Below the pieces are notes generated by a model. That model saw nothing but the letters and a program-made list of their open reading frames with translations. It was not told the DNA's origin and ran no database searches. Positions 1 to 64,000 of a stretch of 64,000 nucleotides of DNA are shown here, in pieces. The stretch's first letter is position 1. Every line of letters starts with the position of its first letter. The stretch is from Rhodoferax sp. WC2427 (lineage in GTDB: Bacteria; Pseudomonadota; Gammaproteobacteria; Burkholderiales; Burkholderiaceae_C). The stretch spans positions 4,216,001 through 4,280,000 of the forward strand of contig NZ_CP162006.1 of assembly GCF_040822085.1 (NCBI RefSeq). Direction: 5' to 3'. The position numbers were made by a program, and so were the translations under genes.

Positions 1-165
1 GCCCTGGCGCTGGAAGAAGGCATTCCCAATCACCTGGATGTAGGCGGCACGGGCGGTCAGCCCGATAAAGCCGATGGCAATGGCGGCCACGACCAGCTTG
101 CTGCGCCATACCGGTGTTCGGCTGGCCAGCAAGGGGCTGGACGTGTAACGTACGCTGCGGCTCAT
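1..165 (-). CDS. ftsI: Penicillin-binding protein 3 / FtsI, N-terminal part (cut by window edge)
   Basis: Only the first 55 codons are in the window. They start with [10 protein letters not shown] and contain one hydrophobic segment (about residues 24-42, KLVVAAIAIGFIGLTA), the usual signal anchor of a class B PBP, followed by RAAYIQV, a typical start of the periplasmic domain. The start ATG at 165 overlaps the ftsL stop (ATGA). FtsI is the septal peptidoglycan transpeptidase recruited by FtsW and FtsQLB. The identification rests on the anchor sequence and the dcw position downstream of ftsL; the catalytic domain is outside the window. Confidence 0.85.
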   Translation of the reverse strand, partial: MSRSVRYTSSPLLASRTPVWRSKLVVAAIAIGFIGLTARAAYIQVIGNAFFQRQG

Positions 166-446
166 GGCGTCTTCACCGCAACGGGTTCTACCGTCACATA
201 CTGGGTGATAGCGGGCGTACTGGTGCGCATCTGCAGCTGCTCTTTGGCCAGCTTTTCCACCCGCAGGGGCGTGGCCTGGGCGCGTTTTTCGACCTGCAGG
301 CGCTCGTTTTCAATTTCCAGCTTGAGCGACAGGGCGATAGCCCGGTCTACCTCGACAAACAGGCTGCGCGAGTCGTACTGCACCCGCACCAGGTACAGCG
401 CACTGGCGACCACCGCCAGCATCAGCACCAGGTTCAACCGGGTCAT
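162..446 (-). CDS. ftsL: Cell division protein FtsL
   Basis: 94 residues, the normal size for FtsL. A short N-terminus is followed by one membrane segment (about 4-20, [17 protein letters not shown]) and then a predicted periplasmic coiled coil (about 30-65, rich in E, L, R and A). FtsL forms the FtsQLB complex that activates septal FtsWI. The start ATG at 446 overlaps the rsmH stop and the stop overlaps the ftsI start, so translation of rsmH-ftsL-ftsI is probably coupled. Sequence conservation in FtsL is low; the call relies on topology, size and operon place. Confidence 0.9.
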
Positions 447-1396
447 GGCGCAGCCGTCCTGCGGGCCACGCGCATCACCGCGCTGCGTGCACGCTTGTTA
501 CCCGCCACTTCGGCCGCGCTGGGTTTGACCCGGCCCAACGCTTCCAGCTTCATCAGCGTGGTGCCGCCCAGCATCCAGCTCGGGGCGCGGCGGTCCACCA
601 CTTCACGCGCGTGTTTGGCGATGAATTGCTTGACGATGCGGTCCTCCAGCGAATGGAAGCTGATCACCACCAGACGGCCGCCCGGCTGCAGCACCCGCAG
701 GCTGGCGTCTAGCGCGAGTTGCAGCTCTTCCAGTTCGGCATTGATGAAAATCCGAAAAGCCTGAAATGTCCGCGTGGCTGGGTTTTGGCCCGCTTCACGG
801 GTTTTGACCGCGCTAGCCACGAGTTCGGCCAGTTCAGTGGTGGTTGATAAAGGGCCGCGTTCTTGGCGGCGAGCAACAATCGCCTTTGCAATGGGCCCAG
901 CAAACCGTTCTTCGCCGTAGTCACGTACCACCTCTGCGATCTGTTGAACCTCGGCTGTTGCCAGCCACTCGGCCACACTCTCGCCGCGCGTGGGGTCCAT
1001 GCGCATATCGAGTGGGCCGTCGAACCGAAAACTGAAGCCGCGCACCGGGTTGTCGATCTGCGGCGAACTGATACCCAGGTCCATCAACACCCCCGCCACG
1101 CTGGCGTCTGGCAAGGTATCCAGATGGCGAAAGCCCTGGTGGCGGATGGAAAACCGCGGGTCGGTAATGGTGGCGGCCTCGGCAATCGCTTCCGGGTCGT
1201 GGTCGAAAGCGATCAGGCGGTCCTGGGGGCCCAACTTGGACAGCAGCAGGCGCGAATGCCCGCCGCGACCGAAAGTGGCATCGACGTAAGTAGCCACAGC
1301 GCCATCGGCGCTGTGGGTTGAAGAGTCCGGCTTGTCGAGAAGAGCATCAACTGCTTCATCCAACAAGACGGTGGTATGTTTCCACAACGTATCCAC
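443..1396 (-). CDS. rsmH: 16S rRNA (cytosine(1402)-N(4))-methyltransferase RsmH (MraW)
   Basis: 317 residues, the family length. It methylates N4 of C1402 in 16S rRNA with S-adenosylmethionine. Visible signatures are [13 protein letters not shown] at the N-terminus, [10 protein letters not shown] (SAM site), the [10 protein letters not shown] block, [16 protein letters not shown], and [15 protein letters not shown] near the C-terminus. It begins with GTG at 1396, ten bases after the mraZ stop, with AAGG upstream as a ribosome binding site, and overlaps ftsL by four bases. Second gene of the dcw cluster. Confidence 0.97.
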
Positions 1397-1405
1397 CGTA
1401 GGGCC

Positions 1406-1834
1406 TTAGAAAGAAAAATCCTTGAACACTTCGGGCATCTCGCCCTGCATGGCTTTGGCTTCTTGCGCGTCGTAGGTGGCTTTGTCCCACAACTCAAAAT
1501 GCCGCCCCATGCCCAGCAACACGGTCTCGCGCTGGATGCCTGCGCCTTCGCGCAACTCGGGCGACACCAGCACCCGGCCCGTGCTGTCCATCTCCACATC
1601 CATGGCGTTGCCCAGGAAGATGCGCTTCCACCACTGGGCAGACATGGGCAGTTCGGCAATCCGCTCGCGGAATTTCTCCCACTCGGGGCGCGGAAACAGC
1701 ATCAGACAACCATGGGGGTGTTTGGTGATGGTCAGTTGGCCGCCCGCCGTCGCACTCAGCACGTCACGGTGCCGGGTCGGCACAGAGAGCCGCCCCTTGG
1801 CATCCAGACTGAGAGACGAAGCCCCTTGAAACAC
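1406..1834 (-). CDS. mraZ: Transcriptional regulator MraZ
   Basis: 142 residues carrying two SpoVT/AbrB-like MraZ domains (about 1-60 and 75-130); the motif [16 protein letters not shown] is typical and a second, weaker copy ([18 protein letters not shown]) follows. MraZ forms a ring that binds short direct repeats in its own promoter and represses the dcw operon. The start is GTG at 1834 ([15 protein letters not shown] matches the family). It is first of the operon mraZ-rsmH-ftsL-ftsI; a set of 10-bp-period repeats lies directly upstream. Confidence 0.95.
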
Positions 1835-1886
1835 AACAACTGCCCACCCTTGCTATTGAGTGACAACCAAATGGACGATGCGAAGG

Positions 1887-1920
1887 CACTTTTCACCACT
1901 TAATTGCACTTTTTTGCACT
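1887..1920 (-). promoter_or_regulatory. Probable MraZ operator: four AGTG repeats with 10-bp period
   Basis: On the minus strand the word AGTG occurs four times with exactly ten bases between starts (plus-strand CACT at 1887, 1897, 1907 and 1917). MraZ is known to bind direct repeats of a short G-rich word spaced by one helical turn upstream of mraZ. Position, spacing and copy number fit; the word differs from the enterobacterial TGGG(A), so the call is inference. Confidence 0.6.
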
Positions 1921-1928
1921 GTATCAGG

Positions 1929-1968
1929 AAAAAAAGACTGCGCCCACCGGCAGCGCAGTATTTTTTCA
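1929..1968 (-). terminator. Bidirectional rho-independent terminator between hslU and mraZ
   Basis: A perfect 7-bp stem (ACTGCGC at 1937-1943, GCGCAGT at 1953-1959) is flanked by an A run on the left and a T run on the right, so a U tract follows the hairpin on either strand. On the minus strand it would stop hslVU transcripts before the mraZ promoter. Confidence 0.7.
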
Positions 1969-2130
1969 ATTAAATCAATGACTTAGCCTCAGTGTTGCAT
2001 GTCGATTTGCGCAAAAAACGTTAAAAATTAAGCACTTAGAGAGGTTTGTGAATGTGCCGAATGAAACCGATGCATCAGGTGTAACAAAGATGACCGGTCA
2101 CCCACTGCCAGAACGCGCACCTTGGCGGTG

Positions 2131-3465
2131 TCACAAAATATACCGCGACAGGTCTTCGTTCTTGCTCAGTTCCTGGAGTCGGGTGTCTACATAGGCAGCG
2201 TCGACCACCACCGTTTGCCCGGCCAACCGAGCGGCATCAAAGCTGATGTCGTCCAGCAAGCGCTCCATCACGGTGGACAAACGCCGCGCACCGATGTTCT
2301 CGGTACGCTCGTTTACGTCAAACGCGATCTGCGCCAATCGGGTGATGCCCTCGGGCAAAAACGCCAATGTCACAGCTTCGGTGGCCAGCAGTGCCTGGTA
2401 CTGCTTGACCAGCGAGGCATGGGTTTGCACCAAAATCGCTTCAAAATCCTGTACCGACAGCGATTGCAGCTCCACCCGGATCGGAAACCGCCCTTGCAGC
2501 TCGGGGATCAAATCACTGGGTTTGCTCAAATGGAACGCGCCCGAAGCGATGAACAGGATGTGGTCGGTCTTGACCGTGCCGTACTTGGTAGACACCGTGG
2601 TGCCCTCCACCAGCGGCAGCAAATCGCGCTGCACGCCCTGGCGTGACACCTCCGCCCCGTTGCCTTCGCTGCGCGAGGTGACCTTGTCGATTTCGTCGAT
2701 GAAGACAATGCCGTTCTGCTCGGCATTGAAGATGGCCTGGGTCTTGATGTCTTCCTCGTTGACCAGCTTGGCGGCCTCTTCTTCGACCAGCAGCTTCAGG
2801 GCTTCGCCAATCGGCAGCTTGCGGGTTTTACGCTTGGTCTGGCCGAGCTGGCTGAACATGCCGCGCAACTGCTCGGTCATCTCTTCCATGCCAGGCGGGC
2901 CCATGATCTCCATCTGCGCCTTGGCATCGGCCAGGTCGAGTTCGATTTCCTTGTCGTCCAACTGGTGTTCACGCAGCTTTTTGCGAAAACTCTGGCGGGC
3001 CGCGCTGTCCGGCGCATCGGCGGTGTGGCCATGCACTTCCAGGCCGCGCGCGGTGGGGATCAAAATATCCAGAATACGGTCTTCGGCAGCGTCCTCGGCA
3101 CGGGCGCGCACTTTGCGCATCTCGGCCTCGCGGGTTTGCTTGACGGCGATGTCGGCCAGGTCGCGGATGATGGCATCCACGTCTTTGCCCACATAACCCA
3201 CTTCGGTGAACTTGGTGGCCTCGACCTTGATGAAGGGCGCATCGGCCAGGCGCGCCAGGCGGCGGGCGATTTCGGTCTTGCCCACACCGGTGGGGCCGAT
3301 CATCAAAATATTCTTGGGTGTGATCTCATGGCGCAGTGGCTCGGCCACCTGCTGCCTGCGCCAGCGGTTGCGCAGGGCGATCGCTACCGCCCGCTTGGCC
3401 TGGTGCTGGCCAACGATGTGCTTGTCCAGTTCGACAACGATTTCTTGGGGGGTCATGGAGGACAT
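2131..3465 (-). CDS. hslU: HslU, ATPase subunit of the HslVU (ClpYQ) protease
   Basis: 444 residues, normal for HslU. AAA+ protein with Walker A GPTGVGKT (57-64), Walker B in IVFIDEIDK, an inserted I domain between them, and the C-terminal tail LSRYIL, which docks into HslV to activate it. The hexamer unfolds substrates and feeds them to the HslV dodecamer. It starts four bases after the hslV stop, so the two are translated as one operon. The start MSSMTPQE has a second in-frame ATG three codons on; either could be used. Confidence 0.97.
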
Positions 3466-3468
3466 GGT

Positions 3469-4017
3469 TCAGTCCAGGGTTTCAATGATGTGGTTCATGT
3501 TGGTGTAGATGCACAGCTCGCCCGCGATCTCCAGCGATTTTTTGACGATCTGGGAGGCTGTCAACTCGGTGTTGTCCAGCAGCGCCTTGGCCGCCGAATG
3601 GGCGTAGGCGCCACCCGACCCGATAGCCACGATGCCATGCTCAGGCTCCAGCACGTCGCCGTTGCCGGTGATGATCAAGGACGCAGTGCTGTCGGCCACG
3701 GCCAACATGGCTTCCAGGCGGCGCAGCACGCGGTCGGTGCGCCAGTCTTTGGTGAGCTCGATGGCGGCGCGGACCAGATGGCCCTGGTGCTTTTCAAGCT
3801 TGCCCTCAAAGCGCTCAAACAAGGTAAAGGCATCGGCGGTTGCGCCTGCAAAGCCCGCCAACACGCGGTCGTGGTGCAGCTTGCGAACCTTGCGGGCCGT
3901 GCCTTTGATGATGATGTTGCCCAGCGTGACCTGGCCGTCGCCGCCAATGGCGACTTGCACGCCGTTGGGGGTTTGGCGGCGCACGCTGATGATGGTGGTG
4001 CCGTGAAATTGTTCCAT
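3469..4017 (-). CDS. hslV: HslV, proteolytic subunit of HslVU
   Basis: 182 residues from the ATG at 4017. The protein begins [14 protein letters not shown]; the family nucleophile is the first Thr of the TT pair, so a six-residue propeptide would be removed. Other marks are [23 protein letters not shown] and AIGSGGAYA, all of the proteasome-type Ntn-hydrolase fold. An upstream in-frame extension exists (to 4134) but has no family similarity, so 4017 is chosen. Directly upstream of hslU. Confidence 0.97.
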
Positions 4018-4090
4018 GGGGTCTAGATAAGGGTGGGGGCGATGAAAGCAAGCGCACCCGGTGCACCAGGTGCGGCGCCGGGGCGAACGT

Positions 4091-5908
4091 TCAGTTCCGG
4101 CGCGGAACGACCGTTGCGTTTTCGTTGATGCCAATCACATTGAAGAAAATGGCCGCCAGGCGGTGCAACCCGGTAAATTGCACCTGGCGGCCCGCCGCAT
4201 GCTGCTCGGCAGTCCAGTTCAGCACCGAACCCGCCGCCGAAAAGTCAATGCGCACCAGGGTGTCGCAGGCCACCACCACCAGTGCACTACCGCCCGACTG
4301 GGCATCCACCACCGCCAAGGCCTGCGAGGCATCGCCCAACACCAGGCCCGACAAGGCCCCCCGGGACACCGGAGCGGTGGACAAACCCGGAGACAGGGTG
4401 CGTATGCCCGCATCGGAGTCCTTGAAATCGGATGAACCAAAGGTGGACACGCCGACCGTCTCCCGTGGCCCAACTTTGTCCGGAGCATCCAGCACGACAA
4501 AACTGCAGAGTGCGGCCTGCCAGGCTGGTGGCGAGACCTCGTAGGTGATGCAGTATTCCAGCGCCACCATGTCAAAGGCATCCTGGCTATGCAATATGCG
4601 CAGCAGCGCCAGGCGCACACGCCACCACTGCGGGTGGGCCGTGGCATCGCCCGACATGGTGTGGCCCTTCAAAACGTCTTGCAAGTGCTCCACGTCGGCA
4701 AAGACCAGTTGCACCGGCTGCTCGGCCCATGTTTCAAAAACCTCGACCAGTCCTGGCACGGCAGAACTGTCCACCACGCCCAGGCTGGCCCAGCCGATCT
4801 GCACCGACGCGGGGGCTCGTAATTGCAGGGCGGCTTGCAGGCTGGCAACGGATGTGGCACTCAAAACAGCTGGACAGGCCCAGGTGAAGCTCCCCCCGTG
4901 CCCTGCTGCCGCCACGTTCGGCAGCGCAATACTTTCCGGCGGCAACCCGGCCTGGTCGGGGATCGAAAACCAGGCGGGCGCAGTGCGTCCAAAACGGCCC
5001 GCGAAATCGATGGCTTCGGTGTCAAAACGGTCTTGCTGGTTGGTGGCACGGTACAGGTCAAACAGCGCCGCCCAGACCTCGCCGCGGGCCGGTGGTACGG
5101 GGTGCTGCCGGAGCAAGGTCAAAAGAGCCTCCTCGGCCCCCGCGATGTCGCCATTGGCAAAGCGGATGGCGGCCTCTTCCAGTTCGGGGTTGTGTTCGTA
5201 GACACCCGTGTCCAGATCGGGCAAGTCCAGATCCAGGGGTACAGACTCGGCCGCTTTCTGGGCCGTTTCGGGAACCCCAAAGTCAAAATCCAGGTTCAGG
5301 CTGTGGTCCAGCGCGGCCAGCATGTCCACCACCGGCTCGGCGCTCGGTGGCGGCGGGTTCCATGCCCGCTCGTCGCGCAACGGCGATATATCGGTGGGTG
5401 CATAGGCATTGGACAGGCGGGCCGCCGCCTGGGTAGGCAGCGGGGCTGGCTCGGTGGCGGCGTAGGCACGGGTCTGGCCAGGAGGATGCAGGGGCTGAGC
5501 AGGCTGCAAACCGGCATGGCCCGACAGCCGCACCGGCTGGCTCGCGCCGGTATCTTTGGCCTTCCACCACTGGCGGGACATTTGCGCTTCGATGTCGTCG
5601 ATCTTTTTGATCGTGCCGGCGCGGTCGTCCAGCTTGGACTGCATGCTGCTCTGGAAGAAGGAGGGCCGCTCTACCGCGTCGGACGAAGGATGCGCCTCGC
5701 GCTGGCGCAGCTTGCGCAGCTGGTCAAACTCGCGGCGGCGCACGAAGTCGTTGCGCTTTTTTCGCTCAATCATCTCCTTGAGCATCTGCTTGCTGTACTG
5801 GCTTTCCTTGTCGAGCTCGGGCTGGTCCAGGTCGGACCAGTTCGTCGTGGGATTGCGGACGAACTTGACGACCTTTGACAGCAGACCCGAAGGTTCGTTT
5901 GGTGGCAT
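4091..5908 (-). CDS. STAS-domain-like cytoplasmic protein of unknown role
   Basis: 605 residues, no signal peptide. The N-terminal 110 residues are charged and probably coiled (many [17 protein letters not shown]). Residues about 110-215 are Pro/Ala-rich linker. The middle (about 235-300) has a TPR-like helical pattern ending [18 protein letters not shown]. The region about 340-420 resembles a STAS/MlaB-like domain ([28 protein letters not shown]), and the C-terminus repeats a similar pattern ([17 protein letters not shown]). The role is not known to me; I infer a scaffold or anti-sigma-antagonist-like function only from the fold. It lies between dksA and hslV and may be co-transcribed with them. 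Confidence 0.75.
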
Positions 5909-5947
5909 GGTGGCAGCAGCGCAGCAGCAGGTTGAGATACCGAGGGA

Positions 5948-6658
5948 TCAGTCGCCGAACATTTTCTGTTTCAGCTCACGGCGCTGCTGGGCTTCCAGCG
6001 ACAGCGTGGCCGTGGGGCGGGCCAGCAAGCGGCCCACGCCGATGGGTTCGCCGGTTTCGTCGCAGTAACCATAGTCGCCCGCGTCGATGCGGTTGATGGA
6101 TTGCTCGATCTTCTTGAGCAGCTTGCGTTCGCGGTCACGGGTGCGCAGCTCCAGGGCGTGCTCTTCTTCGATGGTGGCACGGTCGGCCGGATCGGGCACG
6201 ACCACGGTGTCTTCGCGCAGATGCTCGGTGGTTTCACCGGCATTGTTGAGCATGTCCTGCTTGAGCACCGTGAGCTTGAGGCGGAAGAAAGCAGTCTGCT
6301 TTTCGTTCATGTACTCGGAGTCGGGCATGGCCAGGACTTCGGCATCGGTCAACTGGTCGGCCGGGGTGGTCTTCCAGTTGTTCGCCAGCTTGGGGTCTTT
6401 CTTGGCGGCCACGTGGGGCGGCGGCGCAATCATCGGCTCAGGCGCGCTCTGCATGTAGCTGGACTTGGCCGCGGTGGACGCGACTGCAGGCGCCATGGAT
6501 GGCACCGTCAGCTGCGCCAGGCGCGACGAAGGACGCACGCTCTTGGCCGGAATCGACGTGTAGCGGGGACTGGTCTGCGCCGCCGCGGGGGCTTCGGTAG
6601 CAGCCGCCACGGGGGCGGGGGTGGGCTTGGGCGCTGTGGTCACTTTGGTAGTACTCAT
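5948..6658 (-). CDS. dksA: DksA-family RNA polymerase regulator with degenerate zinc site and long N-terminal extension
   Basis: 236 residues; the DksA core is about residues 100-236 and ends MFGD. The coiled-coil tip (VPDPADRATIEEEHALELRTRD) is present. The canonical zinc finger C-x2-C-x17-C-x2-C is reduced to C199-x2-T202-x17-S220-x2-A223, leaving one cysteine. This matches the zinc-independent type known from Pseudomonas DksA2. The first ~95 residues are an Ala/Pro/Thr-rich tail absent from E. coli DksA. DksA binds the RNA polymerase secondary channel and with ppGpp controls rRNA and amino acid promoters. The upstream gene is a COG0523 metal GTPase. Confidence 0.92.
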   Translation of the reverse strand: MSTTKVTTAPKPTPAPVAAATEAPAAAQTSPRYTSIPAKSVRPSSRLAQLTVPSMAPAVASTAAKSSYMQSAPEPMIAPPPHVAAKKDPKLANNWKTTPADQLTDAEVLAMPDSEYMNEKQTAFFRLKLTVLKQDMLNNAGETTEHLREDTVVVPDPADRATIEEEHALELRTRDRERKLLKKIEQSINRIDAGDYGYCDETGEPIGVGRLLARPTATLSLEAQQRRELKQKMFGD

Positions 6659-6711
6659 GGTTGGCGCGGGGCTTTAGCGTCCCGCAATCTGCATCATTTT
6701 GGTTCTGTGTG

Positions 6712-7779
6712 TCACACCAAACACTGTTCCATGCCTTGCAAAAAGATGTCCTTGGGCAATTCGATCCCGATAAACACCATTTTGCTGCCGCGCTTTTCGC
6801 CTGCAGCCCATTCCGGGCCCAGGTCGCTGCCCATCAGCTGGTGTACGCCCTGGAAAATGACTTTACGCTCGGTACCCTGCATATTCAAGACACCTTTGTA
6901 GCGCAACATGCGCGGGCCGTAAATATTGACGATGGCGCTCAGGAAGTCTTCCAGCTTGGCCGGGTCGAAGGGCCGGTCGGACTTGAAGACAAAGCTCTGC
7001 ACGTCGTCGTCATGGTGGTGGTGGTGCCCACCGCCATGCCCATCCTCAGCGCCATGGTCATGGCTGTGCGAGGGGTGGTCGCAGTGTTCGCCCTCGGCAT
7101 GGTCATGGCCGGCGTGGTCGTCTTCTTTCAGGAAGTCGGGGTCGATGTCGAGCTTGGCGTTCAGGTTGAAGCCGCGCAGGTCGAACACCTCGCTCAGGGC
7201 CACTTCGCCGAAATGCACGGCTTTTTGCGGCGCACGCGGGTTCATGTGCTTGAGGCGGTGGATGAGCGCATCGACTTCGGCGGGCTCCACCAGGTCGGTC
7301 TTGCTGATGAAGATCTGGTCGGCAAAACCCACCTGGCGGCGGGCTTCCTGGCGTTCGTTGAGCTGGGTGGCGGCGTGCTTGGCATCCACCAGGGTCAGGA
7401 TCGAGTCCAGCAGGTAGCTTTCGGCAATCTCATCGTCCATGAAAAAGGTCTGCGCCACCGGGCCGGGGTCGGCCAGGCCGGTGGTTTCAATGACCACACG
7501 GTCAAAGTCCAGCAGGCCCTTGCGTTTTTTGGCAGCCAGCAGGCTCAGGGTGGCGCGCAGGTCTTCGCGGATGGAGCAGCAGATGCAGCCGTTGTTGAGC
7601 TGGATGATCTGCTCGCCGGGCTCGGACACCAGGATTTCGTTGTCGATATTCTCTTCGCCAAATTCATTCTCGATGACGGCGATCTTCTGGCCGTGGGCTT
7701 CGGTCAGCACGCGCTTGAGCAGCGTGGTTTTGCCTGAGCCCAGAAAGCCGGTCAGGATGGTGGCGGGAATGAGTGCCAT
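6712..7779 (-). CDS. CobW/COG0523-family metal-binding GTPase
   Basis: 355 residues from the ATG at 7779 (another ATG lies at 7791). P-loop GFLGSGKTT (11-19), the family metal motif CICC at 65-68, and a His-rich loop at about 215-270 with runs such as GGGHHHHHDDD and GHDHAEGEHCDH. These GTPases act as metallochaperones or insertases for Zn or Co. The C-terminal CobW_C domain follows (LEDFLSAIVNIYGPRMLRYKG). Neighbour dksA encodes a zinc-site-degenerate protein, which points to zinc homeostasis, but I see no clear Zur box in the 100 bases upstream. Confidence 0.9.
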   Translation of the reverse strand: MALIPATILTGFLGSGKTTLLKRVLTEAHGQKIAVIENEFGEENIDNEILVSEPGEQIIQLNNGCICCSIREDLRATLSLLAAKKRKGLLDFDRVVIETTGLADPGPVAQTFFMDDEIAESYLLDSILTLVDAKHAATQLNERQEARRQVGFADQIFISKTDLVEPAEVDALIHRLKHMNPRAPQKAVHFGEVALSEVFDLRGFNLNAKLDIDPDFLKEDDHAGHDHAEGEHCDHPSHSHDHGAEDGHGGGHHHHHDDDVQSFVFKSDRPFDPAKLEDFLSAIVNIYGPRMLRYKGVLNMQGTERKVIFQGVHQLMGSDLGPEWAAGEKRGSKMVFIGIELPKDIFLQGMEQCLV

Positions 7780-7888
7780 AGGTTCTTTCATTGCTAACTT
7801 TTCACCGGGGGCCGCGCGGCCCACCCGATTTCGTGGAAATTAACAGGTGGGGAGTGTAGCGGCCAATTCAATCCGCATCCGCGGCGGC

Positions 7889-9085
7889 TCATTTACGCAA
7901 AATCACCAGGCCTTTGAGGTATTCGCCCTCGGGGAAGTTGACCGTCATCGGGTGGTCGGGTGCGCCGCCCAGGCGCTCGCTGATATAACCGTCCACCCCC
8001 GCATCGATGCCCGCCGAGGCGACAATTTTGTGGAACAGGTCGGCGTTGATGCCGCCCGAGCAGGAATAGGTGAACAGCACGCCGCCCGGCTCCAGTATCT
8101 TGAAGGCCAGGCGGTTGATGTCCTTGTAGGCCCGGGCCGCACGGTCGGCATGGGCCGCCGTGGGGGCAAACTTGGGTGGGTCCAGCACGATGCAGTCAAA
8201 GCTCTGGCCCTGCGCAGCAAACTGGCGCAGCGAGGCGTTCACGTCGGCATCCATGAACGTGGCGCACTCGGGCGCAAAACCGTTCAGCGCCACATTGGCC
8301 GCCGCCCGCTCCAACGCCGGGCCGGACGAGTCGATGGAGGTCACGTGGCCCATGGATCCCCCGGCACGCATGCCTGCCAAGGCCGCCACGGTGAATCCCC
8401 CGGTGTAGCTGAAGCAGTTCAGCACCCGCTGGAACTGCAGGCGCTGGGCGTAGCGGGCCATCTTCTGGCGGCTGTCGCGCTGGTCCAGGTAGAAGCCGGT
8501 TTTGTGGCCCTCGGCAATGTCCAGCGTGAGGCGCCAGTCGTGTTCCTGGATGGTCAGCTCGGTCGGGCCCTCGCCGCGCAGCCAGCCGGTGGCGGGCTCC
8601 AGGGCTTCGAGGGCGCGGCTGCTGGCGTCGGACCGCTCGTATAGTTTGGTCAGGCCGGTGGCGGCCAGGATGGCGTCGATGAGGACGTCTTTCCAGCGCT
8701 CCACCCCGACAAACAAAAACTGCGCCACCAGCGTGTCGCCGTAGCGGTCCACGATCAGCCCGGGCAGGCCGTCGGATTCGCCGTGGATCAGGCGCATGCC
8801 GTCACTATTGATGTCAAATCGGGCCCTAGCGCTTATGGCATGGGCGACAGCAGCTATAAAAAACGCAGCATCTATGCGCTGGGCCTCGTCAAAGCTCCAG
8901 GCGCGTGCGCGGATCTTGGAGCTGGGGCTGAACGCCGCCCAGGCCAGAAACTGGCCTTCGCTGGACTCGACGCGCACGGTTTCGCCTGCGTCGGCACCGC
9001 CCCGGGCGATGGCAGATTCAAAAATCCAGGGGTGGCGGCGCTGCAAAGAGCGCTCTTTGCCTTCACGGAGACGGATGGTTTTCAT
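7889..9085 (-). CDS. rlmI: 23S rRNA (cytosine(1962)-C(5))-methyltransferase RlmI-like, carrying an in-frame dispersed repeat
   Basis: 398 residues from the ATG at 9085 (MKTIRLREGKERSLQRRHPW, the family start). An N-terminal PUA-like domain (1-80) is followed by an EEHEA-type linker and a Rossmann methyltransferase with NCFSYTGGF (SAM), VLDPPKFAPT and FTYSCSGG. It methylates 23S rRNA with S-adenosylmethionine. Residues about 75-90 (AAFFIAAVAHAISARAR) are encoded by a copy of the dispersed two-hairpin repeat found at ten other places in the window; the frame stays open and the length is near the E. coli protein. Divergent from the HlyD gene. Confidence 0.92.
   Translation of the reverse strand: MKTIRLREGKERSLQRRHPWIFESAIARGGADAGETVRVESSEGQFLAWAAFSPSSKIRARAWSFDEAQRIDAAFFIAAVAHAISARARFDINSDGMRLIHGESDGLPGLIVDRYGDTLVAQFLFVGVERWKDVLIDAILAATGLTKLYERSDASSRALEALEPATGWLRGEGPTELTIQEHDWRLTLDIAEGHKTGFYLDQRDSRQKMARYAQRLQFQRVLNCFSYTGGFTVAALAGMRAGGSMGHVTSIDSSGPALERAAANVALNGFAPECATFMDADVNASLRQFAAQGQSFDCIVLDPPKFAPTAAHADRAARAYKDINRLAFKILEPGGVLFTYSCSGGINADLFHKIVASAGIDAGVDGYISERLGGAPDHPMTVNFPEGEYLKGLVILRK
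8822..8866 (+). repeat. Dispersed two-hairpin repeat, copy 1, inside rlmI
   Basis: Plus strand reads GGGCCCTAGCGCTTAT, then GGCATGGGCGACAGCAGCTA and TAAAAAA, matching the family (GGCC / TAGCGCTTATTCCAT / CAGCGTGAGCAGCTA / AT-rich / TAGC). It is read in frame on the minus strand as part of rlmI. Confidence 0.8.
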
Positions 9086-9242
9086 GGGGCGGATTGTCAC
9101 CGCTTTACCGGCGCAGGCGCATTTTGCCCACAAGAGCCCCGGATGGGCCATCCTTGCGGCACGTCAATGTTTAGCCGGATGGCGTGTTTTCACCGGCCAC
9201 CCCACCAATAATGGCGCAGACCCACAAGGAATCTCACACACC

Positions 9243-10220
9243 ATGGCACCACCACCGCCCCCTTTCCACGCCTGGGCCCTGGCTGCAGGCCTGGCAGCTG
9301 CGCTGTCGGGCTGCAACCAACCGCCCCCGCCCGGCTGGTCGGGCTACGCCGAGGGGGACTATGTGTATGTGGCCGCGCCGGTGGCGGGCACCCTCACCAC
9401 CCTGTCGGTGCAGCGCGGCCAGGCGGTAGACCAGAACGCCCCGCTGTTTGCGCTGGACGACCAGCTGGCCCAGGCCGCGCGGGCCCAGGCCGAGGCCGCC
9501 GTGCAGGTGGCCCAGGCCCAATGGCGCAACGGCACCCAGGGCCGCCGCAGCGACGAGATCGCCGTCATCCAGGCCCAACTGGCCCAGGCGCGGGCCCTGG
9601 AGCAGCGCACGCGCACCGAGCTCCAGCGCCAGCAGCAACTGGTCAACCAGAACTTCATTTCCCGCGCCCACCTGGACGACGCCATCACCGCCGCCGCCCA
9701 GGCCCGCGACCGGGTGGCCGAACTGGCCGCCGCGCTGCGCGTGGCCCAGTTGCCCGCCCGCCAGGACGAACAAGCCGCCGCCCGGGCCACCACCGACGCG
9801 GCCCAGCAGGCCCTGGCCCAGCAGCTGTGGCACACCCAGCAGGCGCACCAGACGGCCCCGGCCGCCGCGCTGGTGGCAGACACCTATTTCCGGGTCGGCG
9901 AATACGTGCCCGCCGGGCAGCCGGTGCTGGCCCTGCTGCCGCCGCAAGGGCGCAAGGCGCGGTTCTTTGTGGCCGAGTCGGCCCTGGGGGGCCTGGCCAT
10001 CGGGCAGGCCGTGCGCATCCAGTGCGATGGCTGTGGCCCGCCCATTGCCGCGCGCATCAGCTTCATCGCCCCGCAGGCGGAGTACACGCCACCGGTGATT
10101 TACTCCAACGCCCAGCGGGCCCGGCTGGTGTTCATGGTCGAGGCCCGCCCTGCCCTGGCCGATGCCGCCCGGCTCCATCCGGGCCAGCCGCTCGACGTGT
10201 TTCCCGCGCCCGGCCCATGA
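9243..10220 (+). CDS. HlyD-family periplasmic adaptor lipoprotein of an ABC-type efflux system
   Basis: 325 residues from the ATG at 9243 (AAGGAA upstream). Signal peptide with lipobox LSGC, lipidated Cys at 24. Then a barrel-sandwich half (YVAAPVAGTLTTLSVQRGQAV), a long alpha hairpin (about 75-205, Ala/Gln-rich) and the second lipoyl half (VADTYFRVGEYVPAGQPVLAL). It would bridge an inner-membrane ABC-2 transporter to an outer-membrane channel. The stop overlaps the start of the ATPase gene (ATGA). No TolC-like gene is next to it. Confidence 0.9.
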   Translation: MAPPPPPFHAWALAAGLAAALSGCNQPPPPGWSGYAEGDYVYVAAPVAGTLTTLSVQRGQAVDQNAPLFALDDQLAQAARAQAEAAVQVAQAQWRNGTQGRRSDEIAVIQAQLAQARALEQRTRTELQRQQQLVNQNFISRAHLDDAITAAAQARDRVAELAAALRVAQLPARQDEQAAARATTDAAQQALAQQLWHTQQAHQTAPAAALVADTYFRVGEYVPAGQPVLALLPPQGRKARFFVAESALGGLAIGQAVRIQCDGCGPPIAARISFIAPQAEYTPPVIYSNAQRARLVFMVEARPALADAARLHPGQPLDVFPAPGP

Positions 10221-11200
10221 ACACCGCATCCACCCCCGCCCAGTGGGCGATTGACGTCCACGGCCTGACCAAGCGCTACGGCGAGCGGGCCGTGGTGGAC
10301 GGCATCGCGCTGCAAATCCGCCCGGGCCGGATCTGCGGCTTTCTGGGGCCCAACGGCAGCGGCAAGACCACCACCATCCGCATGCTGTGCGGCCTGCTCA
10401 CGCCCGATGCCGGGGAAGGCACCTGCCTGGGGCTGGACATCCGCCGCGAGGCGCGGGCCATCAAGCACCAGGTGGGCTACATGACCCAGAAATTCGGCCT
10501 GTACGAAGACCTGTCGATCCGCCAGAACCTGGATTTCATCGCCCGGCTGTTCGAGCTCCCGGCACGCAAGCAGCGGGTCGACGAGGCACTGGAACGCCTG
10601 GGCCTGGGCAGCCGCCAGCACCAGCTGGCCGGGGCCTTGTCGGGCGGCTGGAAGCAGCGCCTGGCCCTGGCCGCCTGCCTGTTGCACGCGCCCCGGCTGC
10701 TGCTGCTGGACGAGCCCACCGCAGGCGTGGACCCGAAGGCGCGGCGCGAGTTCTGGGACGAAATCCACCGCCTGGCCGCCGAAGGCATTACCGTGCTGGT
10801 GTCCACCCACTACATGGACGAGGCCGAGCGCTGCCACGAGCTGGCCTACATCGCCTACGGCCAGTTGCTGGCCCGAGGCACGGCGGCCCAGATCATTGCC
10901 CAGGCCCAGCTCAGCGTGTGGTCGGCCAGCGAGCCCGGCGACCCCGACGGCGCCACCCTCACGGCCATGGCGGCGCAGGTCAAAACCGCCCCCGACATCC
11001 TCAGCGTGGCCGCCTTTGGGTCGGCGGTGCACGTGGCCGGGCAGACCGAGGCCGCGGTCGAGGCCGCCATCGCCCCCTGGCGCAACCACGCGGCGCTGCG
11101 CTGGGAACGCAGCGCGCCCAACCTGGAAGACGTGTTCATCAGCCTGATCGCCCGCACCGGCGACAACTTTGCCGCGCCGCTGGCGGCCACCGCGCCATGA
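10217..11200 (+). CDS. ABC transporter ATP-binding protein (ABC-2 exporter)
   Basis: 327 residues. Walker A GPNGSGKTT (about 46-54), Q-loop YMTQKFGLYEDLS, signature LSGGWKQRLALA, Walker B LLLLDEPTAGVDP and H-loop STHYMDEAERC, as in DrrA/CcmA-type ATPases that drive ABC-2 permeases. The C-terminal ~80 residues (NLEDVFISLIAR) are the usual accessory domain. It overlaps its neighbours by ATGA on both sides, so the three genes form one translationally coupled operon exporting an unknown substrate. Confidence 0.95.
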   Translation: MNTASTPAQWAIDVHGLTKRYGERAVVDGIALQIRPGRICGFLGPNGSGKTTTIRMLCGLLTPDAGEGTCLGLDIRREARAIKHQVGYMTQKFGLYEDLSIRQNLDFIARLFELPARKQRVDEALERLGLGSRQHQLAGALSGGWKQRLALAACLLHAPRLLLLDEPTAGVDPKARREFWDEIHRLAAEGITVLVSTHYMDEAERCHELAYIAYGQLLARGTAAQIIAQAQLSVWSASEPGDPDGATLTAMAAQVKTAPDILSVAAFGSAVHVAGQTEAAVEAAIAPWRNHAALRWERSAPNLEDVFISLIARTGDNFAAPLAATAP

Positions 11201-12333
11201 AGCAGCGTTTCAGCTGGATGCGGCTGCTGGCCATCTTTATCAAGGAATGCCAGCAAATCCTGCGCGACCGCCCCACCTTCGCGATGGCGGTGGGGGTGCC
11301 CATCCTGCAGCTGGTGCTGTTTGGCTACGCCATCAACACCGACCCCAAGGGCTTGCCCACCGCACTGGTCAGCAGCGACACCGGGCCGATGGCGCGCAGC
11401 CTGGTGGCGGCGCTGCAAAACAGCGGCTATTTCCACATCACCCACACCGGCACCAGCGAAGCCGAGGGCGACCGGCTGGTGGAGGACGGCGCCGTCCAGT
11501 TTCTGGTGGTGGTGCCGCCCGACTTCTCGCAGCGCGTGGTGCGGGGCGAGCAGCCCACGGTGCTGGTCAGCGTCGATGCCACCGACCCGGCCGCCTCGGG
11601 CAATGCGATTGCCGCGCTCGGCCAGCTGGTCCCCGTGGCCCTGCGCCACGAGCTGCAAGGCCCGTTGCGGGCACGCCAGCCCGGCGCCCCGGCCTTTGAC
11701 CTGCGCATCCACCGCCGCTACAACCCCGAGGGGCTGTCGCGCTACAACATCGTGCCGGGGCTGATCGGCACCATCCTGACCATGACCATGGTGATGCTGA
11801 CCGGCCTGGCCATGACCCGCGAACGCGAGCGCGGCACCATGGAAAACCTGCTGGCCACGCCAGTGCGCCCGGTGGAAGTCATGGTCGGCAAGATCCTGCC
11901 CTATGTGCTGCTGGGCTACCTGCAGCTGGGGGTGATTCTGGTGGCGGCCTGGGCCCTGTTCGAGATTCCCATGGTGGGCAGCTTTGGCCTGCTGATGGCG
12001 ATGATTGGCGTGTTCATGCTGGCCAACCTGGCGGTGGGCTTTACCTTCTCTACGCTGGCGCGCAACCAGTTGCAGGCCATGCAGGCCACCTTCTTTTTCT
12101 TTTTGCCGTCGATGCTGCTGTCGGGCTTCATGTTTCCGTTCCGGGGCATGCCGCTGTGGGCGCAACGGGTGGGCGAGGTGCTGCCGCTGACGCACTTTCT
12201 GCGCATCGTGCGCGGCATTTTGCTCAAGGGCAACGGCCTGGCACAGCTGTGGCCCGAGCTGTGGCCCATGCTGGCGTTTCTGGCGGTGGCGGGCACCGTG
12301 GCCCTGCTGCGCTACCGGCAGACGCTGGACTAG
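11197..12333 (+). CDS. ABC-2 type permease (YhhJ/YbhR-like)
   Basis: 378 residues from the ATG at 11197, which overlaps the ATPase stop. One N-terminal membrane helix (about 28-48, AMAVGVPILQLVLFGYAIN), a large periplasmic loop (about 50-170) and five further helices from about 185 on; the block ERERGTMENLLATPVRP is typical of ABC2_membrane_3 proteins. The stop TAG shares the palindrome CTAG with the stop of the convergent xerC gene, so the two coding ends overlap by four bases. Confidence 0.93.
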   Translation: MKQRFSWMRLLAIFIKECQQILRDRPTFAMAVGVPILQLVLFGYAINTDPKGLPTALVSSDTGPMARSLVAALQNSGYFHITHTGTSEAEGDRLVEDGAVQFLVVVPPDFSQRVVRGEQPTVLVSVDATDPAASGNAIAALGQLVPVALRHELQGPLRARQPGAPAFDLRIHRRYNPEGLSRYNIVPGLIGTILTMTMVMLTGLAMTRERERGTMENLLATPVRPVEVMVGKILPYVLLGYLQLGVILVAAWALFEIPMVGSFGLLMAMIGVFMLANLAVGFTFSTLARNQLQAMQATFFFFLPSMLLSGFMFPFRGMPLWAQRVGEVLPLTHFLRIVRGILLKGNGLAQLWPELWPMLAFLAVAGTVALLRYRQTLD

Positions 12334-13259
12334 TCGCCAGCGCTGCGCTTGGCCCGGGGGTGGGCTGCGTCGTAGACCTTGGCCAGGTGCTGGAAGTCCA
12401 GCCGGGTGTAGACCTGGGTAGTGCTGATGTTGGCGTGGCCCAGCAGCTCCTGCACCGCCCGCAGGTCGCCGCTGCTTTGCAGCACATGGCTGGCAAACGA
12501 GTGGCGCAGCATGTGCGGGTGCACCGGGGTGGCGGTGCCGGCCAGACGGCTGCGGCGGCGCAGGCGCTGCCACACCGAGGCGGCGGTCAGGCGGGTGCCG
12601 TAGCGGCCCAGAAACAGGGCGGCCGACAGGTCGGTGCCCTGCCCTTCGGCGCGCATGGCCAGCCAGGCCTGTAGTGCGGCCACAGCAGTTTGGCCAATCG
12701 GCACGATGCGCCGCTTGCTGCCCTTGCCCAGCACATGGGCCTCGCCCGCGGCCAGATCGACCCAGCCCTTGGCCGAGGGGCCGGGCGCGGCATCCAGCCC
12801 GGTCAGCTCGCCGACCCGCAGGCCGCCGCCGTACAGCAGCTCGACCATGGCCGCGTCGCGGGCTTCCAGCCAGGGGTCATCGGCCTCGTTGTCAAAATCG
12901 GCAAAGGCCACGGCCTCGTCCAGCCCCAGGGCCTTGGGCAGCGGCTTGGCGGCTTTGGGTGCGCGCACGTCCTGCACCGGGTTGGTGGCCACCAGGCCCT
13001 GGCGGCCCAGCCAGACGTAAAACCCGCGCCAGCCCGACAAGATGAGCGCAATGCCGCGCCCGCTGCGGCCCTGGCCGTGCATCTGTGCCACCCAGCGGCG
13101 GATGTGGTGCTGGGCCACCTCGGTCAGCGCCACCCCGGCGGTGTCGGCCAGTGCGCCCAGCTTGGCCAGGTCCAGTGTGTACAGGGCCAGCGTGCGCTCG
13201 GCCAGGCGCTTTTCAAAGCGCACGTAATCCAGGTATTGGGCGACCAGCGCAGGGACCAT
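12330..13259 (-). CDS. xerC: Tyrosine recombinase XerC
   Basis: 309 residues. N-terminal SAM-like DNA-binding domain (1-105) and catalytic domain with R148 (GGGLRVGEL), K182 (GKGSKRR), H249-x2-R252 (HPHMLRHSF), H275 (LLGHANIST) and nucleophile Y284 (QVYTRLD). Resolves chromosome dimers with XerD at dif. It follows the DUF484 gene directly (stop at 13260, start at 13259), the conserved dapF-DUF484-xerC order. Confidence 0.95.
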   Translation of the reverse strand: MVPALVAQYLDYVRFEKRLAERTLALYTLDLAKLGALADTAGVALTEVAQHHIRRWVAQMHGQGRSGRGIALILSGWRGFYVWLGRQGLVATNPVQDVRAPKAAKPLPKALGLDEAVAFADFDNEADDPWLEARDAAMVELLYGGGLRVGELTGLDAAPGPSAKGWVDLAAGEAHVLGKGSKRRIVPIGQTAVAALQAWLAMRAEGQGTDLSAALFLGRYGTRLTAASVWQRLRRRSRLAGTATPVHPHMLRHSFASHVLQSSGDLRAVQELLGHANISTTQVYTRLDFQHLAKVYDAAHPRAKRSAGD

Positions 13260-13949
13260 TTAGACCCGCAGGCGCGACAGGGCGGCCCCGGCCAGCTCGG
13301 CGATGCGCTCCAGAAAGTCGGTGCCCATGGCCGACTCAAAGCGCTGGCCGTCGGGCGAAGCCAGCACCAGCATGCCAAAGGCCGGGCTGGGGCTGTTGAG
13401 CACCCCGGTGCGCAGCGGCATCAGGGCGATGGACATGGCGGCCGCCGGGTTGGCCAGCCAGCTGACCGCCTCGAAGCCGGAATTCACGCCGCAAAACGGC
13501 GCGGTCAGCGACGAGGCAAAGATCTTTGCGTCTTCGCTCACGCCCTGGGCCCAGGCGGCCTGGGCGTATTCGTCGGCCACGCCCCAGACCTTGATGGCCA
13601 CCTGCGGCACCGAGAACTGCACCTCGATCTCGTGGGCGATACGCTCGGGCAGGTCGCCGGGCGCACGCGTCAGCAGCAGGCTGCGGGCCCAGCGCTGCAG
13701 CTTGTCGGCAATGATCACGTTCTCGTTGCCGTTGCGCACCATGTCCATGATGCGGTGCTCCAGGCCCTTGATCTTTTCGCGCAGCATCTCGGCCTGCCGC
13801 TCCTGCAGGCTGACCGCCCGGTTGCCGTGCGGGCTGGTGAGCTGCACCGAGGCCAGCACCTGCGAATGGCGCTCGAAGAACTCGGGCGTGTTGCTCAGGA
13901 AGTTGGCGATGTCTTCTTCGGTGATGGGGTTTTGGGTGTTCATGGTCAT
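13260..13949 (-). CDS. DUF484 family protein
   Basis: 229 residues from the ATG at 13949, whose ATGA overlaps the dapF stop; a second ATG is two codons on ([16 protein letters not shown]). A short coiled segment (about 40-75) precedes a GAF-like domain (about 85-220; [13 protein letters not shown]). The family sits between dapF and xerC in many proteobacteria; its biochemical role is not established. Confidence 0.88.
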
Positions 13950-14827
13950 GGGGAAATGGAGTCTGGAATGGTAATGCTGCCGTCGAATACGGTGGTGGCC
14001 GGGCCGGTCATGCGCACGGGCTGGCCCAGGCCCTCCCACTCGATGGTCAGGGGGCCGCCACGGGTGTCTACATCGACCCGCGCGTCCAGCAGGCCCAGGC
14101 GGATGCCCGCCACCACCGCAGCGCACGCGCCGGTACCGCAGGCCAGGGTCTCGCCCGCGCCGCGCTCGAACACCCGCAGGCGGACGTGGCCGCGGTTCAC
14201 CACCTGCATGAAGCCGACATTGACCCCGTTGGGGAAACAGGGCTGGGCCTGCACCAGCGGGCCGGTGGTCTGTACCGGGGCCGCATCCACATCGTCCACC
14301 AGCAGCACGGCATGCGGATTGCCCATGGACACAACTGCTACGCTTTCAATAGCTTCTTGCGCCGATGGAATAAGCACTAGAGGCCATTTTTGCCATGTAT
14401 GGGCAGCCACGGGCTGCAGGCCTTGCGGATCGAAAGGAATCTGCGCCAGGTCGAACACCGGCAGGCCCATGTCCACCGTCACGCGGCCATCGGGCTGCAT
14501 GTTCAGCTGCAGCACGCGCTCCATGGTTTGCACCCGCACGCTGCGCTGGGTGGTCAGCCCCCGGCTGTGGACGAAGCGCATGAAGCAGCGCGCGCCATTG
14601 CCGCAGTGCTCCACCTCGCCGCCGTCGGCGTTGTGGATGGCGTACTCGAAGTCGATGCCCGGGGCGCTGGCGGCGCGCACCGACAAAATCTGGTCTGCGC
14701 CCACGCCGAAGTGGCGGTCGGCCAGAAAGCGGTACTGCTCCCGGCTCAGGCCCAGGCGGCCCTGGGTCTCGTCGAGCACCACAAAGTCGTTGCCCGCGCC
14801 CTGCATTTTGGTGAATGGAATGTGCAT
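13946..14827 (-). CDS. dapF: Diaminopimelate epimerase DapF with an in-frame dispersed repeat
   Basis: 293 residues, slightly longer than the usual ~275-285. Converts LL- to meso-diaminopimelate for lysine and peptidoglycan. The two catalytic cysteines are in HCGNGARC and ACGTGACAA; the family start is [16 protein letters not shown]. Between AHTWQ and [10 protein letters not shown], residues [19 protein letters not shown] are encoded by a copy of the dispersed repeat (14332-14393) in the opposite orientation to the one in rlmI. Flanking active-site blocks are intact, so the enzyme is probably functional. Confidence 0.95.
14332..14393 (-). repeat. Dispersed two-hairpin repeat, copy 2, inside dapF
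   Basis: On the minus strand it reads TGGCCTCTAGTGCTTATTCC, then ATCGGCGCAAGAAGCTATTG and AAAGCGTAGCA, an almost complete repeat. It contributes about 20 codons to dapF without stop or frameshift. Confidence 0.85.
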
Positions 14828-14880
14828 GGGGGAATTATCGGCGCTGGCAGGCAGCCTGCCGGGGCGGCCTGGAATTTCGT

Positions 14881-14935
14881 GCAGCTATTGAAAAGATAGC
14901 TTGCTACGCCGATGAAATAAGCGCTAAGGGCCTAT
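14881..14935 (-). repeat. Dispersed two-hairpin repeat, copy 3, upstream of dapF
   Basis: Plus strand GCAGCTATTGAAAAGATAGC then TTGCTACGCCGATGAAATAA and GCGCTAAGGGCC. It lies between rnpB and dapF, in the 5' flank of dapF. Confidence 0.8.
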
Positions 14936-14950
14936 TTCATTCATAAAAGT

Positions 14951-15384
14951 GTGAAGCCCACCGATAAGCCGGATTCTGTGCGCGAAGGTTGCCCCTCGTG
15001 TGACCGCCATTAATCTGGGCCGGGGATCGCTCGCCCGGCTCGGTGCTACCTACCCGCCAACTCAGGGGGCCCCGTCAACGTTGGCCTATTTGGTATTGCT
15101 GCGCGTAGAGATTGCCCGTTTCACCCGAATCGGGCTCTGCCCGATTCGGGTGCTGTGCTGTCCCGGCTTGCGCCGGGGCGTGCGGCTTACGCCACCCGCG
15201 TGCCAGCTTACGCTGACACCGCACAGACCACCCTCGGGGGTTGTCCAATTCGACTCGTCTCTGTTGCTCTAATCCTCACCTCACGGTGGACAGCCATTAG
15301 CTGCTACGCTGCCCTATGCAGTCCGGACGTTCCTCCAGTGCCTGGTTTCCCAGATTGCACCAGCGGCGGTCTGGCGGGCTTCAC
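14951..15384 (-). ncRNA. rnpB: RNase P RNA (bacterial class A)
   Basis: The ends pair perfectly (GTGAAGCCC at the 5' end, 15384 downwards, with GGGCTTCAC at the 3' end, 14951), forming helix P1. Conserved blocks on the minus strand are GAGGAACGTCCGGACT near the 5' end and AGAATCCGGCTTAT near the 3' end. Length about 434 nt, longer than E. coli (377), partly from a perfect 12-bp hairpin (CCCGAATCGGGC, loop AGA, complement) at about 15121-15147. It is the catalytic RNA that matures tRNA 5' ends. Confidence 0.95.
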
Positions 15385-15390
15385 AGGTGC

Positions 15391-15399
15391 ATTATCGCA
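15391..15399 (-). promoter_or_regulatory. Extended -10 element of rnpB
   Basis: On the minus strand TGCGATAAT (TGn plus GATAAT at 15391-15396) ends seven bases before the first P1 base at 15384, the right distance for a sigma-70 start. No good -35 is seen, which fits an extended -10 promoter. Confidence 0.5.
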
Positions 15400-15442
15400 G
15401 TGCCACAATGGTTTATTTCCCCCGCCCATCAAAAGGAGACCT

Positions 15443-16360
15443 ATGCCCGCCCACACCATCCTGCACACCATTGGCAACACCCCGCACATACGCGTCCAGC
15501 GCCTGTTTGGCCCGGGGGCCAATGTGTGGATCAAGTCCGAGCGCAGCAACCCGGGCGGCTCCATCAAGGACCGGATTGCGCTGTCCATGGTCGAGGATGC
15601 CGAAAAATCCGGCATGCTGCAACCCGGCGGCACCATCATCGAGCCCACCTCGGGCAATACCGGTGTAGGCCTGGCCATGGTGGCGGCGGTCAAGGGCTAC
15701 AAGCTGGTGCTGGTGATGCCCGACAGCATGTCCATCGAGCGCCGCCGCCTGATGCTGGCCTACGGCGCCACGTTTGACCTGACCCCCCGCGAAAAGGGCA
15801 TGAAAGGGGCTATCGCCCGCGCCCAGGAGCTGGTGACCGCCACGCCGGGCAGCTGGATGCCGCAGCAGTTCGAGAACCCCGCCAACATCGCGGTGCACGT
15901 AGCCACCACCGCCCAGGAAATCCTGGCCGACTTTCCCGATGGGCTGGACGCGCTGATCACCGGCGTAGGCACCGGCGGCCACATCACCGGCTGCGCCCAG
16001 GTGCTGAAGGCGGCCTGGCCAAATTTAAAGGTGTTTGCAGTCGAACCATCGGCCTCGCCCGTCATCTCGGGCGGCGCACCGGCCCCGCACCCGATCCAGG
16101 GCATTGGCGCAGGCTTTATTCCCAAGAACCTGGATGTGTCGCTGCTGGACGGCGTGATCCAGGTCGATGCCGAACCGGCCCGTGAGATGGCCCGCCGCAG
16201 CGCCCGCGAAGAGGGCATGCTGGTGGGTATCTCCAGCGGTGCCACGCTGGCGGCGATTGCCAAAAAGCTGCCCGAGTTGCCCGCAGGCGCACGGGTGCTG
16301 GGCTTCAACTACGACACCGGCGAGCGCTATTTGTCGGTAGACGGGTTCTTGCCCGTCTAA
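15443..16360 (+). CDS. cysK: Cysteine synthase (CysK/CysM family)
   Basis: 305 residues from the ATG at 15443, which has a strong ribosome site AAAAGGAG. PLP enzyme making cysteine from O-acetylserine and sulfide. PLP lysine in NPGGSIKDR, phosphate loop in [11 protein letters not shown], substrate loop PTSGNTGVG and C-terminal [10 protein letters not shown] longer upstream reading frame runs through rnpB and is not coding. Convergent with the chorismatase gene (4-base overlap). Confidence 0.93.
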
Positions 16361-17415
16361 ACCCCAGCCATTGGCACGGGCAGGCAGCCCGTGGCCTCGA
16401 TTTCCATCAGCAGGTCGGCGCGGCACACGTCGGCCTGCACATACACCCGCACGGCGGCAGGCGGCAGATGGGCGTCCAGCACGGACCGCACGGCCTCGAA
16501 GTCCGCCGCGTGGCGCACGTACACCTTGTACTGCAACGCGGCCAGGGTCCAGTCCCGGGTGTCTGCCGCCCGGTTGGCCTGGGCCAGCAGTACGGCGATG
16601 TTGCGCAGGGTTTCTTCGGTTTGCGCGCGCACATCCCCGGCGTGCACGCTCTGGTGCCCGACGATGCTGGCGGTGCCGCTGATGAACAACCAGCACTGCC
16701 CCGACAGCGTGGCCAATGCCGCACGCGAAAACGACGGCGTGCGCGGCCCGTATTGGTCGGGGTAGAAGTAAGCACTGACCTGGCGCGGGTTTTCTATGGC
16801 CAACGGCGGCACTTTGGCGGCCAGAAAATACACCTGCAAGCCACCGCTGTGGGTACCCAGCGCACAGGCGGCGGGTGCGTCGGCCAGGAATGGCCGGGCC
16901 ATCTTGCGAAAGGCATCCTGCCGCCCGATGTTGAACTGCAGATAGCGCTCCATGCCGCAGGTATCGGTGTTGATGCCCGAAAAGTAGTTCCACACCCGCA
17001 GCAGATGCGGGTAGCCCAGCGACTCCAGCGCGGCAAACACGGCCAGGTACACCTGCTCCGAGGCCTGTTGCAGCAGCGATGGCCGCAACGGGTCGTAACC
17101 GCCGCCGGGGTAATGCCCTACATCGCTGTCGGTATCCGGGATGCAGATGGCACCGAACAGCACCTCGTCTGTCATGGCGTAGTGCAGCAGGCCCTGCGTG
17201 CCGGTGCGCACCGGCTGGTCGGTTTGCCACAGCTCCAGCACATCGCCGGTCTGGCCGAGTACGGGGGTGGCGATCTCCAGCACGGAGGTCGGCGATGCAG
17301 TGCGGCCAAACCGCACGGCCCCCAGGGCTGCCGGGGCCGCATGGGGGGGCCCGGTATCGCGGGACAGGTAGTGCAAAGACAGCAGCGGGGAAATGGGTGC
17401 CGGACTCAAGGGCAT
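16357..17415 (-). CDS. Chorismatase, FkbO/Hyg5/XanB2-like (hydroxybenzoate-forming)
   Basis: 352 residues from the ATG at 17415 (a TTG start at 17445 is possible). The family block [16 protein letters not shown] (143-158) with FNIGR after it, and the C-terminal [13 protein letters not shown] with the likely catalytic Glu, mark the chorismatase family. These enzymes hydrolyse chorismate to pyruvate plus a dihydro- or hydroxybenzoate; XanB2 of Xanthomonas makes 3- and 4-hydroxybenzoate, the latter feeding coenzyme Q and the former xanthomonadin. Here it sits at the edge of a polyene cluster, so I infer it supplies the aryl starter. The exact product cannot be read from sequence. Confidence 0.88.
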
Positions 17416-17632
17416 AGGGGACAAGGCGTTTTCGATCGGGGGCAAGAGGGGCAGGAGGGGCTCGGGCGGTGTCGCGTGCCCATAATAAACCCATTCCAGA
17501 CCCCGTTTTCAGGGTGCAAGCGGTGCCAGCCACCTGGACGCGGCGGGTGGGGTGCCAAGTAAAATCTGCATCTTCCTGATGCGGTCGATGTCCGTCCGGG
17601 CCCCTGTGACCCCCGCAATTTGAAGGCCGCCC

Positions 17633-18961
17633 ATGACCGTATTGACACCTGTGCCCACCCCCATTCCTTGCGACGTACTGGTCATCGGCGGCGGCCCGGC
17701 AGGCTCCACGGCGGCCACTTTGCTGGCCGAGCGGGGCTACACCGTGGTGCTGCTGGAAAAAGCCCACCACCCGCGCTTCCACATCGGCGAATCCCTGCTG
17801 CCCGCCAACCTGCCCCTGCTGGACAAGCTGGGCGTGCTGGAACAGGTGAAGGCCGTGTCGATGGAAAAGTGGGGCGCAGAATTTGTCTCGCCCTGGCACG
17901 CACAGAAAAGCGCCACCTTCCACTTTGCCGACGCGTGGGACAAGTCCATGCCGTTCTCCTACCAGGTGCGGCGTTCGGTGTTTGACGAAATTTTGATCCG
18001 CAACGCCGCCACCAAGGGTGCCGAGGTCATCGAAGGCTGCCGCGTGCGCGGTGTGGACTTTGCCCCCGACCAGAGCGGCGCCACCGTCCACGCCGAACAC
18101 GACGATGGCCGCCAGGGTGCGTGGCAGGCCCGCTACGTCATCGACGCGTCCGGGCGCGACACCTTTCTGGGCAAAAAGTTTGCGTCCAAAAAGCGCAACC
18201 CCAAGCACAACAGCTCGGCCCTGTACGGCCACTTCACCGGGGCCCGGCGCCACGACGGCCAGGACGCAGGCAACATCACCATCTTCTGGTTCGACCACGG
18301 CTGGATCTGGTTCATTCCGCTGGCCGACGGCACCACCAGCGTGGGCGCGGTGGTCTGGTCGTACTACCTGAAGACCCGCAGCCGGCCGGTGCAAGACTTC
18401 TTTCTGGCCACCCTGGCCATGAGCCCAGCCCTGTCCGAGCGCCTGGCGGGGGCCACACTGGTCTCGGAGGTGGAGGTGACCGGCAACTTCTCGTACAGCT
18501 GCGACCAGACCCACGGCCCCAACTACCTGCTGCTGGGCGACGCCTTCACCTTCATCGACCCGGTGTTTTCCTCGGGCGTGATGCTGGCCATGAACGGCGG
18601 CTTTGTCGGGGCCGAGACGGTGGACACCTGCCTGCGCGAACCCGCCCGCGCGGCCCAGGCGCTGCGCCACTTCGACCAGCAAACCCGGCTCGGACCAAAA
18701 GAGTTCTCGTGGTTCATCTACCGCGTCACCAACCCCACCATGCGCGACCTGTTCATGGAGCCCCGCAACGACTTCCGCGTCAAGGAAGCCCTGCTGTCCA
18801 TGCTGGCGGGCGATATTTTCGGCAAAACCCCCATCTGGAACTCTCTGCGCATCCTGAAGGGCATTTACTACACCGTCTGCCTGTTCAATTTTCAGCGCAC
18901 CTGGCAGGCCGTGCGCCGCCGCCGGAGCAATATCCGCGTTTTGGATACCGGGAGCCTGTAG
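17633..18961 (+). CDS. FAD-dependent oxidoreductase of the tryptophan-halogenase family
   Basis: 442 residues. FAD motif VIGGGPAGSTAA (about 18-29), ARR-like FHIGESLLP, and the halogenase-like WxWxIP at 224-229 (WIWFIP), then LLGDAFTFIDPVFSSG. Flavoproteins of this type are standard members of xanthomonadin and aryl-polyene clusters, where they may halogenate or hydroxylate the aryl head. Start ATG 17633 with GAAGG upstream. First of three co-directional genes with tiny gaps. Confidence 0.87.
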   Translation: MTVLTPVPTPIPCDVLVIGGGPAGSTAATLLAERGYTVVLLEKAHHPRFHIGESLLPANLPLLDKLGVLEQVKAVSMEKWGAEFVSPWHAQKSATFHFADAWDKSMPFSYQVRRSVFDEILIRNAATKGAEVIEGCRVRGVDFAPDQSGATVHAEHDDGRQGAWQARYVIDASGRDTFLGKKFASKKRNPKHNSSALYGHFTGARRHDGQDAGNITIFWFDHGWIWFIPLADGTTSVGAVVWSYYLKTRSRPVQDFFLATLAMSPALSERLAGATLVSEVEVTGNFSYSCDQTHGPNYLLLGDAFTFIDPVFSSGVMLAMNGGFVGAETVDTCLREPARAAQALRHFDQQTRLGPKEFSWFIYRVTNPTMRDLFMEPRNDFRVKEALLSMLAGDIFGKTPIWNSLRILKGIYYTVCLFNFQRTWQAVRRRRSNIRVLDTGSL

Positions 18962-18964
18962 CCT

Positions 18965-19753
18965 TTGCCAACCCATCGGTTTTTTCGCGGCATACGGCAG
19001 AGCGTGGACGCGTTGCGCCTGCGCCTGGGCCTGCTGTTCTTTGCCGTGGTGTGCATGGACTGGACCGTGCTGGCCATGCCCCTGTACTGGCTGCTGCCGC
19101 GGGCGGCGGGCACCTGGGTGGGGCGCTGGGGTATCACCCTGGTATTCCGCGAGTATTTGCGCGGCCTGAAATGGATCGGTGCCTGCCAGTTTGACCTGTC
19201 GGCGCTGGACGCCCTGCGGGACGCGCCAGGCATGGTGATTGCGCCCAACCACCCCTCGCTGCTGGATGCGGTGCTGGTGATCTCGCGCCTGCCCCACGTG
19301 TCGTGCGTGATGAAGGCCGAGCTGATGGACAACCTGCTGCTGGGCGCCGGGGCCCGGCTGGCACGCTATATCCGCAACGACTCGCTGCGCTCCATGGTGC
19401 AACTCGCGGTGGCCGATGTGCGCAAAGGCAACCACCTGCTGCTGTTCCCCGAAGGCACGCGCACCACCCAGCTCCCCGTCAACCGGCTGCAAGGCACGGT
19501 AGGGCTGATCGCCAAGCAGGCCCAGGTGCCGGTGCAAACCGTGTTTATCGAGACCAATTCACCCTTCATGGGCAAAGGCTGGCCGCTGCTGCGCCGCCCG
19601 GCCATGCCCATGGTCTACCGGGTGCGGCTGGGTCGGCGCTTTGACCCGCCGGACAACGTGGAGGCCTTTGCCCGCACGCTGGAGCAGTATTTCCACACCG
19701 AGCTGGCTGGTGCCATGCTGCCCGACCTGCCCGTGACCGAACATTCCCGCTAA
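18965..19753 (+). CDS. PlsC-like 1-acylglycerol-3-phosphate acyltransferase
   Basis: 262 residues. One N-terminal membrane segment (about 20-45), then acyltransferase box NHPSLLD (95-101) and FPEGTRT (161-167). Starts with TTG three bases after the upstream stop; no better start is seen that keeps the N-terminus. In aryl-polyene clusters such enzymes are thought to join the polyene acid to a glycerol or lipid head group. Stop is immediately followed by the glycosyltransferase ATG. Confidence 0.85.
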   Translation: MPTHRFFRGIRQSVDALRLRLGLLFFAVVCMDWTVLAMPLYWLLPRAAGTWVGRWGITLVFREYLRGLKWIGACQFDLSALDALRDAPGMVIAPNHPSLLDAVLVISRLPHVSCVMKAELMDNLLLGAGARLARYIRNDSLRSMVQLAVADVRKGNHLLLFPEGTRTTQLPVNRLQGTVGLIAKQAQVPVQTVFIETNSPFMGKGWPLLRRPAMPMVYRVRLGRRFDPPDNVEAFARTLEQYFHTELAGAMLPDLPVTEHSR

Positions 19754-20521
19754 ATGACCTCTGCCTCCACCACCCATCTCGTGCTGATCCCCAGCTACAA
19801 CCCTGGCATCAAGGTGGCCGCCACCGTGCGCTCCGCCCGCGCCCACTGGAACCCGGTGTGGGTGGTGGTGGACGGCAGCACCGACGGCAGCGCCGCCCTG
19901 CTGCAGGCCATGGCCGCCACCGATCCCGGCCTGCAGGTGCTGGTGCTGCCGCACAACGTGGGCAAGGGCGCGGCGGTGTTGCAGGGGCTGGACCGGGCCG
20001 CGGCGCAGGGCTTCAGCCACGTGCTGACCATGGACTCCGACGGCCAGCACCCGGCAGAGCTGATCCCGTCCTTCATGGCCACCTCGCAGCAGCAGCCTGC
20101 CGCCATGGTGCTGGGCGTGCCGGTGTTTGCCGCCGATGCGCCCCAGCTGCGCGTGCAGGGCCGCAAGATCTCCAACGGCTGGGCCAACCTGGAGACGCTG
20201 TGGGCAGGCATTGGCGACTCGCTGTTTGGCTTTCGGGTCTACCCCATCGCGCCGCTGCGCCAGGTGATGCAGGGCCAGCGCTGGATGCGGCGCTTCGACT
20301 TCGACCCCGAGGCCGTGGTGCGCATGAGCTGGCGCGGCGTGCCCGCCATCAACCTGCCCGCCACGGTGAAGTACTTCACGGTGGCGGAAGGCGGGGTGTC
20401 GCACTTCAACTACCTGCGCGACAACTGCCTGCTGACCTGGATGCACAGCCGTTTGTTTGCGGGCTTTGTGCTGCGCCTGCCGCTGCTGCTGCTGCGGCGG
20501 CTGAAATCCATGGTCTTTTAG
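19754..20521 (+). CDS. Family 2 glycosyltransferase
   Basis: 255 residues. GT-A fold: LIPSYNPG at the N-terminus, VVDGSTDGS, and metal-binding D94-S95-D96 in LTMDSDGQHP. The C-terminus is hydrophobic with a basic end (LRLPLLLLRRLKSMVF) and may sit on the membrane. The start ATG abuts the acyltransferase stop. Likely adds a sugar or phosphosugar to the pigment lipid; this is inference from cluster context. The stop lies at the edge of a dispersed repeat. Confidence 0.88.
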   Translation: MTSASTTHLVLIPSYNPGIKVAATVRSARAHWNPVWVVVDGSTDGSAALLQAMAATDPGLQVLVLPHNVGKGAAVLQGLDRAAAQGFSHVLTMDSDGQHPAELIPSFMATSQQQPAAMVLGVPVFAADAPQLRVQGRKISNGWANLETLWAGIGDSLFGFRVYPIAPLRQVMQGQRWMRRFDFDPEAVVRMSWRGVPAINLPATVKYFTVAEGGVSHFNYLRDNCLLTWMHSRLFAGFVLRLPLLLLRRLKSMVF

Positions 20522-20573
20522 GCCTCTAGCGCTTATTCCATCAGCGTGACAAGCTACTAAATAAATAGCAAAC
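20521..20573 (+). repeat. Dispersed two-hairpin repeat, copy 4
   Basis: GGCCTCTAGCGCTTATTCCA then TCAGCGTGACAAGCTACTAA and ATAAATAGC. It fills the gap between the convergent glycosyltransferase and antiporter genes; its hairpins (GCGCT/AGCGT and GCTA/TAGC) could weakly terminate. Confidence 0.85.
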
Positions 20574-20579
20574 AGGTTT

Positions 20580-21905
20580 TCACACCACCACCCCGGCGGG
20601 CACCGGTTGGGGCTGGGCCACCCGGGGCAGCCAGCGGCGCAGCAGCGGCGTGGTGATGACGGTGCTGCCAATGGCCATGATCACCAGCATGGTGAACATG
20701 TTTTGCGAGATCACGCCCAAGTCAAACCCCACATTGATGATGATCAGCTCCATCAGCGCGCGGGTGTTCATCAGAATGCCCAGGATGCTGGCCTCGGGGT
20801 GGTTCAGGCCGGTGGCGCGGGCGGCCAGATAGGCGCCGCCAAACTTGCCCAGCGTGGCCAGGCCAAACACCAGCGCGCACCAGCCCCACAGCGCCAGGCT
20901 GTCCAGCCCGCCGATGTTGGTGCGCAGCCCGGTGTAGGTAAAGAAGATGGGCAAGAAGAACACCAGCACAAACGGGCTCACCCGCGCCTTCCAGGCCCGC
21001 ACAAAGGCGTGCTCGTCGTGCAGGATCACACCCATCATGAAGCCGCCAAAAATCGCAAAAATCCCCAGCAGGTAGGTGGCCATGCCCGACACAAAAATCA
21101 TCGCCAGCGCAATGCCCAGCAGGTGCGGGTGCAGCACGTCGCTGCCCGCCGCCTGGCCGCGCTCGAAATGGCGGATCACCCGCCGCATCACGGGCCGCAC
21201 GCCCCACTGCCACAGCAGCAAAAAGCCCACCACCAGCGCCACCTTCGTGGCAAACGTAACTGCGTCAAAGTTCGACACCGCCAGCGTGCTCACCAGGGCC
21301 AGCAGCAGCCAGCCCACCACGTCGTTGATGGCGGCTGCGCTGATGGCGATCACGCCCAGCGGGGTGCGGGTCATGTGGAACTCCATCAGGATGCGCCCCA
21401 GAATCGGCAGCGCGGTAATGGACAAGGCCGTGCCGATGAACAGCGACGACACCAGTGCATCGGCCTGCGGCGACAAGATCGGTGCACTCACCCAGCCCAG
21501 GCCCACGCCCAGCGCGAACGGAAAAACCATGCAGGCGGTGCTGACCCACAGCACGGTGCGGCGGTTGCGCCGCTCGGTCAGGTGGCCAAAGTCGAACTCC
21601 AGGCCGATCTGGAACATCAGCAGAATCAGCCCGATCTGCGACAGGATCTGCATCGGCTCACCCGAGGCCGACTTGAACACCAGCGCAAAGCTTTCCGGTG
21701 CCAGCAGCCCGAACAGCGAAGGCCCCAGCAAAATGCCCACAATGATCTCCCCCACCGCCGCCGACTGCCCCCAGCGCGCCGCCAGCGCCCCGCCGACGCG
21801 CCCGGCCAGCACGATCAAGGTGAGCTGCAACAGGGTGAAAAACAGCAGCAGCTCGGCCTTGTGCACCGAACCGGCGGCGGCGACCGCGTGGGTCGCCGCA
21901 CTCAT
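20580..21905 (-). CDS. Monovalent cation:proton antiporter (CPA2, KefB/GerN-like)
   Basis: 441 residues from the ATG at 21905, whose ATGA overlaps the fabG stop. About 12 membrane helices; the block MFQIGLEFD is typical of the Na_H_Exchanger fold, with NDVVGW as the likely ion-binding Asp pair region. No TrkA-N or other regulatory tail. Last gene of the leftward pigment operon. A link to pigment export or pH/ion balance is inference only. Confidence 0.88.
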   Translation of the reverse strand: MSAATHAVAAAGSVHKAELLLFFTLLQLTLIVLAGRVGGALAARWGQSAAVGEIIVGILLGPSLFGLLAPESFALVFKSASGEPMQILSQIGLILLMFQIGLEFDFGHLTERRNRRTVLWVSTACMVFPFALGVGLGWVSAPILSPQADALVSSLFIGTALSITALPILGRILMEFHMTRTPLGVIAISAAAINDVVGWLLLALVSTLAVSNFDAVTFATKVALVVGFLLLWQWGVRPVMRRVIRHFERGQAAGSDVLHPHLLGIALAMIFVSGMATYLLGIFAIFGGFMMGVILHDEHAFVRAWKARVSPFVLVFFLPIFFTYTGLRTNIGGLDSLALWGWCALVFGLATLGKFGGAYLAARATGLNHPEASILGILMNTRALMELIIINVGFDLGVISQNMFTMLVIMAIGSTVITTPLLRRWLPRVAQPQPVPAGVVV

Positions 21906-22630
21906 GCCATACCCCCGTTGATGGAAATAATCTGGCCGCTGATGTAGGCGGCCCGGTCGGATGCCAAAAAGCTGACCAGGTCCGCCACCTCTTCGGGCTG
22001 GCCTGCGCGCTGCATGGGCACCATCTGCGCGATGCGGGTGGCATCGAACGCGGCTTCGCTCATGGCGCTCTGGATGATGCCCGGGGCCACCGCATTCACC
22101 GTGATGCCCCGGCTGGCCAGCTCCAGCGCCAGCGACTTGGTGGCGGCATGCAAAGCCCCCTTGGCTGCCGAATAGTTCACCTGGCCCCGGTTGCCCATCA
22201 GCGCCGCCACCGAGGTGATGCTGATGATGCGGCCCCAGCGGGTGCGGGCCATGGGCAGCGTCAAGGGCTGGGTCACGTGGAAGAAGCCGTTCAGCGACAC
22301 GTCCAGCACCCGCTGCCACTGTGCCAGCTGCATGCCGGGAAACACCACGTCCTCGTGGATGCCCGCGTTGTTGACCAGCACCTGGATGGGGCCGTCGGCA
22401 AGCAGCAGGTCGAGCGCCGCCGTGGTGGCTGCGGGGTCGGTGATGTCGAAGACGACGGCATGGGCCCGGCCCCCCTCGGCGGTGATGGACGCCACCAGCG
22501 CCTGCGCCGCCGCCACACCGTGGTGGGCGTGGACGATCACCGCCAGGCCGTCGCGGGCCAGCTGGCGGCAAATGGCCGCGCCAATTGCCCCGCTGCCGCC
22601 GGTGACCAGCGCGCGTTTTGTATCTGCCAT
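21902..22630 (-). CDS. 3-oxoacyl-ACP reductase FabG-like (polyene ketoreductase)
   Basis: 242 residues, SDR fold. Cofactor loop TGGSGAIG (10-17), NNAG (87-90), catalytic S140, Y153 and K157 (YSAAK), and C-terminal SGQIISINGG. Reduces the beta-keto group on the growing ACP-bound chain with NADPH. It is translationally linked to the antiporter gene downstream and nine bases after the dehydratase gene. Confidence 0.93.
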   Translation of the reverse strand: MADTKRALVTGGSGAIGAAICRQLARDGLAVIVHAHHGVAAAQALVASITAEGGRAHAVVFDITDPAATTAALDLLLADGPIQVLVNNAGIHEDVVFPGMQLAQWQRVLDVSLNGFFHVTQPLTLPMARTRWGRIISITSVAALMGNRGQVNYSAAKGALHAATKSLALELASRGITVNAVAPGIIQSAMSEAAFDATRIAQMVPMQRAGQPEEVADLVSFLASDRAAYISGQIISINGGMA

Positions 22631-22639
22631 GGAAATTCC

Positions 22640-23080
22640 TTAACTGCGAAGAAGCGTGGCGTCCAGCACCACGGCGGCCCGGCCCGACAACAGCGTCTGC
22701 CCGTCGGCGGCCACGGTGAACCGGTACAGGATGTTGTTGGCGTCGCCGGTGATGCGCTCGGCGGTGATGGTGAGGTCGGCCGCTACACCGTCCAGGCGCT
22801 GCACCTGCAGCTCCACCGAACGCACGCTGGCCAGGTAGCCCGCACGCGGCGCACCGTCAGTTTGCGCCAGCAGCGAGCCGTGCACGGCCATGGCCTGGGC
22901 GGCATATTCCACGCCACAGGCTGCGCCCAGCCGGCCATTCGCCCGCAGCGGGTTGCCCAGCGCACGGTGGCTGCTGGCGGTGCAGACGATGGTGGTGCCA
23001 TCCCACTGCGTGACGCGGTCCAGCAGGCACATCGTGCCTTGGTGCGGGATGCGGCTGGCAATGGCGGCGGCGTTCAGCAC
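22640..23080 (-). CDS. Hotdog-fold beta-hydroxyacyl-ACP dehydratase (ApeP-like)
   Basis: 146 residues from a GTG start at 23080 that overlaps the upstream gene by seven bases. The motif IPHQGTMCLLD (11-21) with the following hotdog pattern and GVEYAAQAMAVHG matches the 3-hydroxyacyl-ACP dehydratases of aryl-polyene clusters. Would form the double bonds of the polyene. Confidence 0.85.
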   Translation of the reverse strand: MLNAAAIASRIPHQGTMCLLDRVTQWDGTTIVCTASSHRALGNPLRANGRLGAACGVEYAAQAMAVHGSLLAQTDGAPRAGYLASVRSVELQVQRLDGVAADLTITAERITGDANNILYRFTVAADGQTLLSGRAAVVLDATLLRS

Positions 23081-23883
23081 GGGGTGAACTCCAGTTCCAG
23101 GCGCGCACCGTCCAGGTAGTCCAGCCGCACCAGGCCGGCTTGCTGGCGCACCAGCGCGGCCAGCAACGGCAGGCCACGGGCGGCGGGGATGCTCTGGCGC
23201 TGGGATTCCAGCACGGCATCCACCAGCACGTCGGCCGGGCCGGGGCTGAGGTAGCTGGCCGGGTGCAAGCTGATCTGGCCCAGGCTGTGGGCCGTGCGCT
23301 GGGGCGACAGCACCAGGGCCAGGCCAAAGGTGTCGGGCACCGGGCGGCAGCTGCGCAGCGGCTCGGGGTAGTCGGTGTCAAAGGCCACCAGCAGCACCGG
23401 CTCAGCCTGCAGCACCGCCTGGGTCAGCGCCTCGACCAGCCCGGCGGCAAAGCTGCCGTCGAACGCGCACAAGGCGGTAGACGCGGCCATCGCCCCGGTG
23501 GCAATGCCCCAGTAGCCCGAGGCGGCGTTGTGCACCGAGTTGTGGAAGCGGGTGGGCGAAATCAGGCGGTCGTCGGAGGCCAGCTGGCTGCAAATCGCAT
23601 GGCAGTTGACCCCGTCGCCGCCCGAGGAGGTGAACACCGACACCAGGCCCTGCGGCCGGATCCCGGCGGCCGCCATGGCCTCAAAACCGACGGCTTGCGA
23701 CACGCGGATGACAGCCCCGGCGCGGCGGCGCTCGGCGGGCGGCAAATGTGCGGGCGCGGCCAGCACGGTTTTCAGCCACTGACCGGGGGCGCGGCCCGCC
23801 AGCTGTTCCTGGCCCTGCGCCCAGTCGGCAATGCCAGGGCCGAGCAGGCCCACGCCGTCGATACATACGGTCAGTGCGCTCAC
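23074..23883 (-). CDS. Ketosynthase-like chain-length factor (Ketoacyl-synt_2 type, no active-site Cys)
   Basis: 269 residues from GTG 23883 (GTGA overlap with the ketosynthase stop). A short, N-terminal-only ketosynthase fold; where active enzymes have Cys this one reads HNAASGYWGI (118-127), with Ala. This is the pattern of ApeC-like chain-length factors that pair with an active ketosynthase. The partner is the gene just upstream. Confidence 0.83.
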   Translation of the reverse strand: MSALTVCIDGVGLLGPGIADWAQGQEQLAGRAPGQWLKTVLAAPAHLPPAERRRAGAVIRVSQAVGFEAMAAAGIRPQGLVSVFTSSGGDGVNCHAICSQLASDDRLISPTRFHNSVHNAASGYWGIATGAMAASTALCAFDGSFAAGLVEALTQAVLQAEPVLLVAFDTDYPEPLRSCRPVPDTFGLALVLSPQRTAHSLGQISLHPASYLSPGPADVLVDAVLESQRQSIPAARGLPLLAALVRQQAGLVRLDYLDGARLELEFTPC

Positions 23884-25076
23884 GGTGCGGTTCCCAGAAT
23901 CAGGCTGCAATTGGTGCCGCCAAAGCCAAAGGAATTGCTGAGCACACGGCGCAGCGGCTGGGTGCGGGTCTGCAGCAGGTAGTCCACCTCGAGGCGCGCA
24001 TCCAGCACCTCGGTGTGCACGCCGCCGGGCAGCAAGCCGTGCTGCAGGGCCAGCGCGCAAAACACGGCTTCCAGCCCGCCCGCCGCGCCCAGGGTGTGGC
24101 CGGTGGCGCCCTTGGTGGAACTGCACGGCGTGGCGTGCGCACCAAACACCGCCTGCACCGCCAGGCCTTCGGCGGCATCGTTGCTTGGGGTGGCGGTGCC
24201 GTGCAGGTTGATGTAGTCGATATCGCCCGGCTCCAGCCCCGCGCTGCGCAGTGCCTGCTGCATGGCCATGCGCGCGCCCAGCCCTTCGGGGTGCGGCGAC
24301 GACATGTGGTGCGCGTCGCTGGACTCGCCCAGGCCCAGCAGCAGCACCGCGTGGGCGGGCAGCACCTCGGGTGCGCGCTCCAGCAGCACAAAAGCCGCGC
24401 CTTCGCCAATCGAAATACCGCTGCGCGCCGCATCAAATGGGCGACAGGGACTGCCGGACAACAAGCCCAGCGAATTGAAACCGTACAGCGTGGTCAGGCA
24501 CAGGGTGTCCACACCGCCCACCACGGCCGCGTCGATCAGGCCCGCGGCCAGCATGCGTTGGGCCGAGGCAAACACCTTGGCGCTGGACGAGCAGGCGGTG
24601 GACACGGCCATCGCCGGGCCGCTGAGCTGGCAGCTGCGCCGCACGAAGTCGGCCACCGAATACGGGTTGTGGGTCTGCGGGTAGCAAAAATCGGCGGGCA
24701 AGGCCCCGGTAGCGGCATCGCGGTGCTGGTAGGCCAGCTCGGTCTGCAAAATACCGGCGGTGCTCGTGCCCAGAAACACCCCCACCCGCTGCGGGCCGAC
24801 GCGCGCCGCCACGGCCTGCACGGCGGCCGAAAAGCCGTCCTGGCGCAGGGCGAGCTGCGCCAGCCGGTTGTTGCGGCAGTCAAAGGCCTGCAATTCGCTG
24901 GGCAGCACCTCGTCGTCCACCCCGCTGACACGGCCGATCCAGGTGTCCAGCACGGCGGACCCGAAGTCGCACGGGGTCAAACCGCTGCGCTGCGCCCGCA
25001 AAGCGTCCAGCGCAGGTGCCAACCCGTGGCCGATGGCGCTGGTGGCGGTGAAATGGGAGAGAAAAAGTGGTTGCAC
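23880..25076 (-). CDS. Beta-ketoacyl-ACP synthase (FabF-like)
   Basis: 398 residues from GTG 25076. Catalytic triad Cys162 (STACSSSAK), His292 (NLHGTATPSND) and His327 (KGATGHTLGAAG) is complete. Elongates the polyene chain with malonyl-ACP, presumably as a heterodimer with the chain-length-factor-like protein encoded next. An 84-base gap separates it from the deacetylase gene upstream, the largest gap in this operon. Confidence 0.92.
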   Translation of the reverse strand: MQPLFLSHFTATSAIGHGLAPALDALRAQRSGLTPCDFGSAVLDTWIGRVSGVDDEVLPSELQAFDCRNNRLAQLALRQDGFSAAVQAVAARVGPQRVGVFLGTSTAGILQTELAYQHRDAATGALPADFCYPQTHNPYSVADFVRRSCQLSGPAMAVSTACSSSAKVFASAQRMLAAGLIDAAVVGGVDTLCLTTLYGFNSLGLLSGSPCRPFDAARSGISIGEGAAFVLLERAPEVLPAHAVLLLGLGESSDAHHMSSPHPEGLGARMAMQQALRSAGLEPGDIDYINLHGTATPSNDAAEGLAVQAVFGAHATPCSSTKGATGHTLGAAGGLEAVFCALALQHGLLPGGVHTEVLDARLEVDYLLQTRTQPLRRVLSNSFGFGGTNCSLILGTAP

Positions 25077-25160
25077 AGGCGAGAAGGCAAAAAAGCTAAA
25101 GGGATTCTAAAGACCGGCTGTCCATCCCGTCCGCTTTCGGCCAATGGGTGCTGCAAAGCG

Positions 25161-25955
25161 TCATAGCAAGGCCGAACGGAGCGTGACGGGCTTCAAATGC
25201 GCGGCCTGGATGGCCGCCAGCAGCAAGGGCAGCACTTCCAGGATTACCGGCACGCCTTGCGGGGTGGTGGCGGCGTGGCGGTCGTGCAGCAGCAGGATAT
25301 CGCCCGCACGCAGGCCGCGGGTGAGGATGCGCGCCACGGCAGCGGCATCGCCATTGCGGGTGTCAAAGCCGCGCCGGGTCCAGCTGGCCAGTTGCAGGCC
25401 CAGGCGCTGCAGCACCGGGTCCAGAAACGGATTGCGCAGCCCGGCGGGTGCCCGAAAGAAGCGCGGCGGCGTGCCGCTGAGGGCCCCCAAAGTGTCTTGC
25501 GCGGCCTGCAATTCACGCCACAGCTTCGCAGTGCCGAGCAGCGAGAAGTTGTGGCGGTGGTGCTGGCTGTGGTTTTCTACGGCATGGCCCCGGCGCACCA
25601 TCTCGCGGCACAGGTCGGGGTGCTGCGCGGCCTGCGTGCCGATGCAAAAAAATGTGGCCCGGGCGGCGTACCGGTCCAGCAGGTCCAGCACCAGCGGCGT
25701 GACCAGCGGGTCGGGGCCGTCGTCGATGGTCAGCGCCACTTCGCCGCGGGCGGCCGCGGCGGCGGGCAAGCGCGTCCAGTTGGAACCCAGCAGCTTGCAG
25801 CGCGGCAGCAAACCGGCCAGCGTCAGCACGGCATGGTTCAGCACCAGCGCGGCCACGGCCCAGCGCCACAGCGCGGGCTGCCACGCCCACAGCGCCAGCA
25901 CGGCCACGTGGCATACCAGCGTGCACCAGACCAAAGGAGCCAGGCGTACACCCAT
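25161..25955 (-). CDS. Membrane-anchored polysaccharide deacetylase (NodB domain)
   Basis: 264 residues from the ATG at 25955 (ATGA overlap with the exporter stop). Two N-terminal membrane segments (about 5-25 and 31-50), then a NodB domain: LTIDDGPDP (motif 1), ENHSQHHRH (metal His pair), FFRAPAG (motif 3) and LLLHD (motif 5). A carbohydrate or N-acyl deacetylase in a pigment operon suggests tailoring of a head group; the substrate is unknown. Confidence 0.87.
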   Translation of the reverse strand: MGVRLAPLVWCTLVCHVAVLALWAWQPALWRWAVAALVLNHAVLTLAGLLPRCKLLGSNWTRLPAAAAARGEVALTIDDGPDPLVTPLVLDLLDRYAARATFFCIGTQAAQHPDLCREMVRRGHAVENHSQHHRHNFSLLGTAKLWRELQAAQDTLGALSGTPPRFFRAPAGLRNPFLDPVLQRLGLQLASWTRRGFDTRNGDAAAVARILTRGLRAGDILLLHDRHAATTPQGVPVILEVLPLLLAAIQAAHLKPVTLRSALL

Positions 25956-28330
25956 CAGGCGGCCCTGGGCGTGTGGGCCCACACCGCCGAGAAGCACAGG
26001 GCTAGAACCGCACCTGGCCCCACCGTCAGGCCGATGGCTTGCAGCACCGGTACCTGCGAGAAGCCCAAAATGCCGAAGCCCGCCACTGTGGTCATGTTGG
26101 CAAACAGCAAAGAAGCCAGCGTGCGCGGCGTGATCTCGCCCTGGCCCGCGCTGAAAAACAGCGCGTAGTTGGAGCCCACGGCCACGATCAGCAGCAGCCC
26201 CACCAGATGCAGAATCGTCAGGCTCTGCCCGGCCGACACCAGCGCCGCCGCTACGCACAGCACTGCGCCCACCAGGGGGGCCATCACCCGCAGTACCGCC
26301 ATGGGCGAGCGCAGGGCCACGGCCAGCAGCAGCACAATGGCCAGCAGCCCGGCCCCCGACAGCAACACGGCCTCGTGCAAATAGCTGCGGTACAGGCGGT
26401 CGGATTCACCCTTCATGTCCACAAACAAAGCGCCGGTACCGGCCAACAGCGGACGGATGCGGGCCGGATCGATGTTTCCCGAGGGAGCAGCGTGCAGCGG
26501 CAAAAACACGCTCCAGCGCGGCGCCCCATCGGCGGTTTTTTGCGGTAGCAGCATGCCATCCACCGCCAACGCCAACGACGTGCCCGCCAGGTCGGCCCGC
26601 TGCAAGGGCGGGGCCACGCGCGCGGCCTCGGCCTCTTGTACAAACGGGGCCAGACGCTCGGCGCGCAGTGGCATGTCGGCCAGCGCCTCGGTCAGCCGCG
26701 ACTGCAGCTCGGCAGTCGCGGGCAGGCTGGCCTGCCGGGCCTGCTGGGTGGCCAGGCTGGGCAGCAGGGTGGTGGGGCTGTCTACCCCGGCGATGCTGTG
26801 GTCGTCCACCAGCGGCTGCAGGCGGGCGACGACTTTTTCAGCACCCGTCAAGACGGCTTCCTGGCTGGCACCCGACACCACCACCAGGTAGCGCACATCG
26901 GGCGCGCCCAGATCGGCCCGCAGGTCTGCGTCCAGGGCCATGTCGGCGGCGGAAACCGGGCTCAGCGCCGCCAGCTCCTGGTTCCAGACATGGTTGCGCT
27001 GCACAGCCAATGCCAGCGCTGCCACCGCGCACAGGACCAACACGGCCCAGCGCAGCACTGCGGCCCGCCGCACCACCACGGCCAGGCGCGCGCCCAGGGC
27101 CGACACATCGCGGACCTTGAAGCTGCGGGGCAGCAACTGCGGCAGCACAAACCGGGTCACCAGGGCCGCGGCCACCAGCCCGGACATGGAATACAGACCC
27201 AGTTGCGCCAGACCGGGAAAGCCCGACAGCAGCAGCGACGCAAAGCCGCAGATCGAGGTCATCACCCCCAGCCGGATGGTGGGCCAAAAGCGCTGGACCC
27301 ACTTGCCATCTCCATCCGCGCGCTCCGACTGCACAAACAGGTAGATCGAATAGTCCACAGCCTCGCCGATCAGCGTGGTGCCAAAGCCCAGCGTGAGGCC
27401 GTGCACCGTGCCAAAGCCCAGGCTCACCGCCGCGATGCCCGCCACGGCCCCTGCCAGCACCGGCAGCAGGCCCAGCGCCAGCGTGCGCAGCGAGCGGTAG
27501 ACCAGCCACAGCAAGAGCACGATCAGGCCCAGGCTGATGATGGACAGGCGGGTGACCTCGGACTCGATGGTGTTGCGCACGTTCACGCCAAACACCCCCG
27601 GGCCGGTGAGCACCAAGTGGGCGCTGGCCGCGGGCGCTTTTTGGGCCGCCACGGCTTCGGCAAACGCGGCGCGGATGCGGTCCATGGCCAGTTGCTGGCC
27701 ATCGGTGTCCGAGCCCGCCGCGCGGGTTTGCAGCAGCAGCAGGGCACGTGTGCCGTCGCGCGATGCCCACACGCCGTCGGCGTTGCGCGGGCCGGTGCCG
27801 CCACGGCCTAACTGGTCCAGCAGCAGCGGCAGTTCGCCGGTGGGGTCGCGGGGCAGCAGCGACTTGACCAGCAGCCCGGCGGGCGAGGCCAGCAGGTCCA
27901 GCGTGTCGCCCAGGGCCGCGCGCAGGCCGTCCACCGTGAAGTGCGCGGGCACCATGGCCGGGCTGAGCTGGTAGCGGTGGGCCATCAAAAACGCCTGGTC
28001 GCGCTCCAGGGCCACCGATTCGCCGTTGCTGACGCTGCTGAATTGCGGCTCCACGCGCAGTTTTTGGGCCACGGCTTTGGACAGGGCGGCGCGGGTCGGG
28101 CCGTCAGCGCCCTCCACGCCCACCAGCACCAGGCGCGACACCAGGCCGTCGCGCAGCTGGTCCACCAGCAACTGCTGCTCGGGCGTGGGGGCCTGGGGCA
28201 AGAAGGCCGACATGTCGGCGGTAAAACGGGTTTGCCGCACCACCGCGCCGCACACCAGCAGGGCGACCAGGGCCAGCCATACCGGCACAAAGCCGCGGCT
28301 GAACAGGCGCTCCCCCATGCCTTGCTTCAT
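25955..28330 (-). CDS. MMPL/RND-type exporter of the polyene cluster
   Basis: 791 residues with the duplicated MMPL layout: a membrane helix at the N-terminus, a periplasmic domain of ~220 residues, five or six helices (for example LGLIVLLLWLVYRSLRTLALG), then the same again. The segment TTLIGEAVDYSIYLFVQ is the typical helix-4 motif. Such exporters are constant in xanthomonadin/aryl-polyene clusters and are proposed to move the lipid-linked pigment out of the inner membrane. ATGA overlaps on both sides. Confidence 0.92.
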   Translation of the reverse strand: MKQGMGERLFSRGFVPVWLALVALLVCGAVVRQTRFTADMSAFLPQAPTPEQQLLVDQLRDGLVSRLVLVGVEGADGPTRAALSKAVAQKLRVEPQFSSVSNGESVALERDQAFLMAHRYQLSPAMVPAHFTVDGLRAALGDTLDLLASPAGLLVKSLLPRDPTGELPLLLDQLGRGGTGPRNADGVWASRDGTRALLLLQTRAAGSDTDGQQLAMDRIRAAFAEAVAAQKAPAASAHLVLTGPGVFGVNVRNTIESEVTRLSIISLGLIVLLLWLVYRSLRTLALGLLPVLAGAVAGIAAVSLGFGTVHGLTLGFGTTLIGEAVDYSIYLFVQSERADGDGKWVQRFWPTIRLGVMTSICGFASLLLSGFPGLAQLGLYSMSGLVAAALVTRFVLPQLLPRSFKVRDVSALGARLAVVVRRAAVLRWAVLVLCAVAALALAVQRNHVWNQELAALSPVSAADMALDADLRADLGAPDVRYLVVVSGASQEAVLTGAEKVVARLQPLVDDHSIAGVDSPTTLLPSLATQQARQASLPATAELQSRLTEALADMPLRAERLAPFVQEAEAARVAPPLQRADLAGTSLALAVDGMLLPQKTADGAPRWSVFLPLHAAPSGNIDPARIRPLLAGTGALFVDMKGESDRLYRSYLHEAVLLSGAGLLAIVLLLAVALRSPMAVLRVMAPLVGAVLCVAAALVSAGQSLTILHLVGLLLIVAVGSNYALFFSAGQGEITPRTLASLLFANMTTVAGFGILGFSQVPVLQAIGLTVGPGAVLALCFSAVWAHTPRAA

Positions 28331-28899
28331 GGCGCAGCGGCGCTGTCGATGCGCATCACCGAGCGGTCTTTGTCGGCCTGCTCGATCTCGATGCTGCGCA
28401 GCTCGGCCCGCTCTCCCTGCATGGTGATGCGCTGCACCACCGCCAGCATCTTGGGGTTGAGCGGGCGCAGCACCAGGGTCCAGCGGGCTTCGCTACCGTC
28501 CAGCGTCAGCTGGTACAGGCGCTCCAGGGAGGCCCGGTCGCCCGCCAGTGTGCCGCGGATGCTCTCCACAAACACACCCAGTTCGGGGTAGTCTTTGACA
28601 CGCAGCACGTACTGGCGCTTGCCGCGCTCCACCGTCACGGTGTCGTGGTCGAGCACCAGGGTTTCGGGCTTGGGCAGCAGGGTGCGCTTTTCCAGCCGGT
28701 CCGGGGCGGTGTAGAGCAGCTCGCCGGACGACAGCACGGGCTTGTCCAGCAGGGCAATGAACTTCTGCTCGGTGAAGGTGGCCCGCCCCGAGGTGTTGCG
28801 GGCCAGGGATTGCATGAGTTGCTCCAGGTCCCACGCGTGGGCCGACAGGGCCGCGCAGCCCAAGGTCCATACCGCCACAAATCGAAAGAATTTTTGCAT
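28327..28899 (-). CDS. LolA-like outer membrane carrier protein
   Basis: 190 residues from the ATG at 28899. Signal peptide ending SAHA before WDLEQLMQ. The rest has the LolA half-barrel pattern (GRATFTEQKFI, GELLYTAPDRLEKRTLLPKPE). LolA-like proteins in pigment clusters are thought to carry the lipidic product across the periplasm. The start overlaps the acyltransferase stop and the stop overlaps the exporter start. Confidence 0.88.
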   Translation of the reverse strand: MQKFFRFVAVWTLGCAALSAHAWDLEQLMQSLARNTSGRATFTEQKFIALLDKPVLSSGELLYTAPDRLEKRTLLPKPETLVLDHDTVTVERGKRQYVLRVKDYPELGVFVESIRGTLAGDRASLERLYQLTLDGSEARWTLVLRPLNPKMLAVVQRITMQGERAELRSIEIEQADKDRSVMRIDSAAAP

Positions 28900-29825
28900 C
28901 AAGGACTCAGATGGGGGGTCGTCGGCGGCTGCCAGAAATCGAAGAAATTAAACCAGTTGCTCGGGGCGGCGTGGCAGTATTTTTCCAGCAGCTCCACATA
29001 GCGCAGCATGGCGGCCTGCACCGCGGCCTCGCGCCCGCCCGCGGGGATCTGCGAGAAGTCGGCCACGGTTTCAAAGTGGATGTCGTAGCGGTTACCGCCG
29101 CCGTACAGGCCCACCATGAACAGCACCGGGCGGCGCAGGATGGCGGCCATGCGAAACGGCCCCACCGGCAGCGCCGCCGGGGCACCCAGGAAAGGCAGGC
29201 TGCGGGTGCTGTCGCTGCCCAGCGAACGGTCGGCCAGAATGCCCACCACCGCCCCGGACTCCAGCAGTTCGTGCACCACCATCATCGAATCCACCTTGCC
29301 CAGCGGCACGATGTGGCTGTGGGCAGCGGGGTTGATGGCGCGCAGCAGGGCGTTGATCTTGCGGGCGTTTTCTTCAAACATCACCATCGCCAGCCGCAGG
29401 CCTGGCTGCTGCTGGCCCACGGCGCGCAATACCTCGAAACTGCCCAGGTGGGCCCCCAGCATGAACGCGCCCCGCCCCTGCTCGAGCACGTTATGGACCA
29501 TCGGCTGGCCATGCAGGCGGATGTCGTACAGATCGAACCGGTCATTCACCAGGTAGACCCGGTCGTGGACCACCGAGGCAAAGGCCATGAAGTGCTGGAA
29601 CTGCCTGCGCCAGCCGATGCGCTGGCCGGGATGCACCCGGCCCAGGTACTGCCTGGATGCCCGCCGTGCCGCAGGCGACAGCAGCAGAAAATACGCCGCA
29701 ACGAAGTACAAAATGCCGCGCGCCACGCGCCGCCCCAGCCGCAGCGAGATCCAGGTCATCAACCGCAGCATGGGCATGTTGCTGCGCTCGGGGCGCTGTT
29801 TCCAGTGGGTGGCGGGGTCGCTCAT
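28899..29825 (-). CDS. LpxL/HtrB-like lysophospholipid acyltransferase
   Basis: 308 residues. One N-terminal membrane segment (about 35-50), GAHLGSFEV as the H-x4-D/E acyltransferase box, and VGILADRSLGS and PFLGAPAALPVG downstream, as in lipid A acyltransferases. In aryl-polyene clusters this class attaches the polyene acyl chain to a lipid. ATGA overlaps at both ends. Confidence 0.88.
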   Translation of the reverse strand: MSDPATHWKQRPERSNMPMLRLMTWISLRLGRRVARGILYFVAAYFLLLSPAARRASRQYLGRVHPGQRIGWRRQFQHFMAFASVVHDRVYLVNDRFDLYDIRLHGQPMVHNVLEQGRGAFMLGAHLGSFEVLRAVGQQQPGLRLAMVMFEENARKINALLRAINPAAHSHIVPLGKVDSMMVVHELLESGAVVGILADRSLGSDSTRSLPFLGAPAALPVGPFRMAAILRRPVLFMVGLYGGGNRYDIHFETVADFSQIPAGGREAAVQAAMLRYVELLEKYCHAAPSNWFNFFDFWQPPTTPHLSP

Positions 29826-30127
29826 GGCACAACGCGGGGTGTCAGTGCCACCTGCCCGGTGGCCACCTTGCGGCTGCCGCAGGTGATGTCAAAGCGGGCG
29901 CTGCCGGACGTGCTGCACTCCAGGGCCAGGCGCAGCACCTCGCCGGGGCGCACCGGGCTTAAAAACTTGGCGTTGCCGATAGTGCCGGCCACGCTGTCGG
30001 TCACCGTCTCGGCCCACAGCAGCACCGCGTCCAGCAGCAGCACACCGGGCAGGATGGGTGCGCCGGGGAAGTGCCCGGCAAACGCGGGGTGGTCTGGCGC
30101 TACCGCCCAGGTGGTTTCAAACGGCAT
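29822..30127 (-). CDS. Small hotdog dehydratase/thioesterase (ApeI/FabZ-like)
   Basis: 101 residues. The motif GHFPGAPILPG (18-28) after HPAFA is the FabA/FabZ-type active-site loop. The short single-hotdog form is typical of ApeI-like dehydratases. The start overlaps the AMP-ligase coding end by eleven bases. Second dehydratase of the cluster. Confidence 0.85.
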   Translation of the reverse strand: MPFETTWAVAPDHPAFAGHFPGAPILPGVLLLDAVLLWAETVTDSVAGTIGNAKFLSPVRPGEVLRLALECSTSGSARFDITCGSRKVATGQVALTPRVVP

Positions 30128-31487
30128 GCGGCTTGGGGAGGCTTTGCGCCAGCGCCTGCAGAGCCTCGCGCGGCAATTTGCCGGTGCTGTTGCGGGGCAA
30201 CTGGTCCAGCAGCACCAGCGGGCGCGGCAGAAAAATCGGGTCGATGCGCTCGCGCAGCGCGCCCAGCAGGGCCGCCTGCGTCAACCCCGGGGCCACCACA
30301 AAGGCCATCAGCCGGGTCACGCCGTCATGCCCGCGCTCTTCGGGCATGTAGAACGCGCCGTCCTGCACCCCGTCGATGGCGTTGAGCTGGTGGTCCAGGT
30401 AGGCCAGCGAGCTGCGTTTGCCCGCAATATTGACCAGATCGCCGATCCGGCCGTGCAACAGAAAATGGGTGGCGCTCAGCGGCTCCAGCACGTCGCCCAT
30501 GGGCACGGACTGCTCCACGTGGGCACCCGAGACCCAGGTGCCACCGTCTTGCACGCTCAATTGCACGCCCGGAAACAGCTGCCATGCGGCCCCTTGCGCG
30601 GTGCGCCGGGTGGCGACCTGGCCGGTTTCGGTCGAGCCATAAATCTCCAGCAGCGGCATGTGCAGCGCAGCCTCGGCGGCTTGCGCCAGCTGGGGCGACA
30701 GGGGCGCGGTGGCCGATACCACCAGGTCCAGCGCCGGAACGTCCAGCCCGGCATCCAGCAAGGCCCGCAGGTGCACCGGGGTGGTGACCAGCATGCGGGG
30801 CCGGTCCATTTGGGCCAGGGCGCTGCAGATGTCGGCGGGGTAGAACGGGTGGTCGGCGCTGAACACCGAACCGCTTTGCCAGGCCACCAGCAGGGTAGAT
30901 TCGAAGCCGTACATATGCTGCGGCGGCACGGTGCCGACGATGCTGTGCACCACCCCGCCCGATTCCGCCAACAGCCCCAGCCGCTCGGCCTCGGCGCGCA
31001 CATTGCGCACCAGGGCGCCCCAGGTCTTGCGGTGCGGTACGGGCAGGCCGGTGGAGCCGGAGGTGAACACAAAGGCCACGGTCTGGTCGGCCGGAATCTG
31101 CGGCACGGCCACCACCGGCACATCGGGTGCGGCCCATGCGCCAGGGTAGACAAACTGCGGCAGATCGATGGTGCAGGGGCCGTCGCTCAGGCAGAACACG
31201 TCAGGGGCAAACACCCGCATCTGGCGCACCATCTCGGGGGTGTGGGTGGACGGCAGCAGGCTGGTCTTGCCCGCCACCATGGCGGCGGCCAGGCCCACGG
31301 CAAAGTGGTAGCGGTCGGCACAGGCGTTGAGCACGTGGCCGCCTGCGGGCAGCACGGCCACCAACTGCGCCACGTCGGCCAGAAAGCGGGACACGGTGAC
31401 GCGGTGCCCGTCGCTGCCGCGGCGTTGGGCCACCACGTCGCTCAGATGGGCGTGCGCCACCAGGGGGAAGGTCAACATGGGCGCCAT
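30117..31487 (-). CDS. AMP-dependent acyl/aryl-ACP ligase
   Basis: 456 residues from the ATG at 31487 (ATGA overlap with the upstream stop). Adenylation motif FTSGSTGLP (141-149), then EIYGSTETG and the C-terminal lysine region RNSTGKLPRE. It would activate the hydroxybenzoate starter and load it on ACP. A long in-frame extension further upstream belongs to the antisense of the membrane gene and is not used. Confidence 0.88.
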   Translation of the reverse strand: MAPMLTFPLVAHAHLSDVVAQRRGSDGHRVTVSRFLADVAQLVAVLPAGGHVLNACADRYHFAVGLAAAMVAGKTSLLPSTHTPEMVRQMRVFAPDVFCLSDGPCTIDLPQFVYPGAWAAPDVPVVAVPQIPADQTVAFVFTSGSTGLPVPHRKTWGALVRNVRAEAERLGLLAESGGVVHSIVGTVPPQHMYGFESTLLVAWQSGSVFSADHPFYPADICSALAQMDRPRMLVTTPVHLRALLDAGLDVPALDLVVSATAPLSPQLAQAAEAALHMPLLEIYGSTETGQVATRRTAQGAAWQLFPGVQLSVQDGGTWVSGAHVEQSVPMGDVLEPLSATHFLLHGRIGDLVNIAGKRSSLAYLDHQLNAIDGVQDGAFYMPEERGHDGVTRLMAFVVAPGLTQAALLGALRERIDPIFLPRPLVLLDQLPRNSTGKLPREALQALAQSLPKPHAV

Positions 31488-32149
31488 CACAGCAAGGGCG
31501 GCGTGCCCACCTGCTGGTACGCCCGCACAGCCTGCCAAATACCGGTGACCTGCTCGGGCGGCAGCACGCAGCGGCGCACCAGGTAATCTCCCAAAAACAT
31601 CAGCGCCATCAAGGGCAGACCCAGCAGATTGGCAAAGCCCGACCACCAGGCCATGGGCGCAAAGGCAAACAGCAGCACCGACAGGCTGGCCATCAGGCCA
31701 AAGTACAGCGTCCAGGCCCAGGTGACACCGCGGGTGTAGCGCTGCAATGGGGGCGACAGCGGGCCATGCACCACGGCAGCGAAGCGCGATACCAGGGGCG
31801 TCTGGCCAAGGGCGAGCGTGCGGCCGAAGGCGATGCACAGCAGGCTTTGCACCCCCGCGTGTTCCAGAAAAAATATCCACTGGTAGTGCAGCCGCAACCA
31901 CTCGCCCATGCTGGCCAGGCCTACCAGGGCGGCCAGGCACAGGGCCAGCATCTGCGGCCGGTACGCCGAGCGCCAGGCCAGCGACACGGCCAACAGCGTG
32001 ACCCAGAACAGGGCCACCAGCACTTGCCACACCCCGGGCGCGGGGTGGACGGTGGCCAGGTGCGCCAGCAGCGAATAGGCTAGGCACAGCGCCGCGCCAA
32101 CGGCGACCTTGGCCCAACGCTTCCAGCGGGCGAAGGTCAGCGGAATCAC
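31487..32149 (-). CDS. Polytopic membrane protein (COG4648-like) of the polyene cluster
   Basis: 220 residues from GTG 32149 (GTGA overlap with the ACP stop). About six membrane helices (for example WQVLVALFWVTLLAVSLAW, LALCLAALVGLASMGEW, WTLYFGLMASLSVLLFAF). Proteins of this type regularly follow the ACP in aryl-polyene clusters; their role is not established. Confidence 0.82.
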   Translation of the reverse strand: MIPLTFARWKRWAKVAVGAALCLAYSLLAHLATVHPAPGVWQVLVALFWVTLLAVSLAWRSAYRPQMLALCLAALVGLASMGEWLRLHYQWIFFLEHAGVQSLLCIAFGRTLALGQTPLVSRFAAVVHGPLSPPLQRYTRGVTWAWTLYFGLMASLSVLLFAFAPMAWWSGFANLLGLPLMALMFLGDYLVRRCVLPPEQVTGIWQAVRAYQQVGTPPLL

Positions 32150-32454
32150 TTGGTGCGCTGGGCGGCGATGTGGTCGCTCAGGCTGCGCAGGGAGCTGAAG
32201 ATCTGGGCGTTGTCTGCGTGGTCAGCGCGCAGTTGCAGGCCGTATTGCTTGGACACGCTGAGCGACACCTCCAGGATGTCGATGGAATCCAGGCCCAGGC
32301 CGTCGCCATACAAGGGCGCATCGGGGGCGATGTCGGCGGCGGCGACTTCCAGATTCAGCGCGGTCACGACCAGTTCGGCCACTTCCCGCAGCAGGGCGGC
32401 ATCGGCCAGGGGCAAAGAAGTTGCGGGCGCTTGGGGGACGGGGGGTGCGGACAT
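32146..32454 (-). CDS. Acyl carrier protein of the polyene cluster
   Basis: 102 residues, slightly long because of a Pro/Ala tail at the N-terminus. Phosphopantetheine serine S57 in GLGLDSIDILEV. First gene of the leftward operon, so the promoter should lie in 32455-32539 or upstream. Only one ACP gene is present; E. coli-type aryl-polyene clusters usually carry two. Confidence 0.92.
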   Translation of the reverse strand: MSAPPVPQAPATSLPLADAALLREVAELVVTALNLEVAAADIAPDAPLYGDGLGLDSIDILEVSLSVSKQYGLQLRADHADNAQIFSSLRSLSDHIAAQRTK

Positions 32455-32539
32455 GGGGGAGCTTTTGGAAAGAGACGAACGGGCCAGACCAGAGGCACGG
32501 ATATGCCCACGATTTTAACTGCCCGCCCTCCCCATCCGC

Positions 32540-33871
32540 TCAGTCCACGCGCATCTGCGGCGGGCTGATGTCGCCAAAGCCACGGGAGGTGGTAGACCCC
32601 AGGCTCTTGGCAACACTGGCCCGCGGCGGGCACGCGCCACTCTGGATGAAGCCCAAGGCGGCGGCGGTACGCGACTCGACCGGGTCGCCCAAGGGGTGGT
32701 CCAGGTCGTCGGCGACGGCGCAGGTGGGCGCAAACCCGGCGCTGTAGTCCGAGAAGTTCAGCGCGTTGGCCACCACGATGTTCACCGCGTTGTAGGTGGT
32801 GCCGCAGGCACTGACCGGCTGGAACGCGTAGGGCTTGCCGTAGGTGGTGTCGCCGATGGTGACCACCGTCTTGTAGGGCCGCAGGGCATTGATCACCAGC
32901 TCGCTGGCCGAGGCGGTGCTGGGAGAGGTGATGACGAACACGCGGCCCAGGCTGTCCAGCGGCGCCGTGGGCAGGCCGCCACTGACGCCGACAAAGTTCT
33001 GGGTGGAGTTGCGGGCGGTGTTTTTGGCGTTGAACTGGTACTGGGCAAACACCTTGCCGGTCTGTGCCGACCCGGCGACCAGGCCCGCCAGATAGCGCGC
33101 CTGCTGGGTGCTGCCGCCGCCGTTGTAGCGCAGGTCGAGCACCAGCTCGGTGATGCCCGCGGTCCGGAAGCGGTCAAACGCCGCGCCCATCGCCACCTGG
33201 CCAGAGGCAATGAACTCCTGGTACATCAAATACCCGGTTTTGGCGCCGTTGGGGGCGGTGAGCACCGCCACGGTGTTCACCGGGGTGAGCGCGTAGGTGG
33301 CAGACTGCACGGTAAGGCTGCGCTGGGTGCCCGCCGCATTGCGCACCACCATCGTGCGGGGCACGCCGGTAGTGTCCACCGCGGTCAGCCCGCCGTTGGC
33401 GATCTCGGCCGAGGTTTTGCCATCGATGCTGACGATGCGGTCGCCGCGCTGCAAGCCCGCCACGCCCACCGGGCTCAGAGGCTCCACCAGCCGCACGGCC
33501 AGTGTGGTGCGGGCGGCATCCAGCCAGTCCAGCGCGTAGCCATAGCCGGTGCGGGTGCCATCCACGTAGAACTGGTTGGCGCTGTCGGTGGTCTGGCTGT
33601 AGCTGTAGCGGTCGGTGGGCTGGTACAGCAGCGAATCAAAGTACGCATCCATGCTGGTGGCCGCCGCGTTGGGCGCGCCCTGCTTGTCGTACCAGAAATA
33701 CGCGTCGGTCATGTAGTCGCGCAGCCAGGCCCGCTGGCCCGTTGCGTCGCAACTGGCCGGGCTACCCGGGTAGCCCGATGCGACCGGGGCCTCGCTGCCA
33801 CCGCCGCCGCCGCCGCCACAGCCCGCCAACACCACCAGACCCACCACGCCCGCACAAGCCAAACTACGCAT
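32540..33871 (-). CDS. S41-family (C-terminal processing type) peptidase, lipoprotein
   Basis: 443 residues from the ATG at 33871, preceded by GAAGGCAGG. Lipobox VLAGC (Cys18) followed by a poly-Gly run. A PDZ-like region (about 125-190; GLQRGDRIVSIDGK) precedes the protease core with Ser321 (PSTASASELV) and Lys346 (TYGKPY), 25 residues apart as in Tsp. Predicted periplasmic, outer-membrane-anchored Ser-Lys protease. Monocistronic; divergent from the COG2509 flavoprotein gene. Confidence 0.9.
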   Translation of the reverse strand: MRSLACAGVVGLVVLAGCGGGGGGGSEAPVASGYPGSPASCDATGQRAWLRDYMTDAYFWYDKQGAPNAAATSMDAYFDSLLYQPTDRYSYSQTTDSANQFYVDGTRTGYGYALDWLDAARTTLAVRLVEPLSPVGVAGLQRGDRIVSIDGKTSAEIANGGLTAVDTTGVPRTMVVRNAAGTQRSLTVQSATYALTPVNTVAVLTAPNGAKTGYLMYQEFIASGQVAMGAAFDRFRTAGITELVLDLRYNGGGSTQQARYLAGLVAGSAQTGKVFAQYQFNAKNTARNSTQNFVGVSGGLPTAPLDSLGRVFVITSPSTASASELVINALRPYKTVVTIGDTTYGKPYAFQPVSACGTTYNAVNIVVANALNFSDYSAGFAPTCAVADDLDHPLGDPVESRTAAALGFIQSGACPPRASVAKSLGSTTSRGFGDISPPQMRVD

Positions 33872-34242
33872 AGACCCTGCCTTCAAAATAAATGGAAGCC
33901 GCAGTGTCGTATACATCCACCCTCAAAATTCAGCGTGTCGATGATGTAACGCGCACGCCAAACAACCAGGCTTCCATACAGTTTTGTATTTTTAGGTCAT
34001 TTTTGAGGCATTAAAAAAGGCCTCTGCGCTTATAAATAGAGCGTGAGCAGCTATCTATTTTTTACCTAAATACCATAGCAATTCGGGCGAAAGACGGCGT
34101 CAAGGCCAAGCCGCATTCATCCCCCATTTGGAGGATGTTTGCCGCCCAGCACCCATCCCTGGGCGCCGCAGGACAGCGGAAATCCGCCACCCCATAAAAT
34201 TGCCTCCCCTGCTTGATAACTACAAGCCACCCGGCTGCCCCC
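33872..34242. other. Intergenic region between divergent genes with one repeat
   Basis: 371 bases. AT-richer than the surroundings at 33950-34075 and containing one dispersed repeat (34016-34066). It must hold the promoters of the S41 peptidase (leftward) and the flavoprotein (rightward); I cannot assign boxes with confidence. No ORF of note. Confidence 0.5.
34016..34066 (+). repeat. Dispersed two-hairpin repeat, copy 5
   Basis: AAGGCCTCTGCGCTTATAAA then TAGAGCGTGAGCAGCTATCT and ATTTTTTACC. Lies between divergent genes. Confidence 0.8.
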
Positions 34243-35958
34243 ATGATCCGCATCTCTGAACTCAAACTCCCTCTGGCCCACGCCGAAGAGGCCCTGCCCG
34301 CCCTGGTTGCCCACACTCTGGGCTTGCCCCCCGCGCAGATTGCGCACTTCACCATCTTCAAACGCAGCTTCGATGCCCGCAAGGCCGAGCTGCTGACGGT
34401 CTACATCGTGGATGTGGCGCTGCACAGTGCCGCCCAAGAGGCCGAGCTGCTGCGCCAACACCCCGACAACCCGCACCTACGCCCGGCCCCCGACATGGCC
34501 TACCACCCGGTGGGGCAGGCCCCCGCAGAAATGGCCCCCACGCTCGGCACTGGCGTGTCCTCGCTGCCCCCCGAGGGGGCGCTCGCGGCTAGGGGCGGCC
34601 CGTCGCCGCTCAATCTGCCCATCCGCCCGGTGGTGGTCGGCTTCGGCCCCTGCGGCATCTTCGCGGCGCTGGTGCTGGCGCAGATGGGCTTCAAACCCAT
34701 CGTGCTGGAGCGCGGCACCACGGTGCGCCAGCGCACGCAGGACACCTGGGGCCTGTGGCGCAAGAACGTGCTCAAACCCGAGAGCAATGTGCAGTTTGGC
34801 GAAGGCGGCGCAGGCACCTTTTCCGATGGCAAGCTGTACAGCCAGATCAAGGACCCGCGCTTCCTGGGCCGCAAGGTGATGCAGGAGTTTGTGAAAGCCG
34901 GTGCGCCCGAAGAGATCCTGGTGGCCGCGCACCCGCACATCGGCACCTTCAAGCTGGTCAAGGTGGTGGAGCATCTGCGCGAGCAGATCATCGCGCTGGG
35001 CGGCGAAGTGCGGTTCGAGCAGCGCGTGACCGACGTGCACATTGTGGATGGCCACATGCGCGGCCTGACCGTACTGAACCAGGCCACCGGTGAAACCACC
35101 GAGCTGCGCGCCGACCACGTGGTGCTGGCCCTGGGCCACAGCTCGCGCGACACCTTTGCCATGCTGCATGCACGTGGCGTCTACGTGGAGGCCAAGCCGT
35201 TTTCCATCGGTTTCCGCATCGAACACCCGCAAAGCCTGATCGACCGCGCCCGCTGGGGCCGCCACGCAGGCCACCCGCTGCTGGGGGCCGCCGACTACAA
35301 GCTGGTGCACCATGCGAACAATGGCCGCGCCGTCTACAGCTTTTGCATGTGCCCTGGCGGCACCGTGGTGGCCGCCACCAGCGAGCCGGGCCGCGTGGTC
35401 ACCAACGGCATGAGCCAGTACTCGCGCAACGAGCGCAACGCCAACGCAGGCATCGTCGTCGGCATCACGCCCGAGGACTTCCCCGGCACCCACGCGCTGG
35501 CCGGCATCGACCTGCAGCGCCAGCTCGAATCCCACGCCTACGTGCTGGGCGGCAGCACCTACGAGGCCCCCGGCCAGCTGGTGGGCGACTTCATTGCCGG
35601 GCGCGCTTCCACCCAGCTTGGCAGCGTGGAGCCCTCCTACAAACCCGGCGTAAACCTGGGCGACCTGCACAGCGCCCTGCCCGGCTACGCGATTGCCGCC
35701 ATCCGCGAGGCCCTGCCCGCCTTTGGCCGCAAGATCAAAGGTTTTGACCTGCCGGATGCCGTGCTGACCGGGGTGGAAACCCGCACCTCCTCGCCCATCA
35801 AGATGACCCGCGGCGAAGATTTCCAAAGCCTGAGCGTGCGCGGCCTGTACCCGGCGGGCGAAGGCGCCAGCTACGCGGGCGGCATCTTGTCGGCAGGGGT
35901 GGACGGCATCAAGGTGGCCGAGGCGGTGGCGCGGAGCCTGCTGGGACATAATTTATAA
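34243..35958 (+). CDS. COG2509-type FAD-dependent oxidoreductase with an in-frame repeat insertion
   Basis: 571 residues from the ATG at 34243. A small N-terminal domain (1-90; HFTIFKRSFDARK) precedes a FAD-binding fold: VVVGFGPCGIFAA (about 129-141), VLERG, and the family block GEGGAGTFSDGKLYSQIKD. C-terminal PAGEGASYAGGILSAGVDG. The family is widely annotated as a dehydrogenase, substrate unknown. Residues about 97-121 (TLGTGVSSLPPEGALAARGG) are encoded by a second kind of dispersed repeat and sit in the linker between the two domains. Confidence 0.9.
   Translation: MIRISELKLPLAHAEEALPALVAHTLGLPPAQIAHFTIFKRSFDARKAELLTVYIVDVALHSAAQEAELLRQHPDNPHLRPAPDMAYHPVGQAPAEMAPTLGTGVSSLPPEGALAARGGPSPLNLPIRPVVVGFGPCGIFAALVLAQMGFKPIVLERGTTVRQRTQDTWGLWRKNVLKPESNVQFGEGGAGTFSDGKLYSQIKDPRFLGRKVMQEFVKAGAPEEILVAAHPHIGTFKLVKVVEHLREQIIALGGEVRFEQRVTDVHIVDGHMRGLTVLNQATGETTELRADHVVLALGHSSRDTFAMLHARGVYVEAKPFSIGFRIEHPQSLIDRARWGRHAGHPLLGAADYKLVHHANNGRAVYSFCMCPGGTVVAATSEPGRVVTNGMSQYSRNERNANAGIVVGITPEDFPGTHALAGIDLQRQLESHAYVLGGSTYEAPGQLVGDFIAGRASTQLGSVEPSYKPGVNLGDLHSALPGYAIAAIREALPAFGRKIKGFDLPDAVLTGVETRTSSPIKMTRGEDFQSLSVRGLYPAGEGASYAGGILSAGVDGIKVAEAVARSLLGHNL
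34533..34605 (+). repeat. Second repeat type (CCCCCCGAGGGGGC core) inside the flavoprotein gene
   Basis: Core TCGCTGCCCCCCGAGGGGGC followed by GCTCGCGGCTAGGGGCGGCC. The inverted-repeat core and high GC are those of a dispersed element I recognise from Comamonadaceae genomes. It is translated in frame. Confidence 0.6.
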
Positions 35959-35961
35959 GGA

Positions 35962-36010
35962 ATTGGCCCCTGACGCCCATTCCAAGAGCGTGAACAGCTC
36001 CTAAAAACAG
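35962..36010 (+). repeat. Dispersed two-hairpin repeat, copy 6, diverged
   Basis: TTGGCCCCTGACGCCCATTC then CAAGAGCGTGAACAGCTCCT and AAAAACAG. Four bases after the flavoprotein stop, ahead of hutC. Confidence 0.7.
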
Positions 36011-36209
36011 AGCATGCGTCGCCCACCCTGGCCCCGATGTTGCTAGGGGTAAAGCGGTCCAAATGGGTGCGGGTGTGTGCCAGGGGGCCAGTCGGGCTCG
36101 ACCAGGGCCAAGCCCCGGTCGGCAGGCGTCGCGCTAGGCCATACCATCACACACCACACCGAGGCAATGGTGGCAGACCATTGGTGCCCCGCCCTGTTAT
36201 CGTAGTCCC

Positions 36210-36977
36210 ATGCCCGCAAAACGCACTTCTCCTCCGGCCTCCGCCGCCTCCACGCCACCCATGGTGCGCTACCAGCACATCAAGGACTTTGTGGCGGGCA
36301 AGATCCAGGACGGCACCTGGACCCCCGGTGACCGCCTGCCGTCCGAGAACGACCTGGTGCTGCAGTTCGGCATGTCGCGCATGACCGTCAACCGCGCGCT
36401 GCGCGAGCTGCAGGAGCAGGGCCGCATCCGCCGCGTGGCCGGTGTCGGCAGCTTCGTGGCCGACGACAAGCCCCAGGCCAACCTGCTGCAGATCGCCCGC
36501 CTGGCCGACGATATCCGCCGCCGCGGCCACGACTACCAGTGCCAGATGGTCACCATTGAGCGCATCGCGGCCACGCTGGAAGTGGCCGCCGCACTGGGCC
36601 TGCACACCGGTGAATCGGTGTTCCACACGGTGTGTGTGCACCTGGAAGACGGCGTTGCCATGCAGCTCGAAGACCGCTTCGTCAACCCGCGCATGGCCCC
36701 CGAATTTGGCAACCAGGATTTCAGCCAGGAGCAGCCGTCCGACTACCTGGTGCGCACCGTGCTGTTCGACCAGATGGAGCATGTGGTGGATGCCGTGCTG
36801 CCCAGCGCCGAGCAGGCCGCCCTGCTGCAAATGGATGCCCACCAGCCCTGCCTGCTGCTGACGCGCCGCACCTGGATGCGCGACGTCCCCATCACCCTGG
36901 TGCGCTGCCTGCACCCCGGCGCACGCTACCGCCTGGGCAGCCGCTTCCGCACCGACGGCAACGCGGTGACCAGCTAA
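36210..36977 (+). CDS. hutC: Histidine utilization repressor HutC (GntR family)
   Basis: 255 residues. GntR winged helix (about 18-85; GDRLPSENDLVLQFGMSRMT and VNRALRELQEQG) and a UTRA ligand domain (about 100-245) that binds urocanate in the family. Represses the hut genes until urocanate accumulates. It precedes hutU in the same direction and is separated from it by a terminator-like palindrome and an operator. Confidence 0.95.
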   Translation: MPAKRTSPPASAASTPPMVRYQHIKDFVAGKIQDGTWTPGDRLPSENDLVLQFGMSRMTVNRALRELQEQGRIRRVAGVGSFVADDKPQANLLQIARLADDIRRRGHDYQCQMVTIERIAATLEVAAALGLHTGESVFHTVCVHLEDGVAMQLEDRFVNPRMAPEFGNQDFSQEQPSDYLVRTVLFDQMEHVVDAVLPSAEQAALLQMDAHQPCLLLTRRTWMRDVPITLVRCLHPGARYRLGSRFRTDGNAVTS

Positions 36978-36998
36978 AAAGGAGATCTCTCCTTTTTT
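36976..36998. terminator. Terminator-like palindrome after hutC
   Basis: AAAAAGGAGA followed by TCTCCTTTTTTT: a perfect inverted repeat centred on GATC with T and A tails on each side, starting at the hutC stop codon. It probably separates hutC from hutU transcription. Confidence 0.65.
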
Positions 36999-37005
36999 TA
37001 GTAAG

Positions 37006-37017
37006 CTGTATATACAG
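37006..37017. promoter_or_regulatory. Probable HutC operator (CTGTATATACAG)
   Basis: A perfect 12-bp palindrome with the TGTA-n2-TACA core described for HutC sites in Pseudomonas. It lies 72 bases upstream of hutU in the only hutC-hutU gap. I find no second copy ahead of hutC. Confidence 0.7.
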
Positions 37018-37088
37018 GATTAGACAAGTTATTTAAAATTGCCGCACCAGCACCCCGGTGCTCCCTCATCCAACCAGGAATTGCCGCC

Positions 37089-38789
37089 ATGACCACCACC
37101 CTGCAAGACCCCCGCTTCGATGCCAGCCGCGTCATCCGCGCCCCGCGTGGCAGCACCTTGACCTGCAAAAACTGGATTGCCGAGGCGGCCTACCGCATGC
37201 TGCAAAACAACCTCGATGCCGAGGTGGCCGAGGACCCAAAAAACCTGGTGGTCTACGGCGGTATTGGCCGCGCCGCCCGCAACTGGGCCTGCTTCGACCA
37301 GATCCTGGCCTCGCTCAAAGAGCTCAACGAAGACGAGACCCTGCTGATCCAGTCCGGCAAGCCGGTCGGCGTGTTCAAAACCCATGCCAACGCCCCGCGC
37401 GTGCTGATCGCCAACTCCAACCTGGTGCCCCAGTGGGCCAACTGGGAGCACTTCCACGAGCTGGACCGCAAAGGCCTGTTCATGTACGGCCAGATGACGG
37501 CGGGTAGCTGGATCTACATCGGCAGCCAGGGCATCGTGCAGGGCACGTTTGAGACCTTTGTCGAAGCGGGCAAGCAACACTACAACAACGACTGGGCGGG
37601 TAAATGGATTTTGACCGCGGGCCTGGGCGGCATGGGCGGCGCGCAGCCCCTGGCCGCCACGCTGGCCGGGGCCGTGTCGCTGAACATCGAATGCCAGCAA
37701 AGCAGCATTGACTTCCGCCTGCGCACCCGCTACGTGGACAAGCAGGCCCGCGACATCGACCATGCGCTCGAACTCATCGCGCAGCATTGCGACGCCAAGG
37801 AAGCCGTGTCCATCGCCCTGCTGGGCAATGCCGCCGAGGTGCTGCCCGAGCTGGTGCGCCGCGCCAAGGCAGGCAGCATCCGCCCCGATCTGGTGACCGA
37901 CCAAACCTCGGCCCACGACCTGGTCAACGGCTACCTGCCCGCAGGCTGGAGCGTGGCCGACTGGAAGGCCGCGCAAAAAGACCCGGCGCAGCACGCCGCC
38001 TTGACCGCCGCCGCTGCCCAGAGCTGCGCCGTGCACGTGCAGGCCATGCTGGACTTCCAGGCCCTGGGCATCCCCACGGTGGACTACGGCAACAACATCC
38101 GCCAGGTGGCGTTTGACACCGGCGTGAAAAACGCCTTCGACTTCCCCGGCTTTGTGCCCGCCTACATCCGCCCCATGTTCTGCGAGGGCAAGGGGCCGTT
38201 CCGCTGGGTGGCCTTGTCGGGCGACCCGGAGGACATCTTCAAGACCGATGCCAAGATCAAGGAACTGTTCCCCGACAACCACCACACCCACCGCTGGCTG
38301 GACATGGCCCGCGAGCGCATCGCCTTCCAGGGCCTGCCCGCCCGCATCTGCTGGCTGGGCCTGGGTGAGCGCCACATCGCCGGGCTGGCCTTCAACGAGA
38401 TGGTGAAAAACGGCGAACTCAAAGCCCCCATCGTGATTGGCCGCGACCACCTGGACACCGGCTCCGTGGCCAGCCCCAACCGCGAAACCGAAAGCATGCT
38501 GGACGGTACCGATGCCGTCAGCGACTGGCCACTGCTCAACGCCCTGCTCAACACCGCGGGCGGCGCCAGCTGGGTCAGCCTGCACCACGGCGGCGGGGTG
38601 GGCATGGGCTACTCGCAGCACTCGGGCATGGTCATCGTGGCCGACGGCACCGATGCCGCCGCCGAGCGCCTGGCCCGTGTGCTGGTCAACGACAGCGGCA
38701 GCGGCGTGATGCGCCACGCCGATGCAGGCTACGAGATTGCCATCGCCACGGCCAAGAAGCAGGGTTTGAACCTGCCGATGGTGAAATAG
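37089..38789 (+). CDS. hutU: Urocanate hydratase
   Basis: 566 residues, the family length. Converts urocanate to imidazolonepropionate using tightly bound NAD+. Visible blocks: [77 protein letters not shown]. Start ATG at 37089. First structural gene of the operon hutU-H-D-I-F-G. Confidence 0.98.
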
Positions 38790-38790
38790 G

Positions 38791-38852
38791 CGTTTGCTAT
38801 TTTTTAGATAGCTGCTCTCGCCCATTCCATAAGCGCTAGCGGCCTGTTTGGC
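38791..38852 (-). repeat. Dispersed two-hairpin repeat, copy 7, between hutU and hutH
   Basis: Plus strand TTTGCTATTTTTTAGATAGC then TGCTCTCGCCCATTCCATAA and GCGCTAGCGGCC. The AT-rich stem (GCTATTTTTTAGATAGC) and the GCGCT stem are both clear. It lies within the presumed hut transcript. Confidence 0.85.
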
Positions 38853-38858
38853 TTAAAA

Positions 38859-40445
38859 ATGTCACCTACCCACCCTCACCCCAACCCTCTCCCGCCAGCG
38901 GGAGAGGGGGCAACACCCCTGCCTTCCTCCCTCTCCCCAGCGGGGGAGAGGGTCGGGGTGAGGGTGGGCGACACCCCCCTCACACACCGCGACCTGGTGG
39001 CCGTGGCCCGCGATGGCGCGCGGCTGGAGATCTCCGAAGCCGCCTGGGCGCGCATCGCCAACGCCCAGGCCATCGTGCAGCGCATCGTGGCCAGCGGCGA
39101 GCGGGCCTACGGCATCAGCACCGGGCTGGGGGCCTTGAGCAATGTGCTGCTGCACGGCGATCAGTTAGCCCAGCTGTCGCGCAACACGCTGCTCAGCCAC
39201 GCCTGCGGGGTCGGCCCGCTGCTGTCCGAGGCGCAAACCCGCGCCATCCTGGTGGCGGCGCTGGCCAACTTCTGCCAGGGCTATTCGGGCCTGCAACCCA
39301 AGGTGGTCGAAGGGCTGCAAGCGCTGCTGAACCTGCACATCACCCCCTGCGTGCCCTCGCAGGGTTCGGTGGGCTACCTCACCCACATGGCCCACATCAG
39401 CGTGGCGCTGCTGGGCGTGGGCGATGTGCGCTGGCAAGGCCGCACCCTGCCAGCATCGGAAGCCTTGGCCGCCAACGGCCTGCAGCCGCTGGTGCTGGGC
39501 GCGAAGGACGGCCTGTGCCTGGTCAACGGCACGCCCTGCATGACCGGCCTGGCCGCGCTGGCCCTGGCCGATATCGAACGCCTGGCAGACTGGGCCGACG
39601 TGACCGGGGCCATGGGTTTTGAAGCCCTGAAGGGGCAAATCGCCGCGTTCGATGCCGACATCCTGGCCCTCAAACCGCACCCCGGCATGCAGGTGGTGGG
39701 CCAGCGCCTGCGCAGCCTGCTGGCGGGCAGCGAGGTGATCGCCAGCAGCTACGGGCTCCGCACGCAAGACGCGCTGAGCCTGCGCTCCATGCCGCAGATC
39801 CACGGTGCCTGCCGCGACCAGATCGCCCACGCCGCGCGGCAGATCGAGACCGAGCTGAACTCCGCCACCGACAACCCGCTGCTGCTGGGCACGCCCGAGG
39901 CCTACCGCGTCATGTCCCAAGCCAACCCGCACGGCGAATCGGTGGCCATGGCTTGCGACCTGCTGCGCATTGCCGCGGCCGAGCTGGGCGGCGTGGCCGA
40001 GCGGCGGCTGGACCGGCTGGTGAACCCGGTGCTCAGCGGCCTGCCCGCGTTTCTGGTGGCCGAGCCGGGCGTGAACTCGGGCCTGATGATTGCGCAGTAC
40101 ACCGCCGCCTCGCTGGTCGGCGAAAACCGCCGCCTGGCCCAGCCGGTGGTGGTGGACAACTTTGTCACCTCCGGCGGGCAGGAAGACCACCTCAGCCTGG
40201 GCACCACCGCCGCGCTGGAGCTGCACCGGTCGCTGGAGAACCTCACGCAGATTCTGGCTATCGAGTACCTGCTGGCCGCCCAGGCGCTGGAGTTCTTGAA
40301 AGAGCAGCGCTTCGGCGAAGGCACGGGCCGGGCGTGGCAGTGGCTGCGCCAGCACGTGCCGCCGTTCGATGCCGACCGCTTCTTAGCCCCCGACATCGCC
40401 CAAGCCGCCAACCTGCTGCGCACCCCTTTTTCCTTGCGCCCATGA
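38859..40445 (+). CDS. hutH: HAL/PAL-family ammonia-lyase (hutH position) lacking the MIO Ala-Ser-Gly triad
   Basis: 528 residues from the ATG at 38859 (GTG codons further in are alternatives). The fold matches histidine ammonia-lyase: YGISTGLGALSN, HMAHISVALLG, LNSATDNPLL, TSGGQEDHLSLG and FLKEQRFGEG. The active-site loop, normally GSVGASGDLAPLAH, reads GSVGYLTHMAH (169-179), three residues shorter and without Ala-Ser-Gly, so the usual electrophilic MIO cofactor could not form there. Residues 4-38 are encoded by a repeat element. It should deaminate histidine to urocanate in this operon, but activity is uncertain; a known divergent subfamily is possible. Confidence 0.85.
   Translation: MSPTHPHPNPLPPAGEGATPLPSSLSPAGERVGVRVGDTPLTHRDLVAVARDGARLEISEAAWARIANAQAIVQRIVASGERAYGISTGLGALSNVLLHGDQLAQLSRNTLLSHACGVGPLLSEAQTRAILVAALANFCQGYSGLQPKVVEGLQALLNLHITPCVPSQGSVGYLTHMAHISVALLGVGDVRWQGRTLPASEALAANGLQPLVLGAKDGLCLVNGTPCMTGLAALALADIERLADWADVTGAMGFEALKGQIAAFDADILALKPHPGMQVVGQRLRSLLAGSEVIASSYGLRTQDALSLRSMPQIHGACRDQIAHAARQIETELNSATDNPLLLGTPEAYRVMSQANPHGESVAMACDLLRIAAAELGGVAERRLDRLVNPVLSGLPAFLVAEPGVNSGLMIAQYTAASLVGENRRLAQPVVVDNFVTSGGQEDHLSLGTTAALELHRSLENLTQILAIEYLLAAQALEFLKEQRFGEGTGRAWQWLRQHVPPFDADRFLAPDIAQAANLLRTPFSLRP
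38869..38968. repeat. 100-bp inverted repeat forming the N-terminus of HutH
   Basis: The outer arms CCCACCCTCACCCCAACCCT and the complement ending GGTGAGGGTGGG enclose two smaller hairpins (CTCTCCCGCCAGCGGGAGAG and CTCTCCCCAGCGGGGGAGAG). This is a widespread proteobacterial dispersed element, often translated as HPHPNPLPPAGEG. Confidence 0.8.
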
Positions 40446-41002
40446 TCCACCCCTTCAACACCGCCGCCCTGCCCGCCACACCGTGGAAGAACGGTGGCGG
40501 CACCACGCGCGAGATCGTCTGCCAACCCGTCGGCGCGGGCATGGACAGTTTTGACTGGCGGGTGAGCATTGCCACCATCGCCGCCGCCGGGCCGTTCTCG
40601 GCCTTTCCCGGTGTGGACCGGGTCATCCTGCTGCTGGACGGCGCGGGGGTGCACCTGCAAGGCGGCGGCATCGACCACCGGCTGGACACGCCCGGCGTGC
40701 CGTTTGCGTTCCCGGGCGACGTGGCGCTGGGCTGCCAGTTGCTGGGCGGCGCATCGACCGACTTCAACGTGATGGTCCGGCGCGGGCGGGTGCAGGCCGA
40801 GGTGCGGGTGCTCACCACCGCCGAAGACATTTCCGCCGACTGCGGCCTGCTGCTGGCCATGCGCGGTGCATGGCAACTGGGCGATTTCCCATGTGCCCCC
40901 GGCCACGGGTTGTGGTGGGATGCGCCCATGCAATTCGCCGCCACACCGCAGACCGCCGATGCGCTGCTGGTTGCAGTCCATTTAAGAAAAATCGGGCTCT
41001 AG
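40442..41002 (+). CDS. hutD: HutD family protein
   Basis: 186 residues, a bicupin fold protein. N-terminal TPWKNGGGTTREIVCQP and FDWRVSIATIAAAGPFSAFPG are the family signature. HutD is conserved in hut operons and thought to set an upper limit on hut activity. The start ATG overlaps the hutH stop (ATGA). The stop TAG and the last codons (KIGL) run into a dispersed repeat. Confidence 0.9.
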   Translation: MIHPFNTAALPATPWKNGGGTTREIVCQPVGAGMDSFDWRVSIATIAAAGPFSAFPGVDRVILLLDGAGVHLQGGGIDHRLDTPGVPFAFPGDVALGCQLLGGASTDFNVMVRRGRVQAEVRVLTTAEDISADCGLLLAMRGAWQLGDFPCAPGHGLWWDAPMQFAATPQTADALLVAVHLRKIGL

Positions 41003-41040
41003 CGCTTATTCCATCAGCGTAAGCAGCTCTTTATTCCATA
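40992..41040 (+). repeat. Dispersed two-hairpin repeat, copy 8, between hutD and hutI
   Basis: CGGGCTCTAGCGCTTATTCC then ATCAGCGTAAGCAGCTCTTT and ATTCCATAGC. The hutD stop codon TAG lies within the repeat core CTAG. Confidence 0.85.
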
Positions 41041-41049
41041 GCACATACC

Positions 41050-42276
41050 ATGCAACACCTTCCCTCTGCCGACGGCATCTGGCACAACCTGCGGCTGCTT
41101 GGCGACGCCACAGTCAATGCCCTGGCGGTGCAGGGCAGCCAGATCGCATGGATGGGCGACATCGCCTCCCTGCCCGCCTCCCTGCAAGCCCTGCCCCGCA
41201 CCGATGCCCACAACGCGCTGGCCATGCCGGGCCTGGTGGACTGCCACACCCACCTGGTCTACGGCGGCCAGCGGGCGAACGAATTTGCCATGCGGCTGGC
41301 GGGCGCGAGCTACGAAGAGGTGGCCAAGGCGGGCGGCGGCATCGTCTCCAGCGTGCTGGCCACCCGCGCCGCCAGCGAAGACGATCTATACGCCCAGTCG
41401 GCCACCCGGCTGCAGCAGCTGCTGGCCGAGGGCGTGTGCGCCATCGAGATCAAATCCGGCTACGGCCTGGCGCTGGAACACGAGCGCAAACAGCTGCGCG
41501 TGGCCCGCCGCCTGGGCGATGACTTTGGCGTCACCGTGCGCACCACCTTCCTGGGCGCGCACGCCCTGCCACCCGAGTACGCGGGCCGCAGCCACGACTA
41601 CATCAACCTCGTTTGCAATGAAATGCTGCCCGCACTGGCCGCCGAGGGGCTGGTGGACGCGGTGGACGTGTTCTGCGAACGCATCGGCTTCTCGCTGGCC
41701 GAGACCGAGCAGGTGTTCCAGGCCGCGCAGGCGCTGGGGCTGCCGGTGAAGCTGCATGCGGAGCAGCTCTCGGACATGGGCGGTTCGGCCCTGGCGGCGC
41801 GGTACGGCGCTTTATCCAACGACCACATCGAGCACCTGTCTGCCGCCGGTATCGAGGCCATGCGCGCATCTGGCACGGTGGCGGTGCTGCTGCCCGGCGC
41901 GTACTACACGCTGCGCGACACCCATGTGCCGCCGATTGCCGCCCTGCGCGCCGCCGGTGTGCCCATGGCCGTATCCACCGACCACAACCCCGGCACCTCG
42001 CCCTGCCTGAGCCTGCTGCTGATGGCCAACATGGCCAGCACCCTGTTCCGCCTGACCGTGCCCGAGGCGCTGGCCGGCATCACCACCCACGCCGCCCGTG
42101 CGTTGGGCCTGCAAGACACGCACGGTGTGCTGGCCGTGGGACGGCCTGCCAACATCGTCCTGTGGGATGTGCAAGACCCCGCCGAGCTGGTCTACTGGCT
42201 GGCCCACCAAACGCCCCGCACCGTGATCCGGCAAGGGCGGGTGGCGGTGGACACCCTGGGGCTGCTGCGGCCATGA
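41050..42276 (+). CDS. hutI: Imidazolonepropionase
   Basis: 408 residues. Amidohydrolase-fold enzyme opening the imidazolone ring to N-formimino-glutamate. Metal-binding [10 protein letters not shown], then [30 protein letters not shown] and [10 protein letters not shown] with the final Asp. Start ATG 41050. Downstream the operon is interrupted by about 745 bases of repeat DNA before hutF. Confidence 0.97.
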
Positions 42277-42291
42277 CGGGTGTAGCCAATG

Positions 42292-42365
42292 AGGGTCAGA
42301 TCCCCATTGCGCGCCGGAGTTTTTCGGAGCAGGAGCAGTGCTTCGCGCATTTGGGCTCTGACCCT
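42292..42365. repeat. 74-bp imperfect inverted repeat with GGGTCAGA ends
   Basis: Left arm AGGGTCAGATCCCCATTGCG, right arm complementary to AGGGTCAGAGCCCAAATGCG. REP-like appearance; in many Burkholderiales such GGGTCAGA palindromes are scattered between genes. Confidence 0.6.
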
Positions 42366-42407
42366 TGTTGGCGGATTGGCGTAGACGGCGATCCCTGGCC
42401 GGGATGT

Positions 42408-42983
42408 GCGCCCGGCGGCGCAGTAACTTTCTTTTGCTTGGCCAAAAGAAAGTCACCAAAGAAAAGGCCACCCCCACTGCCAGCGCCCTCCGCTGGCGCT
42501 ACGGGAACCTGCGGTGCTCGCTTTGGGCGGGGTCTGGCTAAACTCGCTGCGCTCAAACAGACGCCAGTCCTGATCCGCCCAAAGCTGCGCTCCTCGGCGC
42601 TGGCAGAGGGGGACCCCGGATGCGGGATCGGCGGCGCACCGCGCCGCATCGCGCCTAGGGCGCGAAACAGCAGCGGTGCGCCCGTCGCGATCCATTCGGA
42701 TGTAACCACCCTCAACACGGCCCCCTTCTCGCGCCCTAGGCGCGATGCCCTGCTGCGCCGGGCCGATCCCGCTCCCTGGGGTCCCCATCTGCAGGCGCCG
42801 AGGAGCGCAGTGGAATGCGGATCAGGGCTGGCGTTGTTTGAGCGCAGCGAGTTTAGCCAGACCCCGCATTCCACGAGCACCGCAGGTTCCCGTAGCGCTA
42901 GCGAAGGGCGCTGGCAGTGGGGGCGCCTTTCTTTTGGTGACTTTTCTTTTGCGCAAAAGAAAAGTTACTGCGCCGCCGGGCGC
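42408..42983. repeat. 576-bp inverted repeat with nested stems (MITE-like)
   Basis: Arms of about 255 bases, highly similar, meet around 42667-42728. Both outer ends read GCGCCCGGCGGCGCAGTAAC on their own strand. Each arm holds its own hairpin: left CTTTGGGCGG (42521) with CCGCCCAAAG (42575); right TGGAATGCGG (42811) with CCGCATTCCA (42864). Further pairs include CTGCCAGCGCC (42477) with GGCGCTGGCAG (42596). No transposase gene. Confidence 0.85.
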
Positions 42984-43021
42984 ATCACCCGGCCGACCAC
43001 GCCCGTAAACAAGCCAGCCCC

Positions 43022-44398
43022 ATGACAAGCCTTTACGCAAAAAACGCCCTCCTCCCCACAGGCTGGGCCACCAACGTCCTCCTCGAATGGAACGCCATCG
43101 GAGAGTTAACAGCAGTCACCCCCGACACAGAACCCGGCAGCGCCCCCCAAGCCGCAGGCCCCCTAACCCCAGGCCTGCCCAACCTCCACTCCCACGCCTT
43201 CCAACGCGCCATGGCCGGACTCACCGAATTCCGGGGCGCCGCCCAAGACAGCTTCTGGAGCTGGCGCACGCTGATGTACCAGTTCGCCGCCCGCCTCTCC
43301 CCCGAGCAGGTAGAAGCAATAGCCACCTGGCTCTACATCGAAATGCTGGAAGCAGGCTATACGTCGGTCTGCGAATTTCACTACCTGCACAACAGCGCCG
43401 ACGGCACGCCCTACGCCGATGACGCGGAGCTGTCCAAGGCCCTCGTGCGCGCGGCAAAAACAGCAGGCATCGCCATCACCCTGCTGCCCGTGCTGTACCA
43501 AACCAGCGGCTTCGGCGGCACACCGCCCACCACCGGCCAGCGCCGGTTCATCCGCTCGACCGACTCCATGCTGCGCCTGCTGGAAACGCTCAAACCCCTG
43601 TGCGATGCACAAGGCGCACGGCTGGGCCTGGCCCCGCATTCCCTGCGCGCCGTGCCGCCCGACAGCCTGCGCGACGCGGTGGCCGGACTGCACGCCATGG
43701 ACCCATCCGCCCCGGTGCACATCCATATCGCCGAGCAGACCGCCGAGGTGGAGGCCTGCCTGGCCTGGAGCGGCCAGCGCCCGGTGGACTGGCTGCTGGA
43801 CCACGCGCCGGTCGATGCACGCTGGTGCCTGATCCACGCCACCCACATGAGCGATGCCGAATACCAGCGCGCGGCGGCCAGCGGGGCGGTGGCGGGCATC
43901 TGCCCCAGCACCGAGGCCAATCTGGGCGACGGCCTGTTCGACATGCCGCGCTGGCGCAATGCAGGTGGCGCCTGGGGCCTGGGCTCCGACAGCCACGCCT
44001 GCGTCAATGCCGCTGAGGAGCTGATGCTGCTCGAATACGGCCAGCGCCTGCAGTTCCGCCAGCGCAATGTGCTGGCCAGCGCAGACCACAGCCAGGTCGC
44101 TACCGCCACCCTGCTGCAGGCGGTGGCCGGGGGCGCGCAGGCCTCGGGCCGGGCGGCCAACGGCCTGGCAGTCGGCCAGCGCGCCGACTTCTGCGTGCTC
44201 GACGCGCAGCACCTGGCGCTGGCCGGGTTGGCCGCCCCCGACATGCTCTCGGCCCACGTTTTCGCCAGCCACCGCACATCCGCGCTGGAGGCCGTCTGGG
44301 TCGGCGGCCAGCAACGCACCCGGCAAGGCCGCCACCCGTTGCACGATGCCGCCGCCGCTGCCTTCCTCCAAGCCCGCACGCAACTCACCCAAGGGTAA
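43022..44398 (+). CDS. hutF: Formimidoylglutamate deiminase
   Basis: 458 residues. Amidohydrolase family; converts N-formimino-L-glutamate to N-formylglutamate and ammonia. LPNLHSHAFQRAMAGL (metal HxH), EFHYLHNSADG, IHIAEQTAEVEACL, LIHATHMSD and GLGSDSHACVNAAEEL. With hutG it defines the five-step branch of histidine breakdown. Preceded by the inverted-repeat region, so it may need its own promoter or read-through. Confidence 0.96.
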   Translation: MTSLYAKNALLPTGWATNVLLEWNAIGELTAVTPDTEPGSAPQAAGPLTPGLPNLHSHAFQRAMAGLTEFRGAAQDSFWSWRTLMYQFAARLSPEQVEAIATWLYIEMLEAGYTSVCEFHYLHNSADGTPYADDAELSKALVRAAKTAGIAITLLPVLYQTSGFGGTPPTTGQRRFIRSTDSMLRLLETLKPLCDAQGARLGLAPHSLRAVPPDSLRDAVAGLHAMDPSAPVHIHIAEQTAEVEACLAWSGQRPVDWLLDHAPVDARWCLIHATHMSDAEYQRAAASGAVAGICPSTEANLGDGLFDMPRWRNAGGAWGLGSDSHACVNAAEELMLLEYGQRLQFRQRNVLASADHSQVATATLLQAVAGGAQASGRAANGLAVGQRADFCVLDAQHLALAGLAAPDMLSAHVFASHRTSALEAVWVGGQQRTRQGRHPLHDAAAAAFLQARTQLTQG

Positions 44399-44400
44399 AT

Positions 44401-45201
44401 ATGCAAGCCTTCAAGTTCATCCAAGGCACCCAGCCGCTGCTGGTCTCCATGCCCCATGTCGGCACCTACCTGCCGCCCGCGCTGGCCGCGCGCCTGACGC
44501 CCACCGCCCGGCAGGTGCACGACACCGACTGGCACCTGGAGCGCCTGTATGGCTTTGCCCAGGAGCTCGGCGCATCGGTGCTCATCGCCACCCATTCGCG
44601 CTACGTGATCGACCTGAACCGCGACCCTTCCGGGGCCAGCCTCTACCCCGGCCAGAGCGTCACCGGCCTGTGCCCGGTGGACGACTTCGACAACCAGCCC
44701 CTCTACCAGGACCCCGCCGACCTGCCCACCACCGCCGAGATCGCCCTGCGCCGCGACACCCTGTGGCAGCCCTACCACCAGCAACTGCACGCCGAGCTGG
44801 CCCGCATCCAGGCGGTCCACGGCAAAGCGGTTTTGTGGGACGCGCACTCCATCCGCTCGGTGGTGCCGCGCTTTTTCGAAGGCAAACTGCCAGATTTGAA
44901 TTTAGGCAGCGGCAACGGCACAAGCTGCGACCCCGCGATGTCCGCTGCGTTGCTGGCCATCGCCCAGAGTGCCCCCGGCTACACCGCCGTGCTCAATGGC
45001 CGTTTCCAGGGCGGCTACATCACCCGCCACTACGGCCAGCCCGCGCAGAACATCCACGCCATCCAGCTGGAGATGACCCAAAGCAGCTACATGCAAGAAG
45101 CCATGCCCTTCGACTACCTGCCCGAGGTGGCGGCGGGTATCCAGCCGCATCTACGGCGGATGGTGGAGGCGGCGTTGCGGTTTGGGGTCAACCGCCATTG
45201 A
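44401..45201 (+). CDS. hutG: N-formylglutamate deformylase
   Basis: 266 residues. Hydrolyses N-formylglutamate to glutamate and formate. SMPHVGTYLPP, DTDWHLERLYGFA, YVIDLNRDPSG, WDAHSIRSVVPRFFEG and GGYITRHYGQP are family blocks. Starts two bases after the hutF stop; last gene of the operon. Confidence 0.96.
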   Translation: MQAFKFIQGTQPLLVSMPHVGTYLPPALAARLTPTARQVHDTDWHLERLYGFAQELGASVLIATHSRYVIDLNRDPSGASLYPGQSVTGLCPVDDFDNQPLYQDPADLPTTAEIALRRDTLWQPYHQQLHAELARIQAVHGKAVLWDAHSIRSVVPRFFEGKLPDLNLGSGNGTSCDPAMSAALLAIAQSAPGYTAVLNGRFQGGYITRHYGQPAQNIHAIQLEMTQSSYMQEAMPFDYLPEVAAGIQPHLRRMVEAALRFGVNRH

Positions 45202-45318
45202 GCCACCACGGACAGTAGATGCGTGTTCTGACCCCACTGGGCGGTTAAGCGCCCCAAAGACGACCACAACGCAACTGACGTTGCGGGTTGCCATCGGGGC
45301 ATCAGATGTTCAAAATGA

Positions 45319-45340
45319 ATAGAGCCTGGCGCTTATCAAG
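45319..45340 (+). repeat. Possible remnant of the dispersed repeat
   Basis: ATAGAGCCTGGCGCTTATCA retains the GCC..GGCGCTTAT core only and runs into the ribosome site (AAGGAG) of the next gene. Weak, listed for completeness. Confidence 0.3.
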
Positions 45341-45348
45341 GAGTGCGC

Positions 45349-46008
45349 ATGTTCGCAGTCGAAAACTTAGCCTTGCTGGAAAAGCATCTGAGTGATGTGT
45401 ACGCAGCGCGCATCCAGCCAGTCGAAGGCACAGCGGCCAACCTTGTCCGCGGTGCCATTGGCTTGTTCTTTGTTCGCGATGACGGGGCCAACGGAGCCAA
45501 GCTTGCCAAGGAAGTGGTATCCAGCTTTCGGTACTGGAACACGCGTACCGGCCACTACTTCGATGGGGTTTTTCTGGGCTGGGGCTACGACCAAGGTCCC
45601 GCGTATCTGGATGAGGCCTTCGGAACCTGTGTTCGGGAGTTGGAGCAATTGCTGGATTGGCGGTACGAAGGGGTCGCGCAACTGATTCTGGCGGATTTCG
45701 TTTTCCGGCCCTCCGAGCGACAAGGTCATTTGGATTTTTCAACCTGTGTTGCGCTAGACCTCTCCAAACTCCTCGAAGAAAAAAAGTATGCCCAATTGGC
45801 ACCGCTCATTGAAGAGATCGTGCAGCCCCTGCGGCATGCGACCGAGGGGGGGACGCAATCTCCGACATGGCAAGTGTCGGACTACATCGCAATGCTGCGA
45901 ACACGCAAGTTTGTTTGGCAAGAAATTATCAAAAAAGTCGGCTCCATCCTCGGCTGGGCCGACGATATGGCGAATTTCGCCGTACGTGATCTTCGCCGAA
46001 GAACCTAG
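45349..46008 (+). CDS. Orphan protein of unknown function
   Basis: 219 residues from the ATG at 45349, with AAGGAG six bases upstream, which decides the start. No signal peptide or membrane segment. I recognise no family. Conserved-looking patches are GAIGLFFVRDDGANGAKLAKE, FRYWNTRTGHYFDGVFLGWG and LILADFVFRPSERQ; the C-terminal part is charged and helical (LLEEKKYAQLAPLIEEIVQ). Its GC content is visibly lower than the hut genes before it and it stands alone between hut and a two-partner secretion pair, which suggests acquired DNA. Confidence 0.7.
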   Translation: MFAVENLALLEKHLSDVYAARIQPVEGTAANLVRGAIGLFFVRDDGANGAKLAKEVVSSFRYWNTRTGHYFDGVFLGWGYDQGPAYLDEAFGTCVRELEQLLDWRYEGVAQLILADFVFRPSERQGHLDFSTCVALDLSKLLEEKKYAQLAPLIEEIVQPLRHATEGGTQSPTWQVSDYIAMLRTRKFVWQEIIKKVGSILGWADDMANFAVRDLRRRT

Positions 46009-46279
46009 CGCACAGCCAAGCTTGCAATCGCCACCTGGGCACCTGCTAAAGCAGTGACATGCCCCCCCTAACCCTTGGGAAGCCTGGCTCCACATGGTGG
46101 CCGAAGCAGGATGCGGCCGCTACCCGCCGAGGGCGGATGGTTTGATGTATCGGCACCACATCGACACAACCACTCCCGCTACTTCGTGCTGCTCAGGCCA
46201 GAAATAGGGGAATCCACTTACATTAACTAACACAAGTAGTTTATTTTGACAATTTTCGCTGGTTAAACAAAAGGCTCCC

Positions 46280-49200
46280 ATGAATCGCATCTACCGCCTG
46301 GTCTGGAACTCCGAGGTAGGCAACATGGTAGCCGTGGCAGAAAACGCCAGAGGGCGTTGCAAGTCTGGCACGGGCCAGAGTGTGGTGGCCGGTGCCGTGG
46401 CGCTGACGGGATGCCTGTTGTTAACCTCTGTGGCCCACGCCGGGCCTGACGGCTTCCAGGTCACGGCCGGCACGGGCAGCGTGGCACATACCGGCAACAC
46501 CACCACCATCACCCAAGGCAGCCAGAACCTGTCGCTGGGTTGGAGCACTTTCAACGTCGGCGCGCAGGAGACAGTCCACTTTGTCCAGCCCTCGGCCAGC
46601 GCCATCGCCGTCAACCGCATCCATGACACCCATGGCAGCCAGATTCTGGGCCAGCTCAACGCCAACGGCCAGGTCTTCCTCATCAACCCCAACGGCGTGC
46701 TGTTTGGCGCGGGGGCCCAGGTCAACGTCGGCGGCCTGGTCGCCTCCACCCTGGACCTGGGCGATGCCAGCCTGGGCAGCAGCACCCGCAGCTTCAGCGG
46801 CACCGGCAGCGGCAGCGTGGTCAACCAGGGCCGTATCACCGCTGCCAGCGGTGGCTACGTCGCCTTGCTGGGCAACACCGTGCGCAACGCCGGGCAGATC
46901 AGCGCCCAGCGGGGCACAGTGGCCCTGGGCGCGGGCAGCGCAGCCACCCTGACCTTTGCGGGCAACAGCCTGGTCGCGCTGCAGATCGACCAGAGCACCC
47001 TGCACACCCTGGCCGAGAACCAACAACTCATCCAGGCCGATGGCGGTACCGTGCTGATGAGCGCGGGCGCCAAAGACGCTCTGTTGGCCAGCGTGGTCAA
47101 CAACACCGGCATCATCGAGGCGCGCACCGTAGACCAGCACAACGGCACCATCGTGCTGCTCGGCGGCATGGCGGCGGGCACGGTGCAAGTGGGGGGCACG
47201 CTTGATGCCAGCGCCCCCCATGGCGGCAACGGCGGATTCATCGAAACCAGTGCCGCCCATGTCAAGGTGGCCAACAGCGCCCAGATCACCACCGCTGCGC
47301 CGACCGGTGGCAACGGCACCTGGCTGATCGACCCGGTGGACTTCACCGTCGCGGCCTCCGGCGGCGACATCACCGGCGCCGCCTTGGGCAACTTGCTCGA
47401 CAGCAACAGCGTCACGGTCCAAACCGCCACCGGCACCCCCTCGCCCACCGCCCTCTACGGCAGCAGCGGCACCAATGGCGACATCCAGGTGAACGATGCG
47501 GTGCGCTGGAGCAGCAACACCACCTTGACGCTGAACGCCTGGCGCAACATCAACATCAACCAGTCCATCACTGCCACCGGCAGCAGTGGCAAATTGGCCC
47601 TGCAGTACGGCCAGGGCGCCACGAATGGCGTGGTGGGTGGCACCCCCGCCACCTACACCGTGAACGCCCCGGTCAACCTGCAGGCCGGGCCAAATTTCAG
47701 CACCCAGTTGGGCACGGCCGGGGCGCTGGTGGACTACACCGTCCTTACCAGCCTGGGGGCGGAAGGCAGCACCACCGCCGCCGACCTGCAGGGCGTGGCT
47801 GGCAACCTGGCGGGCAAGTATGTGCTGGGCGCCCAGATCGATGCCACGGCCACCAGCAACTGGAACAGCGGCGCGGGCTTTGCGCCACTGGGGGACGCCA
47901 GCACGCGATTTACCGGCATCTTCGATGGTCTGGGCCACACCATCACCGGCCTCACGGTCAACCGTGCGGGCGCGGCTTATGGGGGCTTGTTCGGGTACAC
48001 GCAAAGCGCGGCGATCCGCAACGTGGGGCTGGTCGGAGGCAGCGTCAGAGGGAGCGCCAATGTCGGCGGTCTGGTGGGGTACAGCTCGGCGGGCACCATC
48101 GCCCATAGCTACTCCACCGGCAGCGTCAGCGGGACAACCCGGGTCGGCGGGCTGGTGGGGTATTCCTCCAGCACTACGATCAGCAACAGCTATGTGACAG
48201 GCAGTGTCATTGGTTCAAGTGGCTATGTCGGCGGGCTGGTCGGATACCAGGTCACCGGCACGGTCAGTAGCAACTACACCACCGGCAGTGTCAGTGGGTC
48301 CAGCATCTATGTCGGCGGGCTGGTGGGGTACCAAATCGGCGGCACGGCCAGCAGCAACTACACCACCGGCAGTGTCAGCGGGACCAGCTATGTTGGCGGG
48401 CTGTTGGGGTACCTGTCCGGCGGCACGGTCAGTAACAACTACACCACCGGTACTGTCAGCGGGTCCAGCATCTATGTCGGCGGGCTGATAGGGTACAACG
48501 TCAGCGGCACGGTCAGCAACAGCTACGCCACAGGCCGTGTCAGCGGCTCAGGTGGTGCCATTGGCGGGCTCATGGGGTACAACTCCAGCGGCTCGATCAG
48601 CAACAACTACTGGGACACTTTCAGCACCGGCAAAGCCAGTGCCATAGGGTCGGGCGCTAACATCGGCGCCTACGCCGTCACCAGCGACCCCACCAGGTCC
48701 GCCGATGCCAACTATGCCTTCAAGCAAAGCGCCTACTCCCGACTGAACTTTGCCAGTACCTGGTACATGGTGGATGGCGCGACCCGGCCCTTCCTGAGGG
48801 TTGAGTACAGCCCCACCATTACCAACGCGCACCAGCTACAGCTGATGGCCATGAACCTGGGCGCCAGCTACACCTTGGCCCTGGACATCAATGCCACCGA
48901 AACCGGCACCGCCATCAGCCGGTCCGCCGGCATGTGGAGCAGCGCGGGCTTCGCGCCGGTGGGGAATGGCAGTACGGCATTCAGCGGCAGCTTCGATGGC
49001 CTGGGACACACCGTCTCGGGTCTCAAGATCGACCGCCCGACCACGGACATGGTGGGTCTGTTTGGCAAAACGCTGGATTCAACGATTCGCAACGTGGGAC
49101 TGGTGGGCGGCAGTGTCAGCGGGGCGGACGGCGTCGGCGCGCTGGTGGGATACAACCAGGGCGCGATCAGCAATAGCTACGCCACGGGAGTTGTCAGCGG

Positions 49201-50548
49201 AACAGGCGACTATGCGGGCGGACTGGTGGGGCAAAACAATGGCGCAATCAGCAACAGCTATGCCACAGGAAATGTCAGCGCACCAGACTTCGCCGGCGGG
49301 CTGGTGGGGGGCAACATCGGCGGCACGGTCGCCAATAGCTACGCCACCGGCAGTGTCAGCGGGCCCAACCATGTCGGCGGGCTGGTCGGCGCCACGACCA
49401 GCGGTCTGGTCACCGACAGCTTCTGGAACACCAGCACATCGGGCCAGACAGGCTCCAGTGGTGGTACGGGCCTGACCACCGCGCAGATGATGGAGCTGTC
49501 CAGCTTCGCCCATTGGAGTATTGCCAATACCGGTGGCAGCAGTGCCGTATGGCGCATCTACGAAGGCCACACCGCACCCCTGTTGCGCAGCTTTCTGACA
49601 CCGCTTGCGCTGGGCGACACCGCCTTGGCCTACAACGGCACCACCCAAAGTGGCACCGCGACCAGCACCGCGGGCGTACTGGGCATGGCCGCCTCGGGAC
49701 GCAATGCGGGCACCTACACGGGCTATTACTCCGGCCAGCAGGGCTATGACATCGTCGGCGGCGCCCTGACCATCACACCCCTGGCCTTGACTGTCACCGG
49801 ACTGGTGGCCGCCAGCAAGGTGTATGACGCAAGCACGGCGGCCACCGTCAGCAGCGCAGGCGCGGTCTACACCGGACGGCTGGACGGTGACGACGTATTG
49901 GTCAGCGCCACGGGCATGTTCGCAGACAAGAATGTGGGCAACGGCAAGACCGTCAACCTGGGCAGCACCTACAGCGGGGCCGATGCCGGTAACTACGCCA
50001 TCACCGACCAGGCCAGCACCAGCGCCAACATCACTCCGGCCACGCTGACCTACACCGCCACGCCCGCCACCAGGTCCACTGGCCAGATCCCTGGCGGCCT
50101 GGGCGGCACGGTCACCGGTATGGTGGGCGGCGAAACCCTGGCCAGCGCCACCACCGGCACCCTGGACTGGAGCACCCCGGCTGTCGCCAGCAGCCTGCCC
50201 GGCTTGTATGCGATCAACGGCACCGGCCTGGGCAGTACCAACTACCGGCTGGTCCAGGCCAGCAGCAACGCCACCGCACTGGCGCTGAACGCCGAGGTGG
50301 TGGCACCACCTCCACCAGCACCACCGGTGCAGCCTCCACCGCCTGTGCCAACGGTGTCCAGTACGCCGCCACAGCCTGTGCTGAACGCGGTGGCGCAGCT
50401 GCAGTCCCGCACCCCGCCCGTGGCCCCCGAGTCCTACCGCCGCACCACCGTCAGCACGGCGATGAACTTCGACGGTACCGGGCCGTCGCTCAACATCGTT
50501 ACCTCGGGTATCCGGTTGCCTGCGCACCTGGACGCGGACAACGAATGA
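46280..50548 (+). CDS. Two-partner secretion exoprotein (TpsA) with GLUG and MBG/YDG repeats
   Basis: 1422 residues. Extended signal peptide region MNRIYRLVWN at the start and a cleavage site after SVAHA (about 54). TPS/haemagglutination activity domain at about 55-170 (NLSLGWSTFNVG, NRIHDTHGSQILGQL, INPNGVLFGAGAQV). Two blocks of GLUG-type repeats (about 590-775 and 935-1045; VGGLVGY...NSYATGSVSG), then MBG/YDG-like Ig repeats (about 1110-1270) and a Pro-rich tail. A beta-helical surface or secreted adhesin exported by the TpsB encoded next. No cysteine cluster or toxin domain is seen at the C-terminus, so it looks like an adhesin rather than CdiA. Confidence 0.9.
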   Translation: MNRIYRLVWNSEVGNMVAVAENARGRCKSGTGQSVVAGAVALTGCLLLTSVAHAGPDGFQVTAGTGSVAHTGNTTTITQGSQNLSLGWSTFNVGAQETVHFVQPSASAIAVNRIHDTHGSQILGQLNANGQVFLINPNGVLFGAGAQVNVGGLVASTLDLGDASLGSSTRSFSGTGSGSVVNQGRITAASGGYVALLGNTVRNAGQISAQRGTVALGAGSAATLTFAGNSLVALQIDQSTLHTLAENQQLIQADGGTVLMSAGAKDALLASVVNNTGIIEARTVDQHNGTIVLLGGMAAGTVQVGGTLDASAPHGGNGGFIETSAAHVKVANSAQITTAAPTGGNGTWLIDPVDFTVAASGGDITGAALGNLLDSNSVTVQTATGTPSPTALYGSSGTNGDIQVNDAVRWSSNTTLTLNAWRNININQSITATGSSGKLALQYGQGATNGVVGGTPATYTVNAPVNLQAGPNFSTQLGTAGALVDYTVLTSLGAEGSTTAADLQGVAGNLAGKYVLGAQIDATATSNWNSGAGFAPLGDASTRFTGIFDGLGHTITGLTVNRAGAAYGGLFGYTQSAAIRNVGLVGGSVRGSANVGGLVGYSSAGTIAHSYSTGSVSGTTRVGGLVGYSSSTTISNSYVTGSVIGSSGYVGGLVGYQVTGTVSSNYTTGSVSGSSIYVGGLVGYQIGGTASSNYTTGSVSGTSYVGGLLGYLSGGTVSNNYTTGTVSGSSIYVGGLIGYNVSGTVSNSYATGRVSGSGGAIGGLMGYNSSGSISNNYWDTFSTGKASAIGSGANIGAYAVTSDPTRSADANYAFKQSAYSRLNFASTWYMVDGATRPFLRVEYSPTITNAHQLQLMAMNLGASYTLALDINATETGTAISRSAGMWSSAGFAPVGNGSTAFSGSFDGLGHTVSGLKIDRPTTDMVGLFGKTLDSTIRNVGLVGGSVSGADGVGALVGYNQGAISNSYATGVVSGTGDYAGGLVGQNNGAISNSYATGNVSAPDFAGGLVGGNIGGTVANSYATGSVSGPNHVGGLVGATTSGLVTDSFWNTSTSGQTGSSGGTGLTTAQMMELSSFAHWSIANTGGSSAVWRIYEGHTAPLLRSFLTPLALGDTALAYNGTTQSGTATSTAGVLGMAASGRNAGTYTGYYSGQQGYDIVGGALTITPLALTVTGLVAASKVYDASTAATVSSAGAVYTGRLDGDDVLVSATGMFADKNVGNGKTVNLGSTYSGADAGNYAITDQASTSANITPATLTYTATPATRSTGQIPGGLGGTVTGMVGGETLASATTGTLDWSTPAVASSLPGLYAINGTGLGSTNYRLVQASSNATALALNAEVVAPPPPAPPVQPPPPVPTVSSTPPQPVLNAVAQLQSRTPPVAPESYRRTTVSTAMNFDGTGPSLNIVTSGIRLPAHLDADNE
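48060..48600 (+). repeat. Tandem GLUG-coding repeats within tpsA, block 1
   Basis: About seven units of 66-87 bases, each with GTCGGCGGGCTGGT(G)GGGTAC and AACTACACCACCGGCAGTGT-like segments. Neighbouring units around 48240-48520 are nearly identical, which suggests recent duplication. Confidence 0.8.
49090..49410 (+). repeat. Tandem GLUG-coding repeats within tpsA, block 2
   Basis: Four more diverged units with GGCGGGCTGGTGGG and AACAGCTATGCCACAGG-like segments; less uniform than block 1. Confidence 0.7.
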
Positions 50549-50579
50549 GCCCCCAGACACCACCCCACACACTGAAACC

Positions 50580-52292
50580 ATGATGACCCCCCAGAAATTG
50601 GCCGCGGCCACCCGCTTTACCCGCCAGGCGCGGGCGTTGGCGGCATTGGCCACGGCTGTCGCCGCCGTCACGCCCCACGCAGCCGCCCAGACCGTACCCG
50701 ACGCCGGTGCGCTGCTGCAGCAAACCCAACCGGCAGCACCCCTGGCTCCGGCCTCCAGCGGCACGGGTCTGACGATCACGCCCGAAGCCGGTGCCCCATT
50801 GCCGCCGAGCGCGCCCTTTGCGGTGCAGCGCATCGACATCACCGGCAACCAAACCATGGCGACGCCCATCCTGCATGCGCTGGTGGCCGATGCCGAAGGC
50901 CAATCCCTGAGCGTGCCCGCACTGGGCCGTTTGGCCGGGCGCATCACAGACTACTACCGGGTGCAAGGCTACCCCTTGGCGCGCGCCATCGTTCCGGCGC
51001 AAACCATACGCGACGGTATCGTGGTGATCCAGGTTGTCGAAGCCCGCTACGGCAAGGTCCAACTCGACAACCGCAGCCAGGTCAGCGATGCACTGTTGCA
51101 AAGCACACTGTCGGACCTGCGCAGCGGGCAGGACATCACGCAGGCAGCGATGGACCGCAGTCTGCTGCTGTTGTCGGACATCCCGGGCGTGGCGGTGAAC
51201 GCCCTGCTGCGCCCCGGCGATGCCGTGGGTACCTCGGACCTGCAGGTGGATGTGGGCGCGGCACCAGCGGTCACCGGCTATGCCATGGCGGACAACTACG
51301 GCAGCAGGTACACCGGGCGCGGGCGCCTGAGCGGCGCGGTGCTGGTCCATAACCCGCTACACCACGGCGACACCTTCACCGCCAGTGGCGTAAGTTCTGG
51401 CCGCGCGCTGAACTATGGCCGGGTCGCTTACGAGTCGCTCCTCAACGGCCAGGGGAGCCGACTGGGGGGCGCCTATTCCGCACTGGATTACACCCTGGCG
51501 GGTCCACTGTCGGCACTACAGGCCCATGGCCAGGCGGAGGTGCTGAGCCTGTGGGCCCGGCATCCGTTGCTGCGCAGCCGGCAGACCAACCTGTCCGTCC
51601 AGCTGCAGTACGAACACTTGCAACTGCGCGACCGGGTGGACACCATCGCCTCGCAGACCGACCGGCACCTGGACCACTGGACCGCCAGCCTCTCGGGCGA
51701 CACCCGCGACGCCGTCGTGGCCGGGTCGGTCAACACCTGGAGCGTCAGCGCATCCGGCGGGCGCCTGGGGTATGACAGTGCCGCCGCCGCACAGCTGGAC
51801 GCAGCCAGTGCCAGCACCCAGGGGGCCTATGCCAAGTTGAATGCCAGCCTGGTGCATTGGCAGGGCCTGGGCCCGCAGGGCACGCTGTACCTAGCCTACA
51901 GCGGCCAGTGGGCGCACACCAATCTGGACGCATCGCAAAAGCAGGCCGTGGGCGGCCCGGCCAGCGTGCGCGCCTATGCCGTGGGGGCACTCTCCGGGGA
52001 CAACGTACAGCTACTCACCGCAGAGTACCGCCACGCGCTGGGCACCCTGCTGCAAGGGCAAACGCAGCTGATCGCCTTTGCCGATGCGGCCCGGGTGGAG
52101 GTGAACAAGACGACCTGGGTTGCCGGCGCCAACCGTGCAACGCTCAGCGGTGCCGGGGTGGGCCTGAATTGGTATGGGCCGCAGCAGTGGAGCGTGAAGG
52201 CGTCGGTGGCCACGGCGCTGGACCCGCAGTCCACGCTGGTGGCCAACACCTCGGCGACCCGCGGCTGGCTGGAGGTGAGCAAGCAGTTTTAA
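50580..52292 (+). CDS. TpsB outer membrane transporter (ShlB/FhaC family)
   Basis: 570 residues. Signal peptide ending AAAQ, a Pro-rich N-terminal stretch, POTRA-type ShlB domain (about 80-240; VQRIDITGNQTM, ITDYYRVQGYPLARAIVP), then a 16-strand barrel with the conserved VRAY-type loop motif (GGPASVRAY, about residue 460) and a C-terminal Phe (SKQF). Exports the TpsA protein. It follows tpsA by 31 bases; the tpsA-tpsB order is the less common one. Confidence 0.93.
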   Translation: MMTPQKLAAATRFTRQARALAALATAVAAVTPHAAAQTVPDAGALLQQTQPAAPLAPASSGTGLTITPEAGAPLPPSAPFAVQRIDITGNQTMATPILHALVADAEGQSLSVPALGRLAGRITDYYRVQGYPLARAIVPAQTIRDGIVVIQVVEARYGKVQLDNRSQVSDALLQSTLSDLRSGQDITQAAMDRSLLLLSDIPGVAVNALLRPGDAVGTSDLQVDVGAAPAVTGYAMADNYGSRYTGRGRLSGAVLVHNPLHHGDTFTASGVSSGRALNYGRVAYESLLNGQGSRLGGAYSALDYTLAGPLSALQAHGQAEVLSLWARHPLLRSRQTNLSVQLQYEHLQLRDRVDTIASQTDRHLDHWTASLSGDTRDAVVAGSVNTWSVSASGGRLGYDSAAAAQLDAASASTQGAYAKLNASLVHWQGLGPQGTLYLAYSGQWAHTNLDASQKQAVGGPASVRAYAVGALSGDNVQLLTAEYRHALGTLLQGQTQLIAFADAARVEVNKTTWVAGANRATLSGAGVGLNWYGPQQWSVKASVATALDPQSTLVANTSATRGWLEVSKQF

Positions 52293-52372
52293 CCCTCTCC
52301 TGGGAGCCCGGGAGCCTGGGGATTGCAAATGCCGCGCACCGCACCCAGCTATGGTCCAAACCGCTACTGCCC

Positions 52373-53212
52373 ATGGACACCCCTACCGCCACCTTTCTCG
52401 CCCTCCTGCTCCTCATCCTGGTCTGCACGCTGGGCTGGTTCACACCCCGGTGGTGGGTGGCGCGGCGCAGGCGCAAGCTGCGGCAGCAGCCCTTCCCCGC
52501 CGCGTGGCGCACGGTATTGCGCCACCGCGTACCGCTGGTGCGCCGCATGCCTGCCGACCTGCAGTTGCAGCTGAAGCAGCAGATGCAGGTCTTCATCGCC
52601 GAGAAGGCGTTTCTGGGTTGTGCCGGTTTAACCGTCACCGACGAGATGCGGGTGGTGATTGCCGCCCAGGCCTGCCTGCTGGTGCTGAACCGGCCCACCG
52701 GCCTGTATCCGCACCTTCGGCAAATTCTGGTCTACCCGGGCGCGTTTGCGGTGCAGCGCACGCACACCGACGGCGTGGTGCAGCGCGAGGAGCGACAGGC
52801 GCTACTGGGCGAATCCTGGTCGCAAGGGCAGGTGATCTTGTCGTGGTACGACGCGCTGGAGGGTGCCACCACGCCGGGCGATGGGCACAACGTGGTAATC
52901 CACGAATTTGCCCACCAGCTGGACCAGGAAAAAGGCCACGCCAATGGCGCGCCTCAACGCAATCGGGGGAGCCGCAATGCCGACCCGGCCCGCTGGTCCC
53001 AGGTGTTCCACGCCGCCTACGCCAAACTGCGGCGCGAAGCCCATGTGGGCGAACCCGGCCTGCTGAACCACTACGGCGCGCAAGACCCGGCTGAATTCTT
53101 CGCCGTGGTGTCCGAGGTGTTCTTTGAACAACCGGCAGAGTTGAAGGACTACGACCCGGCGCTGTACCAGGAGCTGCGTGGTTACTACCGGGTAGACCCG
53201 GCAGGCTGGTAA
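52373..53212 (+). CDS. mtfA: MtfA-like zinc metallopeptidase
   Basis: 279 residues from the ATG at 52373 (an upstream open extension overlaps tpsB in another frame). One N-terminal membrane segment (about 7-23), unlike E. coli MtfA, which is soluble. Zinc site H177-E-F-A-H181 with AEFFAVVSEVFFEQP downstream supplying the third ligand Glu. MtfA in E. coli titrates the Mlc repressor of ptsG; no mlc gene is nearby, so the partner is unknown here. Confidence 0.9.
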   Translation: MDTPTATFLALLLLILVCTLGWFTPRWWVARRRRKLRQQPFPAAWRTVLRHRVPLVRRMPADLQLQLKQQMQVFIAEKAFLGCAGLTVTDEMRVVIAAQACLLVLNRPTGLYPHLRQILVYPGAFAVQRTHTDGVVQREERQALLGESWSQGQVILSWYDALEGATTPGDGHNVVIHEFAHQLDQEKGHANGAPQRNRGSRNADPARWSQVFHAAYAKLRREAHVGEPGLLNHYGAQDPAEFFAVVSEVFFEQPAELKDYDPALYQELRGYYRVDPAGW

Positions 53213-53230
53213 ACCAGGTTTTCAAGAATA

Positions 53231-53283
53231 ATCGGCCCTCAACGCCCACCACATCGGCGCAAGCAGCTATCTAAAAAATAGCG
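53231..53283 (+). repeat. Dispersed two-hairpin repeat, copy 9
   Basis: ATCGGCCCTCAACGCCCACC then ACATCGGCGCAAGCAGCTAT and CTAAAAAATAGC. The second hairpin (GCTAT/ATAGC) is perfect; the first is worn. Between mtfA and the CorA-like gene. Confidence 0.8.
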
Positions 53284-53332
53284 CAGCAGAGCCCGCGGTG
53301 CTCCTCTACACTTTGGCCATTGCCTGCCACCC

Positions 53333-55027
53333 ATGGTGCCCACGATGAACGCCGCCACCCACCCCACCGCCCCCACCGCGCCTCCCATGGTCGAACACTT
53401 CCGCCAGGTCTTGCTGTGGCCGGTACGGCTGATGCCGGTGCGCGGCAGCGAGGGCACGCACGCCAAGCCCTGGCAGGTGCTGGCCGACATGGGCGATGCC
53501 TCGCCCTGGCGCGAGGTGGTGGACGAATTCACCGGCGACAGCAGCCGCTTCCACGAGCGGCATTACAACGAGTTTGTGTCGTTCCTGCCCTATGTGCAGC
53601 GCTTTCTGTACGGCGAGGGCCTGCCCAAGCATGGCGCGCAGACGGTGGCCCAGGGCTCGCCGATGCGGGTGTTTCGCCGCCAGGACATTGCCGCGGTGCG
53701 GGTGGTGCCGCGCCCTGGCGACGCCCCCATCACCCTGGACACGGTGCATGTGGACCTGTACTTCTTCCTCGACGTGGACCTGGTGCTGCTTAATGTGGAG
53801 GTCACCGCCAACCACCTGACGCTGGAGACAGCGCAGGAGCTGATGTACCGCTTTGGCCGCGCCTACCCGGCCGGCTGGGACGCCCACGGCCAGGCCCTGC
53901 ACTGCCTGGCCGAGGCCGAGTGGCTGGACGCGCAGGGCCAGGTGCTGGCCGCATCGGACGCCAACCAGCGCGATGTCTTTCTGGCCCAGGTCAGCACCCG
54001 GCGCGCGCCGCGCATCTCGGCCCACTGGGATTTCATGATGCGCCCGCTGGTGGGCGACCACTCGGACCACCCCGGCCAGCTGCGCTTTCGCCAGATCGAG
54101 TACTACCGCATGCCGCAAATGGCCTACCTGGCCATGGACCGGCCCCGCGACCTGACCCGCAGCGACTTTGTGCGCCTGGGCCTGGTCACCGGCTCGGGCG
54201 CGCGCGACCCCGCGGGCGGCTGCGCCCTGCCCTATGGCGAACAGCACCTGGCCGAGTTTGAGAGCAAATACTGCTACGACCGCTTCTGGACCGAAGGCGG
54301 CGCCGCCCCCAACACCCGCTACCTGTGCAACGGCCACGCCATGGTGGTGGTGGGCGATGCCAGCAGCCAGTTCTACGGCTGCCGCGACCGGGGCGTGCTG
54401 GCGCAGTTCCGGCACCAGCACTTTTTGGTGTTTTTGATCGCCCACTTCCAAAAGGCCGCGCTGCTGATGTACTCAGACCGGCTGGCCGAAACGCTGAAGA
54501 ACCTGGACATCACCGACCCGGCCAGCGTGCGCCACTTCAAGCGCGCCATCCGCAACGGGTTTGCCAGCTTTCTGCGCTTCACCCACCGCTACTGGTTCCA
54601 CGAGGTGTCGGAGCAGGCCCAGGTGCGGGCCCTGTTCCATATGTGTTCACACCACCTGGGGCTGGACCCGCTGTACGCCGAGGTCAAAGAGCGCATCGCC
54701 GAGATGAACCAGTACCTGGAGGCCGACAGCCTGCGCCGCCAGGCCAACACCGTGGTGCGGCTCACGGTGGTCACCATCTTCGGCCTGATCGGCACGGTGA
54801 CCACCGGCTTCCTGGGCATGAACCTGCTGGCCGAAGCCGAGTCCCCGATGGAGCGGCGGCTGCTGATCTTTGCCGTCGTCTTCATCCTGACCACGGTGCT
54901 GACGGTCTACACCATGGTCAAGTCCAAGCGCCTGTCGGACTTTCTGGATGTGCTGTCCGACGAGCGCATGTCGGTGTGGAACAAGTGCAAGGCCCTGGTC
55001 GGCGTGTGGGCGCGCCAGGACGACTGA
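53333..55027 (+). CDS. CorA-like divalent cation transporter
   Basis: 564 residues (ATG 53333; ATG 53345 is an alternative). A very large cytoplasmic N-terminal part (about 1-475), far longer than classical CorA (~316), then two C-terminal membrane helices with the CorA signature Gly-Met-Asn at 495-497 (TTGFLGMNLL) ending the first. The N-terminal region has a CorA-like alpha/beta pattern (VDLYFFLDVDLVLLNVEVT). Probably a Mg2+ or other divalent ion channel of the long CorA-like subfamily. Monocistronic. Confidence 0.85.
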   Translation: MVPTMNAATHPTAPTAPPMVEHFRQVLLWPVRLMPVRGSEGTHAKPWQVLADMGDASPWREVVDEFTGDSSRFHERHYNEFVSFLPYVQRFLYGEGLPKHGAQTVAQGSPMRVFRRQDIAAVRVVPRPGDAPITLDTVHVDLYFFLDVDLVLLNVEVTANHLTLETAQELMYRFGRAYPAGWDAHGQALHCLAEAEWLDAQGQVLAASDANQRDVFLAQVSTRRAPRISAHWDFMMRPLVGDHSDHPGQLRFRQIEYYRMPQMAYLAMDRPRDLTRSDFVRLGLVTGSGARDPAGGCALPYGEQHLAEFESKYCYDRFWTEGGAAPNTRYLCNGHAMVVVGDASSQFYGCRDRGVLAQFRHQHFLVFLIAHFQKAALLMYSDRLAETLKNLDITDPASVRHFKRAIRNGFASFLRFTHRYWFHEVSEQAQVRALFHMCSHHLGLDPLYAEVKERIAEMNQYLEADSLRRQANTVVRLTVVTIFGLIGTVTTGFLGMNLLAEAESPMERRLLIFAVVFILTTVLTVYTMVKSKRLSDFLDVLSDERMSVWNKCKALVGVWARQDD

Positions 55028-55034
55028 GCGCGCT

Positions 55035-55478
55035 CTACAGCCGTTTGGCAATCGCCATGCCCGCCAGCATGGCCGCCACAAACACCGCCACCGCCGCGCC
55101 ACCGGTCAGCACGCTGGCCAGCGCCGGGCCGGGGCAGTAGCCCGCCAGGCCCCAGCCCACGCCGAACAGCGCCGCGCCCAGCACCAGCCGGGTATCGATG
55201 TCTTTGCGGGTGGGCAACTGGAAGGCCATGGCCGCCCAGGGCTTGCGCGCCGGGCGCCGGGCCGTGGGCGGCGTGAGGGCAAAGGCGGGCAGCGTGACCA
55301 GCAGCGCACCGCCCATCACGAAGGCCAGGCTGGCATCCCAGGGGCCAAAGCGCTGCGCATCCCACAGCCCGCCCAGGTTCAAGAAACCCTGCACCTTGGC
55401 GGGCAGCACCATGCCCGACAGCACCAGCCCAGCAGCGAACAAACCACCCGCGATGGCGGCATACACAATTCTTAGCAT
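55035..55478 (-). CDS. YeeE/YedE-family (DUF6691) sulfur transport protein, second half
   Basis: 147 residues with four membrane helices. Motifs GLVLSGMVLPAKVQGFL and the Cys loop GYCPGPAL are those of the PmpB/DUF6691 half of YeeE/YedE transporters, which move thiosulfate or sulfane sulfur species. Paired with the gene just upstream and divergent from the persulfide genes. Start ATG 55478 follows the upstream stop by 22 bases of repeat DNA. Confidence 0.88.
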   Translation of the reverse strand: MLRIVYAAIAGGLFAAGLVLSGMVLPAKVQGFLNLGGLWDAQRFGPWDASLAFVMGGALLVTLPAFALTPPTARRPARKPWAAMAFQLPTRKDIDTRLVLGAALFGVGWGLAGYCPGPALASVLTGGAAVAVFVAAMLAGMAIAKRL

Positions 55479-55482
55479 GTTT

Positions 55483-55536
55483 TAGGCCTCCAGCGCTTAT
55501 TTAACCAGCGTAACGAGCTACAAAAACAGTAGCAAA
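55483..55536 (+). repeat. Dispersed two-hairpin repeat, copy 10, ending the first YeeE gene
   Basis: TTAGGCCTCCAGCGCTTATT then TAACCAGCGTAACGAGCTAC and AAAAACAGTAGC. The stop codon (TTA at 55501-55503) and the last residues (FVARYAG) of the neighbouring gene are within it. Confidence 0.85.
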
Positions 55537-55902
55537 TCCACACCCCATGAAAACCCCCGTGGCCACCAGCGAACGCACCGAGCGCCGCCCCAGGCCGCAC
55601 ACACCGTGCCCGCTGGTGCAGCCCGCGCCCAGCACCGTGCCCACGCCCACCAGCAGCCCGGCGGCCACCAGCACCGCCCACGGCGGCGGCGGCAGCGCGG
55701 GCATGCCGCGCGTGAGCACCGCGCCCACACCCACCAGCCCGGCCAGAAAGGCCCAGCGCCAGCCCCCCTCGCCCGGCTGCGGCGACAAGGCACCCGCCAC
55801 GATGCCGCTGATGCCCGCCACCCGGCCCAGGGCCGCCAGCAGCAGCCAACAGGCCAGGCCAATCACCACGCCACCCAGGGCGGCCTGCACAAAAGGATGC
55901 AT
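55501..55902 (-). CDS. YeeE/YedE-family sulfur transport protein, first half
   Basis: 133 residues from the ATG at 55902. Four membrane helices and the Cys motif GAGCTSGHGVCGLGRRS of the YeeE/YedE family. With the next gene it forms a split two-subunit transporter as in PmpA/PmpB. Its C-terminus (VARYAG) and stop are encoded by a dispersed repeat, so the end may have been changed by insertion. Divergent from the CstR-like gene, sharing the operator region. Confidence 0.87.
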   Translation of the reverse strand: MHPFVQAALGGVVIGLACWLLLAALGRVAGISGIVAGALSPQPGEGGWRWAFLAGLVGVGAVLTRGMPALPPPPWAVLVAAGLLVGVGTVLGAGCTSGHGVCGLGRRSVRSLVATGVFMGCGFATVFVARYAG

Positions 55903-55928
55903 AAAAATGTTCTCCGTCAAACCAAAAA

Positions 55929-55946
55929 TATACCCATGGGGGTATA
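55929..55946. promoter_or_regulatory. Probable CstR/CsoR-type operator
   Basis: TATACCC-ATGG-GGGTATA, a perfect 7-bp inverted repeat with 4-bp centre, the shape of CsoR/CstR sites. It lies in the divergent gap between the YeeE pair and the CstR-like gene and overlaps TATAGT (55943-55948), a good -10 for the rightward promoter, so binding would block both directions. Confidence 0.7.
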
Positions 55947-55966
55947 GTAACTCCATCGTGCCCAGG

Positions 55967-56218
55967 ATGCCCATGACCCAGCTCACCGACCCCGCCAAAA
56001 AGAAGACCCTGCTCGCCCGCCTGGCCCGGGTAGAGGGCCAGTTGCGCGGCGTGCAGCGCCTGATCGAGTCGGAGGCCGACTGCGAAAAGGTGGCCCAGCA
56101 GCTGGCCGCCGCCCGCAAGGCGTTGGACAAATCGTTTTTCACCATGGTGGGCTGCATGATCGAGCAAGGCCACCTGCCCGCCGAACAAGTGGCCGACATG
56201 CTGGCCAAATACGCTTAG
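55967..56218 (+). CDS. CsoR/CstR-family metal- or persulfide-sensing repressor
   Basis: 83 residues from ATG 55967 (ATG 55973 is an alternative). DUF156 fold: LARLARVEGQLRGVQRLIE. The two sensor cysteines are C39 (ADCEKV) and C63 (VGCMIEQ), but the position of the copper-ligand His, four residues before the second Cys, is Thr59. That Cys-Cys pattern without His is typical of persulfide sensors (CstR) rather than copper CsoR. Next to a persulfide dioxygenase-rhodanese gene, which supports this. Confidence 0.85.
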   Translation: MPMTQLTDPAKKKTLLARLARVEGQLRGVQRLIESEADCEKVAQQLAAARKALDKSFFTMVGCMIEQGHLPAEQVADMLAKYA

Positions 56219-56226
56219 GAGTTTTT

Positions 56227-57336
56227 ATGCAACCGATCCAACTCTTCGACCCCGCCACCAGCACCTACACCTACGTGCTGGTGGATCCGCTCAACCACGC
56301 CGCCGCCATCATCGACCCGGTCGACACCCAGCTGGACCGCGATCTGGCGCTGCTGCAGGACCAGGGGCTGTCGCTGGTGTGGACGCTGGAAACCCACACC
56401 CACGCCGACCACATCACCAGTGCGGGGCTGCTGGCCGAGCACACCGGCGCCCAGACCGCAGTGCCCGCGGGCTGCGGCATCCAGGGCGCGGCGATGCAGC
56501 TGCAGCACGGCGACCTGCTGCGCTTCGGCAGCGAAACCTTGCAGGCGCTGCACACTCCCGGGCACACCGCGGGCAGCATGAGCTTTGTCTGGCGCGACCA
56601 CGTCTTCACCGGCGACACCCTGCTCATCGGCGGTTGTGGCCGTACCGATTTCCAGTCGGGCAGCGCCGAGGCGATGTACCACAGCATCACCCAGGTGCTG
56701 TTTGCCCTGCCCGACACCACCCGGGTCTGGCCTGGCCACGACTACCACGGCAAAACCCAGTCCACCATCGGGGCCGAGAAGTCGCTCAACCCGCGCATTG
56801 CCCACAAGACCCTGGCGGAATTCATGGCCACCATGGAAGCCCTGCACCTGCCGCGCCCGCAACGCATGGACCAGGCCGTGCCCGCCAACCTGGTTTCGGG
56901 CCTGTCGCACGAGGCCACCCCCTTGCCGCCCCAAGTCCGCCCCGCCGAAGGCTATGCAGGCGACGTGTCGCCCCAACTCGCGTGCCGATGGTGGCAGGCG
57001 GGCGAGGCGGTGCTGATCGACGTGCGCACCGACGCCGAACGCGCCTGGGTCGGCGAAGTGCCCGGTGCCGTGCCACTGGCCTGGAAGCAGTGGCCCGGCA
57101 TGGCGCTGAACCCCGATTTCGACAGCGGCCTGCAAGCCGCGCTGGCGGGCGGCAAAAAAGGCGTGCTGCTGTGCCGCAGCGGCGTGCGCTCCATCGCCGC
57201 CGCCAAGCGCGCTACCGAACTGGGGCTGGAGGCCTACAACATCCTCGAAGGTTTCGAAGGGGACCCCGATGCGGAGGCCCACCGGGGCCGCAAAGGCGGC
57301 TGGCGCTTCCACAACCTGCCCTGGCGTCAGGGGTAA
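56227..57336 (+). CDS. Persulfide dioxygenase-rhodanese fusion
   Basis: 369 residues, strong ribosome site TAGGAG. N-terminal metallo-beta-lactamase domain of the ETHE1 type (1-235) with THTHADH (H57, H59, D61, H62), TPGHTAGSMSF and FTGDTLLIGGCGRTDFQ; C-terminal rhodanese domain (about 255-369) with catalytic Cys316 in LLCRSGVRS. The fusion oxidises glutathione persulfide to sulfite and handles sulfane sulfur. It forms an operon with the CstR-like repressor (8-base gap). Confidence 0.93.
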   Translation: MQPIQLFDPATSTYTYVLVDPLNHAAAIIDPVDTQLDRDLALLQDQGLSLVWTLETHTHADHITSAGLLAEHTGAQTAVPAGCGIQGAAMQLQHGDLLRFGSETLQALHTPGHTAGSMSFVWRDHVFTGDTLLIGGCGRTDFQSGSAEAMYHSITQVLFALPDTTRVWPGHDYHGKTQSTIGAEKSLNPRIAHKTLAEFMATMEALHLPRPQRMDQAVPANLVSGLSHEATPLPPQVRPAEGYAGDVSPQLACRWWQAGEAVLIDVRTDAERAWVGEVPGAVPLAWKQWPGMALNPDFDSGLQAALAGGKKGVLLCRSGVRSIAAAKRATELGLEAYNILEGFEGDPDAEAHRGRKGGWRFHNLPWRQG

Positions 57337-57397
57337 CCACACACGTGCCGCTGCGGCGGCGCATAGATAATGCGGGGAAAAATACCGGAGACGCAGG

Positions 57398-58165
57398 ATG
57401 AGTTTTCTCGCCATCGACATTGGCAACACCCGTCTCAAATGGTCGCTGTATGACGCCCCCCGCCCCGGTGCCACGCTATTGGCCCACGGCGCCGAGTTTC
57501 TGGAGAACATCGACAAACTGGCCGACGGCCCCTGGGCCCAACTGCCCACGCCCGGCGCCATCCTGGGCTGCATCGTGGCCGGCGACGCCGTCAAGCGCCG
57601 CGTGCTGGAGCAGCTGGAGCTGTGGGACGTGCACCCCCAGTGGGTGGTGTCCAGCGCCGCGGAGGCCGGTTTGACCAATGGCTACGACCACCCCACCCGC
57701 CTGGGGGCCGACCGCTGGGTGGCCATGGTGGGCGCACGCCACCGCATGCTGGCCCAGGGCCCCGAGCGCCCCATGGTGGTGGTGATGGTGGGCACGGCGG
57801 TGACAGTGGAGGCGGTGGACACCCACGGCCGCTTCCTCGGCGGCCTGATCCTGCCCGGCCACGGCATCATGTTGCGGGCGCTGGAGTCCGGTACCGCCGG
57901 GTTGCACGTGCCCACCGGCGAGGTGCGCCTGTTCCCCACCAACACCAGCGACGCGCTGACCAGCGGCGGCACCTACGCCATCGCCGGGGCCGTGGAGCGC
58001 ATGGTGCAGCACGTGCGCCAGCACTGCAAAGCCGAACCCGCCTGCTACATGACCGGCGGCGCGGGCTGGAAGATGGCACCCAGCATGTCGGTGCCGTTCG
58101 AGCTGGTGGACAACCTGATTTTTGACGGACTGCTGGCCATGGCAGCGGGCCGGTTCGTGCACTAG
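57398..58165 (+). CDS. coaX: Type III pantothenate kinase
   Basis: 255 residues, start ATG 57398 with GGAG upstream. ASKHA-fold kinase for the first step of coenzyme A synthesis. [13 protein letters not shown] (phosphate 1), [21 protein letters not shown] (phosphate 2) and [15 protein letters not shown] are family blocks. Confidence 0.96.
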
Positions 58166-58179
58166 GTTTACAAGATTTT

Positions 58180-58233
58180 TAGGCCTCTAGCGCTCATTCC
58201 AAGAGCGTGAGCAGCTCTCGATTCAATAGCAAA
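58180..58233 (+). repeat. Dispersed two-hairpin repeat, copy 11, ending the M20 gene
   Basis: TAGGCCTCTAGCGCTCATTC then CAAGAGCGTGAGCAGCTCTC and GATTCAATAGCAAA. It supplies the last codons (TFCY) and stop of the leftward M20 gene. Confidence 0.85.
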
Positions 58234-59428
58234 ACGTTGATTGCGGCTTCAGCCAGGCCTCGGCCAAGCGCACCCAGTAGGTGGCCCCTAGCGGGATCAG
58301 CTCGTCGTTGAAGTCGTAGCTGGGGTTGTGCAGGGTGCAGGGGCCTGCGCCGTGGCCCAGGGCGCGGTGGTCGCCGTCGCCGTTGGCAATGAAGCAATAG
58401 GCTCCCGGCTTGGCCTGCAGCATGTAGGCGAAGTCTTCGGCGCCCATGGTGGGCTCCTGGGTGACCACGTTGGCGGGCCCCACGATATCGGCCATCACCT
58501 GGCGGGCGAAAGCGGCCTCGGCGGCATGGTTGATGGTGGGCGGGTAGTTGCGGGCAAATTCGAACGCGCAACGGGCCCCAAACGCTTCGCACAGGCTGTC
58601 GGCAATCTGGCGCATGCGGTCTTCGATCAAATCCAGCACCTCCAGCGTGAAGGTGCGCACCGTGCCCTGCAGCTCCACGCTGTCGGGCACGATGTTGGTG
58701 GCCGAGCCGCCGTGCACCATGGTCACCGACACCACGCCTGCGTCGATGGGCTTCTTGTTGCGGCTGATGATGGTCTGGAAGGCCAGCACCATCTGGGCGG
58801 CGATGGGCACCGGGTCGATGCCCATATTGGGCATGGCAGCGTGGCTGCCTTTGCCGTGGATAGTGATCTTGAATTCGCTGCTGGAGGCCATCACCGGGCC
58901 AGGGCTGAGGGCAAACTGGCCCACCGGCATACCGGGCCAGTTGTGCATGCCAAACACCGCGTCCATGGGGAAGCGGGTGAACAGGCCCTCTTGCACCATC
59001 TCGCGGGCCCCGCCGCCGCCCTCTTCGGCGGGCTGAAAGACCAGGTAGACCGTGCCGTCGAAGTTGCGGTGCTCGGCCAGGTACTGCGCCGCCGCCAGCA
59101 GCATGGCCGTGTGGCCGTCGTGCCCACAGGCGTGCATCTTGCCGGGGTGCTGGCTGGCGTGGGCGAAGGTGTTGAACTCTTGCAGCGGCAGCGCGTCCAT
59201 GTCGGCGCGCAGGCCGATGGCGCGCGGGGAGTTGCCGTTTTGCAAAATACCCACCACCCCGGTGCCCGCCAGGCCCCGGTGGATGGGAATGCCCCATTCG
59301 GTGAGCTGGCGCGCCACCAGGTCGGCGGTCAGCACCTCTTGAAAGCTCAGCTCCGGGTGGGCGTGCAGCTCACGGCGCAGGGCGGCAATGCCGGGGGCCT
59401 GGGCCACCAATTGGTCGATCACGGGCAT
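58223..59428 (-). CDS. M20 family amidohydrolase (aminoacylase/hippurate hydrolase type)
   Basis: 401 residues. Zinc-dependent amidase of the carboxypeptidase Ss1/HipO group. LRRELHAHPELSFQE, LRADMDALPL, MHACGHDGHTAML (metal ligands), FQPAEEGGGGA with the catalytic Glu, and GAEDFAYML near the end. Removes an acyl group from an amino acid; the substrate is unknown. Its final codons fall in a dispersed repeat. Confidence 0.92.
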   Translation of the reverse strand: MPVIDQLVAQAPGIAALRRELHAHPELSFQEVLTADLVARQLTEWGIPIHRGLAGTGVVGILQNGNSPRAIGLRADMDALPLQEFNTFAHASQHPGKMHACGHDGHTAMLLAAAQYLAEHRNFDGTVYLVFQPAEEGGGGAREMVQEGLFTRFPMDAVFGMHNWPGMPVGQFALSPGPVMASSSEFKITIHGKGSHAAMPNMGIDPVPIAAQMVLAFQTIISRNKKPIDAGVVSVTMVHGGSATNIVPDSVELQGTVRTFTLEVLDLIEDRMRQIADSLCEAFGARCAFEFARNYPPTINHAAEAAFARQVMADIVGPANVVTQEPTMGAEDFAYMLQAKPGAYCFIANGDGDHRALGHGAGPCTLHNPSYDFNDELIPLGATYWVRLAEAWLKPQSTFCY

Positions 59429-59481
59429 GGCACGGCTCCTGGATTTATCATGGGACCATTCTGTCAGAAGGCCCCCATCGG

Positions 59482-61545
59482 ATGAATAACCCCTCCCACA
59501 CCGTGCGTGGCGCCTGCCCGCACGACTGCCCCGACACCTGCGCGCTGCTGACCACGGTGCAAGACGGCATCGCCATCAAGGTGCAGGGCAACCCAGACCA
59601 CCCGCACACCGACGGCGTGCTGTGCACCAAGGTCTCGCGCTACACCGAGCGCACCTACCACCCGGAACGCATTCTGCAGCCGCTCAAGCGCAGCGGCCCC
59701 AAGGGTTCGGGCCAATACACGCCCGTGGGCTGGGACGAGGCGCTGGGCGACATCGCCACCCGCCTGCAGGCCATTGCCGCCCGCAACCCCGAGGCCATCC
59801 TGCCCTACAGCTACGCGGGCACCATGGGCCTAGTGCAGGGCGAGAGCATCGCCGCGCGCTTCTTCCACACACTGGGGGCGTCGCTGCTGGACCGCACAAT
59901 CTGCGCGTCGGCAGGCGGCGAAGGCCTGGTCCACACGCTGGGCGGCAAGGTCGGCATGCAAGTGCAGTTTTTTGCCGAGTCGAAACTGATTCTGATCTGG
60001 GGCAGCAACTCCATCGGCAGCAATCTGCACTTCTGGCGCTATGTGCAGCAGGCCAAGCGCGACGGCGCTCGGCTGGTATGCATCGACCCGCGCAGGACCG
60101 AAACCGCCGAAAAGTGCCACGAACACATCGCCCTGCGCCCCGGCACCGATGCTGCGCTGGCATTCGCCCTGATGCACCAGCTCATCACCCACGACTGGCT
60201 GGACCACGCCTACCTGGCCGAGCACACCATGGGCTGGCCCGCGCTGCGCGAACGTGCCCTGCAGTGGCCGCCCGAGCGCGCTGCGGAGGTCTGCGGTGTG
60301 CCGGTGGAGCAGATCGTGTCGCTGGCGCGCGACTACGGCCAGTGCTTTGCCAACGGGCAGCCTGCGGCCATCCGCCTGAACTACGGCATGCAGCGCACCC
60401 GCGGCGGCGGCAATGCCACCCGCGCCGTGGTCAGCCTGCCTGCACTGATCGGCGCCTGGCGGCACCGCGCAGGCGGCGTGCTGATGAGCAGCTCGGGCCA
60501 ATTCCCGGTCCAGCGCGCGGCCTTGCAGCGGCCCGACTTGCTGGCCGGGCGCAGGCCCCGCACCATCAACATGAGCACCATTGGCGATGCCCTTCTGGAC
60601 ACCACGGCTCCCAAGATCGAGGCGCTAGTGGTCTACAACAGCAATCCCGTCGCCGTGGCTCCCGATTCGGGCAAGGTAGTGCAGGGCTTTGCCCGCGAAG
60701 ACCTGTTCACCGTGGTGCTGGAGCATTTCCAGACCGATACCGCCGATTACGCCGACTACATCCTGCCCGCCACCACGCAGTTGGAGCACTGGGACGTACA
60801 CAGCGGCTACGGCCACACCGATGCCCTGCTCAACCGCCCCGCGATTGCGCCACTGGGCCAGTCCAAACCCAATACCCAGATCTTCCGGGAGCTGGCCGCC
60901 CATATGGGCCTGACCGACCCGTGCCTGCGCGAGAGTGACGAAATGCTGTGCCGCACTGCGTATGGCGACCAGGTGGATTTTGGCGTGCTGCTGGAGCAAG
61001 GCTTTGCGACGATTCCCTTGCCCGACGCACCGTTTGCCCACGGGCGGTTCCCCAGCCCTTCGGGCAAGTGCGAATTTTTCAGCGACAGGTTGGCGGCACA
61101 GGGCCGGGACGGCTTGCCGGACTACCTGCCCAACTACGAGGCGGCAGGCACTTCCACAGAATTTCCGCTGGCAATGATTTCGCCGCCTGCGCGCAATTTC
61201 TTGAATTCCAGCTTCGTCAACGTCACCAGTCTGCGCCAGATCGAGGGCGAACCGCTGCTGGAAATCCATGCCGACGATGCCCTGCCACGGGGCATCACCA
61301 GCGGGGCCGTGGTGCGCGTCTTCAATCAGCGCGGCACATACCGCTGTAAAGCCAAGGTGTCAGCCCGGGCCCGGGTCGGTGTGGTGAATGGACTGGGGGT
61401 GTGGTGGCGCAAACTGGGACTGGATGGCAGCAATGTGAACCAGCTCACCAGCCAGCAGTTGACCGATCTGGGCCGTGCGCCCACCTTCTATGACTGCCGG
61501 GTAGAGGTTGCGTTGGACGCGCCCCCGGCACCAGATGCCCATTAG
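59482..61545 (+). CDS. Molybdopterin-containing oxidoreductase with one [4Fe-4S] cluster
   Basis: 687 residues. N-terminal cluster ligands C12, C16, C20 (CPHDCPDTC) and C48 (LCTK), then the bis-MGD domains (WDEALGDIATRLQAI, IWGSNSIGSNLHFWR, CIDPRRTETAEKC) and a C-terminal dinucleotide-binding barrel (LLEIHADDALPRGI). DMSO reductase superfamily. No Tat signal, so it is cytoplasmic and closest in layout to soluble formate dehydrogenase-like or BisC-unlike enzymes; no electron-transfer subunit is adjacent. The substrate cannot be read from sequence. Confidence 0.9.
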   Translation: MNNPSHTVRGACPHDCPDTCALLTTVQDGIAIKVQGNPDHPHTDGVLCTKVSRYTERTYHPERILQPLKRSGPKGSGQYTPVGWDEALGDIATRLQAIAARNPEAILPYSYAGTMGLVQGESIAARFFHTLGASLLDRTICASAGGEGLVHTLGGKVGMQVQFFAESKLILIWGSNSIGSNLHFWRYVQQAKRDGARLVCIDPRRTETAEKCHEHIALRPGTDAALAFALMHQLITHDWLDHAYLAEHTMGWPALRERALQWPPERAAEVCGVPVEQIVSLARDYGQCFANGQPAAIRLNYGMQRTRGGGNATRAVVSLPALIGAWRHRAGGVLMSSSGQFPVQRAALQRPDLLAGRRPRTINMSTIGDALLDTTAPKIEALVVYNSNPVAVAPDSGKVVQGFAREDLFTVVLEHFQTDTADYADYILPATTQLEHWDVHSGYGHTDALLNRPAIAPLGQSKPNTQIFRELAAHMGLTDPCLRESDEMLCRTAYGDQVDFGVLLEQGFATIPLPDAPFAHGRFPSPSGKCEFFSDRLAAQGRDGLPDYLPNYEAAGTSTEFPLAMISPPARNFLNSSFVNVTSLRQIEGEPLLEIHADDALPRGITSGAVVRVFNQRGTYRCKAKVSARARVGVVNGLGVWWRKLGLDGSNVNQLTSQQLTDLGRAPTFYDCRVEVALDAPPAPDAH

Positions 61546-61703
61546 GCCGACGTGGCCGATTTCTCGCTCTTGGTCTTCGCCGCTACGGGCGGTGCGCCCA
61601 CCACTTGCCAGATGGTTTTAAACCCGGTATCGGGGATCTGCAAAGGTTTGGTACGCGCTGCTTCAGGAGGGGTGGCGACAACCGCGGGAGCTTTCTTAGC
61701 CAT
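61542..61703 (-). CDS. Small basic protein of unknown function
   Basis: 53 residues, minus strand, starting MAKKAPAVVATPPE and ending KTKSEKSATSA. Lys/Ala/Pro-rich with a central patch LQIPDTGFKTIWQVVGAP; net positive. Its stop overlaps the stop of the oxidoreductase gene by a few bases (convergent). No clear ribosome site. The Ala/Lys ends recall nucleoid-associated or histone-like tails, but I recognise no family. Confidence 0.5.
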   Translation of the reverse strand: MAKKAPAVVATPPEAARTKPLQIPDTGFKTIWQVVGAPPVAAKTKSEKSATSA

Positions 61704-61926
61704 GGACACTTTCAAATTTTTGGAGGGCCGATTGTCGCAGCCGCACCATGCAAACCCCTACAAGATGCAGACACTTACGCGTCACAGGGCCCGTCACGTT
61801 GCTGATAAACCACAAACCCCTACCTGTAGCCGTGGTTTCCCAAAATAGAACCGGCCCGTTTTCGATGAAAATGGAGCCTGTTCGCGCACTCTTTGCGCCT
61901 GTTCCCCACCGCAGACCCACATCACC

Positions 61927-62604
61927 GTGACCACTCCCCTCGCCCCGACAGCCAAAAACCCCCAAGCACGCAAGCCCAGGCCGCAACGTGCTCCCCACGG
62001 CCGGGAGGTACACCCCCTGCTACACACCTTGTACGACCTGTATCCCAAGGTATTTGGCGCACAGGCCTTGCCACTAAAGCTCGGCATCTTCCATGAACTG
62101 GTAGCAAACCATCCAGATTTACTGGAAGCCAAGGCCTTGCGCGAAGCCCTGGGACAACACACCCGGTCTACCCGCTACCTGGAACAAGTTGCCACCGGCG
62201 TGCAGCGCCACGATCTTCAAGGCCATCCCGTCGAGCCATTGGCGCCCGAGCATGTGCACCAGGCCATCATGGAAGTCGCCCGCCGCGACCGTACAGCCAA
62301 TAGCCCCGCAGGCCAAGCCAAACTGCGCCTGCGACTGCGCAATGCCTTCGAAGCCTCTGGATTGAGCCGGGGCGCCTATGCAGAACAGGTCAAACCGCCG
62401 CTGGAAGCCTGGAACGCCCTGCTGGACCACGCCTACACCGAAGACGGCGCTGCCGCAGCGAAGCGCGAAGCCTTGCTGAAAGCTTTTGAAAGTAGCGGCC
62501 AGACCTTGGCGCAGTTTGCTGACATGTACGGCATGGACCTAGCCCATACCGAAAATTCGCTAGAACAGGCCAAACAGGACCGAGCCAGCAAACAGTCCGA
62601 ATAG
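61927..62604 (+). CDS. proQ: ProQ/FinO-domain RNA chaperone
   Basis: 225 residues from GTG 61927. A basic N-terminal tail (PRPQRAPHGRE) leads into the ProQ/FinO domain (about 27-135; HPLLHTLYDLYPKVFG, LPLKLGIFHELVANHP, LREALGQHTRSTRYLE) and an Ala/Glu-rich helical C-terminus. Binds structured RNAs such as 3' hairpins and sRNAs. No C-terminal Tudor-like ProQ domain is seen. Ends before a bidirectional terminator. Confidence 0.9.
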   Translation: MTTPLAPTAKNPQARKPRPQRAPHGREVHPLLHTLYDLYPKVFGAQALPLKLGIFHELVANHPDLLEAKALREALGQHTRSTRYLEQVATGVQRHDLQGHPVEPLAPEHVHQAIMEVARRDRTANSPAGQAKLRLRLRNAFEASGLSRGAYAEQVKPPLEAWNALLDHAYTEDGAAAAKREALLKAFESSGQTLAQFADMYGMDLAHTENSLEQAKQDRASKQSE

Positions 62605-62687
62605 ATCTCGGCAGACCGCAGCAGCAAGCAAGCGCTACGGAGCCCCGCAAGGGGCAAAGAAACTTCCCCATAGCCACAAAGTAAAAA

Positions 62688-62707
62688 GCCCCAGTCATCG
62701 CTGGGGC
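62688..62707 (-). terminator. Hairpin terminator downstream of tRNA-fMet
   Basis: GCCCCAG (62688) pairs with CTGGGGC (62701); on the minus strand it is followed by TTTTTAC. A second stop signal for leftward transcripts. Confidence 0.55.
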
Positions 62708-62730
62708 CCATTTACGGATAGCAGAAATTA

Positions 62731-62756
62731 AAAAACCCACACAAGGTGGGTTTTTT
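62731..62756. terminator. Bidirectional terminator between proQ and tRNA-fMet
   Basis: AAAAACCCAC-ACAAG-GTGGGTTTTTT: a strong stem of CCCAC/GTGGG extended by A/T pairs, with U tracts on both strands. Terminates proQ (rightward) and tRNA-fMet (leftward). Confidence 0.85.
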
Positions 62757-62783
62757 AACTCGTAACACCGAAGTGCCACTGAT

Positions 62784-62860
<77 letters not shown>

Positions 62861-62881
62861 GTATGTCTCTATTATAGCCGC

Positions 62882-63280
62882 TTATTCTTGGTCTGCAGAT
62901 ATTTCTACAGCTTCTTTTACATCAGCACGGTCAACCAGTTCCACGAATGCCATAGGAGCATTGTCACCCACGCGGAAACCCATCTTCAAGATACGTGTAT
63001 AGCCGCCTGGACGGGCCTTGAAATGGGGGCCGAGGTCGTTGAACAACTTGGTCACGCTGTCGCGGTCACGCAAGCGGTCAAAAGCCAGACGGCGGTTAGC
63101 CACTGTCGCTTCTTTGGCCAAGGTGATCATAGGTTCGATCACACGGCGCAATTCCTTGGCCTTGGGCAAAGTGGTCTTGATGGCCTCGTGCTCGATCAGC
63201 GAGTTCATCATGTTGCGCAACATCGCAAGACGGTGCGAAGTGGTGCGGTTAAGTTTACGAAGTCCGTGTCCGTGGCGCAT
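62882..63280 (-). CDS. rplQ: 50S ribosomal protein L17
   Basis: 132 residues. [20 protein letters not shown] at the start is the L17 signature. It surrounds the peptide exit tunnel. Last protein gene of the alpha operon, 124 bases after rpoA; tRNA-fMet follows 21 bases on. Confidence 0.98.
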
Positions 63281-63404
63281 GGTGCATTCCTTTCAATTAT
63301 TTTGACGCACAGCCGGATCAGGTACTGCGCGTTGCACGTGTCCTTTGCAGGACATTTTTAAAGCCCAGCGCAGCCCCGAAGTGCTGCACCGGTCCAATTT
63401 CCAA

Positions 63405-64000
63405 TTAACGCTTGTCCAGACCGGCCGGTGGCCAGCTTTCAAGCTTCATACCCAAAGTCAGACCGCGCGAAGCGAGGACTTCCTTGATTTCATTCAGCGA
63501 TTTGCGACCCAGATTCGGGGTCTTGAGCAGTTCATTCTCGGTGCGCTGGATCAGATCACCGATGTAATAAATGTTCTCAGCCTTCAAGCAGTTCGCAGAG
63601 CGAACCGTCAATTCCAGCTCATCCACAGGACGCAACAGAATCGGGTCGAACTGCGTGTTGCCACGCGGTGCAGGCTGTTCAAACACGCCGGCCAATTCGC
63701 TGCCTTCCAGCTGCGCAAATACTGCGAGCTGTTCAACAAGGATTTTAGCCGATGCGCGCACGGCATCTTCAGCCGAGATCGCACCATTGGTTTCAATCTC
63801 TACCACCAGCTTGTCCAGGTCGGTACGCTGCTCAACGCGAGCGCTTTCAACGGTGTAGCTGACCCGCTTGACAGGTGAGAACGAAGCGTCCAGCACGATA
63901 CGGCCGATCGACTTGGTTTGCTCATCCGCATAGCGGCGCATGCTGCCTGGGACATAACCACGGCCCTTTTCGACCTTGATTTGCATGTCCAGCTTGCCAC
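63405..64000 (-). CDS. rpoA: RNA polymerase alpha subunit, C-terminal two thirds (5' end outside window)
   Basis: About 198 codons are present. The reading frame is open to the window edge and [13 protein letters not shown] is an internal segment of RpoA, not a start. [20 protein letters not shown] belongs to the N-terminal domain, then [20 protein letters not shown] begins the alpha-CTD, which contacts UP elements and activators ([20 protein letters not shown]). Full length should be about 330 residues. Confidence 0.98.

Follow-up and report, generated by a model that had tools for sequence, protein, structure and literature searches.

Histidine ammonia-lyase (HAL, HutH) needs the electrophilic MIO cofactor because ammonia is a poor leaving group. 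What, then, do proteins do that are labelled "histidine ammonia-lyase" and are unable to form that enzyme's defining cofactor? The question is raised by a gene in a 64,000-nt stretch of Rhodoferax sp. WC2427 DNA (contig NZ_CP162006.1, positions 4,216,001 to 4,280,000), here called the window. A first-pass annotation had proposed that the protein uses a different electrophile, has another activity, or coexists with a second hutH elsewhere in the cell. Another activity is the best supported of these options, the prediction being that of a hercynine lyase. We consider it fairly probable, if far from assured, that the protein and its close relatives (HutH1) are MIO-independent hercynine trimethylamine-lyases yielding urocanate; we infer the substrate, the chemistry and the part played by a tyrosine.

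The MIO site and the active centre of HutH1

The gene in question (hutH1; positions 38859 to 40445, + strand) encodes a member of the aromatic amino acid lyase family recognized by TIGR01225 and, at full length, by PF00221 (551 bits). In the frame of this ORF, positions 39363 to 39395 (+) read G169 S170 V171 G172 Y173 L174 T175 H176 M177 A178 H179, bearing out the initial observations that the Ala-Ser-Gly triad is absent and that the motif is three residues shorter than GSVGASGDLAPLAH. Alignments with the Pseudomonas putida histidase (1gkj) and ergothionase (6s7j) as reference chains leave HAL sites 143 to 145 gapped and place a tyrosine (Tyr173) at site 142; equivalently, Ala-Ser-Gly is deleted and Asp145 is changed to Tyr. 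The same three-residue deletion occurs in each of the best 120 of 5857 matches (71 to 92% identical), a set that speaks for the near family only and whose named organisms are Rhodoferax, Polaromonas, Hydrogenophaga, Pseudomonas and relatives. GSVGYLTHMAH is found in 118 of these 120 proteins, and the other two (GSVGYLSHMAH and GSVGYLTHMAP) carry one change each outside the deletion. The deletion is also present at all 80 loci from named genomes, including a Rhodoferax MAG (locus L013). Such conservation argues against chance and assembly error alike, and thus excludes the 9-base assembly deletion that had been named as a possible source of the motif, as well as a frameshift. A pseudogene was rejected because the frame is open and the catalytic residues are conserved. 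Having both the GSVGYLTHMAH motif and the identity above 70% by which HutH1 is delimited, the window protein is, as judged from its sequence, a member of a conserved, mislabelled MIO-less subfamily.

HutH1 resembles HutH of P. putida (1gkj series) in fold, in most active-site residues and in operon context, and differs from it in lacking Ala-Ser-Gly/MIO, Tyr280 and Phe329. The alignments identify as kept Tyr84 (HAL Tyr53; 39108 to 39110), His114 (His83; 39198 to 39200), Asn223 (Asn195; 39525 to 39527), Arg309 (Arg283; 39783 to 39785) and Glu442 (Glu414; 40182 to 40184), all on the + strand; the roles of these numbered positions are presumed from the histidase literature. Tyr280 is replaced by Leu306 (39774 to 39776, +) and Phe329 by Pro. 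Throughout the best 120 of 5857 matches, Tyr53, His83, Asn195, Gln277 and Arg283 are invariant, as are Tyr at 142, the deletion of 143 to 145, Leu at 280 and Pro at 329; Glu414 is present in 119, with one gap. In a set of 53 aligned rows, Leu280 occurs in all 35 MIO-less rows, PDB 6s7j included. The 18 MIO rows have Tyr in 17 cases and Phe in one (1gkj, which we take to be a mutant chain), never Leu. The MIO-less rows fall into five groups: HutH1 beta/gamma, HutH1 alpha/Burkholderia, a Klebsiella clade, ergothionase-like proteins, and others.

The window protein scores 541.6 bits against the NCBIfam hutH equivalog TIGR01225 (cut-off 539.15), an excess of about 2.5 bits, and relatives fall below this cut-off (L104, 462; L106, 459; Klebsiella, 501). 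Its best PDB match is 7tqr, a probable HAL. An AlphaFold2 model made from a 22-row alignment has a mean pLDDT of 72.6, with values below 50 at residues 83-96, 287-309 and 437-440, segments that hold or adjoin active-site residues.

The hut operon of the window and the canonical hutH

The gene order in the window is hutC-hutU-hutH1-hutD-hutI-hutF-hutG, all on the + strand. Upstream of hutH1 lie hutC (36210 to 36977), for the GntR-type histidine-utilization repressor (TIGR02018, 295 bits, cut-off 220), and hutU (37089 to 38789), for urocanate hydratase (TIGR01228, 938 bits, cut-off 375). A thiourocanate hydratase was considered for HutU and rejected, the score with NF058530 being only 663.5 bits for a cut-off of 930. 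A hutD-like gene (40442 to 41002), recognized from its reading frame and from tblastn matches in related hut clusters, some of them annotated HutD, overlaps the end of hutH1 (ATGA). It is followed by hutI (41050 to 42276; imidazolonepropionase; TIGR01224, 452 bits, cut-off 298), hutF (43022 to 44398; formimidoylglutamate deiminase; TIGR02022, 588 bits, cut-off 413) and hutG (44401 to 45201; N-formylglutamate deformylase; TIGR02017, 361 bits, cut-off 279). The gap between hutI and hutF contains an element of about 720 bases (42290 to 43010) with internal inverted halves, copies of which occur across the genome; BLAST gave 45 matches at 71 to 100% identity, counting the element itself, both strands and half-units (e.g., C1:2983260, 250863, 2729692 and 450268).

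The longest hutH1 ORF begins at ATG 38859 and homologues align from about GTG 38958/38964; the ATG is probably the wrong start and a GTG near 38958-38964 the likelier one. The segment from hutU to this probable start (38790 to 38957, +), delimited from the sequence and by comparison with L013, contains the greater part of two inverted copies of a 21-base repeat, CCCTCACCCC(A/G)ACCCTCTCCC, at 38873-38893 (+) and 38944-38964 (-). The 5' leader of the listed ORF overlies this pair.

The operon had been described as intact. This is true of the genes from hutC through hutG, all of which are present, but not of the four-gene ABC transporter found in the sister locus L013, whose HutH1 is 94% identical. 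In L013, genes for a binding protein, two permeases and an ATPase lie, in this order, between hutU and hutH1, and a gene for a cytosine-type permease precedes hutU. The window has only about 170 bases, with the inverted repeat pair, where L013 has the transporter genes, so that hutU rather than the ABC transporter genes typical of the subfamily lies directly upstream of hutH1. A search of the bacterium's own genome (one contig of 4,778,649 bases) found no dedicated transporter: the best match to the L013 binding protein is only 33% identical. Eight OpuAC matches, three of them strong, lie elsewhere in this genome. Since both the linked transporter and a close binding protein are missing, the substrate of the window protein would be imported by another carrier, or else the module would be decaying. 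The window and L013, belonging to the same genus and differing by the four-gene transporter and the permease, constitute a natural test of hutH1 without its carrier. No match to the EgtD family (PF10017) was found in the bacterium's own genome, the 14 control genomes for this search having been chosen without regard to EgtD.

No other hutH is present in the window, as had been stated, and the conjecture of a second hutH elsewhere in the cell turned out to be true. The genome has two PF00221 genes, hutH1 and a canonical hutH with GSVGASGDLAPLAH (G000:C1:3063631-3065010); the latter lies 1.2 Mb from hutH1, apart from the hut operon of the window, and adjoins a hutC-like gene. The notion of a cell without any other histidase was discarded on finding this copy. 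A canonical MIO motif was likewise recovered for all 80 genomic HutH1 loci, within the locus in 49 cases and by genome search in 31. These loci represent at most 78 genomes, since three are contigs of a single Pseudomonas costantinii strain. The genome search, made for the GSVGASGDL motif in DNA, covered 38 genomes (the 31, six of the 49 and the window's own) and was positive in every one. A profile also detects a gene in the canonical range (394 to 422 bits) in 30 of the 31 genomes whose locus did not show the motif; the exception is Polaromonas P2-4 (G722), where the gene bearing the motif is broken into several pieces and contains an in-frame TGA, and another match, of 310 bits, lies elsewhere. 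Among 200 genomes of the window's own family, 102 have some profile match and two, both of the window's genus, score as MIO-less (1007 and 1003 bits; next best, 436). The second of these (G188) is the genome of L013 (G719), as indicated by the identical place and score. Another genome of the genus (G309) has a canonical-range match only.

These data bear on the possibility that HutH1 is still a histidase, working with a different electrophile (e.g., Tyr) or with none. Histidine itself is a main alternative substrate because the HutXWV transporter found beside many hutH1 genes is reported, in extracts of PMC8871633, to take part in histidine uptake, a report that counts against hercynine. The hut operon context of 64 of 84 loci (see below), the 39% identity between HutH1 and the canonical copy of the same genome, and the score slightly above the hutH cut-off point the same way. 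However, each of the 80 genomic HutH1 loci has a canonical MIO motif to go with it, though one in pieces in Polaromonas P2-4, and Tyr280 and Phe329 are lost along with the triad; we regard a histidase as quite unlikely. A different electrophile finds no support here, because MIO is missing in several lineages of the fold and because ergothionase, the only relative without MIO to have been characterized, works on a trimethylammonium substrate, releasing trimethylamine (extracts of PMC13405746).

Neighbours of hutH1 in other bacteria

The context of hutH1 was read in 84 loci (80 genomic and 4 plasmid) by tblastn with reference proteins, not by gene calling. At 81 of them the reference match lying closest upstream is an ABC ATPase in the orientation of hutH1, and 32 to 192 bases separate the matched ends. 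The ATPase is HutV of HutXWV in 72 loci and of the family-3 type in nine (L013-L017, L089, L103, L104 and L105). The remaining three have a contig edge (L039), a cytosine-type permease after a family-3 transporter (L061), or hutF (L106, from Aureimonas) upstream of the lyase; in L106 an OpuAC transporter stands at the far end of the cluster. HutXWV accompanies HutH1 in most Pseudomonas, and the family-3 type does so in Burkholderiales, Rhizobium, Erwinia and two Pseudomonas loci. Two proteins, P0048 (785 aa) and P0069 (726 aa), are each listed with both a lyase and an ABC ATPase domain (PF00221 and PF00005), suggestive of a fusion of the neighbouring genes.

HutX is an OpuAC protein (PF04069, 209 bits), and HutV passes the betaine/proline/choline ATPase model (367.5 bits, cut-off 326.6). 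Trp residues of HutX align with three Trp of ProX, which we take to form the ProX betaine cage. In all, two of the three kinds of import system seen beside HutH1-type lyases are of the betaine type. The family-3 binding protein (Erwinia copy) best matches octopine- and nopaline-binding proteins, at 214 and 207 bits. Because of this opine-like character, other N-alpha-substituted histidines form a further main alternative: HutH1 might act on an opine-like or N-alkyl histidine and release the substituted amine together with urocanate, a product that the hut context would still favour. The binding protein fits such compounds as well as it fits a betaine. Nevertheless, the lyase is accompanied by OpuAC transporters of the betaine type in the Klebsiella and Aureimonas clusters and at most Pseudomonas loci, and MIO should assist the departure of a secondary amine just as it assists that of ammonia. 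This alternative appears unlikely, if less so than a histidase.

HutH1 genes do not all sit in hut operons. At 64 of the 84 loci hutU, hutI, hutF or hutG is in view; at the other 20 (17 with hutXWV and three of the family-3 type, one of which, L105, has hutC) none is. The 17, all from Pseudomonas, show hutXWV-hutH1 by itself, as expected of a self-contained import-and-convert module; at one P. putida locus of this composition a LysR regulator gene lies beside the module. On a Klebsiella plasmid the order is hutG-hutI-permease-hutU, then OpuAC transporter-lyase, hutD, hutC and hutF, and no canonical hutH is annotated in the plasmid stretch 74000-93486. The Aureimonas cluster is similar, with an OpuAC transporter paired with an MIO-less lyase and an ordinary urocanate hydratase. 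HutU of the window, the Klebsiella plasmid and Aureimonas are all ordinary urocanate hydratases, scoring 938 to 1017 bits with TIGR01228 and 664 to 694 bits with the thiourocanate model (cut-off 930).

The canonical hutH motif that accompanies each of the 80 loci in its genome, and the frequent adjacency of hutH1 and canonical hutH in Pseudomonas, would also suit a HutH1 that has no catalytic activity or a regulatory function and acts as a partner of the canonical enzyme. Conservation of the catalytic residues, loci with a transporter but no other hut enzyme gene in view, and plasmid gene sets without a canonical hutH annotated beside the lyase all speak against such a role, which we hold to be the least probable of those considered. 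In P. aeruginosa, we take PA5093 to be the HutH1 gene. Extracts of PMC12772324 report that deletion of hutH (PA5098) in this species makes it defective on histidine, and label PA5093 hutG. In P. fluorescens SBW25, hutTu-hutXWV-hutH1 forms an insertion whose order, as given in extracts of the review PMC8871633, is matched by one gene order in 31 of the 84 loci; in those 31, GSVGYLTHMAH is in the first hutH and the MIO motif in the second. Compared with SBW25 HutH1 as that review describes it, the copy in the window no longer has a transporter linked to it. According to the same extracts, Pseudomonas can grow on histidine without hutH1.

Hercynine as candidate substrate and other MIO-less lyases

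The genes for urocanate hydratase and for HutC, a repressor that responds to urocanate, are frequent neighbours of hutH1. This association, the kept catalytic residues, Leu280, the dispensability for growth on histidine and the mostly betaine-type import together suggest hercynine as the natural compound that fits. The substrate would be a histidine with a good leaving group on the alpha nitrogen, most likely hercynine (N-alpha-trimethyl-histidine, or histidine betaine), imported in most relatives by the dedicated ABC transporter encoded just upstream. The deleted loop and the Tyr280-to-Leu change might give room for the trimethylammonium group. A base, the Tyr53 equivalent assisted by Glu414 and Arg283, would take the beta proton and trimethylamine would depart directly, for which reason the electrophilic MIO would not be needed. 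Urocanate would then be handed to HutU-HutI-HutF-HutG. In its broader form the proposal is that of a second entrance to the hut pathway, in which a dedicated transporter brings in histidine betaine and MIO-independent HutH1 splits it into trimethylamine and urocanate. Pseudomonas, Burkholderiales, rhizobia and Erwinia would possess this route, a related clade being present in Klebsiella and many other bacteria; the genes are plasmid-borne in several of these and carry the annotation histidase. We would give the proposal an even chance. A hercynine-lyase role, if true, would explain why Pseudomonas hutH1 is dispensable on histidine, provide a degradation route for hercynine, an ergothioneine precursor, and a further bacterial source of trimethylamine, and imply that the histidase fold can dispense with MIO if a good leaving group is supplied by the substrate itself.

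Several observations count against a hercynine lyase. The genome of the window has neither a linked transporter nor an EgtD-family gene, HutH1 differs from ergothionase at positions 142-145 and 195, and the Klebsiella clade is without Asn195. Furthermore, an OpuAC protein alone does not mean hercynine, since one OpuAC-type protein, specific for ergothioneine, has an affinity for hercynine about 10,000-fold lower than for that compound (extracts of PMC9732360).

Ergothionase of Treponema denticola (6s7j/6s7q) and HutH1 share the fold family, the absence of MIO, Leu280 and the kept Tyr53, His83, Arg283 and Glu414. In ergothionase MIO is absent by another route: the protein is one residue shorter, keeps Asp145 and has Ser at 195. 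HutH1 might nonetheless be an ergothionase, converting ergothioneine to thiourocanate and trimethylamine; the lack of MIO and Leu280 shared with 6s7j would agree with this, as would the ergothioneine carried by an OpuAC-type transporter of other bacteria (PMC9732360, extracts). Yet the three HutU proteins scored above are ordinary urocanate hydratases, and at four of five loci with thiourocanate hydratase the MIO-less lyase is a different one, 24 to 27% identical to HutH1 and apart from it in the tree. We deem an ergothionase very unlikely. The five loci come from the 398 genomes of a phylum sample; none of 150 Burkholderiales genomes has a thiourocanate hydratase over the cut-off. Three of the four ergothionase-like proteins were used in the alignment and tree; one was tested against the PDB and best matched 6s7j (165 bits). 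Their genes lie near thiourocanate hydratase, unlike hutH1, and the closest kin of HutH1 is not ergothionase. In the open-licence literature, as represented by extracts, we found neither a hercynine lyase nor the chemistry of HutH1 described, and no statement that HutH1 lacks MIO. MIO-less lyases (ergothionase) and hutH1 as a gene are already known; of the suggestion that the variant is a documented subfamily with known chemistry, only the gene is thus borne out.

A quick tree of 53 rows sets the ergothionase-like rows apart from HutH1 and HAL with support of 100, and places 6s7j outside the HAL plus HutH1 branch, also at 100; HutH1 and the Klebsiella clade are grouped with only 81. MIO proteins fall on one side of a branch with support of 94, so that a single MIO change is enough on this unrooted tree, which leaves out PAL/TAL and has several very long branches.

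A plasmid search yielded relatives from Erwinia (71% identical), from Rhizobium (GSAGYLVHNAH), Burkholderia (YLTHMAH), Aureimonas and Sinorhizobium RAC02 (YLTHAAA) at about 50%, and from Klebsiella (YLIATAH) at 43%. The best 120 of 7988 matches to the Klebsiella lyase come from Enterobacterales, Rhizobium, Pseudomonas gingeri, Burkholderia, Rathayibacter, Acetobacter and others. Among these 120, Tyr142 and the deletion occur in all 117 that cover the site, Leu280 in 120 and Tyr53 in 116 (one Phe, three gaps), and position 195 is Ser in 102, Gly in 15, Val in one and a gap in two. Loci L110/L137 (Klebsiella michiganensis plasmid NZ_CP056137.1) combine urocanate-to-glutamate genes, a betaine-type transporter, an MIO-less lyase and IS elements. 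The query matched 896 plasmid records, 226 of them from Klebsiella; these include other genes, as matches at 41% look different. In Sinorhizobium meliloti pSymA (CP140942.1; L107, 6794-8434), an MIO-less relative (GSVGQADMTLLSH) with a hydrophobic N-terminus is encoded in the vicinity of an ABC transporter and of a gene that bears the annotation dimethylsulfoniopropionate lyase. Finally, L108 (6986-8509) and L109 (about 5932-7464) encode family members with GSIGAAD replacing GSVGASGD, and one of these two lyase genes adjoins an ornithine cyclodeaminase-family gene.
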